This document shows positions 1 through 64,000 of a stretch of DNA of 64,000 nucleotides, piece by piece. This stretch comes from Candidatus Zymogenaceae bacterium. Lineage in GTDB: Bacteria > Desulfobacterota > Zymogenia > Zymogenales > Zymogenaceae. Within the stretch, counting starts at the first letter, position 1; every line of letters begins with the position of its first letter. Where the stretch lies: contig JAFGAS010000086.1 of assembly GCA_016933535.1 (NCBI GenBank), forward strand, positions 1 to 64,000. The letters are read 5' to 3'. Below the pieces are notes generated by a model, which searched no databases, was not told the DNA's origin, and was given only the letters and a program-made list of their open reading frames with translations. A program made the position numbers and the translations under genes.

Positions 1-1
1 C

Positions 2-88
2 AACTGGCTCAACGCCCTGTTCGGATACGAGGAGGCCAAGGCCCGCATCACAAAGATCGTCGGCGCCCAGGGACCGGAAAAGAAATAG
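2..88 (+). CDS. C-terminal fragment of an unidentified protein (truncated at window edge)
   Basis: Open frame from base 2 reading NWLNALFGYEEAKARITKIVGAQGPEKK then TAG. Confidence 0.5.
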   Translation, partial: NWLNALFGYEEAKARITKIVGAQGPEKK

Positions 89-245
89 CCTAAAATGGGG
101 CGGGCGGAATAGAGAAGCCGATGAGAGACCGGACAGAGGCCAGGCGCCAACCGGTTTCCCGATTCAATCACCTACCATGAGGAAGAACCCGACAATACCA
201 AACGATAGTCCTGCGGCGGCCACCGGGCCGCCGTAATCGTTATGA

Positions 246-2117
246 CTAATCGTATTCTAAAACCTCCGAAAAGAGGGGGAAAGACAGTGTTACCTTGGCT
301 CCTTCCCCCTTCACCGCAGCAATATCAAGGCGCCCGCCGCTATTTTTCATGATGTCTTTACAGATAAATAGTCCCAGGGCAACACGTCCCCGTTCTCCCG
401 TATAATCAGGTGCCTTTACCTTCTCGAGGGTTTTCTTATCCATCCCATCACCCTGGTCGTTTACGATTATCTGAACCGTATTTCCCCTTTTTTGCGTTAC
501 TATTCGTATTGTGCCGCCTTTACGCATAGCGTCGTCCGCATTGTTGATAAGGTGTACGAGGGCCTGCCTGATCATGGCAGGATAGGCAAAAACCTCAGGC
601 AGTTTTTTACTGAAACTCGTCTTGAGCGTAATATTGTTATCCCTCAATCTCGATTCTACAATCGGTATAAGACCGGAGATGATATCATTGATATTAACAA
701 GTTGTTGCTCTTCCTTCTTTGAGAGATAGAACACGCGTGTTTGCTCGAGCAGATTCCGGGTTCCTTCAAGCTCGTCTATTATTTTTTTAAGCAGAACCAT
801 TTTTTGCGGCTCATCCCCGATCTTTCCTCCAAAGATACCCAGGTTGTGCTTCACTTTAAGTATGCGTTTATTGAGCTCCCGGACAAGCGTGGCCGACATT
901 CTCCCTGAGGCCGCGTATGTCTCTCGAGATATCAGTTCCTGCATGAGGGTTTTTCGCTGGGTAATATTATGCGCGAAAACTGCCACACGGTCGACCTTAC
1001 CCTTCGCGTTGAAAACCGGGTAGATCGAGTTATCGAGATGTAATCCGTCCCGTTCATCTTCAAAACGAACCGGCTTCTTCGTCCGGATAACTTCCTGGAA
1101 AGCCTCTTTTCTGCTCCTGATAATATCTTCGGAAAAGATCTCGAATGCAAACGATCCGATTAGTTCGTCACGACTCTTCCCCATTATTTTAGCCGCCGAT
1201 TCATTAATCGCAATAATGGTGCCGTCCGTATCGGTCAGCAATGCTATATCGGTAGTCGCATTCAACAGGACCTGTGCCATTCGTTCACTTGCAATAAGCG
1301 CTCGCTCCGCCTGTCTTGCCTCGGTCATGTCTTGAATCATCACAACGATATCGTGGGAATCGGTTTTCGGAGCATCGATGAGCAATCCGATGATCACGAG
1401 CTCTCGCTCCGCCCCGCCTTTATCCTTGTACGTAACCTGGGCAGAGTGAGCTCCGGACTTCAGTAGTTCTCCGAAAAAGGGATGAAACCAGTCCTCTTTT
1501 TCATCGCCGAAGACCGACGAGAAATCCACTCCTATGAGCCCGCTTGTCTTTATACCTAATATGGCCCCGAACGCCGGATTGGCCGCCATAATCGTCATTC
1601 TCTCGTCCAATATTGAGATTCCGATGGGCACATGGTCTATAATCTCTTCATATTTTCTCCTGGTCTTCTCGATCTCGGATTGTTTCTCTCCAACCCGCTT
1701 GTTCAACAACTCTCCAAGTTTTTCCAGGTGTTTCTCGATCTTTACCTTATCTGAGACGTCCTTAAAATGGAAAACCGCGCTCGTGCTTGCAGTATCAGGA
1801 AATGGATAGATGGTCAACTCAAAGACGTGATTATCGGCACCGCCTTTTCGCTCCATGAATTTGCATTCATACCAGTGCAGGTTTCCACTCTCTCCTTTAA
1901 AATAGCAAAATTCACAGGGAGTATCCTTACCCATGAGACGTCCGTAACAGGGGCTCCCAAGGACATCCTTAATATCGGTACCGAGTATTTCAGCCATCGC
2001 CATATTAAGACGTTTTATAGACAAGGTCCTATCAATGATACAGATGGGGTCCGGAATGCTGTCGAAAATAAGAAGGAGTTCCTTTTGTGCTTTGATGATC
2101 TTGTCCGATAACGCCAT
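246..2117 (-). CDS. Multi-PAS sensor histidine kinase-like protein with HATPase domain; HisKA phosphoacceptor position appears substituted
   Basis: 623 aa ORF; three PAS-like segments (first with CYGRLMGKDTPCEFC), HATPase G1/G2-like motifs (DQGDGM, ALGLFICKDIM); dimerisation helix reads MSATLVRELNKRI. Confidence 0.85.
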   Translation of the reverse strand: MALSDKIIKAQKELLLIFDSIPDPICIIDRTLSIKRLNMAMAEILGTDIKDVLGSPCYGRLMGKDTPCEFCYFKGESGNLHWYECKFMERKGGADNHVFELTIYPFPDTASTSAVFHFKDVSDKVKIEKHLEKLGELLNKRVGEKQSEIEKTRRKYEEIIDHVPIGISILDERMTIMAANPAFGAILGIKTSGLIGVDFSSVFGDEKEDWFHPFFGELLKSGAHSAQVTYKDKGGAERELVIIGLLIDAPKTDSHDIVVMIQDMTEARQAERALIASERMAQVLLNATTDIALLTDTDGTIIAINESAAKIMGKSRDELIGSFAFEIFSEDIIRSRKEAFQEVIRTKKPVRFEDERDGLHLDNSIYPVFNAKGKVDRVAVFAHNITQRKTLMQELISRETYAASGRMSATLVRELNKRILKVKHNLGIFGGKIGDEPQKMVLLKKIIDELEGTRNLLEQTRVFYLSKKEEQQLVNINDIISGLIPIVESRLRDNNITLKTSFSKKLPEVFAYPAMIRQALVHLINNADDAMRKGGTIRIVTQKRGNTVQIIVNDQGDGMDKKTLEKVKAPDYTGERGRVALGLFICKDIMKNSGGRLDIAAVKGEGAKVTLSFPLFSEVLEYD

Positions 2118-2446
2118 GGTTCAAAACCTTTCTACTTACTATGTTGCCTAATAGAGTCAACTGGGACTAAAGATGAGTATAAGGACCCTCGTTTTTATAC
2201 TACGATTCTTATCCTCCATTATGTGATTAAGATCAAGTGGGGTTAATTAAGGGCCTTTCAAGAGAGATATTTCCCATTTCCGGTTACCCGTCTATAAAAA
2301 AAACAATATATGCCCGCACGATTCATTGCTTACCGCACAGGAAATAAGTATATCATGCGCAATAAAACCGAATAGGTAGTCCCGGAGGCCTCCATACAAA
2401 CGGGAACCTTCCCGATGAGACTGCTGTTGCTTTTACGTCATTATCT

Positions 2447-3808
2447 TCACTTTCCCGCGAAAAATTCCCAGATCCTCTTTATGGTCGAGAATCCCACGCC
2501 GCGTCCTCTCACCGGGCTCGTAAGGGCCGATAGGATTCGTTTCGGCGTGAAGTAAAAAGAGAAAAACGCTCGTTTGAGCATCCGCTGTATGTCAGACGGT
2601 TTTAGATAATCAAGCGACATTACCGAATGAAAGCAATCGAATTTTTCCCAGTCTCGTTCAAATATTCGGTCTCGATAGCGGTCATAGATTTCTGTTCCGG
2701 GGTACGGCGTAAGAATCGAAAACTGTGCTCCGCCAAGGCCTATTCGTTTGGAAGCCCGTATCGTATCTTTTACCGTCCGACGTGTTTCCCCGGGCCAGCC
2801 GATAATAAAACTGCCCATCGTCTCGACACCGTAATCCTTCAGCATCTGTATGGCCCTGACACAATCATTGGATATCATCTTCTTGCCATAGTCTTCAAGG
2901 ATCGTGTCATGAGCGCTTTCTATTCCCATAAAGACGTACCGGCACCCCGATTCTGCCATATATCGGACCATTTCTTCATTCTTTGTGATGATGTCCCCCC
3001 TGGAAAAGCACCACCAATATATATCGAGGTGACGGGCCATGAAACCCTCGGCGATTTCAATCACGCGCCGGGGATCCATCGTAAAATTATCATCCATGAA
3101 ACAGACGGCTCCAAAACCATGGTCCTTTACGATCAATTCAACCTCTTCTACGACGTTCGAAGCCGATCGATTCCTCCACGTCGTACCCGAAAATACCGTG
3201 GATGAGCAGAAACCGCAGTTAAACGGACATCCCCGGCTGGTTACCATCGACGTGATGAAGCGACCGCCGAGCCGGAGCTTTTTATATCGATTGATCTGAA
3301 GGATATCCCTATCCGGAAACTGGAGGGCGTCCAGGTCGCGCGGCGGCGGCCGGTCGGGGTTATGTATAACCGTGCCACGCTTATTAAACGATACGCCGCC
3401 GATATCTCCGATATCTCCCGCCCCGGACAGCCTGTTCAATAACTGAACAAAGGTCTCTTCCCCTTCCCCCCTGACGACATAGTGGGCGTCGCCGTTTTTC
3501 AGGATATCTTCGGCCACGAACGTCGCGTGGGGTCCACCCATAATAACGGTCGTACCTTCGCTCATGGCTGCTCGTGCAATTGCTATGGCCCCGTTATACC
3601 GAGAAGTATCCAACGATATCCCTACCGCATCATAGGAGGAAAGCCGGGGCGTACAGTTCGTGTCCGCCAGGTTCAGGTCGCGTACCTCCACATCGTGTCC
3701 CTCCCTTTTAGCGACGGCGGCTAGATATCCAAGACCGAGGGGCGGAAGCAGGAAACCCAGCTTATGAAATACGTCCCGCAAATGGGGATATAGTAAGAGG
3801 ATCTTCAC
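2447..3808 (-). CDS. B12-binding domain radical SAM protein
   Basis: 453 aa; N-terminal LLLYPHLRDVFHKLGFLLPPLGLGYLAAVAKREGHDV plus radical SAM motif CPFNCGFC. Confidence 0.9.
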   Translation of the reverse strand: MKILLLYPHLRDVFHKLGFLLPPLGLGYLAAVAKREGHDVEVRDLNLADTNCTPRLSSYDAVGISLDTSRYNGAIAIARAAMSEGTTVIMGGPHATFVAEDILKNGDAHYVVRGEGEETFVQLLNRLSGAGDIGDIGGVSFNKRGTVIHNPDRPPPRDLDALQFPDRDILQINRYKKLRLGGRFITSMVTSRGCPFNCGFCSSTVFSGTTWRNRSASNVVEEVELIVKDHGFGAVCFMDDNFTMDPRRVIEIAEGFMARHLDIYWWCFSRGDIITKNEEMVRYMAESGCRYVFMGIESAHDTILEDYGKKMISNDCVRAIQMLKDYGVETMGSFIIGWPGETRRTVKDTIRASKRIGLGGAQFSILTPYPGTEIYDRYRDRIFERDWEKFDCFHSVMSLDYLKPSDIQRMLKRAFFSFYFTPKRILSALTSPVRGRGVGFSTIKRIWEFFAGK

Positions 3809-4012
3809 GAGCGTATCCTTGCACTATTACGCAGGGGTGTCGCCAGCATTAAACGACTTATTCAGAACTACTGTGCTTTGGATTCCCAAGGGCGACAATC
3901 CTGTAAGATAGACTCGATGAGGGGGGAGACGCTCTCACTGCTCCGGTTCCCGGCCGTCTATGACTCCAGTATCATCCCGGTATCCCGTTGTCGGAGAATT
4001 ATAAATCCGACG

Positions 4013-6517
4013 CTAACTACCCCGGGTCCCGTCGGCTGTTGTATCTTCCATGAGCGCCAACAGCGTCGGGAGCACGACGAGGGCCGAGACGAGGCACAGG
4101 GCGACCCCCATTACCGACAGAATACCGATGGCCGAAAGCCCCCCGTACTTCGAGAACGTAAGGGATCCGAATCCGACAATCGTCGTCAGGCCGCACATAA
4201 TAACCGCCCGGCCCGAGAATTTCATCGCCGGGACAATCCCCCCGTTTTCATTCTCTTTATAACGCTGGTAGATGTGTATGTTGTTATCGATACCGATCCC
4301 GATTATCATGGGAATGACAACGATATTGGCAAAATTCATCGACATGCCCATGATTCCCATGAATCCCACTGTCCAGATGATGCCGACCAGCAGGGATAAT
4401 CCGCAAAAAACAACCCCCCTGATCTCCCGAAACTGCGCCCCCAGTGCCAGGAGGACGCCTATGGACGCAAGGATCGTGGCGAAGATGAAATCGCGGGTGA
4501 TTATTTTTTTCATCTCCGCTATAACCATGGTGATGCTGGCTACCGTAATCGAACCCGAGAGACATTTGAGCCGGTCGACAACGCTCCTGTCTATGTCGTG
4601 TTCCCACGGACCCCCCGCCCGGGGGTACGCGAAGATCGATACGTACCAGGAGTCGCCTTTATGAAGGATGTATCGCTCTATCATCTTTTCGCCGGCAGTC
4701 CCCGCAATGTCCCGATAGGTTATCGGTGGGACCGTTCCGTCAGCAAATCGGCTGATCGAATCCATAAAGGGTATAAACGGGGCAACGTCAAATCCGTGCG
4801 CGACCAGCGATTTCTCAAGAGATATGACCGCTCCCCGGATATCCAGCGATTCGGCCCGAACGATGTTTTTACGCTGCTTTTTGACCGACGGGAGAAACGC
4901 CCCCGGACCGTCCACGGCCGTGATTTCCGGATATCCCTTCATAATGTCGGCCGCATCCTCCGAGACGACGATCGCCTCTTCTAGGGTTTTCCCTTCGGTC
5001 GTTATGATCAGCTCCGGCGCGGAACCGGAAAAAACTTCCATGATCTTATCCTGCACCCCCAGGGCGGGGCTCTCCTTCGGCCGCAGCTTATTGATATCGG
5101 TCTCAAAATGAACCCGGGTTGCCGAATATCCAAGACCGATTGTGACGATAAGAACCGCCGCGATGACAAACCGTCTTCGCTTGACGATATATTTCCCCAA
5201 TCGTTCTATGCCGAAGGCGGGAAGCTGCGCGGTAATGATATCGGCCCCTTTTACCTTCATGGTACGCACGATAAGAGCAGGCAGCACCGTAAAGGTCGAA
5301 AGCAGCGTCATCAGGATACCCACACCCCCGATAATTCCGAGCTCCGACAGGCCGGAAAACTGCGTGAACCCCATTGCGAAAAAGGCCACCGCCGTCGTCA
5401 GCGCCCCCGTGAAGACGGCGACCCCGGTCGTCGCGTAGGTCTCCACGAGGGCATCTTCGAGCCCCTTTTTTTTCGACATCTCCTCGATAAACCGGTTATA
5501 AAAATGAATCGAAAAATCTATCCCGAGACCCGCCAGGATCGCCCCGAAGGCCGCCGTTACCATATTGAGGTGTCCAAGGGCGAATCCCGCAAAACCGAGG
5601 GTCCAAAATATACCGAGGCCGAGGGACGGCGCCACGACAAAAAGAAACGTCAACCGACGAAAGACCAGGTAGAACAGAAAGAGCACCGCTATAATGGATG
5701 ACGTCATTGTTATCATAAGATCCCGCTTGATGGTCGAGGCATCGCTGACGGCGATTGGATATCCCCCGGTGTACTCCACCAAGACGTCTTCGTAGTCCTT
5801 GTCCTGCTTGATATCCCGCTCGAAGGCCGACAGGCTCGAGAAAAGCTTCTCGTCAAACGATATATCCTGGGGTGGGCCGACGGGCCTGGCGAGCATCAGC
5901 AGATGCGATCCGTCAACCGACAGATAATATCCCGATGCCGCGTCAATCTTAAATCCGCCGGCCGTGGGAGATACCTTGCCTTGTACGACCGACAGGAGAC
6001 CGAGCGGGTCTTTTATGACAAAATCGGCGCTCCCCGAAGAGATGGGAACGAGCAAGAGTCCCTTATCTATCCGCACGGCCTCATCGATTGCCGCCGGTTC
6101 AAGTTTTCCGGCAACTTCGGCGAACTCATCGTCATCCAGATAGAGGAAGATACTAGGGAGATAGGTCGAAAGGATGTAGTCTTTGTCCGAATCGCTGATT
6201 GTATAGCTTACCTCCGAGATCAGTCCGGTCCCGCTCATCTTTTCGGCGAACCGATCGGCAAAACCCGTCACGGCATCCCTTCGCGGAGCCGAAAGGAGAA
6301 TCACCAGGTAATCAAGCGTACCCATTCGTTCCAACGATGTGAGGTAGTCCGATACAACGAGGTTATGTCGTGGAAGCATATAGGCGACGTTGGAAACCAT
6401 CGACAACCGTAGCACACCCCCGATGAAAACGACGGTTAACAGAAACGCCCCCACTATGACCAACAGGTCATGTCGATAGACGAGCCGCGCCAGCCATTTC
6501 ATAAGAGATTCTCGCAT
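4013..6517 (-). CDS. MMPL/RND-family transporter (HpnN-like topology)
   Basis: 834 aa, two repeated halves with TM clusters and GLGIDFSIHFYNRF / GIGIDNNIHIYQRY motifs. Confidence 0.88.
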   Translation of the reverse strand: MRESLMKWLARLVYRHDLLVIVGAFLLTVVFIGGVLRLSMVSNVAYMLPRHNLVVSDYLTSLERMGTLDYLVILLSAPRRDAVTGFADRFAEKMSGTGLISEVSYTISDSDKDYILSTYLPSIFLYLDDDEFAEVAGKLEPAAIDEAVRIDKGLLLVPISSGSADFVIKDPLGLLSVVQGKVSPTAGGFKIDAASGYYLSVDGSHLLMLARPVGPPQDISFDEKLFSSLSAFERDIKQDKDYEDVLVEYTGGYPIAVSDASTIKRDLMITMTSSIIAVLFLFYLVFRRLTFLFVVAPSLGLGIFWTLGFAGFALGHLNMVTAAFGAILAGLGIDFSIHFYNRFIEEMSKKKGLEDALVETYATTGVAVFTGALTTAVAFFAMGFTQFSGLSELGIIGGVGILMTLLSTFTVLPALIVRTMKVKGADIITAQLPAFGIERLGKYIVKRRRFVIAAVLIVTIGLGYSATRVHFETDINKLRPKESPALGVQDKIMEVFSGSAPELIITTEGKTLEEAIVVSEDAADIMKGYPEITAVDGPGAFLPSVKKQRKNIVRAESLDIRGAVISLEKSLVAHGFDVAPFIPFMDSISRFADGTVPPITYRDIAGTAGEKMIERYILHKGDSWYVSIFAYPRAGGPWEHDIDRSVVDRLKCLSGSITVASITMVIAEMKKIITRDFIFATILASIGVLLALGAQFREIRGVVFCGLSLLVGIIWTVGFMGIMGMSMNFANIVVIPMIIGIGIDNNIHIYQRYKENENGGIVPAMKFSGRAVIMCGLTTIVGFGSLTFSKYGGLSAIGILSVMGVALCLVSALVVLPTLLALMEDTTADGTRGS

Positions 6518-6764
6518 AATCCGCTGGTTTGAGAAGTTAGGATAGCCGATGAATCCATTTATCGGGGAAACATGATGAGGGACAACCCCTTACGTACCGC
6601 AGTCCTCCAATTCCATACTATCCCAAAAAACTTCTTTGTCAATCGGAATCGTGGATAAAAAGGACGGGTGACACGCTGCGATCGATTGCGAGACGCCGTT
6701 CATCGCCCGACCGCCATTTCCCGGTCGTCGCTACGGTTATCCGTGAGGATATACTACTATTTCC

Positions 6765-6791
6765 TTGACTATGAATCGGCCCTCGTATAGT
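6765..6791 (+). promoter_or_regulatory. Putative sigma70 promoter TTGACT-N15-TATAGT upstream of the 6839 ORF
   Basis: -35 at 6765-6770, -10 at 6786-6791; spacer is short. Confidence 0.4.
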
Positions 6792-6838
6792 GTTAATCTA
6801 TTGAGCAGAAGGACTACAGTACCGCTTCCGTTAAGAGT

Positions 6839-7243
6839 ATGCATACATCGTCCCCCCACATACCTAAGGGCTCCTATACCCTGAAGATGGCGCTTGGCCT
6901 CAGGATTGTCGGTGTTTTCCTTTTCCTTCTTCCGGCCGCTCTCCTGGGGGGTGAGAATCCCTGCTCCTACTCCGGTTATCTCTGGGGCACGGGCGCCAGA
7001 TCATCATTTGAGGTTTACTCTGATACCGACGAGCTTCAGATTACCTTCACGTGGCCTTCCGGAACCTCGGATATCTGGGTAAAGGCAATGGATAACGACG
7101 GGAAAGAGGTACTGGTTGACAGGTCCCTCAACGAAGGCGACCTTTTCACCCTGTCCGGGAAGGGTATATTCCACTTTGAGATCTACTCCAAATGGGGCGG
7201 TGGGTGTTGGGACGCTTCCGTTAAAAAAAATAAAATAAAATAG
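6839..7243 (+). CDS. Small secreted hypothetical protein
   Basis: 134 aa with hydrophobic signal-like segment (LRIVGVFLFLLPAALLGG); promoter-like sequence upstream. Confidence 0.6.
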   Translation: MHTSSPHIPKGSYTLKMALGLRIVGVFLFLLPAALLGGENPCSYSGYLWGTGARSSFEVYSDTDELQITFTWPSGTSDIWVKAMDNDGKEVLVDRSLNEGDLFTLSGKGIFHFEIYSKWGGGCWDASVKKNKIK

Positions 7244-7244
7244 C

Positions 7245-7273
7245 TTGACAACTTTCCGGAAAAGACATATAGT
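7245..7273 (+). promoter_or_regulatory. Putative sigma70 promoter for rho, TTGACA-N17-TATAGT
   Basis: -35 at 7245-7250, -10 at 7268-7273, 17-nt spacer; leaves a leader of about 185 nt before the rho ATG. Confidence 0.7.
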
Positions 7274-7464
7274 ACATATCAACCCCTTAATCAAACCACC
7301 AACACCTCACAGGTAGTACAAAAGGAACTATTTCCAAACAAAGCACACTCTAAATTACACGCAATCATTATATAATAAAATACCCGGATTTATTATTTGA
7401 ATACTGCACAATATGCGATAACATATATCGCAGTGAGTATCTCCACGCATAAGGAAGCAGATCT

Positions 7465-8760
7465 ATGGAAGAAAACGATCTTGAGTTAACCGAGATATCC
7501 CAGGATGTAATCATCAACCTGGTCGAGCTTAAAAGCAAAAAAATCAATGAGATTCTCCACATGGCCCGGGACCTCAATATTGAGGGCGCCAGCGCCATGA
7601 CACGCCAGGAGCTCATATTCGCCCTGCTCCAGGCCCATACGGAGCAGAACGGCGTTATCTACGGTGTGGGCGTCCTGGAAACACTGCCGGACGGTTTTGG
7701 CTTCCTTCGCGCCCCCGATTACAGCTACCTGCCCGGTCCCGACGATATATACGTCTCTCCGTCGCAGATCAGGCGCTTTTCTCTGAGAACCGGGGATACT
7801 ATCTCGGGTCAGATTCGCCCTCCAAAGGAAGGAGAGCGTTATTTCGCGCTCCTTAAGGTCGAATCGGTAAACAGCAGCCATCCCGATACCTCCCGGGAGC
7901 GGATCATGTTCGACAACCTGACTCCCCTCTACCCGCAGGAAAAGCTCAATCTCGAATATGACCGGAAGAAATATTCCACCCGAATCATGGACCTCTTCAC
8001 CCCTGTCGGGAAGGGTCAGCGCGGCCTTATCGTATCGCCCCCCAAGACCGGTAAGACCATGCTTCTTCAAGATATCGCCAACGCAATTACCTCCAACCAC
8101 AAGGACATAGCCCTTATCGTCCTGTTGATCGACGAGCGGCCTGAAGAGGTTACCGACATGGAACGGTCCGTGGAAGGCGAAGTGGTCAGTTCTACCTTTG
8201 ACGAGCCGGCTTCACGCCACGTCCAGGTTGCCGAGATGGTCATCGAAAAGGCCAAACGTCTTGTCGAGTATAAGCAGGACGTTATCATCCTGCTTGACAG
8301 CATCACGCGGCTTGCTCGCGCCTATAACGCCGTCGTTCCGCCGAGCGGCAAGATTCTGTCCGGCGGTGTCGACTCCAATGCCCTGCATAAGCCCAAGCGC
8401 TTCTTCGGGGCAGCCCGAAATATCGAAAATGGCGGAAGCCTCACGATCATCGCTACCGCCCTCATCGATACCGGCAGCCGAATGGATGAGGTCATCTATG
8501 AAGAGTTCAAGGGTACCGGTAATATGGAAATTCACCTCGATCGCCGTCTTTCCGACCGACGGATATTCCCGGCCATCGACCTTAACCGATCAAGCACGCG
8601 AAAGGAAGAACTCCTCATCGATCCGGACGTTCTCAACCGTATCTGGATTTTGAGAAAACTACTGGCGCCCCTTACTCCCATCGACTCTATGGAATTTCTC
8701 ATGGATAAGATCCAGGGAACGGAGTCAAACGCGGATTTTATGGCAAAGATGAATCAATAG
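7465..8760 (+). CDS. rho: Transcription termination factor Rho
   Basis: [62 protein letters not shown] motifs. Confidence 0.98.
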
Positions 8761-8844
8761 AGAATATACGGCCGATAGTTTTTCTATCTGCCGATCACCG
8801 TAATGTTAGATACTATAGTCTGCTACAAAGGAGCAAAAAAGAGC

Positions 8845-9060
8845 ATGAAAAAGGACCTGCACCCCGACTATATTGAGTCGGTCATTGCGTGCGCATGCGG
8901 AAACGAGATCAAGACTCGCTCGACAAAAGACCAGATCACCGTCGAGATATGTTCCCAGTGCCACCCATTCTTTACGGGCAAGCAGAAGCTGGTTGACACC
9001 GCCGGACGCGTGGAGAAGTTCAAAAGGAAATACGCCAACGTTGCCCCCAAGAAATCCTAG
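8845..9060 (+). CDS. rpmE: 50S ribosomal protein L31 (zinc-binding, C+ type)
   Basis: [27 protein letters not shown]...[13 protein letters not shown]; internal ATG at 8845 preferred over ORF-track start 8803. Confidence 0.95.
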
Positions 9061-9205
9061 GCCGTTTTGTCATAGAAACTATTGTCTGCGGGCCGATTAT
9101 CTGTGCCCGTGCATTTTTACCGGAAAAAGCCCCGGCCGTATGCGTTAGTTCGGCCGGTCGTGACTATTCCGGCTTACGTTCACTCTATTTTCGTAAACGG
9201 CTTAA

Positions 9206-10153
9206 TTGATGAATACCACTGAAAGACTTAAAGTCGGCGGCCAAGCCGTCATAGAAGGCGTCATGATGCGCACCGAGAGCGCGCTGACGGTAAGCGTCCG
9301 AAAGGCCGACGGGAGCATAAAAACAAAAGAGGAATATATCACCCCTCTCTCGCAACGATACCCTCTTCTCAAGAAGCCGATGCTTCGAGGGGTGGTGGTC
9401 CTCTTTGAATCTCTCGCTCATGGTATTTCGGCCCTCACGTTTTCCGCCAATGAAGCGGCCGAGGCCGAATCGGAAGCCCCGCTCTCTCCTTGGGCGATGA
9501 CCCTCATAATCATCGTATCCCTCGGCTTGGGTGTCGTCCTCTTCGTGGTTTTTCCGCACTTTCTAACGATTCTCATCGGCAAAGGGTTCTCAACCCCGAT
9601 GGGTATCAATACCCTTTTATTCCACCTCATCGACGGGTTCATCAAGGTGGCCGTCTTTGTCCTGTATATTTTGGGCATCTCTTTTATGCCCGATATTCGC
9701 CGGGTCTTTATGTACCATGGAGCCGAGCACAAATCGATCTTCGCATTTGAGGCGGGTGAAGAATTGACGGTTCAAAACGCCCGCAAATATTCGACGCTCC
9801 ATCCCCGCTGCGGGACTTCATTTATCATTACGGTACTGCTCATCAGTATCTTCATCTTTGCGGCTGTCTTTCCCTTTATGCCGAAGTTTCCGGAAGTCCC
9901 CGCTTTCGTGCGTAATCTCATCTATGTCCTCATTAAGATACCCCTGCTTCTGCCGATCGCCGGAATTTCCTACGAGCTTATCCGGCTGGCCGGTGATCGT
10001 AAGGATAACCTATTCTTTATCATCCTCTCATTTCCGGGGATCTGGCTTCAGAAGATAACTACCCGCGAACCTTCCGATGACCAGATCGAGGTGGCACTTA
10101 CGGCCCTTTCCCGATCGATTCAGTTGTACCGCGAGAGGACCCAGGCCACATAA
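9206..10153 (+). CDS. DUF1385 (YqhQ-like) membrane protein
   Basis: VGGQAVIEGVMMRTESALTVSVRK and YHGAEHKSIFAFE motifs; position between rpmE and prfA. Confidence 0.9.
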   Translation: MMNTTERLKVGGQAVIEGVMMRTESALTVSVRKADGSIKTKEEYITPLSQRYPLLKKPMLRGVVVLFESLAHGISALTFSANEAAEAESEAPLSPWAMTLIIIVSLGLGVVLFVVFPHFLTILIGKGFSTPMGINTLLFHLIDGFIKVAVFVLYILGISFMPDIRRVFMYHGAEHKSIFAFEAGEELTVQNARKYSTLHPRCGTSFIITVLLISIFIFAAVFPFMPKFPEVPAFVRNLIYVLIKIPLLLPIAGISYELIRLAGDRKDNLFFIILSFPGIWLQKITTREPSDDQIEVALTALSRSIQLYRERTQAT

Positions 10154-10174
10154 CCAGATAAGGTCAATCGACCG

Positions 10175-11242
10175 ATGCTAAACAAACTCAAAGATATTGA
10201 ACTCAGATACGAGGATATCGACAGGATACTCTCCGATCCAGACGTCCTCAAGGATCCGGATCGATACAAGAGACTCAGCAAGGAGCGATCGGATATGGAA
10301 CCGATCGTCACAGAATTCCGTCTCTATCGTAACCTAACAGACGAACTTGCCGGGAATAGAGAGCTTATCTCCGATACCGACGTTGAAATGCGTGAGCTCG
10401 CCAGGGGAGAAATTGACCGGATCGAGGCCGAACTTGCCGTCAGCGAAGAGAAACTTAAGCACCTTCTTATTCCAAAGAACCCCAACGATACAAAAAACAC
10501 CTTTATCGAGATACGCGCAGGTACCGGCGGAGAAGAAGCGGCCCTCTTTGCGGCCGATCTCTTCAGGATGTACTCCCGTTACGCAGATATGAACAGCTGG
10601 CGTATTGAGGTTATGAGCGCAAACGAGACAGGCGCCGGCGGCTTTAAGGAGATTATCGCCCTCATCGAGGGCAACGGCGCCTTCAGCCGCCTCAAATATG
10701 AGAGTGGTGTCCACCGTGTCCAGCGTGTTCCCGATACCGAGGCCCAGGGTCGAATCCACACCTCGGCGGTAACGGTCGCCATCATGCCCGAGGCCGAGGA
10801 GATCGATGTACAGATCGACCCCAACGATCTGAGAATCGACACATATCGCTCCACCGGTCACGGCGGCCAGTCGGTCAACACGACCGACAGCGCCGTACGG
10901 ATCACCCATGTTCCGACTAATCTTGTCGTAACCTGTCAGGACGAAAAATCCCAGCATAAGAACAAGACGAAGGCGATGCGCGTCCTCAAGACGCGCCTCT
11001 TTGATCTGATGACCCAGAGGATTGAATCCGAACGCTCCGAGACTCGTAAGAATCAGGTCGGTTCGGGTGACCGCTCCGAGAGGATCAGAACCTATAACTT
11101 CCCCCAATCGAGGGTTACCGATCACCGTATCGGGCTCACCCTACACCGCCTCGATAGCGTTCTGTTGGGCAACATCGATGAGATAATCGACGCCCTGGCC
11201 ACCCATTATCAGGCAGAGGCCCTCAAGAGCAGGGCGGTATGA
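10175..11242 (+). CDS. prfA: Peptide chain release factor 1
   Basis: GGQ motif in STGHGGQSVNTTDSAVRITH; full-length RF1 organisation. Confidence 0.97.
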   Translation: MLNKLKDIELRYEDIDRILSDPDVLKDPDRYKRLSKERSDMEPIVTEFRLYRNLTDELAGNRELISDTDVEMRELARGEIDRIEAELAVSEEKLKHLLIPKNPNDTKNTFIEIRAGTGGEEAALFAADLFRMYSRYADMNSWRIEVMSANETGAGGFKEIIALIEGNGAFSRLKYESGVHRVQRVPDTEAQGRIHTSAVTVAIMPEAEEIDVQIDPNDLRIDTYRSTGHGGQSVNTTDSAVRITHVPTNLVVTCQDEKSQHKNKTKAMRVLKTRLFDLMTQRIESERSETRKNQVGSGDRSERIRTYNFPQSRVTDHRIGLTLHRLDSVLLGNIDEIIDALATHYQAEALKSRAV

Positions 11243-12159
11243 TTTCCGTAATGGGAACCGAAAATACCCGAGCAGCCGGGTACGGCAACATCTACCGCCT
11301 CCCTACCCTCAGGAACCTTATCTCCCGAGTATCGCAATTTCTCAGCCTGAACGGCATCCAATCCCATCACCTTGACGCGCGCCTTATCGTCACCCACGCC
11401 CTGGGCCTTGACCCAATCGATATCTACAGAAAGCCCAATCTTCCGATCGACGGCAAATCCGAATCGGCCGTATTATCCCTTATGGTTCGGCGTGCATCCG
11501 GAGTTCCCACCGCCTATATTATCGGTATAAAAGAATTCTGGTCGTTGTCGATTACCGTGGACGAACGCGTCCTCATCCCACGCCCCGAAACGGAGATCCT
11601 TGTCGAGGAATCGCTGGCCGCTGCCCGTTCTTTCACCGGAGACATGACAATTCTTGAACTCGGCACCGGCTCGGGGGCGGTATCGATAGCGCTGGCCATG
11701 GAACTTGTTGCTGCACGGATTGTCTCAACGGACATATCCCCTTCGGCGCTATCGGCTGCCGAGGCCAACATCTCCATCCATGGCCTGCAGGATCGAATTC
11801 TTTTCAAACGGGGTGACCTCTTCGAGGCGATTGAGCCTGATGATCGGTTTGACCTGATTGTCTCCAATCCCCCCTATCTGACCGACGAAGAGATGAAGTG
11901 CCTTCCCCCCGAGGTCGGAGCCGAGCCGGAAGAAGCCCTCCGCGGGGGTGAGAACGGGCTTGCGGTCATCGAGCGTATAGTCGCGGCCGCCCCCGACTAT
12001 CTTACTGCCGGGGGATTTCTTATCTTCGAGATAGGCGCCGGACAACAAGACGCCGCAAGAAAATTGATCGAAAGGACTACCGGGCTTTCACTACCCCATA
12101 CGAGAAGAGATTATGCGGGCAGGCCCCGTGTCATTATCACCAAACGCACCTGTCAATAG
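11239..12159 (+). CDS. prmC: Release factor glutamine methyltransferase PrmC
   Basis: NPPY motif (LIVSNPPYLTDEE), ELGTGSGAVSIALA; ATGA overlap with prfA. Confidence 0.95.
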   Translation: MISVMGTENTRAAGYGNIYRLPTLRNLISRVSQFLSLNGIQSHHLDARLIVTHALGLDPIDIYRKPNLPIDGKSESAVLSLMVRRASGVPTAYIIGIKEFWSLSITVDERVLIPRPETEILVEESLAAARSFTGDMTILELGTGSGAVSIALAMELVAARIVSTDISPSALSAAEANISIHGLQDRILFKRGDLFEAIEPDDRFDLIVSNPPYLTDEEMKCLPPEVGAEPEEALRGGENGLAVIERIVAAAPDYLTAGGFLIFEIGAGQQDAARKLIERTTGLSLPHTRRDYAGRPRVIITKRTCQ

Positions 12160-12179
12160 CATGTGAGAGGTTTTTTATC

Positions 12180-13439
12180 GTGCTTCAGAAAATGATTATC
12201 AAGGGAAGCAAGCCGCTTGCCGGAGAAATAACCGTAAGTGGCTCCAAAAACGCCGCTCTTCCTATCCTGATTGCCTCAATTATGGCACCGGGCCGATTTG
12301 AATTTCATGATGTCCCTGATCTAATGGATATCCATACTACCGCCGGACTCCTGCGCGAACTGGGTGCCGAAGTGGATCATCAAAAAACCTTCGTCGTCGA
12401 CTCGACCCCTATCAACAACTACGAGGCCTCCTGGGACCTTGTACGCAAGATGCGCGCCTCATTTCTCATTATGGGCGCCCTTATCTCGCGGTTCAGAAGG
12501 GCTCGCGTATCGCTTCCCGGTGGATGCGAGCTGGGTCTGCGTCCAGTCGATCAACACCTGAAAGGACTTCAGTGCCTTGGGGTTAAAATCAGCGAGGAAC
12601 ACGGCCTGGTAATTGCCGACGCCGCGGCCCTTCGGGGCGGAAAGGTCGTCTTTGATTTCCCAACGGTAGGGGCCACCGAAAACCTCCTTATGGCGGCGGC
12701 AACCGCGAAAGGGGAAACGGTCATCCAGAACGCCGCCCAGGAACCGGAAGTGGTCGATCTGGCGCGGGCGCTGACGGCAATGGGGGCCAAAATCGAGGGC
12801 GCGGGAAAAGAGACTATCCGTATCCAGGGCGTTGAGTCCCTCCGCCCGATCACACACACCATCATCCCCGACCGGATCGAGGCCGGAACCTTCATGGTTG
12901 CGGCGGCTATCACCGGCGGGAGCATTATTATGAAAAACACCCCGACGGCGATGCTGGTGTCCGTCATGGAAAAGCTCGCCGAATCGGGCGTTTCTTTTCA
13001 GGAAACCGCCGATGGGATCAAAGTAGTCGGTCCGGAAAAGATCCGGCCGGTTGATATCAAGACCCTTCCCTACCCCGGCTTCCCTACCGATCTGCAGGCG
13101 CCCATGACCTCTCTCCTGACGATTGCCGAGGGAACCAGCATTATCTCCGAGACGATCTTCGAAAAACGTTTCGCCCATGTGGCGGAACTTATCCGTCTCG
13201 GTGCCGATATCACCATCGATGGCAGGAGTGCGGTCATCAAGGGTACCGGCGGCCTGCTCGGCGCCCCGGTTATGTCGTCTGATCTAAGAAACAGCGCCGC
13301 CCTTATCATCGCGGGTCTGGCCGCCCACGGCACCACCGAGGTCTACCGTATTTATCACCTCGACCGGGGATACGAGCGGATGGAAGCAAAACTGGCCCTT
13401 CTCGGCGCCGATATCAGGAGGGCGCCCCAGGATGATTAA
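12180..13439 (+). CDS. murA: UDP-N-acetylglucosamine 1-carboxyvinyltransferase
   Basis: SGSKNAALPILIASIM, RPVDQHLKGLQCLG, PGFPTDLQAPM motifs. Confidence 0.97.
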   Translation: MLQKMIIKGSKPLAGEITVSGSKNAALPILIASIMAPGRFEFHDVPDLMDIHTTAGLLRELGAEVDHQKTFVVDSTPINNYEASWDLVRKMRASFLIMGALISRFRRARVSLPGGCELGLRPVDQHLKGLQCLGVKISEEHGLVIADAAALRGGKVVFDFPTVGATENLLMAAATAKGETVIQNAAQEPEVVDLARALTAMGAKIEGAGKETIRIQGVESLRPITHTIIPDRIEAGTFMVAAAITGGSIIMKNTPTAMLVSVMEKLAESGVSFQETADGIKVVGPEKIRPVDIKTLPYPGFPTDLQAPMTSLLTIAEGTSIISETIFEKRFAHVAELIRLGADITIDGRSAVIKGTGGLLGAPVMSSDLRNSAALIIAGLAAHGTTEVYRIYHLDRGYERMEAKLALLGADIRRAPQDD

Positions 13440-14724
13440 CCTCGTCAGCACCACGGACCCTGGTTGCGCCGCCCTTGTCAAGAAGATTTCCGCCCGGGGT
13501 GAGACGGTCCCTCCCGAAATAGAGGAAACGGTAAGACAGATTATCCGGGACGTCCGGACCCGCGGCGACGAGGCGCTCATCGAGTACACCGAGCGCTATG
13601 ATTCGGTTCGGCTCTCGCCCGACCGGCTAGAGATATCTAAAGATAAAATCGCCGAGGCCGCGTCCCTGCTTAGTCCAAAGGATCGTGACACGATCACCGC
13701 CGCCGCCGCCCGGATCGAGACATATCATAAACACCAGTCGCTGGATTCTTTTACCTTTCTGGACGAGCACTCAAACCGCCTGGGCCAGATAATCAGGCCG
13801 CTGGCCCGGGTCGGCGTGTATGTCCCCGGGGGCCGCGCCCCTTACCCTTCCACGCTCCTCATGAACGTCATACCGGCCCGTGTTGCCGGCGTCCACGAGA
13901 TTATCGCCGTCCATCCCGTATCTTTCGGTTCACCCAACCCTGCTGTTATGGCAGCGGCCGGTATCGCGGGCGTTGATCGGATCTTTGGCGTCGGCGGCGC
14001 CCAGGCCGTGGCGGCCCTTGCCTTCGGTACCGAGACGATCCCCAAGGTAGATAAAATCGTCGGGCCCGGAAACATCTATGTCGCTACGGCTAAGAAGATG
14101 CTCATGGGTGTGGTAGACATCGACATGATCGCCGGACCCTCCGAGATCGTCATTATCGCCGACGGCTCGGCCGACCCCGCGTACATAGCCGCGGATCTCC
14201 TCTCCCAGGCCGAGCACGACCCACTGGCGGCCTCCATCCTCATCGTCACCGACCAATCCCTTGCGCAGCTCGTTACCGAGGAGCTCGACCGCCAGATAGG
14301 AGACTTGAGTCGAAGCGAGATCGCCCGTGCTTCGCTCAACGACTTCGGAGCGATTATCGTCTCGCGGAACCTTAACGAGTCGGTCGAGATAGCCAACGAC
14401 ATCGCTCCGGAACACCTGGAGCTTCTGGTAGCCGATCCGGTTAAACTGGTCAGCAAGATTGAAAATGCCGGCGCAATTTTTCTGGGTACCCAATCGCCGG
14501 AGACGGTGGGAGATTACGCCGCAGGCCCGAACCACGTATTGCCGACAGGCGGCACCGCGCGGTTCTCCTCGCCGCTTTCCGTCTATGATTTTTTGAAGAG
14601 GATTTCGATCATTGAGATGAGCCGTGAGGGGCTGGATATCATCGGCCGAACGGCCCACGATTTTGCGATGATCGAGGGACTTGACGCCCACGCAAAGTCG
14701 GTGGGTATAAGATTGAAAAAATGA
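13432..14724 (+). CDS. hisD: Histidinol dehydrogenase
   Basis: YVPGGRAPYPSTLLMNVIPARVAGV, FGVGGAQAVAALAFGTETIPKVDKIVGPGN, AGPNHVLPTGGTARFSSPLSVYDF. Confidence 0.97.
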   Translation: MINLVSTTDPGCAALVKKISARGETVPPEIEETVRQIIRDVRTRGDEALIEYTERYDSVRLSPDRLEISKDKIAEAASLLSPKDRDTITAAAARIETYHKHQSLDSFTFLDEHSNRLGQIIRPLARVGVYVPGGRAPYPSTLLMNVIPARVAGVHEIIAVHPVSFGSPNPAVMAAAGIAGVDRIFGVGGAQAVAALAFGTETIPKVDKIVGPGNIYVATAKKMLMGVVDIDMIAGPSEIVIIADGSADPAYIAADLLSQAEHDPLAASILIVTDQSLAQLVTEELDRQIGDLSRSEIARASLNDFGAIIVSRNLNESVEIANDIAPEHLELLVADPVKLVSKIENAGAIFLGTQSPETVGDYAAGPNHVLPTGGTARFSSPLSVYDFLKRISIIEMSREGLDIIGRTAHDFAMIEGLDAHAKSVGIRLKK

Positions 14725-14875
14725 GAGCAATAGGAAAGAGCAGTCGGTCCGGTCCGTTAGTTCTCATCCAACCCGTTGGTTTCCTACCTGGGCACTTCAA
14801 TGAGCGATATAATTACGCGCTTTACCCGACCATCGGATAACACCCCCGATTCCATGACAATAGCGAAGGTCTATT

Positions 14876-15931
14876 CTAGTTGCCCGCCCTAATCGAGAGA
14901 ATGTCGCCGTCCTGCACGACATAGGTCTTGCCTTCAAGCCTCCAGAGCCCCTTTTTTTTACATTCCGCGAAACCGCCGCTATTTATGAAATCGGAGTAGG
15001 AGACCGTTTCGGCCCTGATGAACTTCTGGCCGAGGTCGGTGTGAATTGCCGCCGCTGCGTCCTGGGCGGTGGAACCGTTCCGTACCGGCCATGCTCGGCA
15101 TTCGTCCTCACCTACCGTCAGAAACGAAATGAGGCCGAGCATTTCAGAGGCCATGCGAATAATGCGTCCCCTGACCGATTGCTGTATCCCGTATTCTTCC
15201 ATGAATACCTTTTGTTCTTCTTCGGACATGAGCGCCAGTTCCGCTTCGAGCTTTCCGTCTGCCGATAAAATCGGTATATGATCCGGAATGGTATTCCTCA
15301 ATTCCTCGATCGTTGAATCCGCCGCCAAGTTGCGTTCGTCCGAACTGTTTACGACGACCATCATCGGCTTTCCTGAAAGGAACTGGAAGTTTCTCAATTG
15401 CTTTTCGCCCGTATTGAAGACCGCCGCCGTCGAGAGCGGCTTTTCCTCGCTTAAGTGAGCCAGGCATTCCGAAAGGATTTCCTCTTCCTGAGCAAGAAGT
15501 GTGTTGTCTTTTTTGACCCCCTGTCTTCGTATCCGTTCCATCCGGCCTTCTATCTGAATCATGTCGGAGATGATAAACTCGCTATAAATGGTAAGAAACT
15601 CGTCCCTGAGGCGTACGGCCCCTCCGTTATCGAAGTTACGCAGCGTAAGCAGCAGCGCATCACTTCCGCGCATCTGCTGGATGTTTTTTACACCGGCATT
15701 ATCGCTTTTTATGTCACCTTCCATGATCGCGGCGGTATCGGCAAGCGTTATACGGGTATAGATAGTTTTCTTAGGTTTGAATATTCTTACGAGCTCGTCT
15801 ATTCGGTAGTCGGGAACATCGATGACCGCGACGTGATCGCTACCGGACCTGTTTCCAACGATATTTCCACTCAGCGCCTGAAACAGTGTACTTTTCCCAC
15901 AGCCAGGGCTGCCTATTATGGATAGGTGCAT
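14876..15931 (-). CDS. YchF/Obg-like GTP-binding protein with C-terminal TGS/DUF933-like domain
   Basis: GSPGCGKSTLFQALSG P-loop; C-terminal FLTVGEDECRAWPVRNGSTAQDAAAAIHTDLGQKFIRAE. Confidence 0.85.
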   Translation of the reverse strand: MHLSIIGSPGCGKSTLFQALSGNIVGNRSGSDHVAVIDVPDYRIDELVRIFKPKKTIYTRITLADTAAIMEGDIKSDNAGVKNIQQMRGSDALLLTLRNFDNGGAVRLRDEFLTIYSEFIISDMIQIEGRMERIRRQGVKKDNTLLAQEEEILSECLAHLSEEKPLSTAAVFNTGEKQLRNFQFLSGKPMMVVVNSSDERNLAADSTIEELRNTIPDHIPILSADGKLEAELALMSEEEQKVFMEEYGIQQSVRGRIIRMASEMLGLISFLTVGEDECRAWPVRNGSTAQDAAAAIHTDLGQKFIRAETVSYSDFINSGGFAECKKKGLWRLEGKTYVVQDGDILSIRAGN

Positions 15932-16087
15932 CTTCTCCTCCGGAAAACCTATTGGGGAGACGTGGTTTAACCCGTCTATCCGTTCCGCCGTCGATTCGGT
16001 GGTAACGATAACAAAATTACTTGCTTAGATAGGGATAATTACGGCGAAAATGTGATCTGTGTTATCTTGTGGGCCTTCAATATAAAC

Positions 16088-16113
16088 AAAAAAGGCCGGC
16101 ATCCGTGCCAACC
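16088..16113 (-). terminator. Intrinsic terminator of the tRNA operon
   Basis: On minus strand GGTTGGCA-CGGA-TGCCGGCC (8 bp with two GU pairs) followed by TTTTTT. Confidence 0.7.
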
Positions 16114-16133
16114 CGGTATTAACTCCATACTGT

Positions 16134-16220
16134 TGGTGCCTGGGGCCGGAATCGAACCGGCACGACGTTGCCGTCGAGGGATTTTAAGTCCCTTGCGTCT
16201 ACCTGTTCCGCCACCCAGGC
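16134..16220 (-). tRNA. tRNA-Leu (anticodon TAA), CCA encoded
   Basis: Minus strand GCCTGGGTGGCGGAA...GGGACTTAAAATCCC...GGTTCGATTCCGGCCCCAGGCACCA. Confidence 0.95.
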
Positions 16221-16228
16221 AAGGCAAT

Positions 16229-16302
16229 TGGAGGCGGCACCCGGATTTGAACCGGGGATAAAGGTTTTGCAGACCTTTGCCTTACCACTTGGCGATGCCG
16301 CC
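16229..16302 (-). tRNA. tRNA-Cys (anticodon GCA), CCA encoded
   Basis: Minus strand GGCGGCATCGCC...AAGGTCTGCAAAACC...GGTTCAAATCCGGGTGCCGCCTCCA. Confidence 0.95.
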
Positions 16303-16311
16303 CGAGGAAAA

Positions 16312-16386
16312 TGGAGCGGGAAACGGGATTTGAACCCGCGACCCTTGCCTTGGCAAGGCAATGCTCTACCGCTGAGCTATTCCCGC
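16312..16386 (-). tRNA. tRNA-Gly (anticodon GCC), CCA encoded
   Basis: Minus strand GCGGGAATAGCTCAGCGGTAGAGC...CCTTGCCAAGG...GGGTTCAAATCCCGTTTCCCGCTCCA. Confidence 0.95.
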
Positions 16387-16405
16387 CTATGTTATGAAGC
16401 TATTA

Positions 16406-16434
16406 TATTTAGCACTATCCGCTTTTTTTGTCAA
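16406..16434 (-). promoter_or_regulatory. Putative sigma70 promoter of the tRNA operon, TTGACA-N17-TAAATA
   Basis: -35 at 16434-16429, -10 at 16411-16406, about 20 nt upstream of the tRNA-Gly 5' end. Confidence 0.6.
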
Positions 16435-16444
16435 GCACGAAAAG

Positions 16445-17482
16445 CTACTTATTGTCTTTTCCTGCTATTTCGTCCTCCAATACCTTGACCTGATACCGGT
16501 AGTTCGCATTTTCCGGGTCAACGGCAAGGGCCTTTTTCATATAGATAAGGGCCCCTTTCGTATCATTCATACGATAGGATATCCAACCCGCGAGGTATAA
16601 AAAGCGGCCGCTTTCCGGCTCGTATTTCAGGGCCTTCTGTGCATAGTCGAGGGCCTTCTTGAGCTTACTGTCACGCTCCGAATAAAGCTTGCCCAGGGCA
16701 TAATATACCCTCGGGTCGTTTTTGTTCAAGTCCAGAGCCATGTTGAGGTGTGTCTCGGCCTTTTCGAAATCCCCAAAGTTCCCATAGGCAATACCCAGGC
16801 CGTAGTTTGCGTCAAAGGCGTAATCTTTCTCGTCCACCAATTTTTGATATTGGAGGATTGCCTTCTGGAATATCTCCAGACGGCCGTAGAGATCGCCAAG
16901 ATAAAGCGCGATATCGGGGTTCCATATCTTGGCATCATCCAGAATATAGGCAGTCAACTCACCCTCGAACAACGCATCCTTAAAGTTTCCTTCTTTGAGG
17001 AAGGCCTTTGACAAGTAATAATGCGAATAGGGGTGATTTGGATCCAGGGTGGCTGCCACACGGAGATATATCTCGGCATTCTTCGGATCGTCGAGCATCC
17101 AATATGCGACGCCGAGATAAAAGTTGGTCGACGGTTTTTTTGGATCGAGGGCAATAGACTTTTTAAGATGTTCAAGCGCCTCCGGATACCTACCGGTTAG
17201 TATCAGTGTCCACGCAAGATTATCAAGGATGAGCGTTTCGTTCGGCGCTAAGGCCAGGGCCTCTCGGTATTTTTCGATGGCCTCATCATGTCGGCCCTTT
17301 ATCATGAGAAAGCCTGCCTCGTTTATGAGAGCTACGGTGGGGTTTTTTGCCTCCAAGACGAGATACTCGTAGGCCTCCCTCATCTTGGGGGGATCGTTCT
17401 TTGTAACCGGCTCCTCCTCCTTGGCCGAGACGATACCGACAAACGTCAAAAGGAGCAAAGTCAACACTATACATTTTTTCAT
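16445..17482 (-). CDS. Secreted tetratricopeptide-repeat protein
   Basis: Signal peptide-like N-terminus MKKCIVLTLLLLTFVGIVSA; repeated TPR helices (Y..LG..Y......A). Confidence 0.85.
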   Translation of the reverse strand: MKKCIVLTLLLLTFVGIVSAKEEEPVTKNDPPKMREAYEYLVLEAKNPTVALINEAGFLMIKGRHDEAIEKYREALALAPNETLILDNLAWTLILTGRYPEALEHLKKSIALDPKKPSTNFYLGVAYWMLDDPKNAEIYLRVAATLDPNHPYSHYYLSKAFLKEGNFKDALFEGELTAYILDDAKIWNPDIALYLGDLYGRLEIFQKAILQYQKLVDEKDYAFDANYGLGIAYGNFGDFEKAETHLNMALDLNKNDPRVYYALGKLYSERDSKLKKALDYAQKALKYEPESGRFLYLAGWISYRMNDTKGALIYMKKALAVDPENANYRYQVKVLEDEIAGKDNK

Positions 17483-17493
17483 GGTTCGTTCCG

Positions 17494-18918
17494 TTAAAGC
17501 GTGGTGATAAATTCCTTTCCCGATTTCATGAGACGGTCAAGCTTGCCGTCGTCGGATGATTCCCCATAGATTCGGACAACCGGCTCGGTGCCGGATTTTC
17601 GAAAGAGAATCCAAGAACCGTCTTCGAGCAGATATTTTGTTCCGTCGATCGTGACCGTCCCCGTCACCGGGATTCCCGAAAAGGCCGCCGGAGATGAGGC
17701 CACCTTGGAGGCAAAGGCTTTGCTGAGCTCTTCTGTTAAGGTCAGGTTTTCCCGTCGTGTACGATAGGCCCCTACCTTAGCATAGAGATCATCCAGAAGT
17801 TGGCGGATCGTCTTCTTTTCTCGACATACCATCTCAAACGTCAACAGGCACGCGATAATACCGTCCTTTTCCGGGACATGTCCAAAGATCGAAAAACCGG
17901 CGCTTTCCTCACCTCCGCCTACGATCTTATCGGCGGCAATATACTCACCGATATACTTGAATCCAACCGGCGTCTCGAAACATTCGACCCCATGGTATTT
18001 CGCCACCGCGTCGACCAGGTGCGTCGTAGCCACCGATCGGGCCGCCCCCCCGCGGTATCCCTTTCTCGTAATAAGGTAGTCTAAAAGGAGCGCGATGATA
18101 TAATTCGGCTCAACGAATGAGCCGTCTGCATCCAGTATTCCAAACCGATCGGCATCTCCGTCCGTCGCTAATCCAACGACGATTTCGCTCGTCTCTTTGA
18201 CGATTCTCGACAATTCCTGAAGCCGGTATTCCGATGGATCGGGAGGACCGCCTCCGAACAGGGGATCCTTGGTGTTATGAATTACCGTTACCGGGATTTG
18301 ATGCTCTGTTAGAATCCGATCTAGATACCCTCGTCCGGTGGAAAATAGAGGATCGTAGGCGGCACCTGCTCCGCTCTGCTCGATAACGGAAAAATCTATC
18401 TTTTTCTTTAGACCCTCGAGATAGTCTTCGGCAAGATTAACGTCCTCCCAGAGTCCCGCGTCCCGCGCTTGCGCCTCAGTGACCAACCGTACCGTACCGG
18501 CCGTTACAATTTCATTTGCCCGATTGGCGATCCATTCGGTCGCCTCCGGAAGTGCAGGTCCACCCCATTTGGAGGAATATTTTACACCGCTATAGTGCGC
18601 GGGGTTGTGGCTTGCCGTGATATTAACGGCGCCGCCCGCCTTGCCGCTAATGATTGCCCAGCTTATCGTAGGGGTCGGGACCTCATTATCGGACACGAGC
18701 GCCTTAACTCCGTTTCCGGCAAGGACCGCCGCAGCTTCCCGGGCAAAGGCATCTCCCATAAAACGGCTGTCGTGTCCCACGATCATGCCGTAACGTCCCT
18801 CATCGACCCGTATGACGTATTCGGCTATCGCTTGGGATACAGCCCTCAGGTTATTGAAGGTGAAATCATCGGCGATGATTCCACGCCACCCCGAGGTGCC
18901 GAATTTTATCTGTACCAT
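17494..18918 (-). CDS. Phosphoglucomutase/phosphomannomutase family protein
   Basis: FGTSGWRGIIADDFT, TASHNPAHYSGVKYS, ATDGDADRFGILDADG, GGEESAGFSI, RKSGTEPVVRIY motifs. Confidence 0.95.
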   Translation of the reverse strand: MVQIKFGTSGWRGIIADDFTFNNLRAVSQAIAEYVIRVDEGRYGMIVGHDSRFMGDAFAREAAAVLAGNGVKALVSDNEVPTPTISWAIISGKAGGAVNITASHNPAHYSGVKYSSKWGGPALPEATEWIANRANEIVTAGTVRLVTEAQARDAGLWEDVNLAEDYLEGLKKKIDFSVIEQSGAGAAYDPLFSTGRGYLDRILTEHQIPVTVIHNTKDPLFGGGPPDPSEYRLQELSRIVKETSEIVVGLATDGDADRFGILDADGSFVEPNYIIALLLDYLITRKGYRGGAARSVATTHLVDAVAKYHGVECFETPVGFKYIGEYIAADKIVGGGEESAGFSIFGHVPEKDGIIACLLTFEMVCREKKTIRQLLDDLYAKVGAYRTRRENLTLTEELSKAFASKVASSPAAFSGIPVTGTVTIDGTKYLLEDGSWILFRKSGTEPVVRIYGESSDDGKLDRLMKSGKEFITTL

Positions 18919-18929
18919 TGGAATAACAC

Positions 18930-19586
18930 CTATTTAAGGATATAATCAAATCCCGACTTAAAAAAGTAGATGGAGAATCCGATGAGAAACATCGCGCAGA
19001 ACCCAACGATACCCCGGTAGAACCCGTCGGTAAAAAACCTCCTGCCGAGGCTTATCGATGTGGAGACCAGGCTGTACCATAGAAAATCCGCCAGGATGTG
19101 GCCGATGAAAAAGACGATAACTCCCACGATACCCAGCTTGGCCGAGATAAATATGTACGCCAATCCGATGGTGAGCCACCATACTATCCAGTAGGGGTTG
19201 GCCAGGCTCACAATGATCCCGGCGGAAACCGGGTGCTTGAGTATTTTGCCGAGAGCGCCGTTTTGAGGTTGACTGGATAAATCCGAGAGCGTGAGAAAAC
19301 GCACCCGCCTTATCATGGAGTATCCCATCCAGAGCAGGACGGCGCTTCCGCTAAACGCAATGACAGAAAGAAAAAGGTCATTATGTAATACCGCCCCGAG
19401 TCCCCAGAGGATTACTATAATGAGGATGAGCTCAAGAATCGCGTGACCGACGATTAATAGTGGGCCGGTCCATGCACCGCGCGCGATGCTTTCGTTGATT
19501 GTCACGGTCAACAGCGGCCCGGGCATGATCGCGCCGGACAGTGCCAACAGAAATGATGTCGCGAAGATTCCGATAAAGGGCGCCAT
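18930..19586 (-). CDS. LysE family translocator
   Basis: 218 aa, six TM-like segments, PGPLLTVTINESI near the N-terminus. Confidence 0.85.
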   Translation of the reverse strand: MAPFIGIFATSFLLALSGAIMPGPLLTVTINESIARGAWTGPLLIVGHAILELILIIVILWGLGAVLHNDLFLSVIAFSGSAVLLWMGYSMIRRVRFLTLSDLSSQPQNGALGKILKHPVSAGIIVSLANPYWIVWWLTIGLAYIFISAKLGIVGVIVFFIGHILADFLWYSLVSTSISLGRRFFTDGFYRGIVGFCAMFLIGFSIYFFKSGFDYILK

Positions 19587-19638
19587 AATCTAATTAATAT
19601 ATCATCGGCAGAGACAAACGGTCAAGTAATAAAATTCT

Positions 19639-19667
19639 TTGACACCTACTCGCGCCCGTGGTAGCAT
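19639..19667 (+). promoter_or_regulatory. Putative promoter TTGACA-N17-TAGCAT directly abutting the Nudix start codon
   Basis: -35 at 19639-19644, -10 at 19662-19667, ATG at 19674. Confidence 0.5.
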
Positions 19668-19673
19668 AAATAA

Positions 19674-20069
19674 ATGGAACCGCGAAACCCCTACCCTACT
19701 GTTGACGTCATCATTGAAAATGGCGGGGGTATCATTCTTATTGAGCGCAAGAATCCCCCCCACGACTGGGCTATTCCCGGGGGGTTTGTTGACTGGGGAG
19801 AATCCCTGGAGGAGGCGGCCGTCCGTGAGGCACGGGAAGAAACATCGCTTCACGTCCGGCTCATCAGGCAGTTTCATACTTACTCCGACCCACGGCGTGA
19901 TCCCCGCCATCATACCATTACGACCGTCTACATCGCATCCGCCGAGGGAAAGCCCCGCGCCGCCGATGACGCCAAGGCGATCGGTATTTTTACCCGTGAC
20001 AACCTGCCGCCTTCCCTTGCTTTTGACCATACAGATATTCTCAATGACTATTTCTCGAAACGGTATTAA
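19674..20069 (+). CDS. Nudix hydrolase
   Basis: Nudix box [24 protein letters not shown]. Confidence 0.95.
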
Positions 20070-20071
20070 CC

Positions 20072-21460
20072 ATGTCGGACAGCAAAGACATCGATTACGC
20101 GAAGATCCTTAAAACGATCCTGAAAAACGGGGGCGATTATGCCGATATATATTACGAGAGGACCGAAGGTATTTTCGTTGTCTGCGAAGACAACAGGGTC
20201 GAAAAAGTCATTTCGGGTATCGACGCCGGCATAGGACTTCGCTTGATCAGGAATTTCAGGACCGCCTACGCCTATACGAATGATCCTTCCGAATCAAACC
20301 TGAAGTCGCTTGCCCGAGAGCTCAGCGCTTCTTTTGGTCCCGGGTCTTCGTCTTCACCGGATATCGTCCTTTCTCGCATGAAACCTCCGATCCTTTTGGC
20401 GATCGCCTCAGACCCAACCGACATCGCCGTCGGGCGTAAAATCGAATATGTCGTGAGGGCCAATGATACCGCCCGCGCACATCAGACAATCCGCCAGGCC
20501 AAGGTAATATATCGCGACTCAAAAAAGACCGTAAACATTGCCAACACTATGGGCCGTCTTACCTCAGATATCAGAACCGGAACGATCTTTGCCGTGCAGG
20601 TCGTAGCGCAGAAAAACGGCATCATCCAAACGGGTTATGAGCCGGTGGGAGGAACCGTCGGTTTTGAGCTCTTTGACGAGCATCTTCCCGAACAGGTAGC
20701 ACAGACGGCGGTCCAACGCGCCGATCTGATGCTCGAGGCTATTCCCGCTCCCGCGGGAGTTCTTCCGGTAGTCCTGTCATCTTCGGCCGGCGGCACTATG
20801 ATCCACGAGGCCGTCGGCCACGGCCTTGAGGCCGATCTTACTGGCAAGAAGCTCTCGGTCTATTCCGGTAAGATCGGACAGAAGGTTGCCTCTGACCTTA
20901 TTACGGTCATAGACGACTCTACCCTGCCGGGCCGTCGCGGCTCTTTTGTGTTCGACGATGAAGGATCTCCCTCCCAGCGGACTGTCCTTGTCGAAAATGG
21001 AATTCTCGTAGAGTTTATGTATGACAGGCTTTGCGCCCTCAAGGAAGGAAAGGAAAGCACGGGAAACGGGAGAAGAGAATCTTATCGTTACAAACCCATA
21101 CCCCGCATGACCAACACGATTATCGCCCCCGGAACTATGAATCCTGAGGACATCATCTCGTCGGTCAAGCACGGGCTTCTGGTCAAAAAGATGGGCGGCG
21201 GACAGGTTAACACTGTTAACGGGCAGTTCGTCTTTGAGGTAAGCGAGGGCTATTTAATCGAGGCCGGAAAGGTCACCCGGCCCGTTCGCGGCGCGATCCT
21301 CACCGGAAAAGGGCCTGAGGTGTTGGGCGAAATCGATATGGTCGGATACGACCTCGGCTTTGGGATCGGGACCTGCGGAAAGGACGGCCAGGGCGTTCCC
21401 GTGGCCGACGCCCAGCCGACGCTTCGCATCCCACAGATCACCGTCGGCGGCAGGGTTTGA
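20072..21460 (+). CDS. TldD/PmbA-family metalloprotease, TldD-type
   Basis: GGTMIHEAVGHGLEADL (HEXXXH-type motif), DEGSPSQRTVLVENG, RMTNTIIAPG. Confidence 0.93.
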   Translation: MSDSKDIDYAKILKTILKNGGDYADIYYERTEGIFVVCEDNRVEKVISGIDAGIGLRLIRNFRTAYAYTNDPSESNLKSLARELSASFGPGSSSSPDIVLSRMKPPILLAIASDPTDIAVGRKIEYVVRANDTARAHQTIRQAKVIYRDSKKTVNIANTMGRLTSDIRTGTIFAVQVVAQKNGIIQTGYEPVGGTVGFELFDEHLPEQVAQTAVQRADLMLEAIPAPAGVLPVVLSSSAGGTMIHEAVGHGLEADLTGKKLSVYSGKIGQKVASDLITVIDDSTLPGRRGSFVFDDEGSPSQRTVLVENGILVEFMYDRLCALKEGKESTGNGRRESYRYKPIPRMTNTIIAPGTMNPEDIISSVKHGLLVKKMGGGQVNTVNGQFVFEVSEGYLIEAGKVTRPVRGAILTGKGPEVLGEIDMVGYDLGFGIGTCGKDGQGVPVADAQPTLRIPQITVGGRV

Positions 21461-21642
21461 TGCGCGGCGTGATGTCTTCCTCTTTTCGCCGATACGAAGC
21501 CATAGAGAGGGTTCTGTTTTTCCAATTCCCTGGTAATTCCACTATTGCCGGTTTCCTGTTCCCACGGCACAATCGGCTGACAGGATTCATCTCGTAAATT
21601 CCCTGCCACAAGAAATCATAAACCCGCCTCGGTATCGCCAAT

Positions 21643-21675
21643 AAAAAAACCGGCTCATAAAGAACCGGTTTTTAT
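21643..21675. terminator. Bidirectional intrinsic terminator between convergent units
   Basis: AAAAAAACCGGCTCATAAAGAACCGGTTTTTATT. Confidence 0.8.
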
Positions 21676-21730
21676 TACCGCCTATCGGCGGGAATCGCTA
21701 TTTCTCACGTTGCCAAGGTGCCCCGCGATG

Positions 21731-22426
21731 CTATTTCTTCCCGTTGCCCAGTATGACCAGGGCATCAACCGCCACCGGCTTATCTCCCGAGATGATGAGG
21801 GGATTGATATCAAGCTCCTTGACCTCGTTATAATCGAGCCCGATTTGGCCGACAGCTATCAGGGCCTTTGCAAGCAAGGATTTGTCGACCGCCGGCTTGC
21901 CTCTGAACTCGTCGAGGATCTTCTTTGCCTTGATCTCATCCATCATTTGCATGGCGTCGAATTCCGTTAACGGGGCGACGCGAAATGAGACGTCCCGGAG
22001 GATTTCGGTATAGATACCGCCAAGCCCGAACATAACGCAGGGGCCGAACTGCGGGTCTCTGGAAAGCCCGACGACGAGCTCACGCTGCCCTTTTATCATC
22101 TCCTGCACGAGGATCCCACCCTTCGGGACCACGCCCGTTGCCATGATACGATCGTAGGCCTTTCGTACCTCGTCCTCCGTGGAGATATTCAACTCGATAA
22201 CATTCATCTCGGTCTTATGGGTGAGTTCGGGGGACTCTCCTTTGAGCACGATCGGAAATCCCATTTCCTTTGCGATCTTCACCGCCTCATCGGGACTTGC
22301 CGCCATCTGTTCGCGTGTGACCGGGATACCGTATGCCTTTAGAAAGAGCTTCGACTGGTGTTCGGACAGGTTCTTTTGTCCTTTTTTTACGGCTTCTGCA
22401 ATAATATCTTTGGCGGATTTTTCCAC
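21731..22426 (-). CDS. ATP-grasp acyl-CoA synthetase (ADP-forming) beta-type subunit
   Basis: LSEHQSKLFLKAYGIPVTREQMAASPDEAVKIAKEMGFPIVLKGESPELTHKTE; likely GTG start at 22426 because the upstream ORF extension runs through an inverted repeat. Confidence 0.88.
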   Translation of the reverse strand: MEKSAKDIIAEAVKKGQKNLSEHQSKLFLKAYGIPVTREQMAASPDEAVKIAKEMGFPIVLKGESPELTHKTEMNVIELNISTEDEVRKAYDRIMATGVVPKGGILVQEMIKGQRELVVGLSRDPQFGPCVMFGLGGIYTEILRDVSFRVAPLTEFDAMQMMDEIKAKKILDEFRGKPAVDKSLLAKALIAVGQIGLDYNEVKELDINPLIISGDKPVAVDALVILGNGKK

Positions 22427-22451
22427 GCTCGTTTCCCCTTTCAAGATGAGG

Positions 22452-22472
22452 AGGGGGAGAAAATCTCCCCCC
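22452..22472. repeat. GC-rich intergenic inverted repeat GGGGGAGA-AAA-TCTCCCCC
   Basis: Arms 22453-22460 / 22464-22471. Confidence 0.6.
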
Positions 22473-22492
22473 TTAATACGTCTCAATAACCC

Positions 22493-23224
22493 TTAGTTCA
22501 TCTCTTTGATGACCTTGGCCAGAAGCTCTTTGCCTTCGGCCATATCCTTCCGGTCGTCTTTCGTTTTCGCCTTGCCGTTTGCCATCAGGAACTCGAGCCG
22601 CTCCTTGGCCTTGGCGTATTCTTTTTGCTTGTAATAGGACTTACCAAGGTAGAGGTTTACCGCAATCCCGTCCGGATTGTACTTCAGGCCTTTATTGAAG
22701 TAGTCAATACCCTTGGCAAGGTCTCCTCCCGGCACCTCGTACTCGAGAGCGCCCAGGAGGGTGTACGCACCGCCTTCCTCGTAACCGGGATTCTTGGCAA
22801 CCACGTTGTTGCATGCGGCCCTCATCGGCTTGACTAAGAACAGGCTTTTGAGGACACCCTTAATCTTTCCGTACTTTCCGGCGTTCAGTGCGAACCAGTA
22901 GTTGGTGTTCACGTCCTTGGAACCCTTGTCATAGTAGGGCCTCAGTGTCTCGTAGCCCTTGCTGAAGATTCCTTCCTGAGTTTTTGCGTCATCGGTTCTT
23001 GCACCGACAAAATAGGAGGCTCGTCCGAATCTCCAGGCGGCGGCCTCGTTGGAAGCGGCAATCGCTTCCAGGCCTTTCATGGTTGCCTTTACCGCAGCCA
23101 AATCCTCTTTTGTATAGGCGTCATCCGCTTGTTTAAAGAGTTCTTCCGGAGTCGCCGCATACACCATAGCCGCAAACAGGCCCAGGGCCAAAACGACCGA
23201 GATCAGTAACAAAACCTTTTTCAT
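22493..23224 (-). CDS. Secreted TPR-containing protein
   Basis: Signal peptide-like MKKVLLLISVVLALGLFAAMVYA; C-terminal TPR-like repeats. Confidence 0.75.
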   Translation of the reverse strand: MKKVLLLISVVLALGLFAAMVYAATPEELFKQADDAYTKEDLAAVKATMKGLEAIAASNEAAAWRFGRASYFVGARTDDAKTQEGIFSKGYETLRPYYDKGSKDVNTNYWFALNAGKYGKIKGVLKSLFLVKPMRAACNNVVAKNPGYEEGGAYTLLGALEYEVPGGDLAKGIDYFNKGLKYNPDGIAVNLYLGKSYYKQKEYAKAKERLEFLMANGKAKTKDDRKDMAEGKELLAKVIKEMN

Positions 23225-23302
23225 ATCTCCTCCTTGTAGAATAAAGGAATTCTAACTCTCTTTTTTTATCATTAAAGCACCGAAATTTCAAGGTATTTCT
23301 TC

Positions 23303-24034
23303 TTATACGCCTAAAAAAAGTCGCTTCCCGAGATACGGGGAAAGCCCTTTGCGGCCGATCGCCTCAAATACGGCATCTATATCATAGGAAACACGGAAGA
23401 ATTCGAGCGTTTTCTCATCGTTGTCATAAACCAGGAAAGACACACCGGGGTTTCCGTCCCGCGGCTGGCCGATGCTGCCCGGGTTGATCAGATAGACGCT
23501 TGTTTCTTTAAGGGAGGTCTTGCCTTCATAGATCGGTATACTCTCATGTATCAGATCGAATACTCCCGGCAGATGAGTATGCCCGAAAAAACCGAGACTA
23601 GCCCCGAACCGCTCCTTCATAAACACCATATTCTCACAGGCGTTCTTAGTCGTGAGAATATATTCGTCCGGATTTCGGGGAGATCCGTGCACCATGATGG
23701 TCGAATCATCGATTACGCGACGATCGGGCAATCCTGCAAGAAAGTCACGATTCTCTTCGGTGAGCACGGAGCGGGTCCAGAGTATTGCCTGGCGCGCCGG
23801 CGCATTAAAATTATCCGGGTCCTCGATTCGGGCCGCCACACGGTCATGATTTCCCATTACGCAGGCGATCGATCTATCCCTGATAATCTGAATACATTCG
23901 TTCGGCCAGGGATTATATCCGACGATATCTCCAAGACAAAGTGTCCGCTGAACGCTCAGACGCTCAACCGCATCCAGGAAGGCCCGAAAGCCGATGAGGT
24001 TTGCATGGATATCAGATATAATCGCCGTACGCAT
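23303..24034 (-). CDS. Metallophosphoesterase (YfcE/MJ0936-like)
   Basis: ISDIHANLIGF, LGDIVGYNPWPNE, MGNHDR, GHTHLPGVF, NPGSIGQPRDGNPGVSF. Confidence 0.93.
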   Translation of the reverse strand: MRTAIISDIHANLIGFRAFLDAVERLSVQRTLCLGDIVGYNPWPNECIQIIRDRSIACVMGNHDRVAARIEDPDNFNAPARQAILWTRSVLTEENRDFLAGLPDRRVIDDSTIMVHGSPRNPDEYILTTKNACENMVFMKERFGASLGFFGHTHLPGVFDLIHESIPIYEGKTSLKETSVYLINPGSIGQPRDGNPGVSFLVYDNDEKTLEFFRVSYDIDAVFEAIGRKGLSPYLGKRLFLGV

Positions 24035-24155
24035 AGGTCCGTTTTCGTGCCCCCCACTGCGTATTCATTATATCAAATAATCTTTGGTTCCTTCATTATT
24101 TTGTATTAATTAGAAACGCCGTTCTTTGCGCCGGTTTAGCGCCCGCCCGTATAGC

Positions 24156-26060
24156 CTATGTCCCACCGCCGGGCGACAAGGCATCGATCCCCAGTTCAAA
24201 AATCCTCTCCTTCGTCGGATATCCGGTATCCCGGTCCCAGCCCATCTCGTCATAGAAGTCCGACCGCATTCGGTAGAAACCGGCTTTTTCTATGCCGAGC
24301 TTTTCTCGATAGGGTCCATCCTTCATATTCTGGGTAAATTTTTCGGGGAGCCGGTCGTCATCTTCGGTAAAGCCTTCGCGGTGGTTATAGATACGTGAAA
24401 GGGTGATGGCCCGCTCGCCACCCTGCATGAGCTCCGATATATCCGCATCCCAACCGGTTATCGCGTTAATCATTTCTACGAGCCGTTCAATAGGCATCGA
24501 ACCCCGGGGAGCAAATCCGAAATGGCAACAGCCCAGACAATCCTGCATTCTCCAGTATCGGGACGATATCGCAAAATTACGGGCCTTGTTTCGGGTCATT
24601 TCGAATATATCGGCGGGATGCTCAACACCAAGGATTTTCAATCCAAGGAACGTCGCCGACTGACCGTCCGCAAAAAAAGGGTCGTGCGGAGATACCATGT
24701 GATCGGCGCCGATATCCGATACCGCGTATCCGATACCTACCCCGGTCTTTATGCGCGGGTCGTGCATCGGGACTTCCTGCTTTTTAACCGTGATCAGGTA
24801 TCTCTCGGCCCCTTTACCGATCTTTTCGGCCGCCCGGCAAGACCCCTCCGCAAGGAGATCGCCGATACCCTCTCGTTTTGCAATGAGTTCTATGGCCGAA
24901 AGGAACGCCTTGCTGTTGCCGAAAACAAGTTCGATTCCCCCCGTGTCTCCGTCGGTCAAGAGACCCTCTCCGTAGCACTTCATAGCAAAGGATATCGTCA
25001 TGCCCAGCGAAATCGTATCCAATCCGTACCGATTTGCCAGCTCGTTACCCTTGGCTATGACGTTAAAATCGTAAATCCCGCAGTTAGAGCCCAGTGCCGC
25101 GATCGTTTCATATTCGGGACCCCCGTACCGGGAGTTAACCGTCAGGGCGCTTTCCTTTACGGAAACGACGCGTTTGCACCTGACGGCGCACGCGTAGCAC
25201 CCTTTCCTCCCGGTGAGGATCTGCTCGTTATAACGGTCACAAAAGAGATCGGTGCTTTGGCCGGTTACCCCTGTTTCCCAGTTATCGGTCGGCAGGGCCC
25301 CGAACCCCACGAGGGAATCGACCGTCGCCGAGGTCCCGTATTCGTAAAGCGTCCACCCCTGCTTGTTTTCCTTGAACGTTCGCGCAAATTCCTTTGTAAT
25401 CTCTCTGAGCCTTTCCTCATCGGCGATCGGTATCCTGTTTGTTCCCCTGACCGCCACCGCCTTCAGGTTCTTGCTCCCCATAACGGCGCCGAGGCCGTTT
25501 CTCCCATTGTAGTGTCCGAGCTCGTTTCCGATATTGGCAAACCGTACAAGCCGCTCCCCTCCCGGACCGATGATAAGCACCCGGGTCTTGGTGTCCTGCA
25601 GCTCTTTTCTTATTTTTTCCTCGGCCTCCAGAGTCTCAAGCCCCCAGACCCCCCGCCCGTCCCGTATCTCAACCGTATCGTCCCGTATAGATATATAAAC
25701 CGGATCGGCCGCCCTGCCCTCCACAATAAGGGCGTCGTATCCCGCAAATTTCAACTCCGGTCCCCAAAACCCCCCCGCTTCCGATGCACCAAGCCCCCCC
25801 GTCAAGGGGGATTTTGACACCGCCGTAAAACGGGGTATTGCCGGTCCCGCCGCGCCGGTAAGCGCACCCGTAGCGAAGATGATAGTATTTTCGGGAGAAA
25901 GCGGATCAATACCGGGGCGGGTCTCTCGGAGGAGAAACGGGAGGGCAAGTCCCCTTCCCCCGAGGTATTTCCTCACTACATCGTCGTCGATTTGTTCGAT
26001 TCGATGGCCCCCATCGGTAAGATTTATTCGCAGAATCCTATTCCGGTATCCGTAGGCCAC
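24156..26060 (-). CDS. Aldehyde ferredoxin oxidoreductase (AOR) family tungsto-enzyme
   Basis: MAYGYRNRILRINLT, GGRGLALPFLL, GPAIPRFTAVSKSPLTGGLGASEAGGFWGPELKFAG, CYACAVRCKR; GTG start immediately after the upstream MoaD-like TAA. Confidence 0.95.
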   Translation of the reverse strand: MAYGYRNRILRINLTDGGHRIEQIDDDVVRKYLGGRGLALPFLLRETRPGIDPLSPENTIIFATGALTGAAGPAIPRFTAVSKSPLTGGLGASEAGGFWGPELKFAGYDALIVEGRAADPVYISIRDDTVEIRDGRGVWGLETLEAEEKIRKELQDTKTRVLIIGPGGERLVRFANIGNELGHYNGRNGLGAVMGSKNLKAVAVRGTNRIPIADEERLREITKEFARTFKENKQGWTLYEYGTSATVDSLVGFGALPTDNWETGVTGQSTDLFCDRYNEQILTGRKGCYACAVRCKRVVSVKESALTVNSRYGGPEYETIAALGSNCGIYDFNVIAKGNELANRYGLDTISLGMTISFAMKCYGEGLLTDGDTGGIELVFGNSKAFLSAIELIAKREGIGDLLAEGSCRAAEKIGKGAERYLITVKKQEVPMHDPRIKTGVGIGYAVSDIGADHMVSPHDPFFADGQSATFLGLKILGVEHPADIFEMTRNKARNFAISSRYWRMQDCLGCCHFGFAPRGSMPIERLVEMINAITGWDADISELMQGGERAITLSRIYNHREGFTEDDDRLPEKFTQNMKDGPYREKLGIEKAGFYRMRSDFYDEMGWDRDTGYPTKERIFELGIDALSPGGGT

Positions 26061-26363
26061 TTACCCTCCAGTTACGATGGGATATATTTCTACCAGGTCG
26101 CCGTCTTTTAGTGGACAGGGAACAATGAGCAACGATTCAACGGCCTTCTTGTTGACGAGCACCAATCCCACTTCACCCCGATCGATGGGCAGCCCCTTAA
26201 TTATATCCTTAATGTCGGCCGCCTGAAACGTCAGGCTTTTTCTCCCTTTCAGATATCTTCTGAATGAACCGAACAGGCTTACTTCAACCCGTGCACAGGG
26301 TACCTCGGTTGTCATGTTCGTCTTACCCTTGTTGCCGTCGTAGACCTTGATATCCAACGGCAA
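26061..26363 (-). CDS. MoaD/ThiS family sulfur-carrier protein
   Basis: Beta-grasp size, ends DLVEIYPIVTGG; probable start at the internal ATG (MTTEV...). Confidence 0.85.
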   Translation of the reverse strand: MPLDIKVYDGNKGKTNMTTEVPCARVEVSLFGSFRRYLKGRKSLTFQAADIKDIIKGLPIDRGEVGLVLVNKKAVESLLIVPCPLKDGDLVEIYPIVTGG

Positions 26364-26366
26364 TGT

Positions 26367-27608
26367 TTAATGCTGAGCCTTCAGGCTCTCGATGAACGCC
26401 TCTATCCTCGTCCTGGTCTGCGCCTCGGAAAATGACCGCTCGTCGGTCATATCGGCCTCTACCATGATCGTCGGAATATCAAGGTCCTTCTGGATTATCT
26501 TCGCGATGTCCAACTGACCCAGCGAATATGGTTTGCAGGAGCGGTTTGAATGCATGACGAATCCGTCGGCCGAGTATCGTTTAATGAGCTGCTTTATTTC
26601 CGACACCATCATCTCTATGTCGATATTGAGGTATATCTCCGTATAGGATCGAGACATCGTCTCGATAAGGTTCTCGGGATCGAGACACGCCTTTGCCCAG
26701 GCGTTTGTATAGGTATCGGCCACGAGGCACGCCGAGTTCGAGGCGAAGAGCTCCGAGAGGGGCCGAAGCGCAAACCAGACCGGAATATTGTCCCAGAGAA
26801 GCCGATATTTCTCGTCATCAACGGCCCCTATTCCGTCGGTTATCCGCCGCTTGAGTTCCGCAAGTAGCCCTACGTAAAAGTCATTGCACTGCGCCGTGCC
26901 CCGTAAGGTGACGATAGGGGCGATAAAGAAAAAGGCGTCAAAACAACTCATGGGGGCCGGCCGGTGTTCACACGTTGAGAGGACTTCGTTCCAGAGGCTC
27001 ACACCCTCAAGGGATAACTGTCCCACTTCCTTGAGGCGGTCTCTGTCCATCTTCTTGCCGCACTGATCCTCCAGGAATCGGATATATTCTTCCATCTGGC
27101 TCCTTACGTAGCGATGGCCCGCCTCCGTCTTATGCTGATGGATAAAGGGAGTATCGATGAGATACATCGGAACATCAAAGAATCGGGCCAGTATCTCGTA
27201 CCACTTCGTGACGGTCCCGCATATATTGTTGCATGCGATCAGAAAGTCGGGCTTGGGAAGTCCTCCGGGGATAGGACTTTTCTTGGTGACCGCACTTCCG
27301 ATGTCCCCCCGAAAATAAGAGCAGAGGTCCCGGGAATAACCCATGTCTTCGGAAATCCCACACATCTCCACGCTCATCCTCGAGGCTCCCAGCATCGCCC
27401 CGTGATTCTCCGGGTAGATGGGGATGATATCCATTGCGTGCAATGGTTCCACCGGTCCCCCGGAGGTGATCCACGCGATTTTTTTGCTCCCGCTTGCCTC
27501 GGCGATCTTTGATTCGGTGTAGTATCCGGTCATCAACTCGCGCATTGCCCTGGCCGATTGGAATTTCTTCTTTTCCTTTTCGGGATCCTTTATTTTTTCA
27601 TTTGCCAT
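26367..27608 (-). CDS. 2-hydroxyacyl-CoA dehydratase / benzoyl-CoA reductase-like subunit (HgdB/BcrB-type)
   Basis: WITSGGPVEPLHAMDIIPIYPENHGAMLGA, FLIACNNICGTVTKWYE, GFVMHSNRSCKPYSLGQ. Confidence 0.9.
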   Translation of the reverse strand: MANEKIKDPEKEKKKFQSARAMRELMTGYYTESKIAEASGSKKIAWITSGGPVEPLHAMDIIPIYPENHGAMLGASRMSVEMCGISEDMGYSRDLCSYFRGDIGSAVTKKSPIPGGLPKPDFLIACNNICGTVTKWYEILARFFDVPMYLIDTPFIHQHKTEAGHRYVRSQMEEYIRFLEDQCGKKMDRDRLKEVGQLSLEGVSLWNEVLSTCEHRPAPMSCFDAFFFIAPIVTLRGTAQCNDFYVGLLAELKRRITDGIGAVDDEKYRLLWDNIPVWFALRPLSELFASNSACLVADTYTNAWAKACLDPENLIETMSRSYTEIYLNIDIEMMVSEIKQLIKRYSADGFVMHSNRSCKPYSLGQLDIAKIIQKDLDIPTIMVEADMTDERSFSEAQTRTRIEAFIESLKAQH

Positions 27609-28752
27609 GGGCGTCTCCTATCATCTCCATGAATGCCTCGATACGTGTCTTTATCTGCCCGAGCGACGGATTGTCCATCTCCGTCTCAAGGAGTAAATGG
27701 GGCATCTTCAGTTCATCTATCGATTCCTTCAGGTATGGATAATCAAAAGAGTGCGGATCGCAGAACTTGATCATTAAGAAAATGACTCCCTGTGCACCGC
27801 TGTCCCGGATCATCTCTTTGAGGTATATGCCGCGGTCAAACATGGGGTTGTGTTTAGCGGCACATATTGGTCGCTTTATGATGCGATCGGCTATGGCCTG
27901 GATCGGGTTAGCACTCTTTTCGTCGGCGTTTACGATAAAGTACCGTGATCCGGTGCACATATCATCGCCGACAACGGTGCCTCCCCCGGCCTCGATGTAA
28001 TCGTATATTTCATTGAAGACACAGAGGTTTCCTACGAGAAAAACTCGAATCTGATGCCCCGTTTCGGCCGTATCTTCGATGTCAGACAACAGGTCTGCCA
28101 TGAGCAGATTATGTTCTTCGACCGGCATGAACATCGCCCCCTGAACACAGTCGTTGAGGGCGCCGGAACTAATTATTGCGGGATTTTTCTTCTTTGCCTC
28201 GTAGAGGCGCGTGAGATTGGACCTCATGATATTGTATAGCTTTATCGCCTCATTGAGGGAGTCGGCGGTAATCTCGCGCCCGGTGTAGGTCTCTATCTTC
28301 CCGACGAAAGAAGTAAGCTCTTCGATCAGGTAGGCTCTCGCGCTTTCGGTCTGGAGCTTTACGGGAAGCACGATATCCGCATGAAATGAATAGGCCGTGT
28401 TTATTCTCCATATATCCGAGAGCCGCTGTATCGAGTCGCACGTATGCGGGAAAACCGCCCCTTCCAGGAAATCCAGCCGGTCCGTCAGGGCCATATCCAG
28501 CCCCGTGCGAACGAGCGAGCACGAGTAGCTCTGGAGGTGGGCATCGGAACAAACGACGCTCTCATTGCGGCCCATAATTCTAAAGGGAATTCCTCCCGCG
28601 GCATGGATTATCTCTTCTGGAGTGTAGGTGCAAAAATAGCCGAAAACGGGCCGCTTATAGCACTCCTTATAGCCTTTTACGGCTGCGACGGGGTCTTCTA
28701 CGGTATTCCTCATGATCTTAAGTGCTTCGTCACGTGTCATCCGGTACCTCAT
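27598..28752 (-). CDS. 2-hydroxyacyl-CoA dehydratase / benzoyl-CoA reductase-like subunit (HgdC/BcrC-fold partner)
   Basis: FGYFCTYTPEEIIHAAGGIPFRIMG, YSCSLVRTGLDMAL, FPHTCDSIQRLSDIW, FCDPHSFDYPYL; 11-bp overlap with downstream subunit. Confidence 0.9.
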   Translation of the reverse strand: MRYRMTRDEALKIMRNTVEDPVAAVKGYKECYKRPVFGYFCTYTPEEIIHAAGGIPFRIMGRNESVVCSDAHLQSYSCSLVRTGLDMALTDRLDFLEGAVFPHTCDSIQRLSDIWRINTAYSFHADIVLPVKLQTESARAYLIEELTSFVGKIETYTGREITADSLNEAIKLYNIMRSNLTRLYEAKKKNPAIISSGALNDCVQGAMFMPVEEHNLLMADLLSDIEDTAETGHQIRVFLVGNLCVFNEIYDYIEAGGGTVVGDDMCTGSRYFIVNADEKSANPIQAIADRIIKRPICAAKHNPMFDRGIYLKEMIRDSGAQGVIFLMIKFCDPHSFDYPYLKESIDELKMPHLLLETEMDNPSLGQIKTRIEAFMEMIGDAHGK

Positions 28753-28780
28753 TTATTAGGCATGCATAGTATATCCGCTA

Positions 28781-29725
28781 TCACGTTAACGTTTTAAGTC
28801 GCAGATTACCAAATTCATCGGGCCCGACCTGAAAATGGCTTCCCCCCGTCTTTTTTGAAAGGATCTGGAGTATCTCTGGGGACTCTTTCTTTCCGATATA
28901 TATGGAATGAACGGCTATTCCGTCGGTCTGGGCCAGCTTGATCTCCCGCGATATCTCTCTATCCCCTTCCGTCGGCCTGCCGTCGGTGATGAATACCACG
29001 TGTTTTATCCGGTCGTAGACGGCCCTGAATTCCTTTATCGCATCAAGGAGCGGGAGCTGGTAATTCGTAAAACCGCTGCACCGGCACTTGGAGGCCATAT
29101 CCCCAATCATCGCATAGGACCGATTGAAAAATACCCTGCTCTTGAGAAACTTGGTTGACTGGTGGTTGAATTCAAGATAACCGATCCGCATTCGCCTTTT
29201 TCGGGCGATTCTGATAAGCCCCAGGATGAGCATCGATGACCACTGTGCGCGGCTCCCGGTCATGGAGGAACTGATATCCCTGATCACGGCCAATGCCCCT
29301 CCCTTGAGCTTTCGCTTACGCAACACCGCTATGGGCATTTTCGGGTTGAGGTGGGAGAGCCACATCGCCGAATCGACCGGATCCACGTCGTCAAACAGGG
29401 AGAAGTCTTCCAGACGGGACCAGCTCCTCGGCGAGCCGCCGTAGTCTTTCATCAGGTCTTCAGTTTTTTGGACTATATTGCCTTCGATGACCTTGAGGAT
29501 CGGATAAACGTCGGTGAGAGATTCCTTATTTACCTCTTCTTCTCCCCGATCGATGATATCTTCTCCCGTCTTTTCTCTGGTGGGGAGAAGGTCCTTTACA
29601 ACGAAGGATTTATCGGGGAACTGGTCGAAATCTTTATCCGAGAGTTCCGTCGGCTCCGCCTGGCCTTCGTTTATCTCCTGGGGCTGTGAGTCTTCTTCAC
29701 GTTCCTGGAATTCGGGTGGATTCAG
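28781..29725 (-). CDS. VWA-domain protein (MoxR partner); frame open from 29725, with no ATG/GTG/TTG until 29452
   Basis: MIDAS DISSS, FTN and TDGRP motifs; upstream in-frame acidic segment LNPPEFQEREEDSQPQEINEGQAEPTELSDKDFDQFPDKSFVVKDLLPTREKTGEDIIDRGEEEVNKESLTDVYPILKVIEGNIVQKTEDL read by hand from the minus strand. Confidence 0.8.
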   Translation of the reverse strand: MNPPEFQEREEDSQPQEINEGQAEPTELSDKDFDQFPDKSFVVKDLLPTREKTGEDIIDRGEEEVNKESLTDVYPILKVIEGNIVQKTEDLMKDYGGSPRSWSRLEDFSLFDDVDPVDSAMWLSHLNPKMPIAVLRKRKLKGGALAVIRDISSSMTGSRAQWSSMLILGLIRIARKRRMRIGYLEFNHQSTKFLKSRVFFNRSYAMIGDMASKCRCSGFTNYQLPLLDAIKEFRAVYDRIKHVVFITDGRPTEGDREISREIKLAQTDGIAVHSIYIGKKESPEILQILSKKTGGSHFQVGPDEFGNLRLKTLT

Positions 29726-29735
29726 TTTTTTTTTT
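29722..29735 (-). promoter_or_regulatory. Candidate recoding site: A10 run with -1 slippery heptamer A_AAA_AAC directly before moxR UGA
   Basis: Minus strand ...GTC GAA AAA AAA AAC TGA; the -1 frame reads directly into the VWA ORF. Confidence 0.55.
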
Positions 29736-30666
29736 CGACGAGGTCCACCAGGATCTCGTCAATCCGCTGCGCCACTTCCGGAGGAACGCGGAAGGTCATG
29801 AGGTATTTCAGAACGGAAAGATCACCCGGGACGACCTCGGTTCTCCCTTCAAGGATTGCCTTTGCCTTGAGGATACTGATCGCCTTAACAAGGAACGTCC
29901 TGTCGGTCAAAAGTGAATTAGTTTCATTGAGATTGAAATTCGTGATGAGGTGTTCAAGGAACGTGATCAACTGCTGTTTGACCTTCGCCCCGACCTTTAT
30001 ATCCAGAAGATACCGGCCGGGTTGTTGGAACAGGTCACCCTTAAAACCTTCGACCGTATCCTTATCGAAGATGTGCTCCGTATAGTAATCCATTACCGAT
30101 ATCGCGTCTTCCCAGTTTCCCCGGTTGATAAGTCCGGACGATTTGAGCTGGATCGTGAAACGGTCAAGGTTTGCTAGGTCCAAGGGCTCATTATAGTAGT
30201 CGTCCTGGGTCGGGTTGCTGGTCGCTATTGCCGTTAAGAGCGGAAGCCTCGCACCTTTATACTCCCGCTCGTTGAGGAGCCTCAGCATGATATTGAGGGC
30301 TTCACCCGGCGCCCGGGTAATGTCATCGAGTACCACCAGCTGCGCCGTAAGGATACCTCCGGGTATGAGCCGCTGGCTGATAAGCTCACCCCCGCCGTTA
30401 CCCGACTGAGGCTCCCTGCAAATGATATAGTCGCCTATCAATTCCGACAACCTGGTGTCGCGGTGGAACTGGTAGAAGTAAAAATTGAGATTGGCGGCCT
30501 TTGCGGTTAGCTCGGCAAGCATCGTCTTTGCCGTTCCCGGAGCACCTTCGATATAGACGTGTTCCCTGGCAATCAGCGCAAGGAGGAGCCCCTCCTTGAT
30601 GTCGTTATGTCCGACAACGTATCGGTCCAGAATCTCCTTGATTTTCACGGCCGTATTGAGCATCAT
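29722..30666 (-). CDS. MoxR-type AAA+ ATPase
   Basis: EGAPGTAKTMLAE Walker A, LVVLDDITRAPGEALN Walker B, IATSNPTQDDYYNEPLDLANLDRF; likely start at ATG 30666/30663 because the promoter overlaps the ORF-track start at 30726. Confidence 0.92.
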   Translation of the reverse strand: MMLNTAVKIKEILDRYVVGHNDIKEGLLLALIAREHVYIEGAPGTAKTMLAELTAKAANLNFYFYQFHRDTRLSELIGDYIICREPQSGNGGGELISQRLIPGGILTAQLVVLDDITRAPGEALNIMLRLLNEREYKGARLPLLTAIATSNPTQDDYYNEPLDLANLDRFTIQLKSSGLINRGNWEDAISVMDYYTEHIFDKDTVEGFKGDLFQQPGRYLLDIKVGAKVKQQLITFLEHLITNFNLNETNSLLTDRTFLVKAISILKAKAILEGRTEVVPGDLSVLKYLMTFRVPPEVAQRIDEILVDLVEKKN

Positions 30667-30697
30667 CCCAATCCGCATAATGGTGACATGAATGGTT

Positions 30698-30726
30698 AGT
30701 ATACTAAATTCATCCCCATTTATCAA
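30698..30726 (-). promoter_or_regulatory. Putative sigma70 promoter for moxR operon, TTGATA-N17-TATACT
   Basis: -35 at 30726-30721, -10 at 30703-30698, 17-nt spacer. Confidence 0.65.
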
Positions 30727-30733
30727 GCTAAAT

Positions 30734-31831
30734 CTATAGCTCCGAATACTCCATGTTGAAGGCCTCGGCCACGGCTTGATAGGTCAGTCTTTTATTGAGG
30801 ATATTAACGCCCTTCTTGAGCGCCGGGTCATCATTGATCGCCCCGTCCAATCCCTTGTCGGCAAGCGCCAGCGCATATGACAGCGTGGAATTGGTCAGGG
30901 CAAACGTCGAGGTCCGCGGAACTGCCCCCGGCATATTGGCCACCGCGTAATGTACAACGTCATCGACGATATACGTGGGTTGGCTATGCGTTGTCGGTTT
31001 GGTAGTCTCGGTACAGCCGCCCTGATCCACAGAGATATCGACGATTGCCGATCCCTTTTTCATCCGCTTGATCATGTCTCTTGTTACGAGTTTTGGCGCC
31101 TTCGCGCCGGGGATAAGGATCGTTCCTACGACGAGGTCGGCCGACATAACCTCTTCGTCGATATTGGCCCCGTTGGACATGATCGTTACCACATGCCCCC
31201 CCATGACGTCGTGGATGTATCTGAGCTTGGCCGGATTGATATCGAGGATGCTGACCCTGGCCCCCATCCCAACCGCCACAAAACAGGCGTTTGAGCCGGC
31301 GATTCCCGCACCCAGGATAACGACCTTGGCCGGCGGCACGCCCGACACTCCCGAAAGGAGGATCCCCTTACCTCCGCCGATCGATTCCAAACACCGTGCC
31401 CCCATCTGTATAGAAAGCCTCCCGGCCACTTCGCTCATCGGGGCCAGCAGCGGCAGCGATCCGTCGGCAAGCTGGATCGTCTCATAGGCGACCGCCTTGA
31501 CGTCGGTGGCAAGCAGCTTCTTGGTCAATTCAAGGTCGGCCGACAGGTGAAAATAGGTAAACAGAATGTGGTCTTTGATCAGGCCGAATTCGGGACCGAG
31601 CGGCTCCTTGACCTTTATGATCATCTCCGCCTGATCCCAGACGTCTTCCTTGGTTGGGAGTATCCGAGCGCCCATCGCCATGTATTCGTCGTCAAGCAGC
31701 CCGCTGCCGACACCCGCCCCCTTTTCCACCAATACCGTATGGCCGTGCCCTACAAGCGCGGAAACTCCCGCGGGCGTAAGGGCAACGCGATTCTCTTCGG
31801 CCTTAATTTCTTTGGGAACTCCTACCTTCAT
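30734..31831 (-). CDS. ald: Alanine dehydrogenase
   Basis: MKVGVPKEIKAEENRVALTPAGVSALVGHGHTVLVEKGAG, ILGAGIAGSNA, VDISVDQGGCTETTKPTTHSQPTY. Confidence 0.97.
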   Translation of the reverse strand: MKVGVPKEIKAEENRVALTPAGVSALVGHGHTVLVEKGAGVGSGLLDDEYMAMGARILPTKEDVWDQAEMIIKVKEPLGPEFGLIKDHILFTYFHLSADLELTKKLLATDVKAVAYETIQLADGSLPLLAPMSEVAGRLSIQMGARCLESIGGGKGILLSGVSGVPPAKVVILGAGIAGSNACFVAVGMGARVSILDINPAKLRYIHDVMGGHVVTIMSNGANIDEEVMSADLVVGTILIPGAKAPKLVTRDMIKRMKKGSAIVDISVDQGGCTETTKPTTHSQPTYIVDDVVHYAVANMPGAVPRTSTFALTNSTLSYALALADKGLDGAINDDPALKKGVNILNKRLTYQAVAEAFNMEYSEL

Positions 31832-31865
31832 ATCGTGTAACCCCTTTAAGAATATCTATGGTTTT

Positions 31866-33248
31866 TTAAGTCTGTTTTGAGCCCGCTCCCCCCGGTCTCC
31901 GACGACGGGGGACGCGTTGCTCCATCCGTTTTTCATAGGCTGATCTCAGGCGAGGAGGCACAAGAAGCGTATAGATAAGACAGACTACAAAGACTCCCGC
32001 CATTATAAACAGGACCGTTATGTCCTCTGCATAGATTCCCAGCAACAGGATCATAAAAAAAACTACGGATATTATCGGGATAATCAGCCCGCCGGGCACC
32101 CGATAGGGCCTGTCGGTATCCCGCATGGTGAATCGAAGCCGGATAACCGACAGCGCCATTACCGTGTATATAATTACCTCGATGGCCGCGGCGACTAATA
32201 TCAGCCTCATGTACTTACCGGAGAGATGGCAATAGATAGATATCAGGAGCGATAGGGTGAAGGCGAAAAGTATGGCAAACAATGGGGTGGCGTACCGATT
32301 GCTTATTTTTGAAAAGACCCTCGGCAGGACGTTATCCCGACCCATCGCGTAAATGAAACGGGAAAAGTTCAAGAATCCGGCATTATATGACGTCATCGAT
32401 GCGAGGCAGCTCATCACAACGAATACGTAGATGCCGGCCTTTCCGAACAGTGCATTGCCGAAGATGATGTGCGGTATGTTTGACACAGCAAGCGTTTCCT
32501 TTGAAACCACCGCGATCATCCCCGTAATAAAGATCGCGTAGGTTATGCAGAGCAGGCCGATGGCGATCATCATTCCCTTCGGGATTATTTTACTATCGGT
32601 GACCTCTTCGGCCAACGGCGTTACCCACTCGAATCCAACGTATAGAAATACGCCGACGGCCGCCGCTTGAAAGACATTGGTTATACCCCCCGTATTGAGC
32701 ATCTGAGGAACCGAAACGCCCGACGTCTTAATCGCGTAAATCCCGATTACTATCATAAAGCTGAGCATCGTATACGTCATAATGTCCTGCGCCAGACCGG
32801 CGAGGACGACTCCTCTCAGATTGATGAGTGCGATCACGCCCAGGAAAACCAGGACCCATACAAAAGGAGGTACTCCCGGCAGTACGGTCCCGATGACGCT
32901 GCTCAAAATGTGGGTCTCCGGGCCTACCATGGCTATGGCACACCCGAGGTAGAAGGCCCCGATGGTGATGGCCGCCTTCTCGCCAAAGGCGCGCTCAATG
33001 AAGAGTCGAATACCGGCCGCCGACGGGTACATTCCGTTGAGCTCAGAAAAACACATGGAAGACAGGATACACATGATTCCCGCCACGAGTATTGATACCC
33101 AGGCGGATTGGCCGGCGACCAGGACCGCCACCTTGACCCCCGCCGCGTAGCATGAAGTCGCCATCGCCATACCGGCGCTCGTGGCAATCACCGTCCTGAG
33201 CGTCACAACCTTCTTCAGACCGGTCATAATGCGTCCCCGTCCTATCAA
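31866..33248 (-). CDS. APC-superfamily amino acid permease
   Basis: 460 aa, about 12 TM segments, GMAMATSCYAAG near N-terminus; paralogue of 36181..37614. Confidence 0.88.
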   Translation of the reverse strand: MIGRGRIMTGLKKVVTLRTVIATSAGMAMATSCYAAGVKVAVLVAGQSAWVSILVAGIMCILSSMCFSELNGMYPSAAGIRLFIERAFGEKAAITIGAFYLGCAIAMVGPETHILSSVIGTVLPGVPPFVWVLVFLGVIALINLRGVVLAGLAQDIMTYTMLSFMIVIGIYAIKTSGVSVPQMLNTGGITNVFQAAAVGVFLYVGFEWVTPLAEEVTDSKIIPKGMMIAIGLLCITYAIFITGMIAVVSKETLAVSNIPHIIFGNALFGKAGIYVFVVMSCLASMTSYNAGFLNFSRFIYAMGRDNVLPRVFSKISNRYATPLFAILFAFTLSLLISIYCHLSGKYMRLILVAAAIEVIIYTVMALSVIRLRFTMRDTDRPYRVPGGLIIPIISVVFFMILLLGIYAEDITVLFIMAGVFVVCLIYTLLVPPRLRSAYEKRMEQRVPRRRRPGGAGSKQT

Positions 33249-33271
33249 ATAATATCATGGACGATACTTCC

Positions 33272-33310
33272 GGGACGCGCCCATTCAAACCTTCCGGACG
33301 GGCGCGTCCC
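33272..33310. repeat. Perfect 11-bp GC-rich inverted repeat GGGACGCGCCC...GGGCGCGTCCC
   Basis: Arms 33272-33282 and 33300-33310 in the intergenic gap. Confidence 0.75.
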
Positions 33311-33339
33311 ATTGTCCAGGAGCTGCGATAACATCCTGC

Positions 33340-34116
33340 CTATGCCTGTTTAATCCAGGAGTCGATCGTGAGCATGAAACTACCGAGGTCCTTGCCGTAC
33401 TCCGGAGATCCCTCCTGCACAAGGTATCCATCCATGATCGCCTGCACCAGATCCACTTGATTTGTCAGGACCTTGATGGCGTTGTCCACACCGTTAAATT
33501 GCATGTCTATAAACGGACGCCGGCGCGTGTAGAGTCCTCTGCCCGCTTTCGTCTTTCCGAATTTTATGCGCAGATAGGCATACGGACCGTCAGGCAGGCA
33601 CGACCACTGGATGACTCTGTCAGGCATCTTTTCGGTGAATTTATTAAACTCCTCATAGCCCGCCTTATTCATCTGGGATAGCCCTGAGCTGAGCATGTAA
33701 AAGAGGAGCTTCACTTTAAGTGTCTTCTTCTGCGGATCCTTGGGGAGTTTTGTCGGTAGCAACAGCGTCAGGCCCAGAAGCAGCGGGACGACTTTCAGAA
33801 GAATCCCTATTTTTGTAAATCCTTTGATCTTGGGAACGGCGGCCTTACCCGCAAAAAACGCGTTGAGCTGTTTTGCGCTTTTAAAAATAAACGCGAGATC
33901 AGGATTATCGTCCCGCTCGAATGTCGTCTGAGGAATCCCATCCTCGAATTTCAGCTGGGTGACGAGGTCATCGTTTCCCTTTACCTCAAACTGCACTATC
34001 TTGTTGAAACCACGGTATTTTTCGCGCATCTTCGGATCGTCTTCGATCAAGACTTTCACGAGGGGCACCGCGGCCCGAAGCATGATCCTTGCAAGGATAT
34101 AGTCTTTGTCGGGCAT
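33340..34116 (-). CDS. SCP2 sterol-binding-domain-like protein
   Basis: Pattern DLAFIFKSAKQLNAFFAGKAAVPKIKGF resembles SCP2 core. Confidence 0.55.
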   Translation of the reverse strand: MPDKDYILARIMLRAAVPLVKVLIEDDPKMREKYRGFNKIVQFEVKGNDDLVTQLKFEDGIPQTTFERDDNPDLAFIFKSAKQLNAFFAGKAAVPKIKGFTKIGILLKVVPLLLGLTLLLPTKLPKDPQKKTLKVKLLFYMLSSGLSQMNKAGYEEFNKFTEKMPDRVIQWSCLPDGPYAYLRIKFGKTKAGRGLYTRRRPFIDMQFNGVDNAIKVLTNQVDLVQAIMDGYLVQEGSPEYGKDLGSFMLTIDSWIKQA

Positions 34117-34131
34117 AATGCCTCCTTTTTG

Positions 34132-35151
34132 CTAAAATTCGTCCTGCCAGTCTTCGTCTTCCTCGAACTCCTTGCCCATAACTTCCCGCACCGTATCGAT
34201 GATACCCTCGGAATCAAGCTTGTAGTGGTGGTACAGGTCATCCGGATATCCGACCGGCGAAAATTCGTCGGGTATTCCTACCCGCTTGAAGGCGCACCCC
34301 TTTCCGAGGTCGGCTATTACTTCGGCCACCGCACTGCCAAGTCCACCGATGACGTTGTGATCCTCAAAGGTTATAATCCTTCTCGTATCCATCACGGCCT
34401 TCTCAATCGCCTCGCGGTCGATCGGCTTGATGGTGTGCATATTGATGACCCGAACCGATAGGCCGTCGTTTTTCTTGAGGAAGTCTGCCGCGTCCACCGC
34501 CCCCACCAGCGGTGTACCGCAAGCAATGACGGTAACGTCGGTGCCGGGCCGCATCTCTCTTGCCTTACCGATCGTAAAGTCGAATTTATCATCCGTGTAA
34601 ACTCGCGGCTCAAATCCACGACCGATCCTTATGTAGACGGGACCCTTCCAGTCAACGGAAGCCTGCACCGCCTTGGCCGTTTCAAATCCGTCGGCCGGGG
34701 CGATGACGGTCATGTTCGCAAACGACCGAATGATTGCCAGGTCTTCCGTGCAGTGGTGGGTAGTTCCCGCCTGTCCAAATGATATGCCCGAGTGAGTCGC
34801 GATGATCTTGCAGTTAAGCTTCTGGTAGCAGATATCGGTGCGCACCTGCTCACCGGCCCGCATCGACACAAATACCGCAAACGTCGAGACAAAGGGGACA
34901 AAGCCGGCCAATGCCAGGCCGGCCGCAACCCCGAACATGTTCTGCTCGGCAATCCCCACGTTGAAAAAACGGTCGGGATACTTCTCCCCGAATTTACCGA
35001 TTTTGGTCGATTTGGCCAGGTCGGCGCTCAATGCCACGATCTCGGGTCGCTGGCCTCCAATCTGGGTCAGGACATCACCGTATATCTCGGCCGCCGTCAT
35101 CTTATCGGCGTCAAGGATTGTATATGTCAAGCCTCCAACTTGCTCTGCCAT
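34132..35151 (-). CDS. Transketolase family protein, C-terminal (Pyr plus C) subunit
   Basis: DLAKSTKIGKFGEKYPDRFFNVGIAEQNMFGVAAGLALAG, ATHSGISFGQAGTTHHCTEDLAIIRSFANMTVIAPAD. Confidence 0.95.
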   Translation of the reverse strand: MAEQVGGLTYTILDADKMTAAEIYGDVLTQIGGQRPEIVALSADLAKSTKIGKFGEKYPDRFFNVGIAEQNMFGVAAGLALAGFVPFVSTFAVFVSMRAGEQVRTDICYQKLNCKIIATHSGISFGQAGTTHHCTEDLAIIRSFANMTVIAPADGFETAKAVQASVDWKGPVYIRIGRGFEPRVYTDDKFDFTIGKAREMRPGTDVTVIACGTPLVGAVDAADFLKKNDGLSVRVINMHTIKPIDREAIEKAVMDTRRIITFEDHNVIGGLGSAVAEVIADLGKGCAFKRVGIPDEFSPVGYPDDLYHHYKLDSEGIIDTVREVMGKEFEEDEDWQDEF

Positions 35152-35165
35152 GGCGTACCTCCCTA

Positions 35166-36008
35166 TTACTTATTGGCGTACATCTTATCGATGGATTCAA
35201 TTGCCTTTTTCGTCTTGTCAGCATCAAGGCCGCCGTAGTGCCAGGCCGCGACGTCCTCCATAAAGTCAACGCCCTTGCCCTTTATAGTATGGGCGATGAT
35301 AACACACGGGCCATCCTTATAGGTGATAGCCTCCTCGATTGCCGGGCACAGCTTCGTATAGTCGTGGCCGTCCGAATCAATGACCTTCCACCCGAACGCT
35401 TCCCACTTCTTACCCAGGGGCTCGATACACATGATATCCTCACAGGCCCCGTCGATACAATATTTGTTGTTATCGATAATCCCGATGAGGTTGGAAAGCT
35501 TGTAGTGACAGGCCGCCATTGCCGCCTCCCAGATGGTCCCTTCGTTCTGTTCGCCGTCACCCATGATGCAGTAGGTCAGCCAGTCCTTCTTCTTCAACCG
35601 CGCCCCAAGGGCCAGCCCTACGGAGATAGGCAGGCCGTGCCCAAGGGACCCCGTCGAGGCATCTACTCCCTTTACCTTAAGGCCGTCCAAGTGCATGCCA
35701 AATGGAGAACCGGTATGGTTGAAATCTTTAAGTAGCTCCTTGTCGAAATACCCTTTATCGGCCAGTATCGGGGCATACCCAACCCCTCCATGTCCTTTGG
35801 AGAGGATAACGCGGTCCCGATCGGGCCAATCGGGCCGTTTCGGATCGATGTTAAGGTACTTGTAATAAAGAGCCACTAGAATATCCGCCTGTGATAGAGC
35901 TCCTCCGGCATGCCCCCCGCCGGACCAGATCAGCGTCTGAATGATATCTTTTCTGATCTGATGGGCCTTCTCTGTCAGGGTCTTCAATTCCTTGTCGGAA
36001 AGTGCCAT
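35166..36008 (-). CDS. Transketolase, N-terminal (TPP-binding) subunit
   Basis: SGGGHAGGALSQADILVALYYKYL, LSKGHGGVGYAPILADKGY, GSLGHGLPISVGLALGARL, IMGDGEQNEGTIWEAAMAA. Confidence 0.95.
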   Translation of the reverse strand: MALSDKELKTLTEKAHQIRKDIIQTLIWSGGGHAGGALSQADILVALYYKYLNIDPKRPDWPDRDRVILSKGHGGVGYAPILADKGYFDKELLKDFNHTGSPFGMHLDGLKVKGVDASTGSLGHGLPISVGLALGARLKKKDWLTYCIMGDGEQNEGTIWEAAMAACHYKLSNLIGIIDNNKYCIDGACEDIMCIEPLGKKWEAFGWKVIDSDGHDYTKLCPAIEEAITYKDGPCVIIAHTIKGKGVDFMEDVAAWHYGGLDADKTKKAIESIDKMYANK

Positions 36009-36066
36009 AATCGTACCTCCAAGAATGGTTATTTACTCCCTACTGTTTACTCGTGTTTCGTGAACT

Positions 36067-36101
36067 CTACCGGTTTTGTCGGTCCGCCGGTTACCCGGTA
36101 G
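36067..36101. repeat. Intergenic inverted repeat CTACCGG...CCGGTAG
   Basis: Arms 36067-36073 / 36095-36101. Confidence 0.5.
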
Positions 36102-36180
36102 GCCGCCCCTTCTTCTGTTGTATCGTGTGCACCGATATCACCCAAAAACATACGTACCGATCTACTCTTCTCCTTCTTTT

Positions 36181-37614
36181 CTATCGATCGCGCCCACTAT
36201 CGGTGCTCGCCCCTTCTCTTCTGCGCCGCCTCGGTACTCGTTCATCCGCGATTTTCTTATATTTTGTCCTAAGCCGCGGCCAGATAGTGAATACATAGAG
36301 TGAATTGAGCGCAAAGAGCCCGATAATGAAGAAGAGGCATATCCTCTGATCCATCACGTCCTCGGGCCTCATCGGTCCGAACAGGATGAATCCCGCGACT
36401 ATCCCGTAGACAATGACAACGATGACCGGGATGATTATTCCTCCCGGCAGCTTGAAGCTTCGTTCCTTATCCGGCTCCTTGTATCGAAGCCTGATGACCG
36501 CCAGGGCCATGACGACGTAGATGAGACATTCGGCCGCGGCGATGATCAGGATCATCGAAAGGACATATCTGGTAACGAAACCGTAGATCGTCATAATCGC
36601 GCAATAAAGCAAAACGGCCAGCATCGCCACCCATGGCGTCGCGTAGCGGGGATGGAGCCTTGCCAGAAAACGCGGCAGCGACCAGTCCCGCGCCATCGCA
36701 TACACGAAGCGTGAGGCGGTCATTATGCCCGCATTCAATGAGGTCAACGACGCTAACAGGCCCATGATAATCATGAAGTAGAGCCCGAACCCGCCTAACA
36801 GGTATTTTCCGTAGAGCACATGGGGTATCGGCAGCCCCTCGGGGGCCAGCACCGGCAAGAGCTGATCCCATCCGAGTACGGACGTCATCGCCGTTGAAAA
36901 GAGAGCATACGTTACTGCCAGAAGGCCCAGAGCAATCATCATTCCCCTCGGGACCAGTTTTACATCGACGACTTCCTCCGATACGGTGATGACCCACTCA
37001 AACGCAATAAAGCATGATATCCCGATCGCTACCGCCTGTATGAAGCCGTCCATTGACCCGATGGTAAGCGGGTTTTCGATGTGAAAATCGATTGTGTACA
37101 GACCGTAGATAGAAATCAGGATGAGACCGGCGAACATAGTATACGCGAGGATATCCTGTGCAAGACCCGCAAAGTTAATCCCGCGAAAATTGAGGTACAG
37201 GAGCAACAGCACGAACAACGCCGCCCAGACCACCGGCGGGATAGCCGTGAACCCCTGGGAGATTGCCTGAGAAAGGATAAAAATTTCCGCCCCGACAATG
37301 GCAAGCTGGCCGAGGACGTAGACGCCCGAAATAATAATAGCTGTCCGCTCGCCAAAGGCTCGCTCTATGAAGAGCTTGATTCCGGCCGCGGTAGGATACA
37401 TGGAGTTAAGTTCGGCAAAGCACGATCCTGCGAATATCGCCATCAATCCGGACACGAGGATGGCGATCCATGCGGAATTGCCGGTTAGGTAGCTTGCCAC
37501 CTGTATAAACGAGACATAGGTTACGGTGGCCAGAGCCATCCCGGCCCCCGTGGATATCACCGTCCGAAGTCCGATCGCCCGTCTGAGTTGGGTCATAAAT
37601 AATTCCTCCTGCAA
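36181..37614 (-). CDS. APC-superfamily amino acid permease
   Basis: 477 aa, about 12 TM; similar to 31866..33248 (LRTVI.T.AGMA.AT...FIERAFGE). Confidence 0.88.
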   Translation of the reverse strand: MQEELFMTQLRRAIGLRTVISTGAGMALATVTYVSFIQVASYLTGNSAWIAILVSGLMAIFAGSCFAELNSMYPTAAGIKLFIERAFGERTAIIISGVYVLGQLAIVGAEIFILSQAISQGFTAIPPVVWAALFVLLLLYLNFRGINFAGLAQDILAYTMFAGLILISIYGLYTIDFHIENPLTIGSMDGFIQAVAIGISCFIAFEWVITVSEEVVDVKLVPRGMMIALGLLAVTYALFSTAMTSVLGWDQLLPVLAPEGLPIPHVLYGKYLLGGFGLYFMIIMGLLASLTSLNAGIMTASRFVYAMARDWSLPRFLARLHPRYATPWVAMLAVLLYCAIMTIYGFVTRYVLSMILIIAAAECLIYVVMALAVIRLRYKEPDKERSFKLPGGIIIPVIVVIVYGIVAGFILFGPMRPEDVMDQRICLFFIIGLFALNSLYVFTIWPRLRTKYKKIADERVPRRRRREGASTDSGRDR

Positions 37615-37626
37615 TTTAGCATCATA

Positions 37627-37661
37627 TTGACGGGTGTCGCCTTCAATATCTATCCCGTCAA
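37627..37661. repeat. Intergenic inverted repeat TTGACGGG...CCCGTCAA
   Basis: Perfect 8-bp arms 37627-37634 / 37654-37661. Confidence 0.6.
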
Positions 37662-37730
37662 CATTCCGTATCTATTTCCCGAATCACTATGCACCGTTAT
37701 CCGGCGTTGACCGCGTTGTCCCCCATTATC

Positions 37731-39023
37731 CTACCGAGCGGCGTTTTTCTCCTCCTGTTTGCTGATCTCGGCAAGCGAGCGGTCAAACGCCTCCAAGACA
37801 AAATCGACCTCCTGCTCGGTGATGACAAGCGTCGGCATTATCCGAATGATCCTCGGGTTATTGAACGTATAGATCGATATCACGCCGTTCTGCTTGAGCT
37901 GATAGGCCATTCTGGGACCGATGCTGTCTTCTGGAAATTCCATGCCGAGCATAAGTCCCCTGCCCCGTACGTCGAGAACGAGTTTCGGGTACTTTCCCTT
38001 CAGGGCGGAGAGGCCCGCCATAAACCGACCACCCATTCGAGTGGCGTGTCCCGGCAGGTCGTTATTTTCAATATACTCGATAGTCGCCAGTGCAACGAGG
38101 CAGGCCAGCGACGTCCCCCCGAAGGAATTGATGATGATGAACGGGTGGGTCATGAGGAATTCCGCTATTTCCTCCGTAAAGACCGCGCACGAAAGGGGAT
38201 ATAATCCGCCCGACAGGGATTTGGCCAGCACCATAATATCGGGGTTAACTCCCGAGTGCTCGGCGCAAAACATCTTTCCGGTGCGCCCGAATCCCGTCTG
38301 GACTTCGTCGAAGACAAGAAGGATCTCGTTTTTCGTGCAGAGCTCCCTCAATTGCCGCAGATACGCGTCATCGGCGGGGATGATGCCGCCCTCTCCCTGG
38401 ATGGGCTCCAGCAGGACCGCGGCCGTCTCCTCGGTGATGGCCTCTTCCACCGCTCCGATATCGTTATATCGGACGTGCCGGTAGCCCGGTGTCAGCGGGG
38501 CAAACGGCTGCTTATAGACGTCCCGTCCGGTGGCCGGAAGGGCAAACCCGGTAACCCCGTGATACCCGTTTTCCATGCAAATGATTTCGGTCTTGTCGGT
38601 ATGTCCGCGGGCAAGCTTCACGGCCACTTCAATGGCCTCCCCGCCCCCGCAGCAAAACAATGAGTATTTCAAGTCTCCGGGAGTGATCTCGGCTAATTTC
38701 TTTGCCAAGATTCCCCGCTCTCGTACGATAGAAATCCAGCCTCCCATATCGTAGGTATCCAGCGCTTTTTTAAGACCTTCGACGATTTCTTTGTTGTGCC
38801 TGCCGACATTGAATATCCCCGCGCCGGTGACACAGTCGATATATTTCTGTCCTGATATATCCCAAACCGAGGCACCTTCTCTCTTTCCCTCGATGATATC
38901 AAGGCTTGCGTTTTTAAACATCCTCAGGGCGAAAGGGTTTACATACTGCCGGTAATTTTCTTCCGTTTCCTTTCTGATCTCATCCATGTCGGTCTTCGAA
39001 AGAATATCGTCGATTATGGACAT
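37731..39023 (-). CDS. Class III (PLP) aminotransferase family protein, paralogue 1
   Basis: LARGHTDKTEIICMENGYHGVTGFALPATG, LVFDEVQTGFGRTGKMF, VLAKSLSGGLYPLS. Confidence 0.93.
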   Translation of the reverse strand: MSIIDDILSKTDMDEIRKETEENYRQYVNPFALRMFKNASLDIIEGKREGASVWDISGQKYIDCVTGAGIFNVGRHNKEIVEGLKKALDTYDMGGWISIVRERGILAKKLAEITPGDLKYSLFCCGGGEAIEVAVKLARGHTDKTEIICMENGYHGVTGFALPATGRDVYKQPFAPLTPGYRHVRYNDIGAVEEAITEETAAVLLEPIQGEGGIIPADDAYLRQLRELCTKNEILLVFDEVQTGFGRTGKMFCAEHSGVNPDIMVLAKSLSGGLYPLSCAVFTEEIAEFLMTHPFIIINSFGGTSLACLVALATIEYIENNDLPGHATRMGGRFMAGLSALKGKYPKLVLDVRGRGLMLGMEFPEDSIGPRMAYQLKQNGVISIYTFNNPRIIRIMPTLVITEQEVDFVLEAFDRSLAEISKQEEKNAAR

Positions 39024-39024
39024 A

Positions 39025-39384
39025 TTATACCTCCGGCCAGATGACCGCCGTTATCACGTCGATACGCATGACATCCTCCTGGGTTCCCTTGACCTTAATC
39101 TCGCCCCTCAGGTACTTCTGGGTGGGGTTGATATCGCCCCAGAACATGTCACACATCGTCTCACTGTCGGTTTCCACTATGATATCGGGTGTTCCAACAG
39201 TACCCTTATCGTTTTTTACAATCTCTCCCTCCACCACCTTCATCGTAAAGGAATCATCCATGTCAATGGCCTTGAAGTGGAGTATTTTCGTCCAGTCTCG
39301 CTGCATTTTGCGCAGCCGCTTATTGTTGTTACATTGTTCGGTGAAATCGGCCAGGGCCTCCCATATCTCGTCGCCGGTCGCCAT
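39025..39384 (-). CDS. SCP2 sterol-binding domain protein
   Basis: 119 aa; IIVETDSETMCDMFWGDINPTQKYLRGEIKVKGTQEDVMRI pattern. Confidence 0.8.
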   Translation of the reverse strand: MATGDEIWEALADFTEQCNNNKRLRKMQRDWTKILHFKAIDMDDSFTMKVVEGEIVKNDKGTVGTPDIIVETDSETMCDMFWGDINPTQKYLRGEIKVKGTQEDVMRIDVITAVIWPEV

Positions 39385-39403
39385 AAGAAAAACCTCCTCT
39401 TAA

Positions 39404-40684
39404 TTAGTACTTTTCGATTCCGCCCTGTTTCATAATTTCAGACATCGATTTGTCGAGGGCATCGACGACAAAATCGACTTCATCTTCCTGTATTACAAGC
39501 GAGGGCATCAGCCGCATTACCGAAGGCTCATTGCCGGTATAGATGGCCATGACGCCGTTTTGTGCAAGTTGATAGCTCATCCGGGGACCGATACTGTCAT
39601 TGGTATATTGGAGCCCCATCATGAGGCCTTTGCGCCTCACCTCCATAAGGAGTTCGGGATATCTCGTGAGAAGCTCATCGAACCCCTTCTGGAAGCGTTC
39701 TCCCATCTTTGCGGCGTGTTCGGGTAGCTTATTCTTGACAATAAAATCTATGACCGCAAGCCCCACCATACATCCGATGTCTGATCCGCCGAAGGTTGAA
39801 AGGTGGGTGAAGGCATGTGTCATCACAAAGTCACCCAGTTCCTCACGATAGACGGTTGCGGAAATGGGGTAAAGCGCCCCACCCAACGATTTGGCAATGG
39901 TTAAAATGTCCGGGACGACCCCGGAATAATCGCAGCAGAACATCTTGCCCGTACGCCCGAATCCGGTCTGTATCTCGTCAAAGATAAGCAGCACCTCATG
40001 ATCGTCGCAAAGTTTCCTCAATCCCTTCACATAGTCGTCCGTCGCAAGGTGAATACCCCCCTCTCCCTGGACAAGCTCGATGATGATGGCGGCGGTGTCT
40101 TCGGTGACCGCCTCTTCCATTGCCGCCAGGTTGTTGTAGGGGACGTGTTTATAACCGGGTACCATCGAACCGAAGGGCTTGCGGTATTCATCACGGCCGA
40201 TGGCCGCCAGCGAAAATCCCGTGTGTCCGTGATAGGCCTTTAGTGTCGAGATTACATCGTTCTTCATGGTATAGCCCCGGGCGAGCTTAATGGCAAAATC
40301 ATTTGCCTCTCCCCCACCCGACCCGTACATGACGTATTGTAGGTCACCCGGGGTTATTTCGGCAAGTCGCTTAGCCAGGTCGGCCTTGGGCTTGCTGCAG
40401 AGCAGGAAGACGCCGAGATCATATTCATCCAGGGCCTTTTTCAGGGCATCGATGATCTCGGGATTCCGCCTGCCGACGTTAAACGATCCCGCCGAGGTAA
40501 TACAGTCGATATATTTCTTCCCGGTGATGTCCCAGACCGCCGCTCCCTCCCGTTTTCCCTCGATGATATCCAATCCTGCGTTCTTCAGTACCCGCGCCTT
40601 CTGGGGATTAACATACCGGGAAAAATCGTCCAGCGCTTGTTTTTTAATCTCATCCCGTTGACCCTTGGTGAGTTGGGCGGCCAT
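39404..40684 (-). CDS. Class III (PLP) aminotransferase family protein, paralogue 2
   Basis: LLIFDEIQTGFGRTGKMFCCDYSGVVPDILTIAKSLGGALYPIS; closely related to 37731..39023. Confidence 0.93.
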   Translation of the reverse strand: MAAQLTKGQRDEIKKQALDDFSRYVNPQKARVLKNAGLDIIEGKREGAAVWDITGKKYIDCITSAGSFNVGRRNPEIIDALKKALDEYDLGVFLLCSKPKADLAKRLAEITPGDLQYVMYGSGGGEANDFAIKLARGYTMKNDVISTLKAYHGHTGFSLAAIGRDEYRKPFGSMVPGYKHVPYNNLAAMEEAVTEDTAAIIIELVQGEGGIHLATDDYVKGLRKLCDDHEVLLIFDEIQTGFGRTGKMFCCDYSGVVPDILTIAKSLGGALYPISATVYREELGDFVMTHAFTHLSTFGGSDIGCMVGLAVIDFIVKNKLPEHAAKMGERFQKGFDELLTRYPELLMEVRRKGLMMGLQYTNDSIGPRMSYQLAQNGVMAIYTGNEPSVMRLMPSLVIQEDEVDFVVDALDKSMSEIMKQGGIEKY

Positions 40685-40816
40685 AATCGTCTCCTCGTAC
40701 TATTCATTACATATTGTATCTCTTTATTTCGTACTAATGACTATTCCATCAATCCGCTAATAACCCGTTCTATTGCCTTGTTCGCTTTGTTTATCCTTTC
40801 GTATCTAAACGCCGCT

Positions 40817-41461
40817 TTACTCCCGGGTCTTTGCCATAATCCCGCCAAGTAATATCTTCAACTGAGTCTGTACAACCTTTTCGAGATCCAGGTTGAAATT
40901 CTTGAGATACCCCATCATATCGAGGATGAGAACCCCTTCCAATCCCGCCCAAAGGTTGAAACTGGCCTGCGCGCTGTCAATATCCGACGAAAATTCTCCG
41001 CCGGCGATTCCTTCCACCATGACTTCCTCGATGATCCTTACGGCCTGTGCCGTCAAATCCTTGAGCCGTTCCCTCAGATGTTCCGACTGGCCCCGTTTGG
41101 TAAATCCGAGGTCATGGAACGTGAGCATCTCGAAATATTCGGTATAGTCGGTATAGAATGTAACGTATTGGCGTGCTATGGCTCGTATGCGATCTCTTGG
41201 CGTACCCTCCGTTATGGCCTCCTTCTTTATGAGACCGATAACGACCATGAAGGCCTCTTCACAAACCCTCTCGTAAATGTCGTCTTTCCCGGAAAAATAG
41301 ACGTAGATAGCCCCCGTGGAAAGCTCCGCCTCCAGAGCGATATCACGCATCGTAGCACCGAGGTACCCCTTTTCCACGAAGAGCTTTCGTGCCGCATCCA
41401 AGATACGTTCGATCCGCTCCTGTCTTTCCGTTTCAATCCGTTGCGCGACGACGTTTTCCAT
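40817..41461 (-). CDS. TetR/AcrR family transcriptional regulator
   Basis: N-terminal HTH RILDAARKLFVEKGYLGATMRDIALEAELSTGAIYVYFSGKDDIYERV. Confidence 0.95.
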   Translation of the reverse strand: MENVVAQRIETERQERIERILDAARKLFVEKGYLGATMRDIALEAELSTGAIYVYFSGKDDIYERVCEEAFMVVIGLIKKEAITEGTPRDRIRAIARQYVTFYTDYTEYFEMLTFHDLGFTKRGQSEHLRERLKDLTAQAVRIIEEVMVEGIAGGEFSSDIDSAQASFNLWAGLEGVLILDMMGYLKNFNLDLEKVVQTQLKILLGGIMAKTRE

Positions 41462-41601
41462 ATCAGAATATTCTACGATAGTCTTTAAAAGGCCGACTAG
41501 TGAACGATGTTATGCTACAAAACAATGTTTTATATGTCAAGGGAATTTTATCCCTTACCCCCGTTTCTTTTCCTCCCTCAAATCTTCTGGTCTCTGCATA
41601 T

Positions 41602-41633
41602 AAAAAAACCCCCCATTATGGGAGGTATTTTTC
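41602..41633 (-). terminator. Probable intrinsic terminator downstream of the MoaD-like gene
   Basis: AAAAAACCCCCCATTATGGGAGGTATTTTT hairpin with flanking A/T runs. Confidence 0.6.
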
Positions 41634-41717
41634 TCGTCAGGCTCGCCGGGGCATCTGCCGCCGTGTATGTCTTATATGTGTTAGATACCTCAAGTAAACG
41701 TTGAGGTGACATTTCAA

Positions 41718-41957
41718 TCATCCACCGATAATGGGCGGGAGGATCGTTACGGTATCTCCCTCTACGAGGACCTGGTCTCGCACGGCGTGTCTTGATCCGA
41801 CAAAGAGTAAAAACTCCTGATCATTCGGCAACTCGAGGGCCCTTATTACTTCTCCGAGAACTGCGCCTTTGGCGAGAGTGAGAGCAAACGGTCTCTTGAA
41901 GTCTCTCCCGGGTGCATACGTTCTCAGCACATAGTGAAGTTTTACCAATATCTCCAT
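41718..41957 (-). CDS. MoaD/ThiS family sulfur-carrier protein
   Basis: 79 aa, ends DTVTILPPIIGG. Confidence 0.85.
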   Translation of the reverse strand: MEILVKLHYVLRTYAPGRDFKRPFALTLAKGAVLGEVIRALELPNDQEFLLFVGSRHAVRDQVLVEGDTVTILPPIIGG

Positions 41958-42062
41958 AGATACCGATCATCTTTATATAAAGGATGACTTTCTTACTATA
42001 CAGAATTCGCCTGATAAATGCCACACAAAACTTTCGCCGCGGACAACAAAGAGTCGGGACAT

Positions 42063-42680
42063 TTATTCCTCGAATATAATTGACGTATCTCCCTTCCCCT
42101 CTCTGATTACCGTCGGGCTATCCCCGGACAGATCGATGATGGTGGAGTGATGTGCAATAATCCTTCCTCCATCGATAACCATATCTACGAGTCCGCGGAG
42201 CCTTTCGCCAATCTCTTCGGCATCGTTGAACAACTCGTTTTCGGTATTCTTTACGCTTGTGGTAATAATCGGGTTGCCAAGGAGTTGAACCATCATAAGA
42301 CAAATATTGTTGTTCGGGATCCTGATCCCGACCGTCTTCCTTCGGGTGAGCATGACCTTCGGGACCTTTCGGGAAGCCTCTAGGACAAATGTATACGGTC
42401 CCGGCACTAGTCGCTTCATGATATTAAAGGCCTGGTTGCTCACCTGAGCGTATGTGCTGATATCCGTAAGATTGGGGCAAAGAAAACTGAGGGGCTTATT
42501 CGGGTCTTTCCCTTTAATCTTGTAGAGTCGATCTATGGCACTCTTCTGAAAGATATCACACCCAATACCGTATATGGTATCGGTCGGATACGCAATAACT
42601 TCACCCCGCCGAAGCCTTTCGACAACGAGTCGAATAAGCCGCTGTTCGGGGTTGACAGGATTGATTTTTTGAATCTGCAT
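42063..42680 (-). CDS. L-threonylcarbamoyladenylate synthase (Sua5/YciO/YrdC family)
   Basis: GEVIAYPTDTIYGIGCDIFQKSAIDRLYKIKGKDPNKPLSFLC; start taken at MQIQKINP, ORF-track start 42698. Confidence 0.92.
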   Translation of the reverse strand: MQIQKINPVNPEQRLIRLVVERLRRGEVIAYPTDTIYGIGCDIFQKSAIDRLYKIKGKDPNKPLSFLCPNLTDISTYAQVSNQAFNIMKRLVPGPYTFVLEASRKVPKVMLTRRKTVGIRIPNNNICLMMVQLLGNPIITTSVKNTENELFNDAEEIGERLRGLVDMVIDGGRIIAHHSTIIDLSGDSPTVIREGKGDTSIIFEE

Positions 42681-42792
42681 GTTACCCTCTCTTTCCAAGC
42701 CTCATTTCTCATCTATCATACCGCTACATAAATGTCAACACGGATGTAAAAGCTCATTTCGAGCCCATAAACCCGTCACCTCCGTTATCTCC

Positions 42793-42822
42793 TTGACACA
42801 TGTAGGGATAATCACTTATAAT
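42793..42822 (+). promoter_or_regulatory. Putative sigma70 promoter TTGACA-N18-TATAAT
   Basis: Consensus -35 (42793-42798) and -10 (42817-42822). Confidence 0.7.
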
Positions 42823-42846
42823 TTTAGAATATATGGTACAAAAGCT

Positions 42847-43515
42847 ATGAGCCTGATCGAAACCCATTGTCCGAAATGTAAGAAAAAGATATTCCTCGAT
42901 CTTGAAGAGGTTGTATCCGACAGCGCCGTTCGTCCGATAAGGTGCTCCCAATGCGGAAACGAGTTTATGTTCGGATTCGACTCCGAAGCCTACCCGGTCT
43001 CGGAAAATTCCGTGCCCGATACTGTTGCTGAAACTAAGGACCAACCCCAACCCAAAGAACAGGGATCATCGGACACGGTTGTCCCGAAAACAAGGCTCGT
43101 AAAAAGACTCGTTATGAGACGGGTCCCCAAAGCACGGCCGAAGGCCGATAAACGGATCCTCATTATCGAGGATTCGGCTTTGACCAGGCAGCAGGTAGTC
43201 GATCTATTTTCCGATGATGTCCAGAACATCGTCGCTCTTGAGAACGCCGAGGAAGGCCTCAAGGAACTCCGCCAAAGAAAACCGGATCTCCTTATCGTTG
43301 ATCTGGTGCTCCCTCAGATGTCGGGAGCCGAGCTTATCACCATTGCACTAAAATATATACCGACGAAAAGTATCATCATCTTCACCGCAGCCCATACGAC
43401 GAACCTGGACATTTTCGACGAAGGCATGGAAGGTATAACTCTCGTATTCAAAGGGGGAGCCGACTCCTTTGAAGAACTCAGCGAAAAGGGAATGCGGATC
43501 CTTGGCTTGGAATGA
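42847..43515 (+). CDS. Single-domain response regulator with N-terminal zinc-ribbon (MJ0042-like)
   Basis: CPKCKKKIFLDLEE...CSQCGNEFMFGF, then receiver domain IIEDSALTRQ...LLIVDLVLPQMSG...IIFTAA...VFKGG; start at 42847 based on the promoter position. Confidence 0.88.
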   Translation: MSLIETHCPKCKKKIFLDLEEVVSDSAVRPIRCSQCGNEFMFGFDSEAYPVSENSVPDTVAETKDQPQPKEQGSSDTVVPKTRLVKRLVMRRVPKARPKADKRILIIEDSALTRQQVVDLFSDDVQNIVALENAEEGLKELRQRKPDLLIVDLVLPQMSGAELITIALKYIPTKSIIIFTAAHTTNLDIFDEGMEGITLVFKGGADSFEELSEKGMRILGLE

Positions 43516-43545
43516 GGGGTACCCCCCCGATACCCCATAGATAAG

Positions 43546-43574
43546 AAAACCCGGAACAGAGTCCGGGTTTTTTC
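43546..43574 (+). terminator. Intrinsic terminator downstream of the response regulator
   Basis: AAAACCCGGAACAGAGTCCGGGTTTTTT. Confidence 0.85.
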
Positions 43575-43588
43575 GAATACGCTTTTTT

Positions 43589-43900
43589 TTACTTGGATGA
43601 TTTTTTCCTTTTGAGGACCGCTCCTACCCCCCATCCGAGCCCGAAGAGCACCAGAGTTCCTAAAATACCCGCGATCATGCCGGAAATCGGCCTTTCTCCC
43701 AGAAACGGAATGCTATAGTCGGGCATGATCGAATGCCCCCAGACCATTACCTCTCCCAGGTGGAGGAAGCCGAGTAATTCGGCTGCCTTCTCCAGGCCGT
43801 CGGGGCTTGACGAGGCGAAGGGAGACAGTAAGAACGCAATAACAAGACAGATGAAAAGGGAAATGACGATAAACCGCGTATTATTCTTCTTTTTATCCAT
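43589..43900 (-). CDS. PDGLE-domain protein (CbiN-like accessory of an ECF Ni/Co transporter)
   Basis: Contains SSPDGLEKAAELLGF, two TM segments; likely start MDKKKN at 43900. Confidence 0.82.
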   Translation of the reverse strand: MDKKKNNTRFIVISLFICLVIAFLLSPFASSSPDGLEKAAELLGFLHLGEVMVWGHSIMPDYSIPFLGERPISGMIAGILGTLVLFGLGWGVGAVLKRKKSSK

Positions 43901-44576
43901 GTGCCGCCACCTCCTCTCCGACAAGTGCGCCGTTTGACTCGGACCACGCGTATACCAGGTCGGGCCTGGCATTGAGCATGTACGAAAGGACGGCCGTTGT
44001 TACTACCGCATCCCCCAGCCCGATAAGGACATGAAAACCGGTCATAACGGGAATGGCGATCTTAAACGGGATGGTGCCCGATACCCCGAGCTCCACGCTG
44101 CAGACAAACGCGGCAAGCACTACCGCCAGCCATGAGACCCCGAAGGTCGCCGCCAGGAAAGAGCCCTTACCCCGGGGAAGTATCTTCACGATCAGCAAGA
44201 AGATCGCGTAAGACATAATTCCTCCCACGATTCCCATGTTAAGGATATTGGCCCCGAGGGCGGTAATCCCGCCGTCCGCAAAGAGGAGGCATTGCATGAC
44301 CAGGACCAGGGACATAATCCAGAAACCCACCGAAGGCCCTAACAGGAGACAGGCCAGCATCGCCCCCAGAAAATGGCCGCTCGTCCCTCCTCCAATGGGA
44401 AAATTGATCATCTGCGCGGCGAAGATGAAGGCGGCCGATATTCCCGCCAGGGGGACAAAACGATCGGCGAATCTCCGTTTGGCCTGCACGATCGTCGCGG
44501 CACCGACGGCGGCCGACACCCCGTATGTCGTTGCCGCCACCGGCAAAGAAAGAAAACCGTCAGGTATGTGCATCAT
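43893..44576 (-). CDS. CbiM/NikM-type energy-coupling factor substrate-specific membrane protein
   Basis: MMHIPDGFLSLPVAATTYG; MINFPIGGGTSGHFLGAMLACLLLGP. Confidence 0.95.
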   Translation of the reverse strand: MMHIPDGFLSLPVAATTYGVSAAVGAATIVQAKRRFADRFVPLAGISAAFIFAAQMINFPIGGGTSGHFLGAMLACLLLGPSVGFWIMSLVLVMQCLLFADGGITALGANILNMGIVGGIMSYAIFLLIVKILPRGKGSFLAATFGVSWLAVVLAAFVCSVELGVSGTIPFKIAIPVMTGFHVLIGLGDAVVTTAVLSYMLNARPDLVYAWSESNGALVGEEVAAHG

Positions 44577-44584
44577 TACCCTCC

Positions 44585-45010
44585 TTAGTGTATATTTTTC
44601 CCGGTAGTCGTAAGTATCATCTTCCCGTGCCGTACGCCGCGCGTACTGATGAGCTTATTTCCCAGATCTTGAATTGAGCCCATGGGTCCCCTGAGAACCA
44701 GTATTTCGAGGCAGTTATGACGATCCAGATGAATATGAAGCGCGGAATGGACAACCCCGTGTCGTTCGTGTTGCAGTTCCGTAAGTTTGCCTGGAAGGTC
44801 CGATTCATGATGGTCGTAGACAATGGATACTACGGCCATTCGTTCCTCGTTGGGATCGACGGCTTCCCACTCCTGCCTTACCAGGGCATCCCTGATCAGA
44901 TCACGGATACCCTCCGAACGATTCTCATACCCTTTCTGGGAAAGGTATGAATCGAATTGAGTGAGGAGCTCCCGATCAAGTGAAACGCCAAATCGTATCA
45001 GATTGCTCAT
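44585..45010 (-). CDS. nikR: Nickel-responsive regulator NikR
   Basis: RFGVSLDRELLTQFDSYLSQKGYENRSEGIRDLIRDALV; YDHHESDLPGKL; ALHIHLDRHNCLEILVLRG metal site. Confidence 0.95.
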   Translation of the reverse strand: MSNLIRFGVSLDRELLTQFDSYLSQKGYENRSEGIRDLIRDALVRQEWEAVDPNEERMAVVSIVYDHHESDLPGKLTELQHERHGVVHSALHIHLDRHNCLEILVLRGPMGSIQDLGNKLISTRGVRHGKMILTTTGKNIH

Positions 45011-45153
45011 GGCCTCTCCGATCGTGTTATTAATTATATAATCGTGCTACTATTGTACTTATGCAAAGATTTTTGTCAAGAAGAAAAGCATCGTTCAAAT
45101 TTCATTGTGTTATATCCCTTTTTCATCTACAATCAATACGCACAAGTAAGACT

Positions 45154-46119
45154 ATGGAAGAACTCCTTCATATAGAGGACCTCAGGACTTATTTCTTCAC
45201 CGGCCAGGGCGCCGTCAAGGCGGTCGACGGTGTCGATCTTTTCGTCAACACCTCCCAGACGATTGGCCTGGTCGGAGAGAGCGGGTGCGGCAAGAGCATG
45301 ACGGCCCTTTCGATACTCGGACTGGTCCCCTCCCCCCCGGGCAAGATCGTATCCGGGAAGATTCTCTTCGAAGGCAGAGATCTCCTTTCCCTTGACAAAA
45401 CCGAGATCCTCGGAATTCGGGGCAATCGTATCTCTATGGTATTCCAGGAACCGATGACTTCCCTCAACCCGGTTTTTACCGTTGGAGAGCAGGTTGCCGA
45501 AGTCTACCGTTACCACACCGACCTCTCAAAACGGGAGAGCCGCCGGCGGGCCGTCGATATCCTCAACCAGGTGGGGATCCCGTCTCCCGAACGGAGGTTC
45601 CATGATTATCCCCACCAGCTATCCGGGGGTATGCGGCAACGCGTCATGATCGCCATGGCTCTCTCCCTGTCTCCAAGGCTCCTGATCGCCGACGAACCGA
45701 CAACGGCCCTGGATGTTACGATTCAGGCCCAGATACTGGAACTGATCGATTCCTTGAGGAAAGAACATTCCATGTCGATGATCCTTATTACGCATGATCT
45801 CGGTGTCGTTTCCGAGGTGGCCGAAAGGCTCTTTGTCATGTATGCCGGGACCATCGTGGAGGCCAGCCCCGTAAAAGAAATATTTGATACCCCCTTACAT
45901 CCCTACACCCAGGGGCTTCTCAGGGCGCTGCCCGCCTACGAATCCGGGGGAAAAACCCTCTATACGATACCGGGAAGCGTCCCGAGACTCTCGGAGATCC
46001 CGGCCGGGTGCAGGTTTTCACCCCGCTGTCCGCGTGTTATGGAAATCTGCAAACGTGAGGAGCCGCCGATGTTCAATCAAGGCGCCGCCAGCCTCGTGAA
46101 ATGTTGGCTATTCCGGTAG
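45154..46119 (+). CDS. Oligopeptide/dipeptide/nickel ABC transporter ATPase (DppD/OppD/NikD-type)
   Basis: [53 protein letters not shown]; start at internal ATG 45154. Confidence 0.92.
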
Positions 46120-46125
46120 GACGTC

Positions 46126-47088
46126 ATGGAACCGTTGATACAGCTCACAGCCGTCAAGAAGTATTACCCGGTCAATCGAGGATTCTTAAAACGGAAGGGC
46201 CTTAGCGTTAAGGCGGTCGACGACATCGACCTTGTTATCCGCCGGGGCGAGACCCTCGGTATAGTTGGTGAAAGCGGATGCGGCAAGAGCACTCTTGGAA
46301 GACTGATCCTCAGACTCGAGGAACCAACCCAGGGAAAGGTCTTCTACGAGGGACGGGATATGGCCTCCTTTTCACCGGGCCGTCTACAGCAGCTTCGCGC
46401 CAAGCTCTCGATAATATTCCAAGACCCCTACGCTTCGCTCAATCCGAGGAAAAGCGTCTTTTCGATAATCGGCGAGGGAATGGCGATCCATCGAGTCTGC
46501 AATCGTTCCGAGATGCGAGGGCATATCGTTGATATTCTTGCCCAGGTCGGTATGTCCGAGGATGCCCTTGACCGCTACCCCCATGAATTTTCCGGCGGTC
46601 AGCGCCAGCGCATTGGGATCGCCCGGGCCCTGGCGCTTTCCCCGGAGCTGATTATAGCCGACGAGCCGGTATCGTCTCTGGATGTGTCTATTCAGGCACA
46701 GATCATCAATATCTTGATGTCGCTCAAGGACCGATTCGGGCTTACCTACGTGTTTATCTCCCACGACCTTTCCGTCGTTCGATATATGAGCAATCGCGTA
46801 GGAGTTATGTATCTGGGAAAGATCGTGGAACTTTCCGATAAGGATGAGCTCTATAAACAGCCGCTCCACCCCTACACCGTCGCCCTCCTTTCGGCGGTTC
46901 CGACAATACGAGGAAACGGCCGTAAGCAGCGCGTCATCCTTCGGGGAGACATTCCCAGCCCCATTTTTGTCCCGACCGGTTGCCGGTTTCACACCCGGTG
47001 TCCCGAGGTCCAGGATATCTGTAAAAGTGAAGCGCCGCCCCTCGAAGATAAGGGCGGCGGAAAACTCTGCGCGTGTCATTTCAGGTAA
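46126..47088 (+). CDS. Oligopeptide/dipeptide/nickel ABC transporter ATPase (DppF/OppF/NikE-type)
   Basis: [57 protein letters not shown]. Confidence 0.93.
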   Translation: MEPLIQLTAVKKYYPVNRGFLKRKGLSVKAVDDIDLVIRRGETLGIVGESGCGKSTLGRLILRLEEPTQGKVFYEGRDMASFSPGRLQQLRAKLSIIFQDPYASLNPRKSVFSIIGEGMAIHRVCNRSEMRGHIVDILAQVGMSEDALDRYPHEFSGGQRQRIGIARALALSPELIIADEPVSSLDVSIQAQIINILMSLKDRFGLTYVFISHDLSVVRYMSNRVGVMYLGKIVELSDKDELYKQPLHPYTVALLSAVPTIRGNGRKQRVILRGDIPSPIFVPTGCRFHTRCPEVQDICKSEAPPLEDKGGGKLCACHFR

Positions 47089-47139
47089 GTCTTCACGGTG
47101 CAATCCGTTAACTCGTTACCCCGACCCGGGCGCCTCTCG

Positions 47140-47985
47140 CTATTTCAGAAGGTGCGGGGCAATCCATTTTTCCATGTCTTTATAGACGGTCACTCGATCC
47201 AACTCGTTGAGTATCTCGTGATACATTCCCTGATAGACGGCAAGTTTCTTATCCGTAGAGGCAATCGCGTCATAGAACTGCCTGCTGCCGCCCGGGGAGA
47301 CCACCTCGTCGGCGCCGGCGTGCATGATAAGAAACGGGAGCTTGACCGTTTCGGCCTTCTCGAACGCTTCTTTCATTGCGGACGAACACTCGGTAAAAAA
47401 ACGCGCCGTGATCTTGTTATGAACAAGGTCATCTTCCATATATTTTTTTACGACATCCTTATCGTGCGTAAGATTAACGGGATCGATCTCATTGGTCATG
47501 GAAAATCGCGGCAGGCGTCTGGATAGTATATCTCCGACGTAGGCCATAAACGGTGATACGTCATGTTTCAATTTAAGGGCCGCCGATGAAACAATTACGC
47601 CGTTAATGGAATCCGGGTACTCCTCTATATATCGAACGACAATAAGGCCTCCCAAACCGTGGCCCATCATAAATAATCGTTTGTCGCCTTCCCGCTTGCG
47701 GACTATATTTACAAAGGTCGAGAGGTCATCGAGGTAGTTGGAGAAAAGGTCGATATGTCCCCTCTTTCCGGAGGATTTTCCGTGTCCCCGATGATCAAGC
47801 CCGTAGAAAGCGACCTTTCTGTCAATGAAGTATTCGATGGGAAAGAGATATCTGCCGCTGTGCTCGCCCATACTGTGGACATATATAATGATATTTTTAT
47901 ACGCCTTGGGTTTGAATAATTGAAAAAATATCTTCTCGCCTCCGATCCCTTCGAAACTCCCCTCATCGTGGATATACTGCGACAT
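47140..47985 (-). CDS. Alpha/beta hydrolase (monoacylglycerol lipase-like)
   Basis: VHSMGEHSGRY, LDHRGHGKSSGKRGH, MGHGLGGLIVVRY; start taken at MSQYIHDEG. Confidence 0.87.
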   Translation of the reverse strand: MSQYIHDEGSFEGIGGEKIFFQLFKPKAYKNIIIYVHSMGEHSGRYLFPIEYFIDRKVAFYGLDHRGHGKSSGKRGHIDLFSNYLDDLSTFVNIVRKREGDKRLFMMGHGLGGLIVVRYIEEYPDSINGVIVSSAALKLKHDVSPFMAYVGDILSRRLPRFSMTNEIDPVNLTHDKDVVKKYMEDDLVHNKITARFFTECSSAMKEAFEKAETVKLPFLIMHAGADEVVSPGGSRQFYDAIASTDKKLAVYQGMYHEILNELDRVTVYKDMEKWIAPHLLK

Positions 47986-48134
47986 GAGACCTCCATGACA
48001 CCCCGCAAATATTTCGTTTTTCGGGGGCCCCGCCAAAGACATATGAACTCAAAACCACCATTCTTGATTACCCGGCCCATGTTTTTAAATACAGTCTATT
48101 TTTGCTACAGATCGCCGAATAATGTTTCAACAGG

Positions 48135-49058
48135 CTAAAAGAAATCCATCTTAACCGGAACCGGGATAAAGGTGACAATAAACAGGAAGAAACAAACCCA
48201 GCCTATTACCCTCCGCTTGCGATCAAGGCCGATATCATCATCGGCAACCGGCGGATGATCAATCCCGATAATGAGCACCAGCGCCGCCCAGACAAGCCAT
48301 CCCACGTAAAACACGATTCCCATCACCACCAGCGATGCCACAAATACTCTCGAAACGATGCGTTGTCCCCGTCCAAACAGGGCGTACGCGATGTGTCCGC
48401 CGTCAAGCTGACCCATCGGCATTAGGTTGAGAGCCGTGACCAGGAACCCGACCCATCCGGCAAAGGCGATGGGGGACAACATAACGTCATATCCTTCCGG
48501 GATCGTACCGATTATGAGATACGAGAGTAATTTGAATAGAAGAGAATCTCCGAAGAAAAGATATGATTGTTCCGTCCCGGTAACGGGTATCAGCTGCGAT
48601 TGGTGCAGGCCCCACACCACCAGCGGAATAGCGATCACGATTCCCGCCAGCGGTCCTGCGGCCCCGATATCCAGAAGCATCGTTTTCTTTCGAATTTGGG
48701 AACGCATCTTGATAACGGCTCCCAGCGTGCCGAACAGCGTAGGGGCCGGTATAAAGTACGGTAGCGTTACGTCTACCCTATAGCGCCGTGATGTAATGAA
48801 ATGCCCCATCTCATGCGCGACGAGGATTGAAAGGAGTGAGCAGGCAAAGGGGATGCCTGTCGTAATAAGCACGGGATTATCGATCAACTCCTCATAGGAC
48901 ACATAAAAGGAGCTCCCGGCTATCAAGGTAGTTACAACAGTAAGGAGAAAAAGAAGAAGCGGTAGTCGATACGCGTTTTTCTTACGTTGGTCGACAATAA
49001 TCGTTGCGCGGTTATTCTGCTCTCTCTCCGTACCGCTATTAAACGTGTTATCGGTCAA
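48135..49058 (-). CDS. Site-2 protease family (M50) membrane metalloprotease
   Basis: LVAHEMGHFITSRRYRVDVTLPYFIPAP, NLMPMGQLDGGHIAYALFG; TTG at 49058 is a plausible start, the longer ORF would overlap the upstream gene. Confidence 0.87.
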   Translation of the reverse strand: MTDNTFNSGTEREQNNRATIIVDQRKKNAYRLPLLLFLLTVVTTLIAGSSFYVSYEELIDNPVLITTGIPFACSLLSILVAHEMGHFITSRRYRVDVTLPYFIPAPTLFGTLGAVIKMRSQIRKKTMLLDIGAAGPLAGIVIAIPLVVWGLHQSQLIPVTGTEQSYLFFGDSLLFKLLSYLIIGTIPEGYDVMLSPIAFAGWVGFLVTALNLMPMGQLDGGHIAYALFGRGQRIVSRVFVASLVVMGIVFYVGWLVWAALVLIIGIDHPPVADDDIGLDRKRRVIGWVCFFLFIVTFIPVPVKMDFF

Positions 49059-49566
49059 AGTGAATGTTCTTTCCGGTACCTGACAGAGGGATCCCCATGA
49101 CAAAATCCCAATCGACGATCCCCACACTTCGGGCCACCGCTCCAATGCGGTACATAATCCGATTGTCAACATTCAAGATCGATGCGGTTTTGACCGCTGA
49201 CCCGATGGCGATCCCCATATCGAGGAGGCGGAAAGCGCAGTGGGGGCCGGAGAACTCCGGCCCCGTTCTCTTTTCGAGCAGCGTACAGTTATCATAGCCG
49301 CAGGCCCCGCAGTTCTGAGAAATCGGGGTCGCATCACGAATCCCGATCAGCAGGATTACCTCCGAATTTCTGACGCTCTTGGCATCCCGATCGAAATTTT
49401 TCTTTTTCGTTTTCTCGCCGAATTGCTCCATCGAATCGGCTATTTCTTTGACCTGCCGGCCTTCGATGATTTTCGTGAAAACAAAACTCTCACCCCGGGA
49501 TTTGGGCGCCGTGGTCGCCGAGAGCGCCATGAGATGAGCGGCAATTTCAAGCGCTTTTTCGCTCAT
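49048..49566 (-). CDS. DUF2148 ferredoxin-domain protein
   Basis: MSEKALEIAAHLMALSATTAPKSRGES, CGACGYDNCTLLEKR, HCAFRLLDMGIAIGSAV. Confidence 0.85.
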   Translation of the reverse strand: MSEKALEIAAHLMALSATTAPKSRGESFVFTKIIEGRQVKEIADSMEQFGEKTKKKNFDRDAKSVRNSEVILLIGIRDATPISQNCGACGYDNCTLLEKRTGPEFSGPHCAFRLLDMGIAIGSAVKTASILNVDNRIMYRIGAVARSVGIVDWDFVMGIPLSGTGKNIHFDR

Positions 49567-49570
49567 CGTC

Positions 49571-50332
49571 TCACTTCTTCTCCGCCAGAAGCTTCTTGAA
49601 CGGCTCAAAGATGTCTATGGGAACGGGGAAGATCGTGGTGGAGTTGTTCTCCGTGGCGATCTCCGCCAGCGTCTGGAGATACCTCAGTTGCAGTGCAATC
49701 GGGTTCTTTCCGAGGACAATCGCCGCTTCGCCAAGCTTCGTTGAGGCCTGGAACTCGCCGTCGGCATTGATGACCTTGGCCCTTCTGGTCCGCTCGGCCT
49801 CGGCCTGACGCGCGATAGCCCGCTGCATGTCCGCCGGGAGGTCAATGTGCTTGATCTCTACATGGGAGACCTTAACGCCCCAGGGGTCGGTGTTTTTGTC
49901 GAGGACTTCCTGGATCCGGTTGTTGATTTTCTCCCGCTCGGCCAGCATGTCGTCGAGATCCTCCTGGCCGAGGATGCTGCGCAGTGTCGTCTGCGCGAGC
50001 TGGGATGTGGCGTACATATAGTTCTCTACCTCGACAATGGCCTTATTCGGGTCCATGACCCGAAAATAGACGACGGCATTGACCTTCACTGAGACGTTGT
50101 CCTTGGTAATGACGTCCTGAGGCGGTACGTCCATGGTAATCGTTCTAAGTGATACCCGGACCATTTTATCAATGACGGGGATCAGGAAGATAAGCCCGGG
50201 GCCCTTGACGTCAATGATTCGACCCAATCTGAATATAACCCCCCGCTCGTATTCGTTGAGCACCCTGATGGCCGAAAAGAGGATGGCCAAAAAGATACCG
50301 ATCAGAATAAGAATGCCTGCTGCTCCGCCCAT
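49571..50332 (-). CDS. Slipin/stomatin (SPFH/band 7) family protein
   Basis: [54 protein letters not shown]. Confidence 0.95.
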
Positions 50333-50508
50333 TAAAAACCTCCTGTTTGTTTAAGCTTTTACAATTATAGTATACTTATCGCTGCCGAGTCAACGAATTA
50401 ATAGTGACAGGCCAAGCAATACCACGGAAAAATCTCAATGCCCGCTCTTGAGTTACCTGTTGATAATGCTGCAAACCCGAGATATAGACCGCCCTGCTTC
50501 GCCAATAA

Positions 50509-50532
50509 AAAAGCCGCCGGTTACACCGGCGG
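50509..50532 (-). terminator. Intrinsic terminator downstream of the V4R gene
   Basis: AAAAAAGCCGCCGGTTACACCGGCGGC; minus-strand hairpin followed by T run. Confidence 0.8.
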
Positions 50533-50551
50533 CTTCACGAGCAAGGCAATG

Positions 50552-51100
50552 CTATTTGATAACCTGTCTCTTCTCACCCATGGGGGTCAATACGAAACGG
50601 CACACCGAATCCCCTTTGCTAACGCAAGCCTCCTCCGTCGCCTCGTAGGGGATTTCAAAAGCACCTTCCGCGGCTCCCCCGGCTATACCTGCAGAAAACA
50701 GGCATGTCGCGTTCTTTATCTTGGTATCGCCGTGGATCTCATGATATCCTCCAGATTCCCAGGTATTCAGGTACTCGAGGATTATCTTTCCGCTGCCTTC
50801 ATCGTATTCCACTTTCTGAATCTTTCCCCAACCCAGGGTGGTACTGAGATTGACATGTTGTCTGAATTGCTCAATTCCCCCCTTAAATATCTCCCGCATT
50901 CGCTGACCGCCCATCTTACCCGATGAATATCCCACCTCGTAGATCTGCCGTTTCGCCACTGGTCCCAGGATGCTCTCCATCCTGTCCATCATATTTATTA
51001 AGAGTGCATTAGAAAAAAGAACCCAACGTCTGTTCAATCCCCAGATCTCTTCGTCGCCTTTCACCTCAAACATTCCGGAACCAACAACTTTGTCAGCCAT
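50552..51100 (-). CDS. V4R (4-vinyl reductase-like) domain protein
   Basis: 182 aa; IYEVGYSSGKMGGQ and C-terminal GAFEIPYEATEEACVSKGDSVCRFVLTP typical of V4R. Confidence 0.75.
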   Translation of the reverse strand: MADKVVGSGMFEVKGDEEIWGLNRRWVLFSNALLINMMDRMESILGPVAKRQIYEVGYSSGKMGGQRMREIFKGGIEQFRQHVNLSTTLGWGKIQKVEYDEGSGKIILEYLNTWESGGYHEIHGDTKIKNATCLFSAGIAGGAAEGAFEIPYEATEEACVSKGDSVCRFVLTPMGEKRQVIK

Positions 51101-51157
51101 GGCCTCCTCCGTGAATAGAATTAGTATAAATATAGAAATTGAATCGTGATTCTTAAA

Positions 51158-51186
51158 ATAGTAGTATTATTTTACTGAACTGTCAA
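51158..51186 (-). promoter_or_regulatory. Putative sigma70 promoter TTGACA-N17-TACTAT upstream of the V4R gene
   Basis: -35 at 51186-51181, -10 at 51163-51158. Confidence 0.65.
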
Positions 51187-51258
51187 ACGTAATTAAAACC
51201 ACACTTACCGGCGTTAACAACATGCTGCAATAGTATACTTTATGGTATTGATCGCGCG

Positions 51259-51295
51259 AAAAAAAGGCTGCCGCTGATAGTCATGCGACAGCCTT
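51259..51295 (-). terminator. Intrinsic terminator of the BKACE/CoA-transferase unit
   Basis: Minus strand AAGGCTGTCGC...GCGGCAGCCTTTTTTTCGC. Confidence 0.8.
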
Positions 51296-51337
51296 AAATA
51301 GATTTGTTTTGCGCCGTCTCCGCGCCGCCCTCGCAGG

Positions 51338-52201
51338 CTATTTATTCTTCAGCTTGAGCATCTTACGAGCTTCTTCCGGCGTGGCCACCTCGCGCCCCGC
51401 CAGTTTTGCCACCTTGACAGCCCATTCGACCTGCTCCCAACTCCCCTTGGCAAGCTCGCCGTCGGGCATCCTCGTATTGTCCTCAAGACCCACCCGCATA
51501 TGGCCGCCGTTTACTACCGACGTCATGTTTGCACGGAACTGGTTGGGCCCCACCCCGCAGACGCTGTAGGTCGCACCCTCGGGAATGTGCGCAAGCATTT
51601 CCGAAAACATCGACGGCTCATACGGAACGCCGCCCGCCACGCCGAAAACCATCTGGAAGTGCATCGGCTCCTCGAAAATCCCCTGCTTCCTCACGAGCAG
51701 GACATTAAACAGCCCGCCCAGGTCGTAGATTTCCAGCTCCGGCTTTACACCCTTTTCCTTCATCTGCCGGTTAAAATCGATAAGCATCGCAAACGTGTTC
51801 TCGAAGACGATCTCCATGGGGACTTCCCCGGTCTTCCAGTTGGCGATGCCGAAGTTCATGGAATTGGTGTTGAGGCTTGCCATCGGCGGCTTCATGGCAA
51901 CAACGGGAGCGATCCGCTGCTCCTTGGTCACCCACGGGCCGATGGCCGAGCTCATGTTGATAATGATCTGGGGGCATTTTGCCCGGATGGCGTCAATCGT
52001 CGTCTTGATCTTTTCGATCTCGTGAGTGGGAGCCCCGTGTTCGGGATCACGAACGTGGACGTGAACGATCGAACCGCCGGAATTGTAGACCTTGTACGCA
52101 TCCTCGGCGAATTCTTCAGGCGTGTAGGGAACGGCCGGGTTCTGTTCCTTTCTGGTCGCCGCCCCGGTCAGCGCAGCGGTAATGATTACTTTGTCACTCA
52201 T
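51338..52201 (-). CDS. 3-keto-5-aminohexanoate cleavage (Kce/BKACE) family protein
   Basis: VIITAALTGAATRKEQNPAVPYTPEEFAEDAYKVYNSGGSIVHVHVRDPEHGAPTHE; GHMRVGLEDN. Confidence 0.93.
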   Translation of the reverse strand: MSDKVIITAALTGAATRKEQNPAVPYTPEEFAEDAYKVYNSGGSIVHVHVRDPEHGAPTHEIEKIKTTIDAIRAKCPQIIINMSSAIGPWVTKEQRIAPVVAMKPPMASLNTNSMNFGIANWKTGEVPMEIVFENTFAMLIDFNRQMKEKGVKPELEIYDLGGLFNVLLVRKQGIFEEPMHFQMVFGVAGGVPYEPSMFSEMLAHIPEGATYSVCGVGPNQFRANMTSVVNGGHMRVGLEDNTRMPDGELAKGSWEQVEWAVKVAKLAGREVATPEEARKMLKLKNK

Positions 52202-52305
52202 CGATTCCTCCTCTTTGAAATGGTAAACACCGCCAGGAAGATAACAATCCGTTGTATTAAATGAGACCGTTGAGCCGAGCCGCTACGCGCAGCAGGATAA
52301 TGCCT

Positions 52306-52347
52306 GCCGACGGCTTTCGGCGGCATACGCCGCCTGAAGCCGTCGGC
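52306..52347. repeat. Large nested inverted repeat between CoA-transferase and BKACE genes
   Basis: GCCGACGGCTT-TC-GGCGGC-ATAC-GCCGCC-TG-AAGCCGTCGGC, 11-bp outer and 6-bp inner perfect stems. Confidence 0.8.
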
Positions 52348-52359
52348 CTTCTTATATTT

Positions 52360-53130
52360 TTACCTTCCGATGATATACTTATACGGGTCTATCTCTTCCC
52401 GCAATAGTCTCAGCGCCTCGGCGGTAGGAGGCGGAGTTTCGGAGACCTTGGCGGCCTTTAACAGTTCGAACCCGCAGTTATCACGAACGTCTTTTTCCGA
52501 ATAACCATGGTTGATGGAGGATATACGCATACGCTTGGACTCCGGCTCGAAGTCCATCACTGCCATGTTCGTGATGATCTTATACGGTCCCGACCCCTTC
52601 GGAAGGCCCGACGTTTGCCGAGACTCGCCCCCCGTAAGATAGCCGGGAGTCGTAATGAATTCACATCTCTCAACGAAACGCCGCGAGTCCTGCGCCGTTA
52701 TAACCATCATCCGCCAGCAGAACGAGGCAAAATCGTTGGCACCCCCGCTGCCGGGAAGCCTTACCTTTGGCTTCTGCTGGTCACCGCCGATCCGGGTGGA
52801 GTTGAGGTTGCCGTACATATCGATCTGGGCGCCTCCCAGAAAGGTATAGTCCACCATGCCCCGGCAGCAGGTTTCCATGACCTCGGCCATGCCGGCGGCC
52901 ATGTTGGCCTTCCAGGTCGTTCGTGAATCGCCCACCGAAATCGGCATCTCCGGAATCATGGGGGCCACCCCTCCCGCCTCGAAAAAGATAACGAGGTTGG
53001 GGGCGGTCGTCTTCTGGGAGAGCATCGCGGCGGCGCACGGCGCGCCGGTTCCCACGCCAACGGTAGCGCCGTCTTCAAGTTCCCGTGCGGCGGTGCAGAT
53101 CATCAATTCCATCGTATTAAAGTCAGCCAT
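52360..53130 (-). CDS. CoA-transferase beta-type subunit (glutaconate CoA-transferase-like)
   Basis: ELEDGATVGVGTGAPCAAAMLSQ, FLGGAQIDMYGNLNSTRIG, LPGSGGANDFASF. Confidence 0.87.
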   Translation of the reverse strand: MADFNTMELMICTAARELEDGATVGVGTGAPCAAAMLSQKTTAPNLVIFFEAGGVAPMIPEMPISVGDSRTTWKANMAAGMAEVMETCCRGMVDYTFLGGAQIDMYGNLNSTRIGGDQQKPKVRLPGSGGANDFASFCWRMMVITAQDSRRFVERCEFITTPGYLTGGESRQTSGLPKGSGPYKIITNMAVMDFEPESKRMRISSINHGYSEKDVRDNCGFELLKAAKVSETPPPTAEALRLLREEIDPYKYIIGR

Positions 53131-53146
53131 GAGTGACCTACCTCCC

Positions 53147-54145
53147 TTATTTCTTGGCGTTCTTGTTTTTGACCAGGAATTCCTTGTCTCTGAGTTCCTG
53201 CATCTTTTTGAGACCGCCGTTTAGTTCGACATACTCCGAGAATTCTTTAACGCCGTAGATATTCTTGTCAAGGAATTTCTTGAGATCTTCCGGATCCTTC
53301 TCGACCGTCAGCCATTCCCTGAGGTGTTCTTCATCAGAAAAGTATTCGTACGGCATGTTGCCCGGATAACTCCCGTACGGCACCTCACAGACGGCGTCCA
53401 CCAGATAGAATGGAATAACCGTCAGGGACGGGTCGTTTCTTATCTGATCATTCGAGATGATCCGCTCACAGGTGATCACGAGACGTTTGGATGCCCGGGC
53501 CAACTCCAGGTCCGCGATGGTTATCCCCTTGATCCGGCAGTTGCCGTAGACGTCGGCCTCGTGAACATGGATGGCCGCAAAATCCGGGTAGAGCGCCGGC
53601 GCCAGGACGTAGTTATCCCCGGTGTAGGGGCACTTGATCTTCTTGGATGCGCTGTATTTGAACGTATCGGTCCCCATCATGTTCCTGATGGGAATGAAAG
53701 ATATCCCCATTGCCGCGGCCTTGAGCCGTGCGGCCATGGCGTAATTGGTCCATTCGGTAACCTCTACCTCGCCGCTCTCCATATAGCGCCGGGCGTTTGC
53801 GGAGAGGCCCCGTGCTTCCAGCCCAATGATGTAGGCGATATCGCACTTGGAAAAGACTTTTCCCGCAGCCAGGATCTGAAAGTCGTGGGTCGAGGTATGC
53901 CCCGCAAAGGCCAGATTTTTCTTCTTCTGGCGAAGAATCTCATGGCAGATTGCCGTTGGAATTCGGTTTGCGCCGAACCCGCCGATCGCGAAATAATCGC
54001 CGTCATTAAGCAGCGTCTTGACCGCGTCAGTGACGGTCGTCAGCTTGTTCTTGAGTTCCCGCGACTTCTTCCTGAAAAACTCCCGGGCCTTATCCGGATC
54101 GGGGTCGGTAAAAAGCCTGCCGATGCCTTCCTCTATTACGTCCAC
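53147..54145 (-). CDS. CoA-transferase alpha-type subunit
   Basis: LLNDGDYFAIGGFGANRIPTAICHEILRQ, ADVYGNCRIKG. Confidence 0.87.
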   Translation of the reverse strand: MDVIEEGIGRLFTDPDPDKAREFFRKKSRELKNKLTTVTDAVKTLLNDGDYFAIGGFGANRIPTAICHEILRQKKKNLAFAGHTSTHDFQILAAGKVFSKCDIAYIIGLEARGLSANARRYMESGEVEVTEWTNYAMAARLKAAAMGISFIPIRNMMGTDTFKYSASKKIKCPYTGDNYVLAPALYPDFAAIHVHEADVYGNCRIKGITIADLELARASKRLVITCERIISNDQIRNDPSLTVIPFYLVDAVCEVPYGSYPGNMPYEYFSDEEHLREWLTVEKDPEDLKKFLDKNIYGVKEFSEYVELNGGLKKMQELRDKEFLVKNKNAKK

Positions 54146-54494
54146 TGAAAACCTCCTCCTTACAGTTGCCTAAATGAGATTGTTTCGATAGCCATTTTCG
54201 CATTCAGAAACCGATCAGATTACAATAGGGCCGCGTATTTATCGATAGCAAATTAGGTAATATCTATAACAGATTCTCGCTTATAAGTCAAGCTCCCGGA
54301 TGCCGGTATCATTCCGGCCCGCGGCTATTGCCGATATCCGTTCTAAGCGTCTGCCCGCTTATCACGGCGCGCCGATCACCTGCCCCTTCGATTACTCCGT
54401 CACTTTTATTGATTTGTCAATCAAGATTTAATATTAAAAAATAACCCGGTACCTGTCAAGAACAAATTCATTCATTTAGTGAGACATCGAAATG

Positions 54495-56252
54495 TTAAAT
54501 GTCTCTACGTCTTATTATAGCCCTACCGACCAACTCCCGCACGACGGCCCGTCCGATGGCCAGAAAGCGAAAGCCCGGCCCTTTTCTCTTCCATTTTATT
54601 TCGTCCTTGTCGCAAACAACGCCAAGGTCGTTCGCGTCGATCCCCACGATCCTGCCGTTTCCTTTCCCGGGCAGCCGCCCCTTCTGTCCGACAGCGCCTT
54701 CCCGGACCCTTTCACCGATTGTCAGAATATCGTTTCGAGCCTTCACCCGTCGATACGTCCGACTGTCTATGTTGCCCGCCGCGAACTTAAGTTCGTTGAG
54801 CCTCGCACCCGCCTCGTACGTTACTCCAACAAGCTCGTCACGTGGAAGCGACGCGCTTTCATAGTTGAGCATCTCCTTCCATGACGATGAAGACAGCGCC
54901 TTCAGATGATCATCAAAGCTCCTGCAGCGGATCGTATAGCCGTGTTTATCGGGATTCTCAAAGGCGATACTGCCCGGATCGAGAAACGGCGCCATCGGCG
55001 ATATGAAAGGCATGAGACGCGCCCCAAATTCCTTCATCAGCCGGCCGCCGTATCCGACGGTCTGGATAACCGATCGATAATCCTGTCGGGGAATGCCGGT
55101 CATAAAGAAGACGTCAAATTTACGGGCGCCGTACTTTAATGCCCAGCCGATATTTTGTTCGACGCCGGCGGCCTTATACGGTTTCCCCGATGCACGGCGA
55201 AGCGCATCATCGTGGGTTTCCGGAGATATCTCGTAATTGACGTTGGGAAGGGAACGTGACACCGCCTCGAAAAAACCCTCGGGCGCGGTATCGAAGAGCT
55301 CCAGGACGATGGGATTCTTTATCCCGGCCGGCGCCAGTGTTTCAAGGAAACGGTTCGCATAGTCGTCTCCCGCCTGCCTGATGTCCCCGACAACAAAGAC
55401 CGGCGCGCGTGTAAACCGGGTAAGTCTCATCAGGTCTGCCGCCACGACCTGGGGATCCCGATAGGCAATCCGGCTGCGCCTGAGATATCGATTCCCGGCC
55501 CATTTCGAGCCCCCGCAGATAACGCAGTTGTTCGTACAACCCCGGCAGGTGACGATCATTGTTATGGGGTAGCTCCACCAGTCATGAATGGGCGTCATAC
55601 CTATCGGATCGCGATACTTTATCGCCTTGCGAAAGAGATTCACGTAGTTGTTGGAAAAGTCGTTAAGATGGTCATCCACGATGAACGCATCGTTAGAAAC
55701 GATCCGATCACCCTGTTTATAGACCAGATTGGCGACGTCTTCCAGACGCCCGGCTCCGGAAATCGCCCTCATGAGGGAGACAAGGGCACGTTCGGCGGAG
55801 TCTCCCCGAACGACATAATCGACGAAGGGATATCTGATGAGTTCATCGGCGTAATATGTCGACGAATAGCCGCCGAAGATCACCGGCACGTCCGGATGGA
55901 CCTCCTTGAGGAGCCGGGCAAGCTCCACCGCCCCGTGGGCGTGCGGAAGCCAGTGAAGCGATATGCCGAATGCGCGGGCCTTGATGGTCTTGAGGTATTT
56001 TTTGACATCGAGGCGCGGGTGCTTTACCATGAGATACGCGAGATTGACGATCCGAGTCCCTATTTTATTGCGGGAAAGGACCTCGGCGATGGATGAAAAT
56101 CCGATCGGATACATCTCGAAGGCGGGCGTGGACGGGACGACGTCGCTGATCGGGCCGAAAAGAATTTCCCTTTTGCTAAAATCGAACACGCTGGGAGGGT
56201 GTATGAGGCAGAGGTCCGTCCTGGGTGATGGGAGCCGAAACATGGTGATCAC
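54495..56252 (-). CDS. B12-binding/radical SAM protein, TIGR04190 (Ta0216)-like
   Basis: 585 aa; TDLCLIHPPSVFDFSKREILFGPISDVVPSTPAFEMYPIGF, radical SAM CRGCTNNCVICGGSK. Confidence 0.85.
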   Translation of the reverse strand: MITMFRLPSPRTDLCLIHPPSVFDFSKREILFGPISDVVPSTPAFEMYPIGFSSIAEVLSRNKIGTRIVNLAYLMVKHPRLDVKKYLKTIKARAFGISLHWLPHAHGAVELARLLKEVHPDVPVIFGGYSSTYYADELIRYPFVDYVVRGDSAERALVSLMRAISGAGRLEDVANLVYKQGDRIVSNDAFIVDDHLNDFSNNYVNLFRKAIKYRDPIGMTPIHDWWSYPITMIVTCRGCTNNCVICGGSKWAGNRYLRRSRIAYRDPQVVAADLMRLTRFTRAPVFVVGDIRQAGDDYANRFLETLAPAGIKNPIVLELFDTAPEGFFEAVSRSLPNVNYEISPETHDDALRRASGKPYKAAGVEQNIGWALKYGARKFDVFFMTGIPRQDYRSVIQTVGYGGRLMKEFGARLMPFISPMAPFLDPGSIAFENPDKHGYTIRCRSFDDHLKALSSSSWKEMLNYESASLPRDELVGVTYEAGARLNELKFAAGNIDSRTYRRVKARNDILTIGERVREGAVGQKGRLPGKGNGRIVGIDANDLGVVCDKDEIKWKRKGPGFRFLAIGRAVVRELVGRAIIRRRDI

Positions 56253-56632
56253 GTCCTCCTTGAATTTACTATTATCTCATGCGTCTGTTTAAAAGGCAAC
56301 CGAAAAAGGAAACAGGAGCGCCGTCCGATTACGACACCACCGGTATAGTATCAGGCGCCCGACGGTTTACGGGACAGTCCATCATGCAAATGCCCTGCGC
56401 AAAAGCCCGTTTTCGCCTCTTTCGGGGCATCCGTTTCTCACGGACGGTTATCCGCCAAAATAGAATCCATTACCTTATATGGCGTATCTTAAAGGCGGAC
56501 GACTACGACTACCCTCTTTCCTCGCGTTGGCCGCCCTGCACGATGAGATAACTGCGTTCTCGGTGGCATGCCCAAATATAATTAAAAAAGGCTTGCGCGC
56601 CGCCCTGACGAGACTATATAATAGCGTGATTA

Positions 56633-57421
56633 TTGAGACGGGATATGAAACACCATTTTCTTGACGACGAAAGCACCATAGAGAGCCCTATCCGGTCTCT
56701 CAACCCAAAGACGAAATTCATCACCATTATCGCCGTCGTTTTATTCGTCGTTTCGACCCCCGCGGACGCCTTTTACGTCTTCCTGCTCTTTCTTGTCCTG
56801 GCCCTGATACTGATTATGATTTCTCGCGTCCCCATCACGGTCTTTCTTAAACGCGTGCTCATCGCGGTTCCTTTTGTCCTCGTCGCGCTCGTGGCCGTTC
56901 CGTTTGTCCCCGAGGGCCCGGGAGCGACCTCATATTCCCTGGGAATCGGAGCCGCCGCCGTTACCAGGACGGGATTTCTTCTCGTATCCAATGTCCTGTG
57001 CAAGTCAATCCTGTCCATCCTCTTTTTGACGCTGCTGATCTCTTCAACCCCCTTTCGTGACCTCCTGTCGGGTCTGAGAGAACTCAGGGTCCCGTCATTT
57101 ATCACCGATACCCTGTCGTTCATGTATCAATACCTCTTTATCATCACCGACGAGATACAGCGAGTCGCCTTTGCGCGGGACGCCCGCCTCTACGGAAATC
57201 GCTGGATCTGGCAGGCGCCCGTCGTCGGACATATGATCGGCAGCATCTTCGTGCGGAGCTTTGAACGGGGCGAGCGGATATTTCTGGCCATGAAGGCCCG
57301 GGGGTACGACAGCGAGATCGTCCGCCACTCAACGGGCCCCCTGAGGATCTCGGATTATCTTTTCGGTCTTATTATTATTTCGGGCGCCTGTGCCATCAGG
57401 CTCTTTGGTATCGGACTATGA
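56633..57421 (+). CDS. CbiQ/EcfT-type ECF transporter transmembrane protein
   Basis: ALNPKTKFI-like N-terminus (LNPKTKFITIIAVV), FERGERIFLAMKARGYD coupling motif. Confidence 0.92.
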   Translation: MRRDMKHHFLDDESTIESPIRSLNPKTKFITIIAVVLFVVSTPADAFYVFLLFLVLALILIMISRVPITVFLKRVLIAVPFVLVALVAVPFVPEGPGATSYSLGIGAAAVTRTGFLLVSNVLCKSILSILFLTLLISSTPFRDLLSGLRELRVPSFITDTLSFMYQYLFIITDEIQRVAFARDARLYGNRWIWQAPVVGHMIGSIFVRSFERGERIFLAMKARGYDSEIVRHSTGPLRISDYLFGLIIISGACAIRLFGIGL

Positions 57422-58137
57422 CGACCAATAGCGGCGATATCGTGATCAGCGGTCTTTCCTATACGTATCCCGACGGCACCCGGGGGTTGGCCGACGTGAG
57501 TATTTCGATCGCCTCCGGCCAGTCGGTGGCGATACTCGGCCCAAACGGCGCCGGAAAATCGACCCTGCTCTTGACCCTTCCCGGCCTCATCTTTGGAACC
57601 GGTCGGATCTCTATTGCGGGGATTACCGTTTCCCCCAAGACCGTGCGTGAGGTCAGGAAGCGGGTTGGCATCGTTTTTCAGAACCCGGACGATCAGCTCT
57701 TCTGCCCCACGGTCTATGACGACGTGGCCTTCGGTCCCAAGAACATGGGTCTTTCGGCCGATGAGGTAGATCGGCGGACCGAAAACGCCCTGTCATCGAT
57801 AGGACTCTCCGGTTATGAGGGACGCTCATCCCATCATCTGTCCTATGGAGAGAAGAAACGCGCTTCCATCGCCACGATACTCGCAATGGACCCGGCTATC
57901 ATCGCGTTTGACGAGCCGTCGGCGAATCTCGATCCCGAGGGAGTACACGGCCTCAGCACGGTCATCCGGGCCATCACCAAGACGAAGATCGTCGTAACCC
58001 ATGACATCGAATTGGCCCGGAAATTGGCCGACCGCGCCATCGTCATGCGCGAAGGCCTCATCATCGAGGACATGCCGATGAAGGAGCTTTCCGGCAATAA
58101 AAGGAGACAGCGTGAGCTCAGGCTTTTCTTTGACTAA
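57418..58137 (+). CDS. CbiO/EcfA-type ECF transporter ATPase
   Basis: LGPNGAGKSTLLLTLPGL, VGIVFQNPDDQLFCPTVYDDVAFGPKNMGL; ATGA overlap with CbiQ. Confidence 0.95.
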   Translation: MTTNSGDIVISGLSYTYPDGTRGLADVSISIASGQSVAILGPNGAGKSTLLLTLPGLIFGTGRISIAGITVSPKTVREVRKRVGIVFQNPDDQLFCPTVYDDVAFGPKNMGLSADEVDRRTENALSSIGLSGYEGRSSHHLSYGEKKRASIATILAMDPAIIAFDEPSANLDPEGVHGLSTVIRAITKTKIVVTHDIELARKLADRAIVMREGLIIEDMPMKELSGNKRRQRELRLFFD

Positions 58138-58178
58138 CCATGACGGCAACGCCGCCTAAACACATAGCGGAGGCATCC

Positions 58179-58943
58179 ATGCCGACAACAAAGATCGTGT
58201 TTCATGACGCGTACCTTACCGATTATCCCACCGCGTCCGTCGAAAAACCCGAGCGGGTCGAAGTGATCCATCGGGAGCTTTCAGCCCACAGTTACTCGTT
58301 TGTTACCGCACGGCCCGCCGACGAGCGCGACCTGCTCCTGGTCCATTACCCGAATCTCGTACAGTCCGAAAAAAGAGACCGCGACCGTTACGACGTCGCG
58401 CTGCTGGCCGCGGGCGGCTCTATTCTTGCCGCCGAGATCGCGATGGACGGTGTACCCGCGTTCGGGCTGGTCCGTCCGCCCGGCCACCACGCCAGCCCCG
58501 GCACCAACTGGGGGTTCTGTTTCTTCAACAACATGGCGCTCGCAATACAACGGTTGATCCTGAAAAAGCGCATCGAACGCGCCGTCATCCTGGACATCGA
58601 CCTCCATTTCGGCGACGGCACCGATAACTATTTCATGGGACGTTCCGACGTGTCGGTCGTCAACGTCCAGTCGTCAAACCGGCTGGAGTTCCTGGCCCAC
58701 TGCCAGGACGGCCTGACCCGGGCCGCCCCGTACGATATCATCGGGGTCAGCGCGGGATTCGACCGCTACATCAAGGACTGGGGCAGCACACTGTTGACCG
58801 AGGATTTCAAGGCGATCGGCCAGATGGTCAAGGAATTTTCGCAGCAAAACTGTTCCGGACGGCGTTTTGCCCTGCTGGAAGGCGGTTACTACCTGCCCGA
58901 CCTGGGACTCAATGCCCGCAACCTCATCGAGGGTATGGAATAG
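58179..58943 (+). CDS. Histone deacetylase/acetoin utilisation (HDAC) family protein
   Basis: VRPPGHHASPGTNWGFCFFNNMALA, ILDIDLHFGDGT, VSAGFDRY. Confidence 0.93.
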   Translation: MPTTKIVFHDAYLTDYPTASVEKPERVEVIHRELSAHSYSFVTARPADERDLLLVHYPNLVQSEKRDRDRYDVALLAAGGSILAAEIAMDGVPAFGLVRPPGHHASPGTNWGFCFFNNMALAIQRLILKKRIERAVILDIDLHFGDGTDNYFMGRSDVSVVNVQSSNRLEFLAHCQDGLTRAAPYDIIGVSAGFDRYIKDWGSTLLTEDFKAIGQMVKEFSQQNCSGRRFALLEGGYYLPDLGLNARNLIEGME

Positions 58944-58948
58944 GACCG

Positions 58949-60145
58949 ATGCCCAACGCTAAGGAGAAATCACCCTATTCCTACATCGATCTCATCAAGG
59001 ATATCGTCGCCCAGCGCAGCGCCGAGCGCGGCGTACGCGTCCATGACCTCAAGCTCCAGAGCTTGAGGAAGCGCCCGACAATCAAAAAGGGTACCTGGGG
59101 GACTACGGAAACCGGCCTTCCCATGACCCGGGCCGAGTACGAACGCAGGCTTGGCGATTTCAAGAAGCGGCTACCCGCTGTCCTTTTCCCGCCCACCGAC
59201 ACCGTTTTTTCGCTGACCGACGGCACGGGCCCTGTCGCGTCTTTTCCGGAAATTCTCCGTGAAAAGAGGGATGCACAGCTGACCTTTTCCTCCGCCGTCC
59301 CCTCCCCCTTTGAGATCAACAACACGGCCCGGGCCTTCGTCTATCCCGGCGGTGCCGAAAAGGCCGTGGTTATCCTCCCGAACCTGCGGGCGGAACCCCG
59401 CGCCTTCGCAAGGCTCGGCCGACTGCTTTCCCGGTTCGGCTACACCTCGCTGGAGGTCGTCCATCCCTACCACGGCGTCCGCCACGACCCTGCCGACACG
59501 ACGATGGTGCCCGGGGAGCGCCTCTTTTCGTCCAACGTCCACGAGACCCTCTGGTCATTTTCCCAGGGGATATCCGACATCCTGGGGATCCTGCTCTTCC
59601 TCATCAAACACGGCTATAAGCGGATCGGCATCGTCGGCACGAGTATCGGCTCTACGCTCACCGTCATGAGCCTCTCGTTCGCAAAAGACTACCGGGCCCA
59701 CCTTGCCCGGGAGAACCCAGATCTCGTCGAAGGCGTACCGGAGGGAATATGCCTGGCCGCGGTTATCAATCTCTCGGGGGGGTACCTGCGGGACTTCATC
59801 ACCGACCCGGACAACATCGAGGCAACCTTCGTGCGCAAGGGACTCGTGGAGGACCTGGGGCTTTCAGGGCATGAGATAGAACAGCTCTGGCCGGTGGCCG
59901 ACCCGATGCGCTTTGTCGATAAGATCACGATGCCGGTGCTCTCGGTCAAGACCCGGCAGGACCCCGTCCTGCTCTACCGCTATTCGAGCATGCAGCGGGA
60001 GTTTTTCGCAAAAAACGCCGTGGGCGGTAAAAACTTCACCGAGTTCTACATCCCGGTGCCGGCCGGCCACTACAGCGCGACCTATTTTCTGCCGAAGATG
60101 TTTCTGGGTATAGCAGACCTCCTGTTTATCCTCAGGCACGTGTAG
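58949..60145 (+). CDS. Alpha/beta hydrolase fold protein
   Basis: 398 aa; HGYKRIGIVGTSIGSTLTVM nucleophile elbow-like, VVILPNLRAEPRAFARLGRLLSRFGYTSLEVVHPYHG. Confidence 0.8.
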   Translation: MPNAKEKSPYSYIDLIKDIVAQRSAERGVRVHDLKLQSLRKRPTIKKGTWGTTETGLPMTRAEYERRLGDFKKRLPAVLFPPTDTVFSLTDGTGPVASFPEILREKRDAQLTFSSAVPSPFEINNTARAFVYPGGAEKAVVILPNLRAEPRAFARLGRLLSRFGYTSLEVVHPYHGVRHDPADTTMVPGERLFSSNVHETLWSFSQGISDILGILLFLIKHGYKRIGIVGTSIGSTLTVMSLSFAKDYRAHLARENPDLVEGVPEGICLAAVINLSGGYLRDFITDPDNIEATFVRKGLVEDLGLSGHEIEQLWPVADPMRFVDKITMPVLSVKTRQDPVLLYRYSSMQREFFAKNAVGGKNFTEFYIPVPAGHYSATYFLPKMFLGIADLLFILRHV

Positions 60146-60505
60146 GGTGGATTGTCTAACGGATCCTTCTCTCTTAACCGACCTCTCGGGGCGTCCGCCC
60201 CCCCGGAAACGAGACCGTGTTAGGAGATAGGATTTTAGGTATAATGGACTTAAAATGGAGAGGAATCTAAGAAACGATGCGCTCAAAGGCGAGAGCTTCG
60301 ATACGCTGCCTGAAATTCAAGTCTTGACAGGGAAATAAAGAAAGTATACGATTATAAAGCCGTACGATTGCTAAATGATGAGGATGAAACCGGCTTGCGG
60401 ATTAGCGGTGCGGCCGCGTTGAGTTTCATCGCAATACTCGTCGCCCGCTTCTATTCAGGCGGCTTCTCGGCCGCCATTGTGATGTATTAAGGAGTACTAC
60501 CCCCA

Positions 60506-61426
60506 ATGAAAAAAGAGCGCTATTTGGACAAGCTAATCAATACGGGATTATTTCGGTTTCATCATTTGCTGGTCGAAGGCATTGACAATGAAACGGTTGC
60601 GAAGGTTTCTTCCAGTTCGATACTCGAACAAGAATATTGCCTGTTCTCTAATAAGATCCGCGCAGGTGATGAATATTTCCGCCTTCTGCATAACAGGATC
60701 ATTCAGGCCATGCAGAACAAACAACCACTGCCGGTGGTGCGTTTTGCCGATGGAGAGTATAAATTCTACCGTTATTCATTAAGGTGCAATGGTCTTTATA
60801 AGCAGGCCGAATCCATTGCAGCCATCAAGAGGGTTATGCCCGTGCATATTGCCGCGATGGAGTATCTTGTCGATCACGGTATTTTGGCCCCCCTTGTTTT
60901 TCCCGGCAATTCGCATGTTGCTTCTCGGAATATTTTTTCTTTCCGTAAGAAAAAGACCGATTCTCTCGGCGCTGATTTTTTGGATTTTCTTTACACGCAC
61001 CATATCAACTTGAACGCTCAAAACTATGTTCCCTTTTATGTGGTCTATGCATATTTGAGCTCGGCTGAATTTGCCGCTGCAATCAACGGAAAAAATATCT
61101 GTATCGTGAATTCGGGATACAATAAAGAAAGCTGCCGGCAGTGGTTTGCCCGGCTCAATAGCTCACCGGGACTGGAATTCGTGGACATTCCCCAGGAATA
61201 TACGGCAACGCAATGGGAGGAGATCAAGGCGCCGATCTTGAGTAAAATACCGGCTCGGACGGATTTATGCATCGTTGGTGGAGGCATCGGCGCACTCCTG
61301 ATCTGCACAGATATTACGCAACGGTATTCCATTCCGGTCATCGACGCGGGTTATGTCTTAGATATGATGAATGACCGGTTGGATAAATCAAAAGGAAGAC
61401 GCAGGCTGTACACTATTTATAAATAA
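60506..61426 (+). CDS. GT-D fold/DUF1792-like putative glycosyltransferase
   Basis: PLPVVRFADGEYKFYR motif, C-terminal LCIVGGGIGALLICTDITQRYSIPVIDAGYVLDMM. Confidence 0.6.
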   Translation: MKKERYLDKLINTGLFRFHHLLVEGIDNETVAKVSSSSILEQEYCLFSNKIRAGDEYFRLLHNRIIQAMQNKQPLPVVRFADGEYKFYRYSLRCNGLYKQAESIAAIKRVMPVHIAAMEYLVDHGILAPLVFPGNSHVASRNIFSFRKKKTDSLGADFLDFLYTHHINLNAQNYVPFYVVYAYLSSAEFAAAINGKNICIVNSGYNKESCRQWFARLNSSPGLEFVDIPQEYTATQWEEIKAPILSKIPARTDLCIVGGGIGALLICTDITQRYSIPVIDAGYVLDMMNDRLDKSKGRRRLYTIYK

Positions 61427-61638
61427 CGACCGATATGACTATGCATTATTGAAATAACTCATGCCAATCGTATGAGCATTGGCACCATGATCCGGTAAAT
61501 CGTAGACATCAAAAGAGATCAAGGGTATTGCTGGGACATGATAAAGGGACTAATACCGCACTCCCCACATAGCTCTCAAGATATCTTCTATCAAGCGCCG
61601 AAACATTTTACGGTTATCATAAAAGAAAGGACTACAGT

Positions 61639-62229
61639 ATGATTATTGATTATGATGAAATACGTAACGTTGATTTATCGCGGTTGATAAAGATCGTTTC
61701 AAAGAAGCATAGAGATATAGTCAACGGGGAGGCAGGTAAGGAACATTACAAATTACTCGCTTACCTGAGTAAAATTGCCAAAGGGTTAATCGTTGAACTT
61801 GGGACTCATTATGGTACCAGCAGTATGGCGTTGGCCGAGAACCCTTCTAATATTATCATAACCTATGATGTAAGAGATGTTTATACAATCAAACATCAGC
61901 CCAAGAATGTTTTTAGAATAATTGGAAATATTTTTGATTTGGGTGAGGAAAGAATACTTCTGAAAGCGGACCTAATATTCTTAGATACAGCGCATAAAGC
62001 TGATTTCGAATGGCAGGTATTTTGTTATCTAAAAGAAAACAATTACAAAGGCGTACTGTTGGTCGATGATATTTATTTTTCGGATGAAATGATTGAATTT
62101 TGGAATAAGATCGATGTATTGAAATACGATCTGACGGATATCGGACACGGTGGCGGGATTACTCCCCTCGGAAATATTTCTGGAACGGGACTTGTTGATT
62201 TTATGGGTGGCGTTGTTGTAAATAAATAG
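61639..62229 (+). CDS. Class I SAM-dependent methyltransferase (Methyltransf_24-like)
   Basis: KGLIVELGTHYGTSSMALAENPSNIIITYDV; ADLIFLDTAHKADFEWQVFCYLKENNYKGVLLVDDI. Confidence 0.75.
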   Translation: MIIDYDEIRNVDLSRLIKIVSKKHRDIVNGEAGKEHYKLLAYLSKIAKGLIVELGTHYGTSSMALAENPSNIIITYDVRDVYTIKHQPKNVFRIIGNIFDLGEERILLKADLIFLDTAHKADFEWQVFCYLKENNYKGVLLVDDIYFSDEMIEFWNKIDVLKYDLTDIGHGGGITPLGNISGTGLVDFMGGVVVNK

Positions 62230-62404
62230 TTTATTGGCATAATGTATAATGGGTTTATATGGGGATTCATAGAATATGACCTGACGAAATATTTCACTTA
62301 TAGACTCCTATTACGAGAATTGGAGCGCTGCGCATCTCAGAATATCAAAGATCGGCCCCGTACCTACGAATTTTACCGATCGTACGGATAAAGCAAGGCA
62401 CGGC

Positions 62405-63002
62405 ATGAAAGGTTTTCTGAAAATAATAGCGCTAAATCCGTTTAAGAAGAAGCGTAAGACCCTGCAGGAGAGGTACTCCTCCCGATACCGTATTGGCAGA
62501 TGGTCCTATGGCGACCTCCGAATTAGGGGCTCCGGCCCAAGAGGCGAGAATGGCAACTTCGAAATAGGGTCATTTTGCTCGGTAGCGCGGGGTGTCCAGG
62601 TTTTCATCGGAGGTGAGCATCGCCCTGATTGGGTTACGACTTTTCCCTTCAGCGTTATTTGGAAAAAATACGGCCATATCCCCGGCATCCAATGGCGACG
62701 TGATCATCGGTAACGACGTCTGGATCGGCTCAGAGGCAACTATCATATCCGGCGTACGAGTTGGCGACGGGGCGGTTATCGGTGCGAGAGCTGTCGTAAC
62801 CGGCGACGTCCCCCCTTATGCTATCGCCGCGGGCAACCCGGCGCGTATCGTAAAGATGCGGTTTGAAGAGAAAACCATTGATCGGCTCCTGCAAATACGA
62901 TGGTGGGAATGGGAAGACAAGCGAATCGAAAAGGCTCTCCCGCTGCTCCTGAGTACCGATATCGAGGCATTCCTTCGAGCAGTCGAGAATGGTGAGATTT
63001 AG
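62405..63002 (+). pseudogene. Hexapeptide-repeat (CatB/xenobiotic-type) acetyltransferase split by a frameshift near 62690
   Basis: ORF 62405..62713 supplies the N-terminal half (FEIGSFCSVARGVQVFIGGEHRPDWVTTFPF); ORF 62592..63002 supplies the C-terminal half (NGDVIIGNDVWIGSEATIISGVRVGDGAVIGARAVVTGDVPPYAIAAGNPARIV). Confidence 0.85.
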
Positions 63003-63104
63003 AGCAGCCCGCTCTTAGGTCACCGGCCAAGGCCGGCAAGGATAGGCCCGGCCGGCTGGTCTTTCGACATCACGCAACTTCGTTCATCGACAAGAGGGAT
63101 CGTA

Positions 63105-63794
63105 ATGAAAAGAAGGGACGTAATTCAGAAAATAATTGATGCGAAAAAAGCCCGCACCTACCTGGAAATCGGTATCGGTGGTGGGAAGAATTTCCTTCGA
63201 ATAAGGGCAAGTAAAAAGACCGCGGTTGACCCGAACTTCACATTCTCAAGAAGGCGCAGGATAGAATGGACATTTAGGAACCTATCTAATGTGAGGGCGA
63301 AGCTCTACGAGTGCACGAGCGATCGTTATTTTGCGCTTAAGAAACCGACAGATCGTTTTGACGTAGTCTTTGTTGACGGGCTGCACACGTATGAGCAGTC
63401 TTTACGAGACGTCATCAATTCTCTTAACCACCTCAATAAAACGGGCGTAATCATAATGCATGATTGCAGTCCGCCGGATAAGGCATCGGCGCAGCCGGCC
63501 GAGTCTGTCAAGCATGCTGCTGAATTGAATCCATCCGGATGCAGCAGTGGATGGTGCGGAGATGTATGGAAGACTATCTGCTACCTGAGAAGTCATAGGA
63601 AGGATCTGAACGTATTCGTGCTCGATTTCGATTATGGAATGGGAATAGTGACAAGAGGACAAGCCGAAAGTTACCTGGACTTAAGCAAAGATGAGTTGGA
63701 TAAGATGACGTATGATGATCTTGAGAAGGATAGAAACAACCTCCTTAACCTGAAGGATATGCGTTATTTATCTGAGTTCCTGGGGAATATTTAA
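63105..63794 (+). CDS. Class I SAM-dependent methyltransferase (Methyltransf_24-like)
   Basis: ARTYLEIGIGGGKNFLRI; FDVVFVDGLHTYEQSLRDVINSLNHLNKTGVIIMHDC. Confidence 0.82.
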   Translation: MKRRDVIQKIIDAKKARTYLEIGIGGGKNFLRIRASKKTAVDPNFTFSRRRRIEWTFRNLSNVRAKLYECTSDRYFALKKPTDRFDVVFVDGLHTYEQSLRDVINSLNHLNKTGVIIMHDCSPPDKASAQPAESVKHAAELNPSGCSSGWCGDVWKTICYLRSHRKDLNVFVLDFDYGMGIVTRGQAESYLDLSKDELDKMTYDDLEKDRNNLLNLKDMRYLSEFLGNI

Positions 63795-64000
63795 TTAAAT
63801 TCAATGCGGGCGGCTGTGATGATCATGGCAGAATGGATGATAGCCTCAGTTGAACTGCGCGTATACAGGGCCAAGAAGTATGATGATGAACATATAGTCT
63901 CAAAATTCCCGCTACTACCCAATGATTATCAGAACACCGGAATCCTTACCCGGCATTTCGTATTTTATCTTTAGATAGTGTCCAATCCTTTATGGTCGGT

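Follow-up and report, generated by a model that had tools for sequence, protein, structure and literature searches.

In ChlD proteins, an AAA+ domain is followed by an acidic linker and a VWA domain, and in systems such as ChlD the long AAA+ subunit takes a seat in the ring. The poly-A recoded chlD or Mg-chelatase gene, which encodes an AAA+ part and then a VWA part, is the closest precedent for the locus described here. In these frameshifted genes (fs-chlD), a slip site of A7 to A11 lets one gene encode both a short AAA+ subunit and a longer, fused one (PMC3711429, PMC9227772). This recoding has been treated as ribosomal in later work (PMC3711429, PMC9227772). Recoding is also known for dnaX, and the longer product of the two-ORF dnaX genes needs the shift (PMC5009743, PMC3711429). 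For MoxR-family ATPases with a separately encoded VWA partner, the data on NorQD fit a ratio of six NorQ to one NorD (PMC9976466). In the present work, a moxR gene and a vwa frame were studied in the window, that is, the whole 64,000-nucleotide stretch of DNA under analysis. According to the sequence comparisons, the two very probably form one gene that is recoded at a run of adenines, whether by the polymerase or by the ribosome.

Junction Sequence and Protein Parts

The features of the locus are listed in Table 1. The 3′ end of moxR was read directly from the minus strand as CTC GTC GAA AAA AAA AAC TGA, and the ending in a run of ten A reported in the initial annotation was seen on this reading. 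The gene starts at ATG 30666 or 30663, and its C-terminus, EKKN followed by the stop, comes directly after the run. The VWA frame reads over the junction as CGT CGA AAA AAA AAA CTG AAT CCA. It lies at −1 relative to moxR, and its open stretch begins 8 codons ahead of AAA AAA AAA and reaches position 28781, which confirmed both the −1 position and the passage through the A10 that had been described. The 91 codons without ATG, GTG or TTG were also found as claimed, and the first ATG was that at 29452. The A10 at the junction was the sole A10 of the 2.94-Mb assembly when both strands were counted. All 18 A9 sites of the same genome were inspected, and none linked two long frames over the run.

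Table 1. Features of the moxR–vwa locus and its neighbours, in window coordinates.
Feature	Position	Strand	Evidence
AOR (aldehyde ferredoxin oxidoreductase) family protein	24156..26060	−	AFOR_C 3e-120, AFOR_N 6.7e-75
Small MoaD-like ORF preceding AOR	26061-26363		assigned by eye, without a Pfam match
Second HGD-D family protein	26367..27608	−	PF06050 2e-81; conserved order
HGD-D (2-hydroxyglutaryl-CoA dehydratase D-component) family protein	27598..28752	−	PF06050 3.9e-83; conserved order
VWA part, −1 frame, 314 codons from CTG 29725	28781..29725	−	translation, PF00092 9.5e-8, conservation
91 codons without ATG/GTG/TTG (acidic linker and conserved segment)	29453..29725	−	conservation, selection
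A10 slip run (G AAAAAAAAAA C)	29726..29735	−	sequence read; single A10 of the genome
moxR, MoxR-family AAA+ ATPase, 314 aa	29722..30666	−	ORF, Pfam, orthologs
Alanine dehydrogenase family protein, upstream neighbour	30734..31831	−	Pfam; conserved order

The MoxR protein matched the Pfam families bpMoxR (1.4e-18), AAA_5, AAA_3 and AAA_lid_8. The VWA part consisted of a variable acidic linker, a conserved segment and then the VWA domain, in which the DxSxS MIDAS motif occurred as DISSS. With the Walker A motif GAPGTAKT in MoxR and this MIDAS motif in the adjoining VWA domain, the features of a MoxR–VWA chaperone pair were present. The Walker B motif of MoxR proteins is usually Asp-Glu; here, residues 113–120 read LDDITRAP with Asp-Asp, and the orthologs kept it. 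The AlphaFold models were built from two-sequence alignments, were poor (mean pLDDT 44 and 39), and were kept out of the fold searches.

Conservation of the A-Run at the Frame Transition

The moxR–vwa pair was found in each of the four genomes examined from the class, which represent three genera. The three relatives (G001, G002 and G003) were 72–77% identical to the window in MoxR and 73–75% in VWA. Among 391 other genomes of the phylum, no MoxR ortholog was found at E ≤ 1e-30 and no VWA ortholog at the cut-offs used. A wider search of contigs gave a single match, which corresponds to G003, and a search of plasmids gave none. No natural in-frame MoxR–VWA fusion, the control case, was found.

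The comparison of the junction in homologous pairs, which had been proposed as a check, placed an A-run at the same point in all four genomes. The run was A10 in the window, in G001 (ATT GAA AAA AAA AAG CTG) and in G002 (GAC GAA AAA AAA AAG TAG), and A9 in G003 (GAC GAA AAA AAA AGT AGA), where the stated contig coverage is 5.3x and the A9 could be a miscall. The fusion frame needs one A more or two A fewer for A10, and two A more or one A fewer for A9; as encoded, the fusion was out of frame in every genome. The frameshift boxes of the four genomes overlapped solely within the run. The TGA at which the VWA frame of G001 opens takes its A from the start of the run, and the moxR stop codon abuts the 3′ end of the run in the window and G002; hence, a frame change possible in all four genomes is confined to the A-run.

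The recurrence of this layout bears on the two alternatives named in the initial annotation, an indel in the assembled homopolymer and initiation at the CTG, both of which were strongly disfavoured by the orthologs. An assembly or sequencing indel would mask either a single uninterrupted moxR–vwa gene or a pair of ordinary genes. In its favour, errors are frequent in homopolymers, and each of the four assemblies comprises many contigs (86 for that of the window). However, the same out-of-frame layout was shared by four separate genomes from three genera, and no start codon can arise from an indel, so that the version with two ordinary genes fails regardless. The indel was rejected on the recurrence of the arrangement, and its probability is considered next to negligible.

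The background of A-rich codons was also explored. AAA made up 31–41% of the Lys codons. Only 1 of the 21 invariant Lys columns of both proteins was AAA in all four genomes, and none of the 29 invariant Glu columns outside the run was GAA in all four. These values indicate that the kept GAA AAA AAA exceeds the codon-usage background; in other words, on this comparison the A-run is conserved at the frame transition beyond codon-usage expectation. G001 and G002 contained three and five A10 runs, respectively, the junction being one of each, and the remaining ones looked mostly intergenic except for that in dnaX of G002. Four of the five runs of G002 lay on one 119-kb contig (C32; positions 24152, 43039, 60392 and 64849), two of them being the moxR–vwa junction and dnaX and the other two looking intergenic.

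The run length differed between G002 and G003, which belong to one genus, and A9–A10 runs are hypermutable (PMC1088944). Both points would suit phase variation, in which replication slippage alters the run in some cells and toggles the fusion genetically. Nevertheless, all four genomes were out of frame for the fusion despite purifying selection on the VWA frame, and the neighbouring genes encode metabolic enzymes rather than surface antigens. Phase variation is thus judged very unlikely.

Selection on the VWA Frame Upstream of Start Codons

Conservation of the protein in the VWA frame began at about codon 21–25, and codons 25–47 were 65–91% identical as protein. For codons 3–47, the comparison of G002 with G003 gave a dN of 0.18 and a dS of 1.53. 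The dN/dS ratio over the same codons was about 0.12–0.15 where dS was estimable; dS was saturated in many pairs, and the ratios refer to the computable pairs only. Before the shared Met, the changes between G002 and G003 at codon positions 1, 2 and 3 numbered 6, 3 and 39. Ahead of codon 48 or 52, ATG, GTG, TTG, CTG and ATN were all missing from the VWA frame of G002 and G003, and the four genomes shared no start-codon position on the 5′ side of the conserved segment. The last ~72 of the 91 start-less codons were kept at the protein level and can be reached only via moxR. Judging by the substitution pattern, selection acts on the VWA frame at the protein level even ahead of any start codon.

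These data also apply to independent translation of the VWA part, either by re-initiation at CTG 29725 or by a start at ATG 29452. The CTG overlaps the moxR stop in the window (CTGA), and ATG 29452 was present in all four genomes. However, the codon at the position of the CTG was GTA, GTA and GCT in the orthologs, two of these had no start-like codon in the region noted above, and the ATG lay within the conserved protein stretch rather than at its beginning, with selection extending well upstream of the ATG. The remark that a start at ATG 29452 would drop an N-terminal region agreed with this upstream conservation. Initiation at the CTG or the ATG was rejected in view of the upstream selection and the start-less frames of the orthologs, and it is regarded as highly improbable. 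Selection upstream of the starts, along with boxes that overlap only in the A-run, points to production of the VWA part by recoding. The VWA part appears to be made as a MoxR–VWA fusion of ~628 aa, and standard decoding would yield free MoxR. The fusion beside free MoxR proposed in the initial annotation was thus supported by the four-genome conservation and the selection upstream of the starts.

Polymerase Slippage and Ribosomal Frameshifting as Candidate Mechanisms

Two routes to the fusion had been offered, RNA-polymerase slippage and a dnaX-style −1 ribosomal shift, of which the former fitted the data better and the latter worse. The ribosomal route would use programmed −1 frameshifting on A_AAA_AAA or A_AAA_AAC (or AAG) and would give the same fusion, as for E. 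coli dnaX and fs-chlD. The slippery heptamers claimed for the junction did occur: three of the four genomes have A_AAA_AAA and A_AAA_AAC/G correctly phased for the shift. Poly-A runs promote ribosomal shifting too: those of the Mg-chelatase fs-genes gave 63, 40 and 10% frameshifting in E. coli with A11, A9 and A7 (PMC3711429), and in one proven IS case A_AAA_AAC acts without an established stimulator (PMC4066793).

Several observations stand against this route. A −1 shift in the A9 ortholog meets a stop at once (KKK-stop), and the ribosome would need to shift by +1 or −2. This ortholog, on its contig of 5.3x stated coverage, is the one case whose sequence distinguishes transcriptional from translational slippage, and a miscalled A9 would weaken the argument. 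The SD-like GGTGGA was present in the window as described but absent from the three orthologs, so that the claim built on it carries no weight. When the regions after the run were folded for the four genomes, z values ranged from −2.4 to +1.0 with no common fold, and only the downstream fold of G003 was somewhat stable. A conserved downstream structural stimulator was rejected because no consistent stable structure was found across the four genomes. Stimulation of the E. coli dnaX type was not upheld, since the SD-like element and the hairpin were both unconserved. Furthermore, tRNA-Lys(CUU) was present in all four genomes, and the corresponding situation in Thermus has been tied to polymerase slippage in a review (PMC5009743). 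A −1 ribosomal shift is therefore considered unlikely, though it keeps a real share of the probability. Polymerase slippage fits better because the SD-like element is unconserved, no downstream structure is conserved and no −1 shift leads to the fusion in the A9 ortholog; it is held, with reasonable rather than high confidence, to be the specific mechanism of recoding.

The dnaX genes of the relatives contained runs of A9 in G001 (L101), A10 in G002 (L066, 1501–1510) and A10 in G003 (L067, 1102–1111), followed at a short distance by stop codons in the two alternative frames. Such an arrangement of run and stops is the Thermus slippage layout (PMC3711429), and it speaks for polymerase slippage at moxR–vwa. 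In the genome of the window itself, dnaX (L100, C85:235296-236930) had no A-run of at least 7, which counts against that argument, and this gene may not make a short product by slippage on an A-run.

Gene Neighbourhood and Proposed Mechanism

The gene order was kept in the relatives, running from the transketolase halves through the 258-aa protein, the amino-acid permease and alanine dehydrogenase to moxR and vwa, and then to the two HGD-D proteins, AOR and a metallophosphoesterase. The products of the neighbours in the relatives were assigned by eye from their likeness to the window proteins, and the short contig of G003 shows the order from alanine dehydrogenase onward only. The cluster conserved in the class spans 24156-36008 and includes the permease, alanine dehydrogenase, the two HGD-D proteins, the MoaD-like ORF and AOR. 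The 258-aa protein (33340-34116) had no Pfam match at E 1e-5, and it adjoins the permease in the relatives too. The conserved neighbours suggest that the client of MoxR–VWA may be among the HGD-D or AOR enzymes; the HGD-D protein next to the VWA part is a possible candidate.

In the proposed mechanism, standard decoding of the A10 template would give free MoxR of 314 aa, which ends right after the run. RNA polymerase would slip on the A-run and produce mRNAs with a changed number of A, and A11 (or A8) transcripts would join the frames into MoxR–linker–VWA of ~628 aa. The majority of transcripts would supply MoxR, the ring-forming subunit, whereas the fusion would be a minority subunit seated in the MoxR ring. 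The level of slippage may set a low, fixed ratio of VWA to MoxR, and the resulting machine may service the adjacent HGD-D or AOR enzymes. The stoichiometry and the client in this scheme are drawn from other MoxR–VWA systems by analogy. The full proposal is put forward tentatively, at less than an even chance: slippage at the single conserved A-run would set the ratio of plain to VWA-bearing subunits, the mixed AAA+ hexamer built from them would serve solely the maturation of the HGD-D/AOR enzymes encoded next to it, and the MoxR family would have evolved independently the one-gene, two-subunit trick of chlD.

Comparison with Known Systems

No recoded MoxR–VWA gene was reported in the open-access literature searched for MoxR, VWA and frameshifting. 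Automatic annotation would likely split such a locus into two genes and shorten the VWA protein. The locus shares with fs-chlD the form of one locus annotated as two genes, with an AAA+ ATPase followed by an ORF in the −1 frame (PMC3711429; PMC9227772; PMC5009743). The layout of AAA+, acidic linker and VWA also resembles ChlD. However, the ATPase here was of the MoxR type and not ChlI/BchI. Pfam gave only the four families named above and no Mg_chelatase (ChlI/BchI) domain, and the PDB sequence relatives of MoxR were 2r44 (MoxR-like), RavA and Midasin, not BchI. The CobN/ChlH large subunit (PF02514) was found in none of the four genomes of the class; it is missing in some early-type fs-chlD genomes as well (PMC9227772). 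Membership of the chelatase family was rejected on the lack of the Mg_chelatase domain, the MoxR-like PDB relatives and the lack of CobN/ChlH. In further contrast to fs-chlD, the neighbours here were HGD-D and AOR genes, and no downstream stimulatory structure was found.

Thermus-type dnaX (A9) and the two-ORF dnaX fs-genes (A10) likewise have a sense-strand run of A9 or A10 with slippage. The gene is a different one, and the slipped product of single-ORF dnaX is shorter, whereas the slipped product here would be longer. In NorQ/NorD, CbbQ/CbbO and RavA/ViaA, a MoxR AAA+ ring likewise works with a VWA partner that the neighbouring gene encodes. The VWA protein of those systems is a separate polypeptide; here, it would exist only as a fusion to MoxR, in an amount governed by slippage. 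The comparison suggests that single-gene coding of an AAA+ ring protein in both plain and VWA-bearing forms arose more than once, in a ChlD type and a MoxR type, and that it gives cells a simple, testable way of fixing a substoichiometric ratio of VWA to AAA+.
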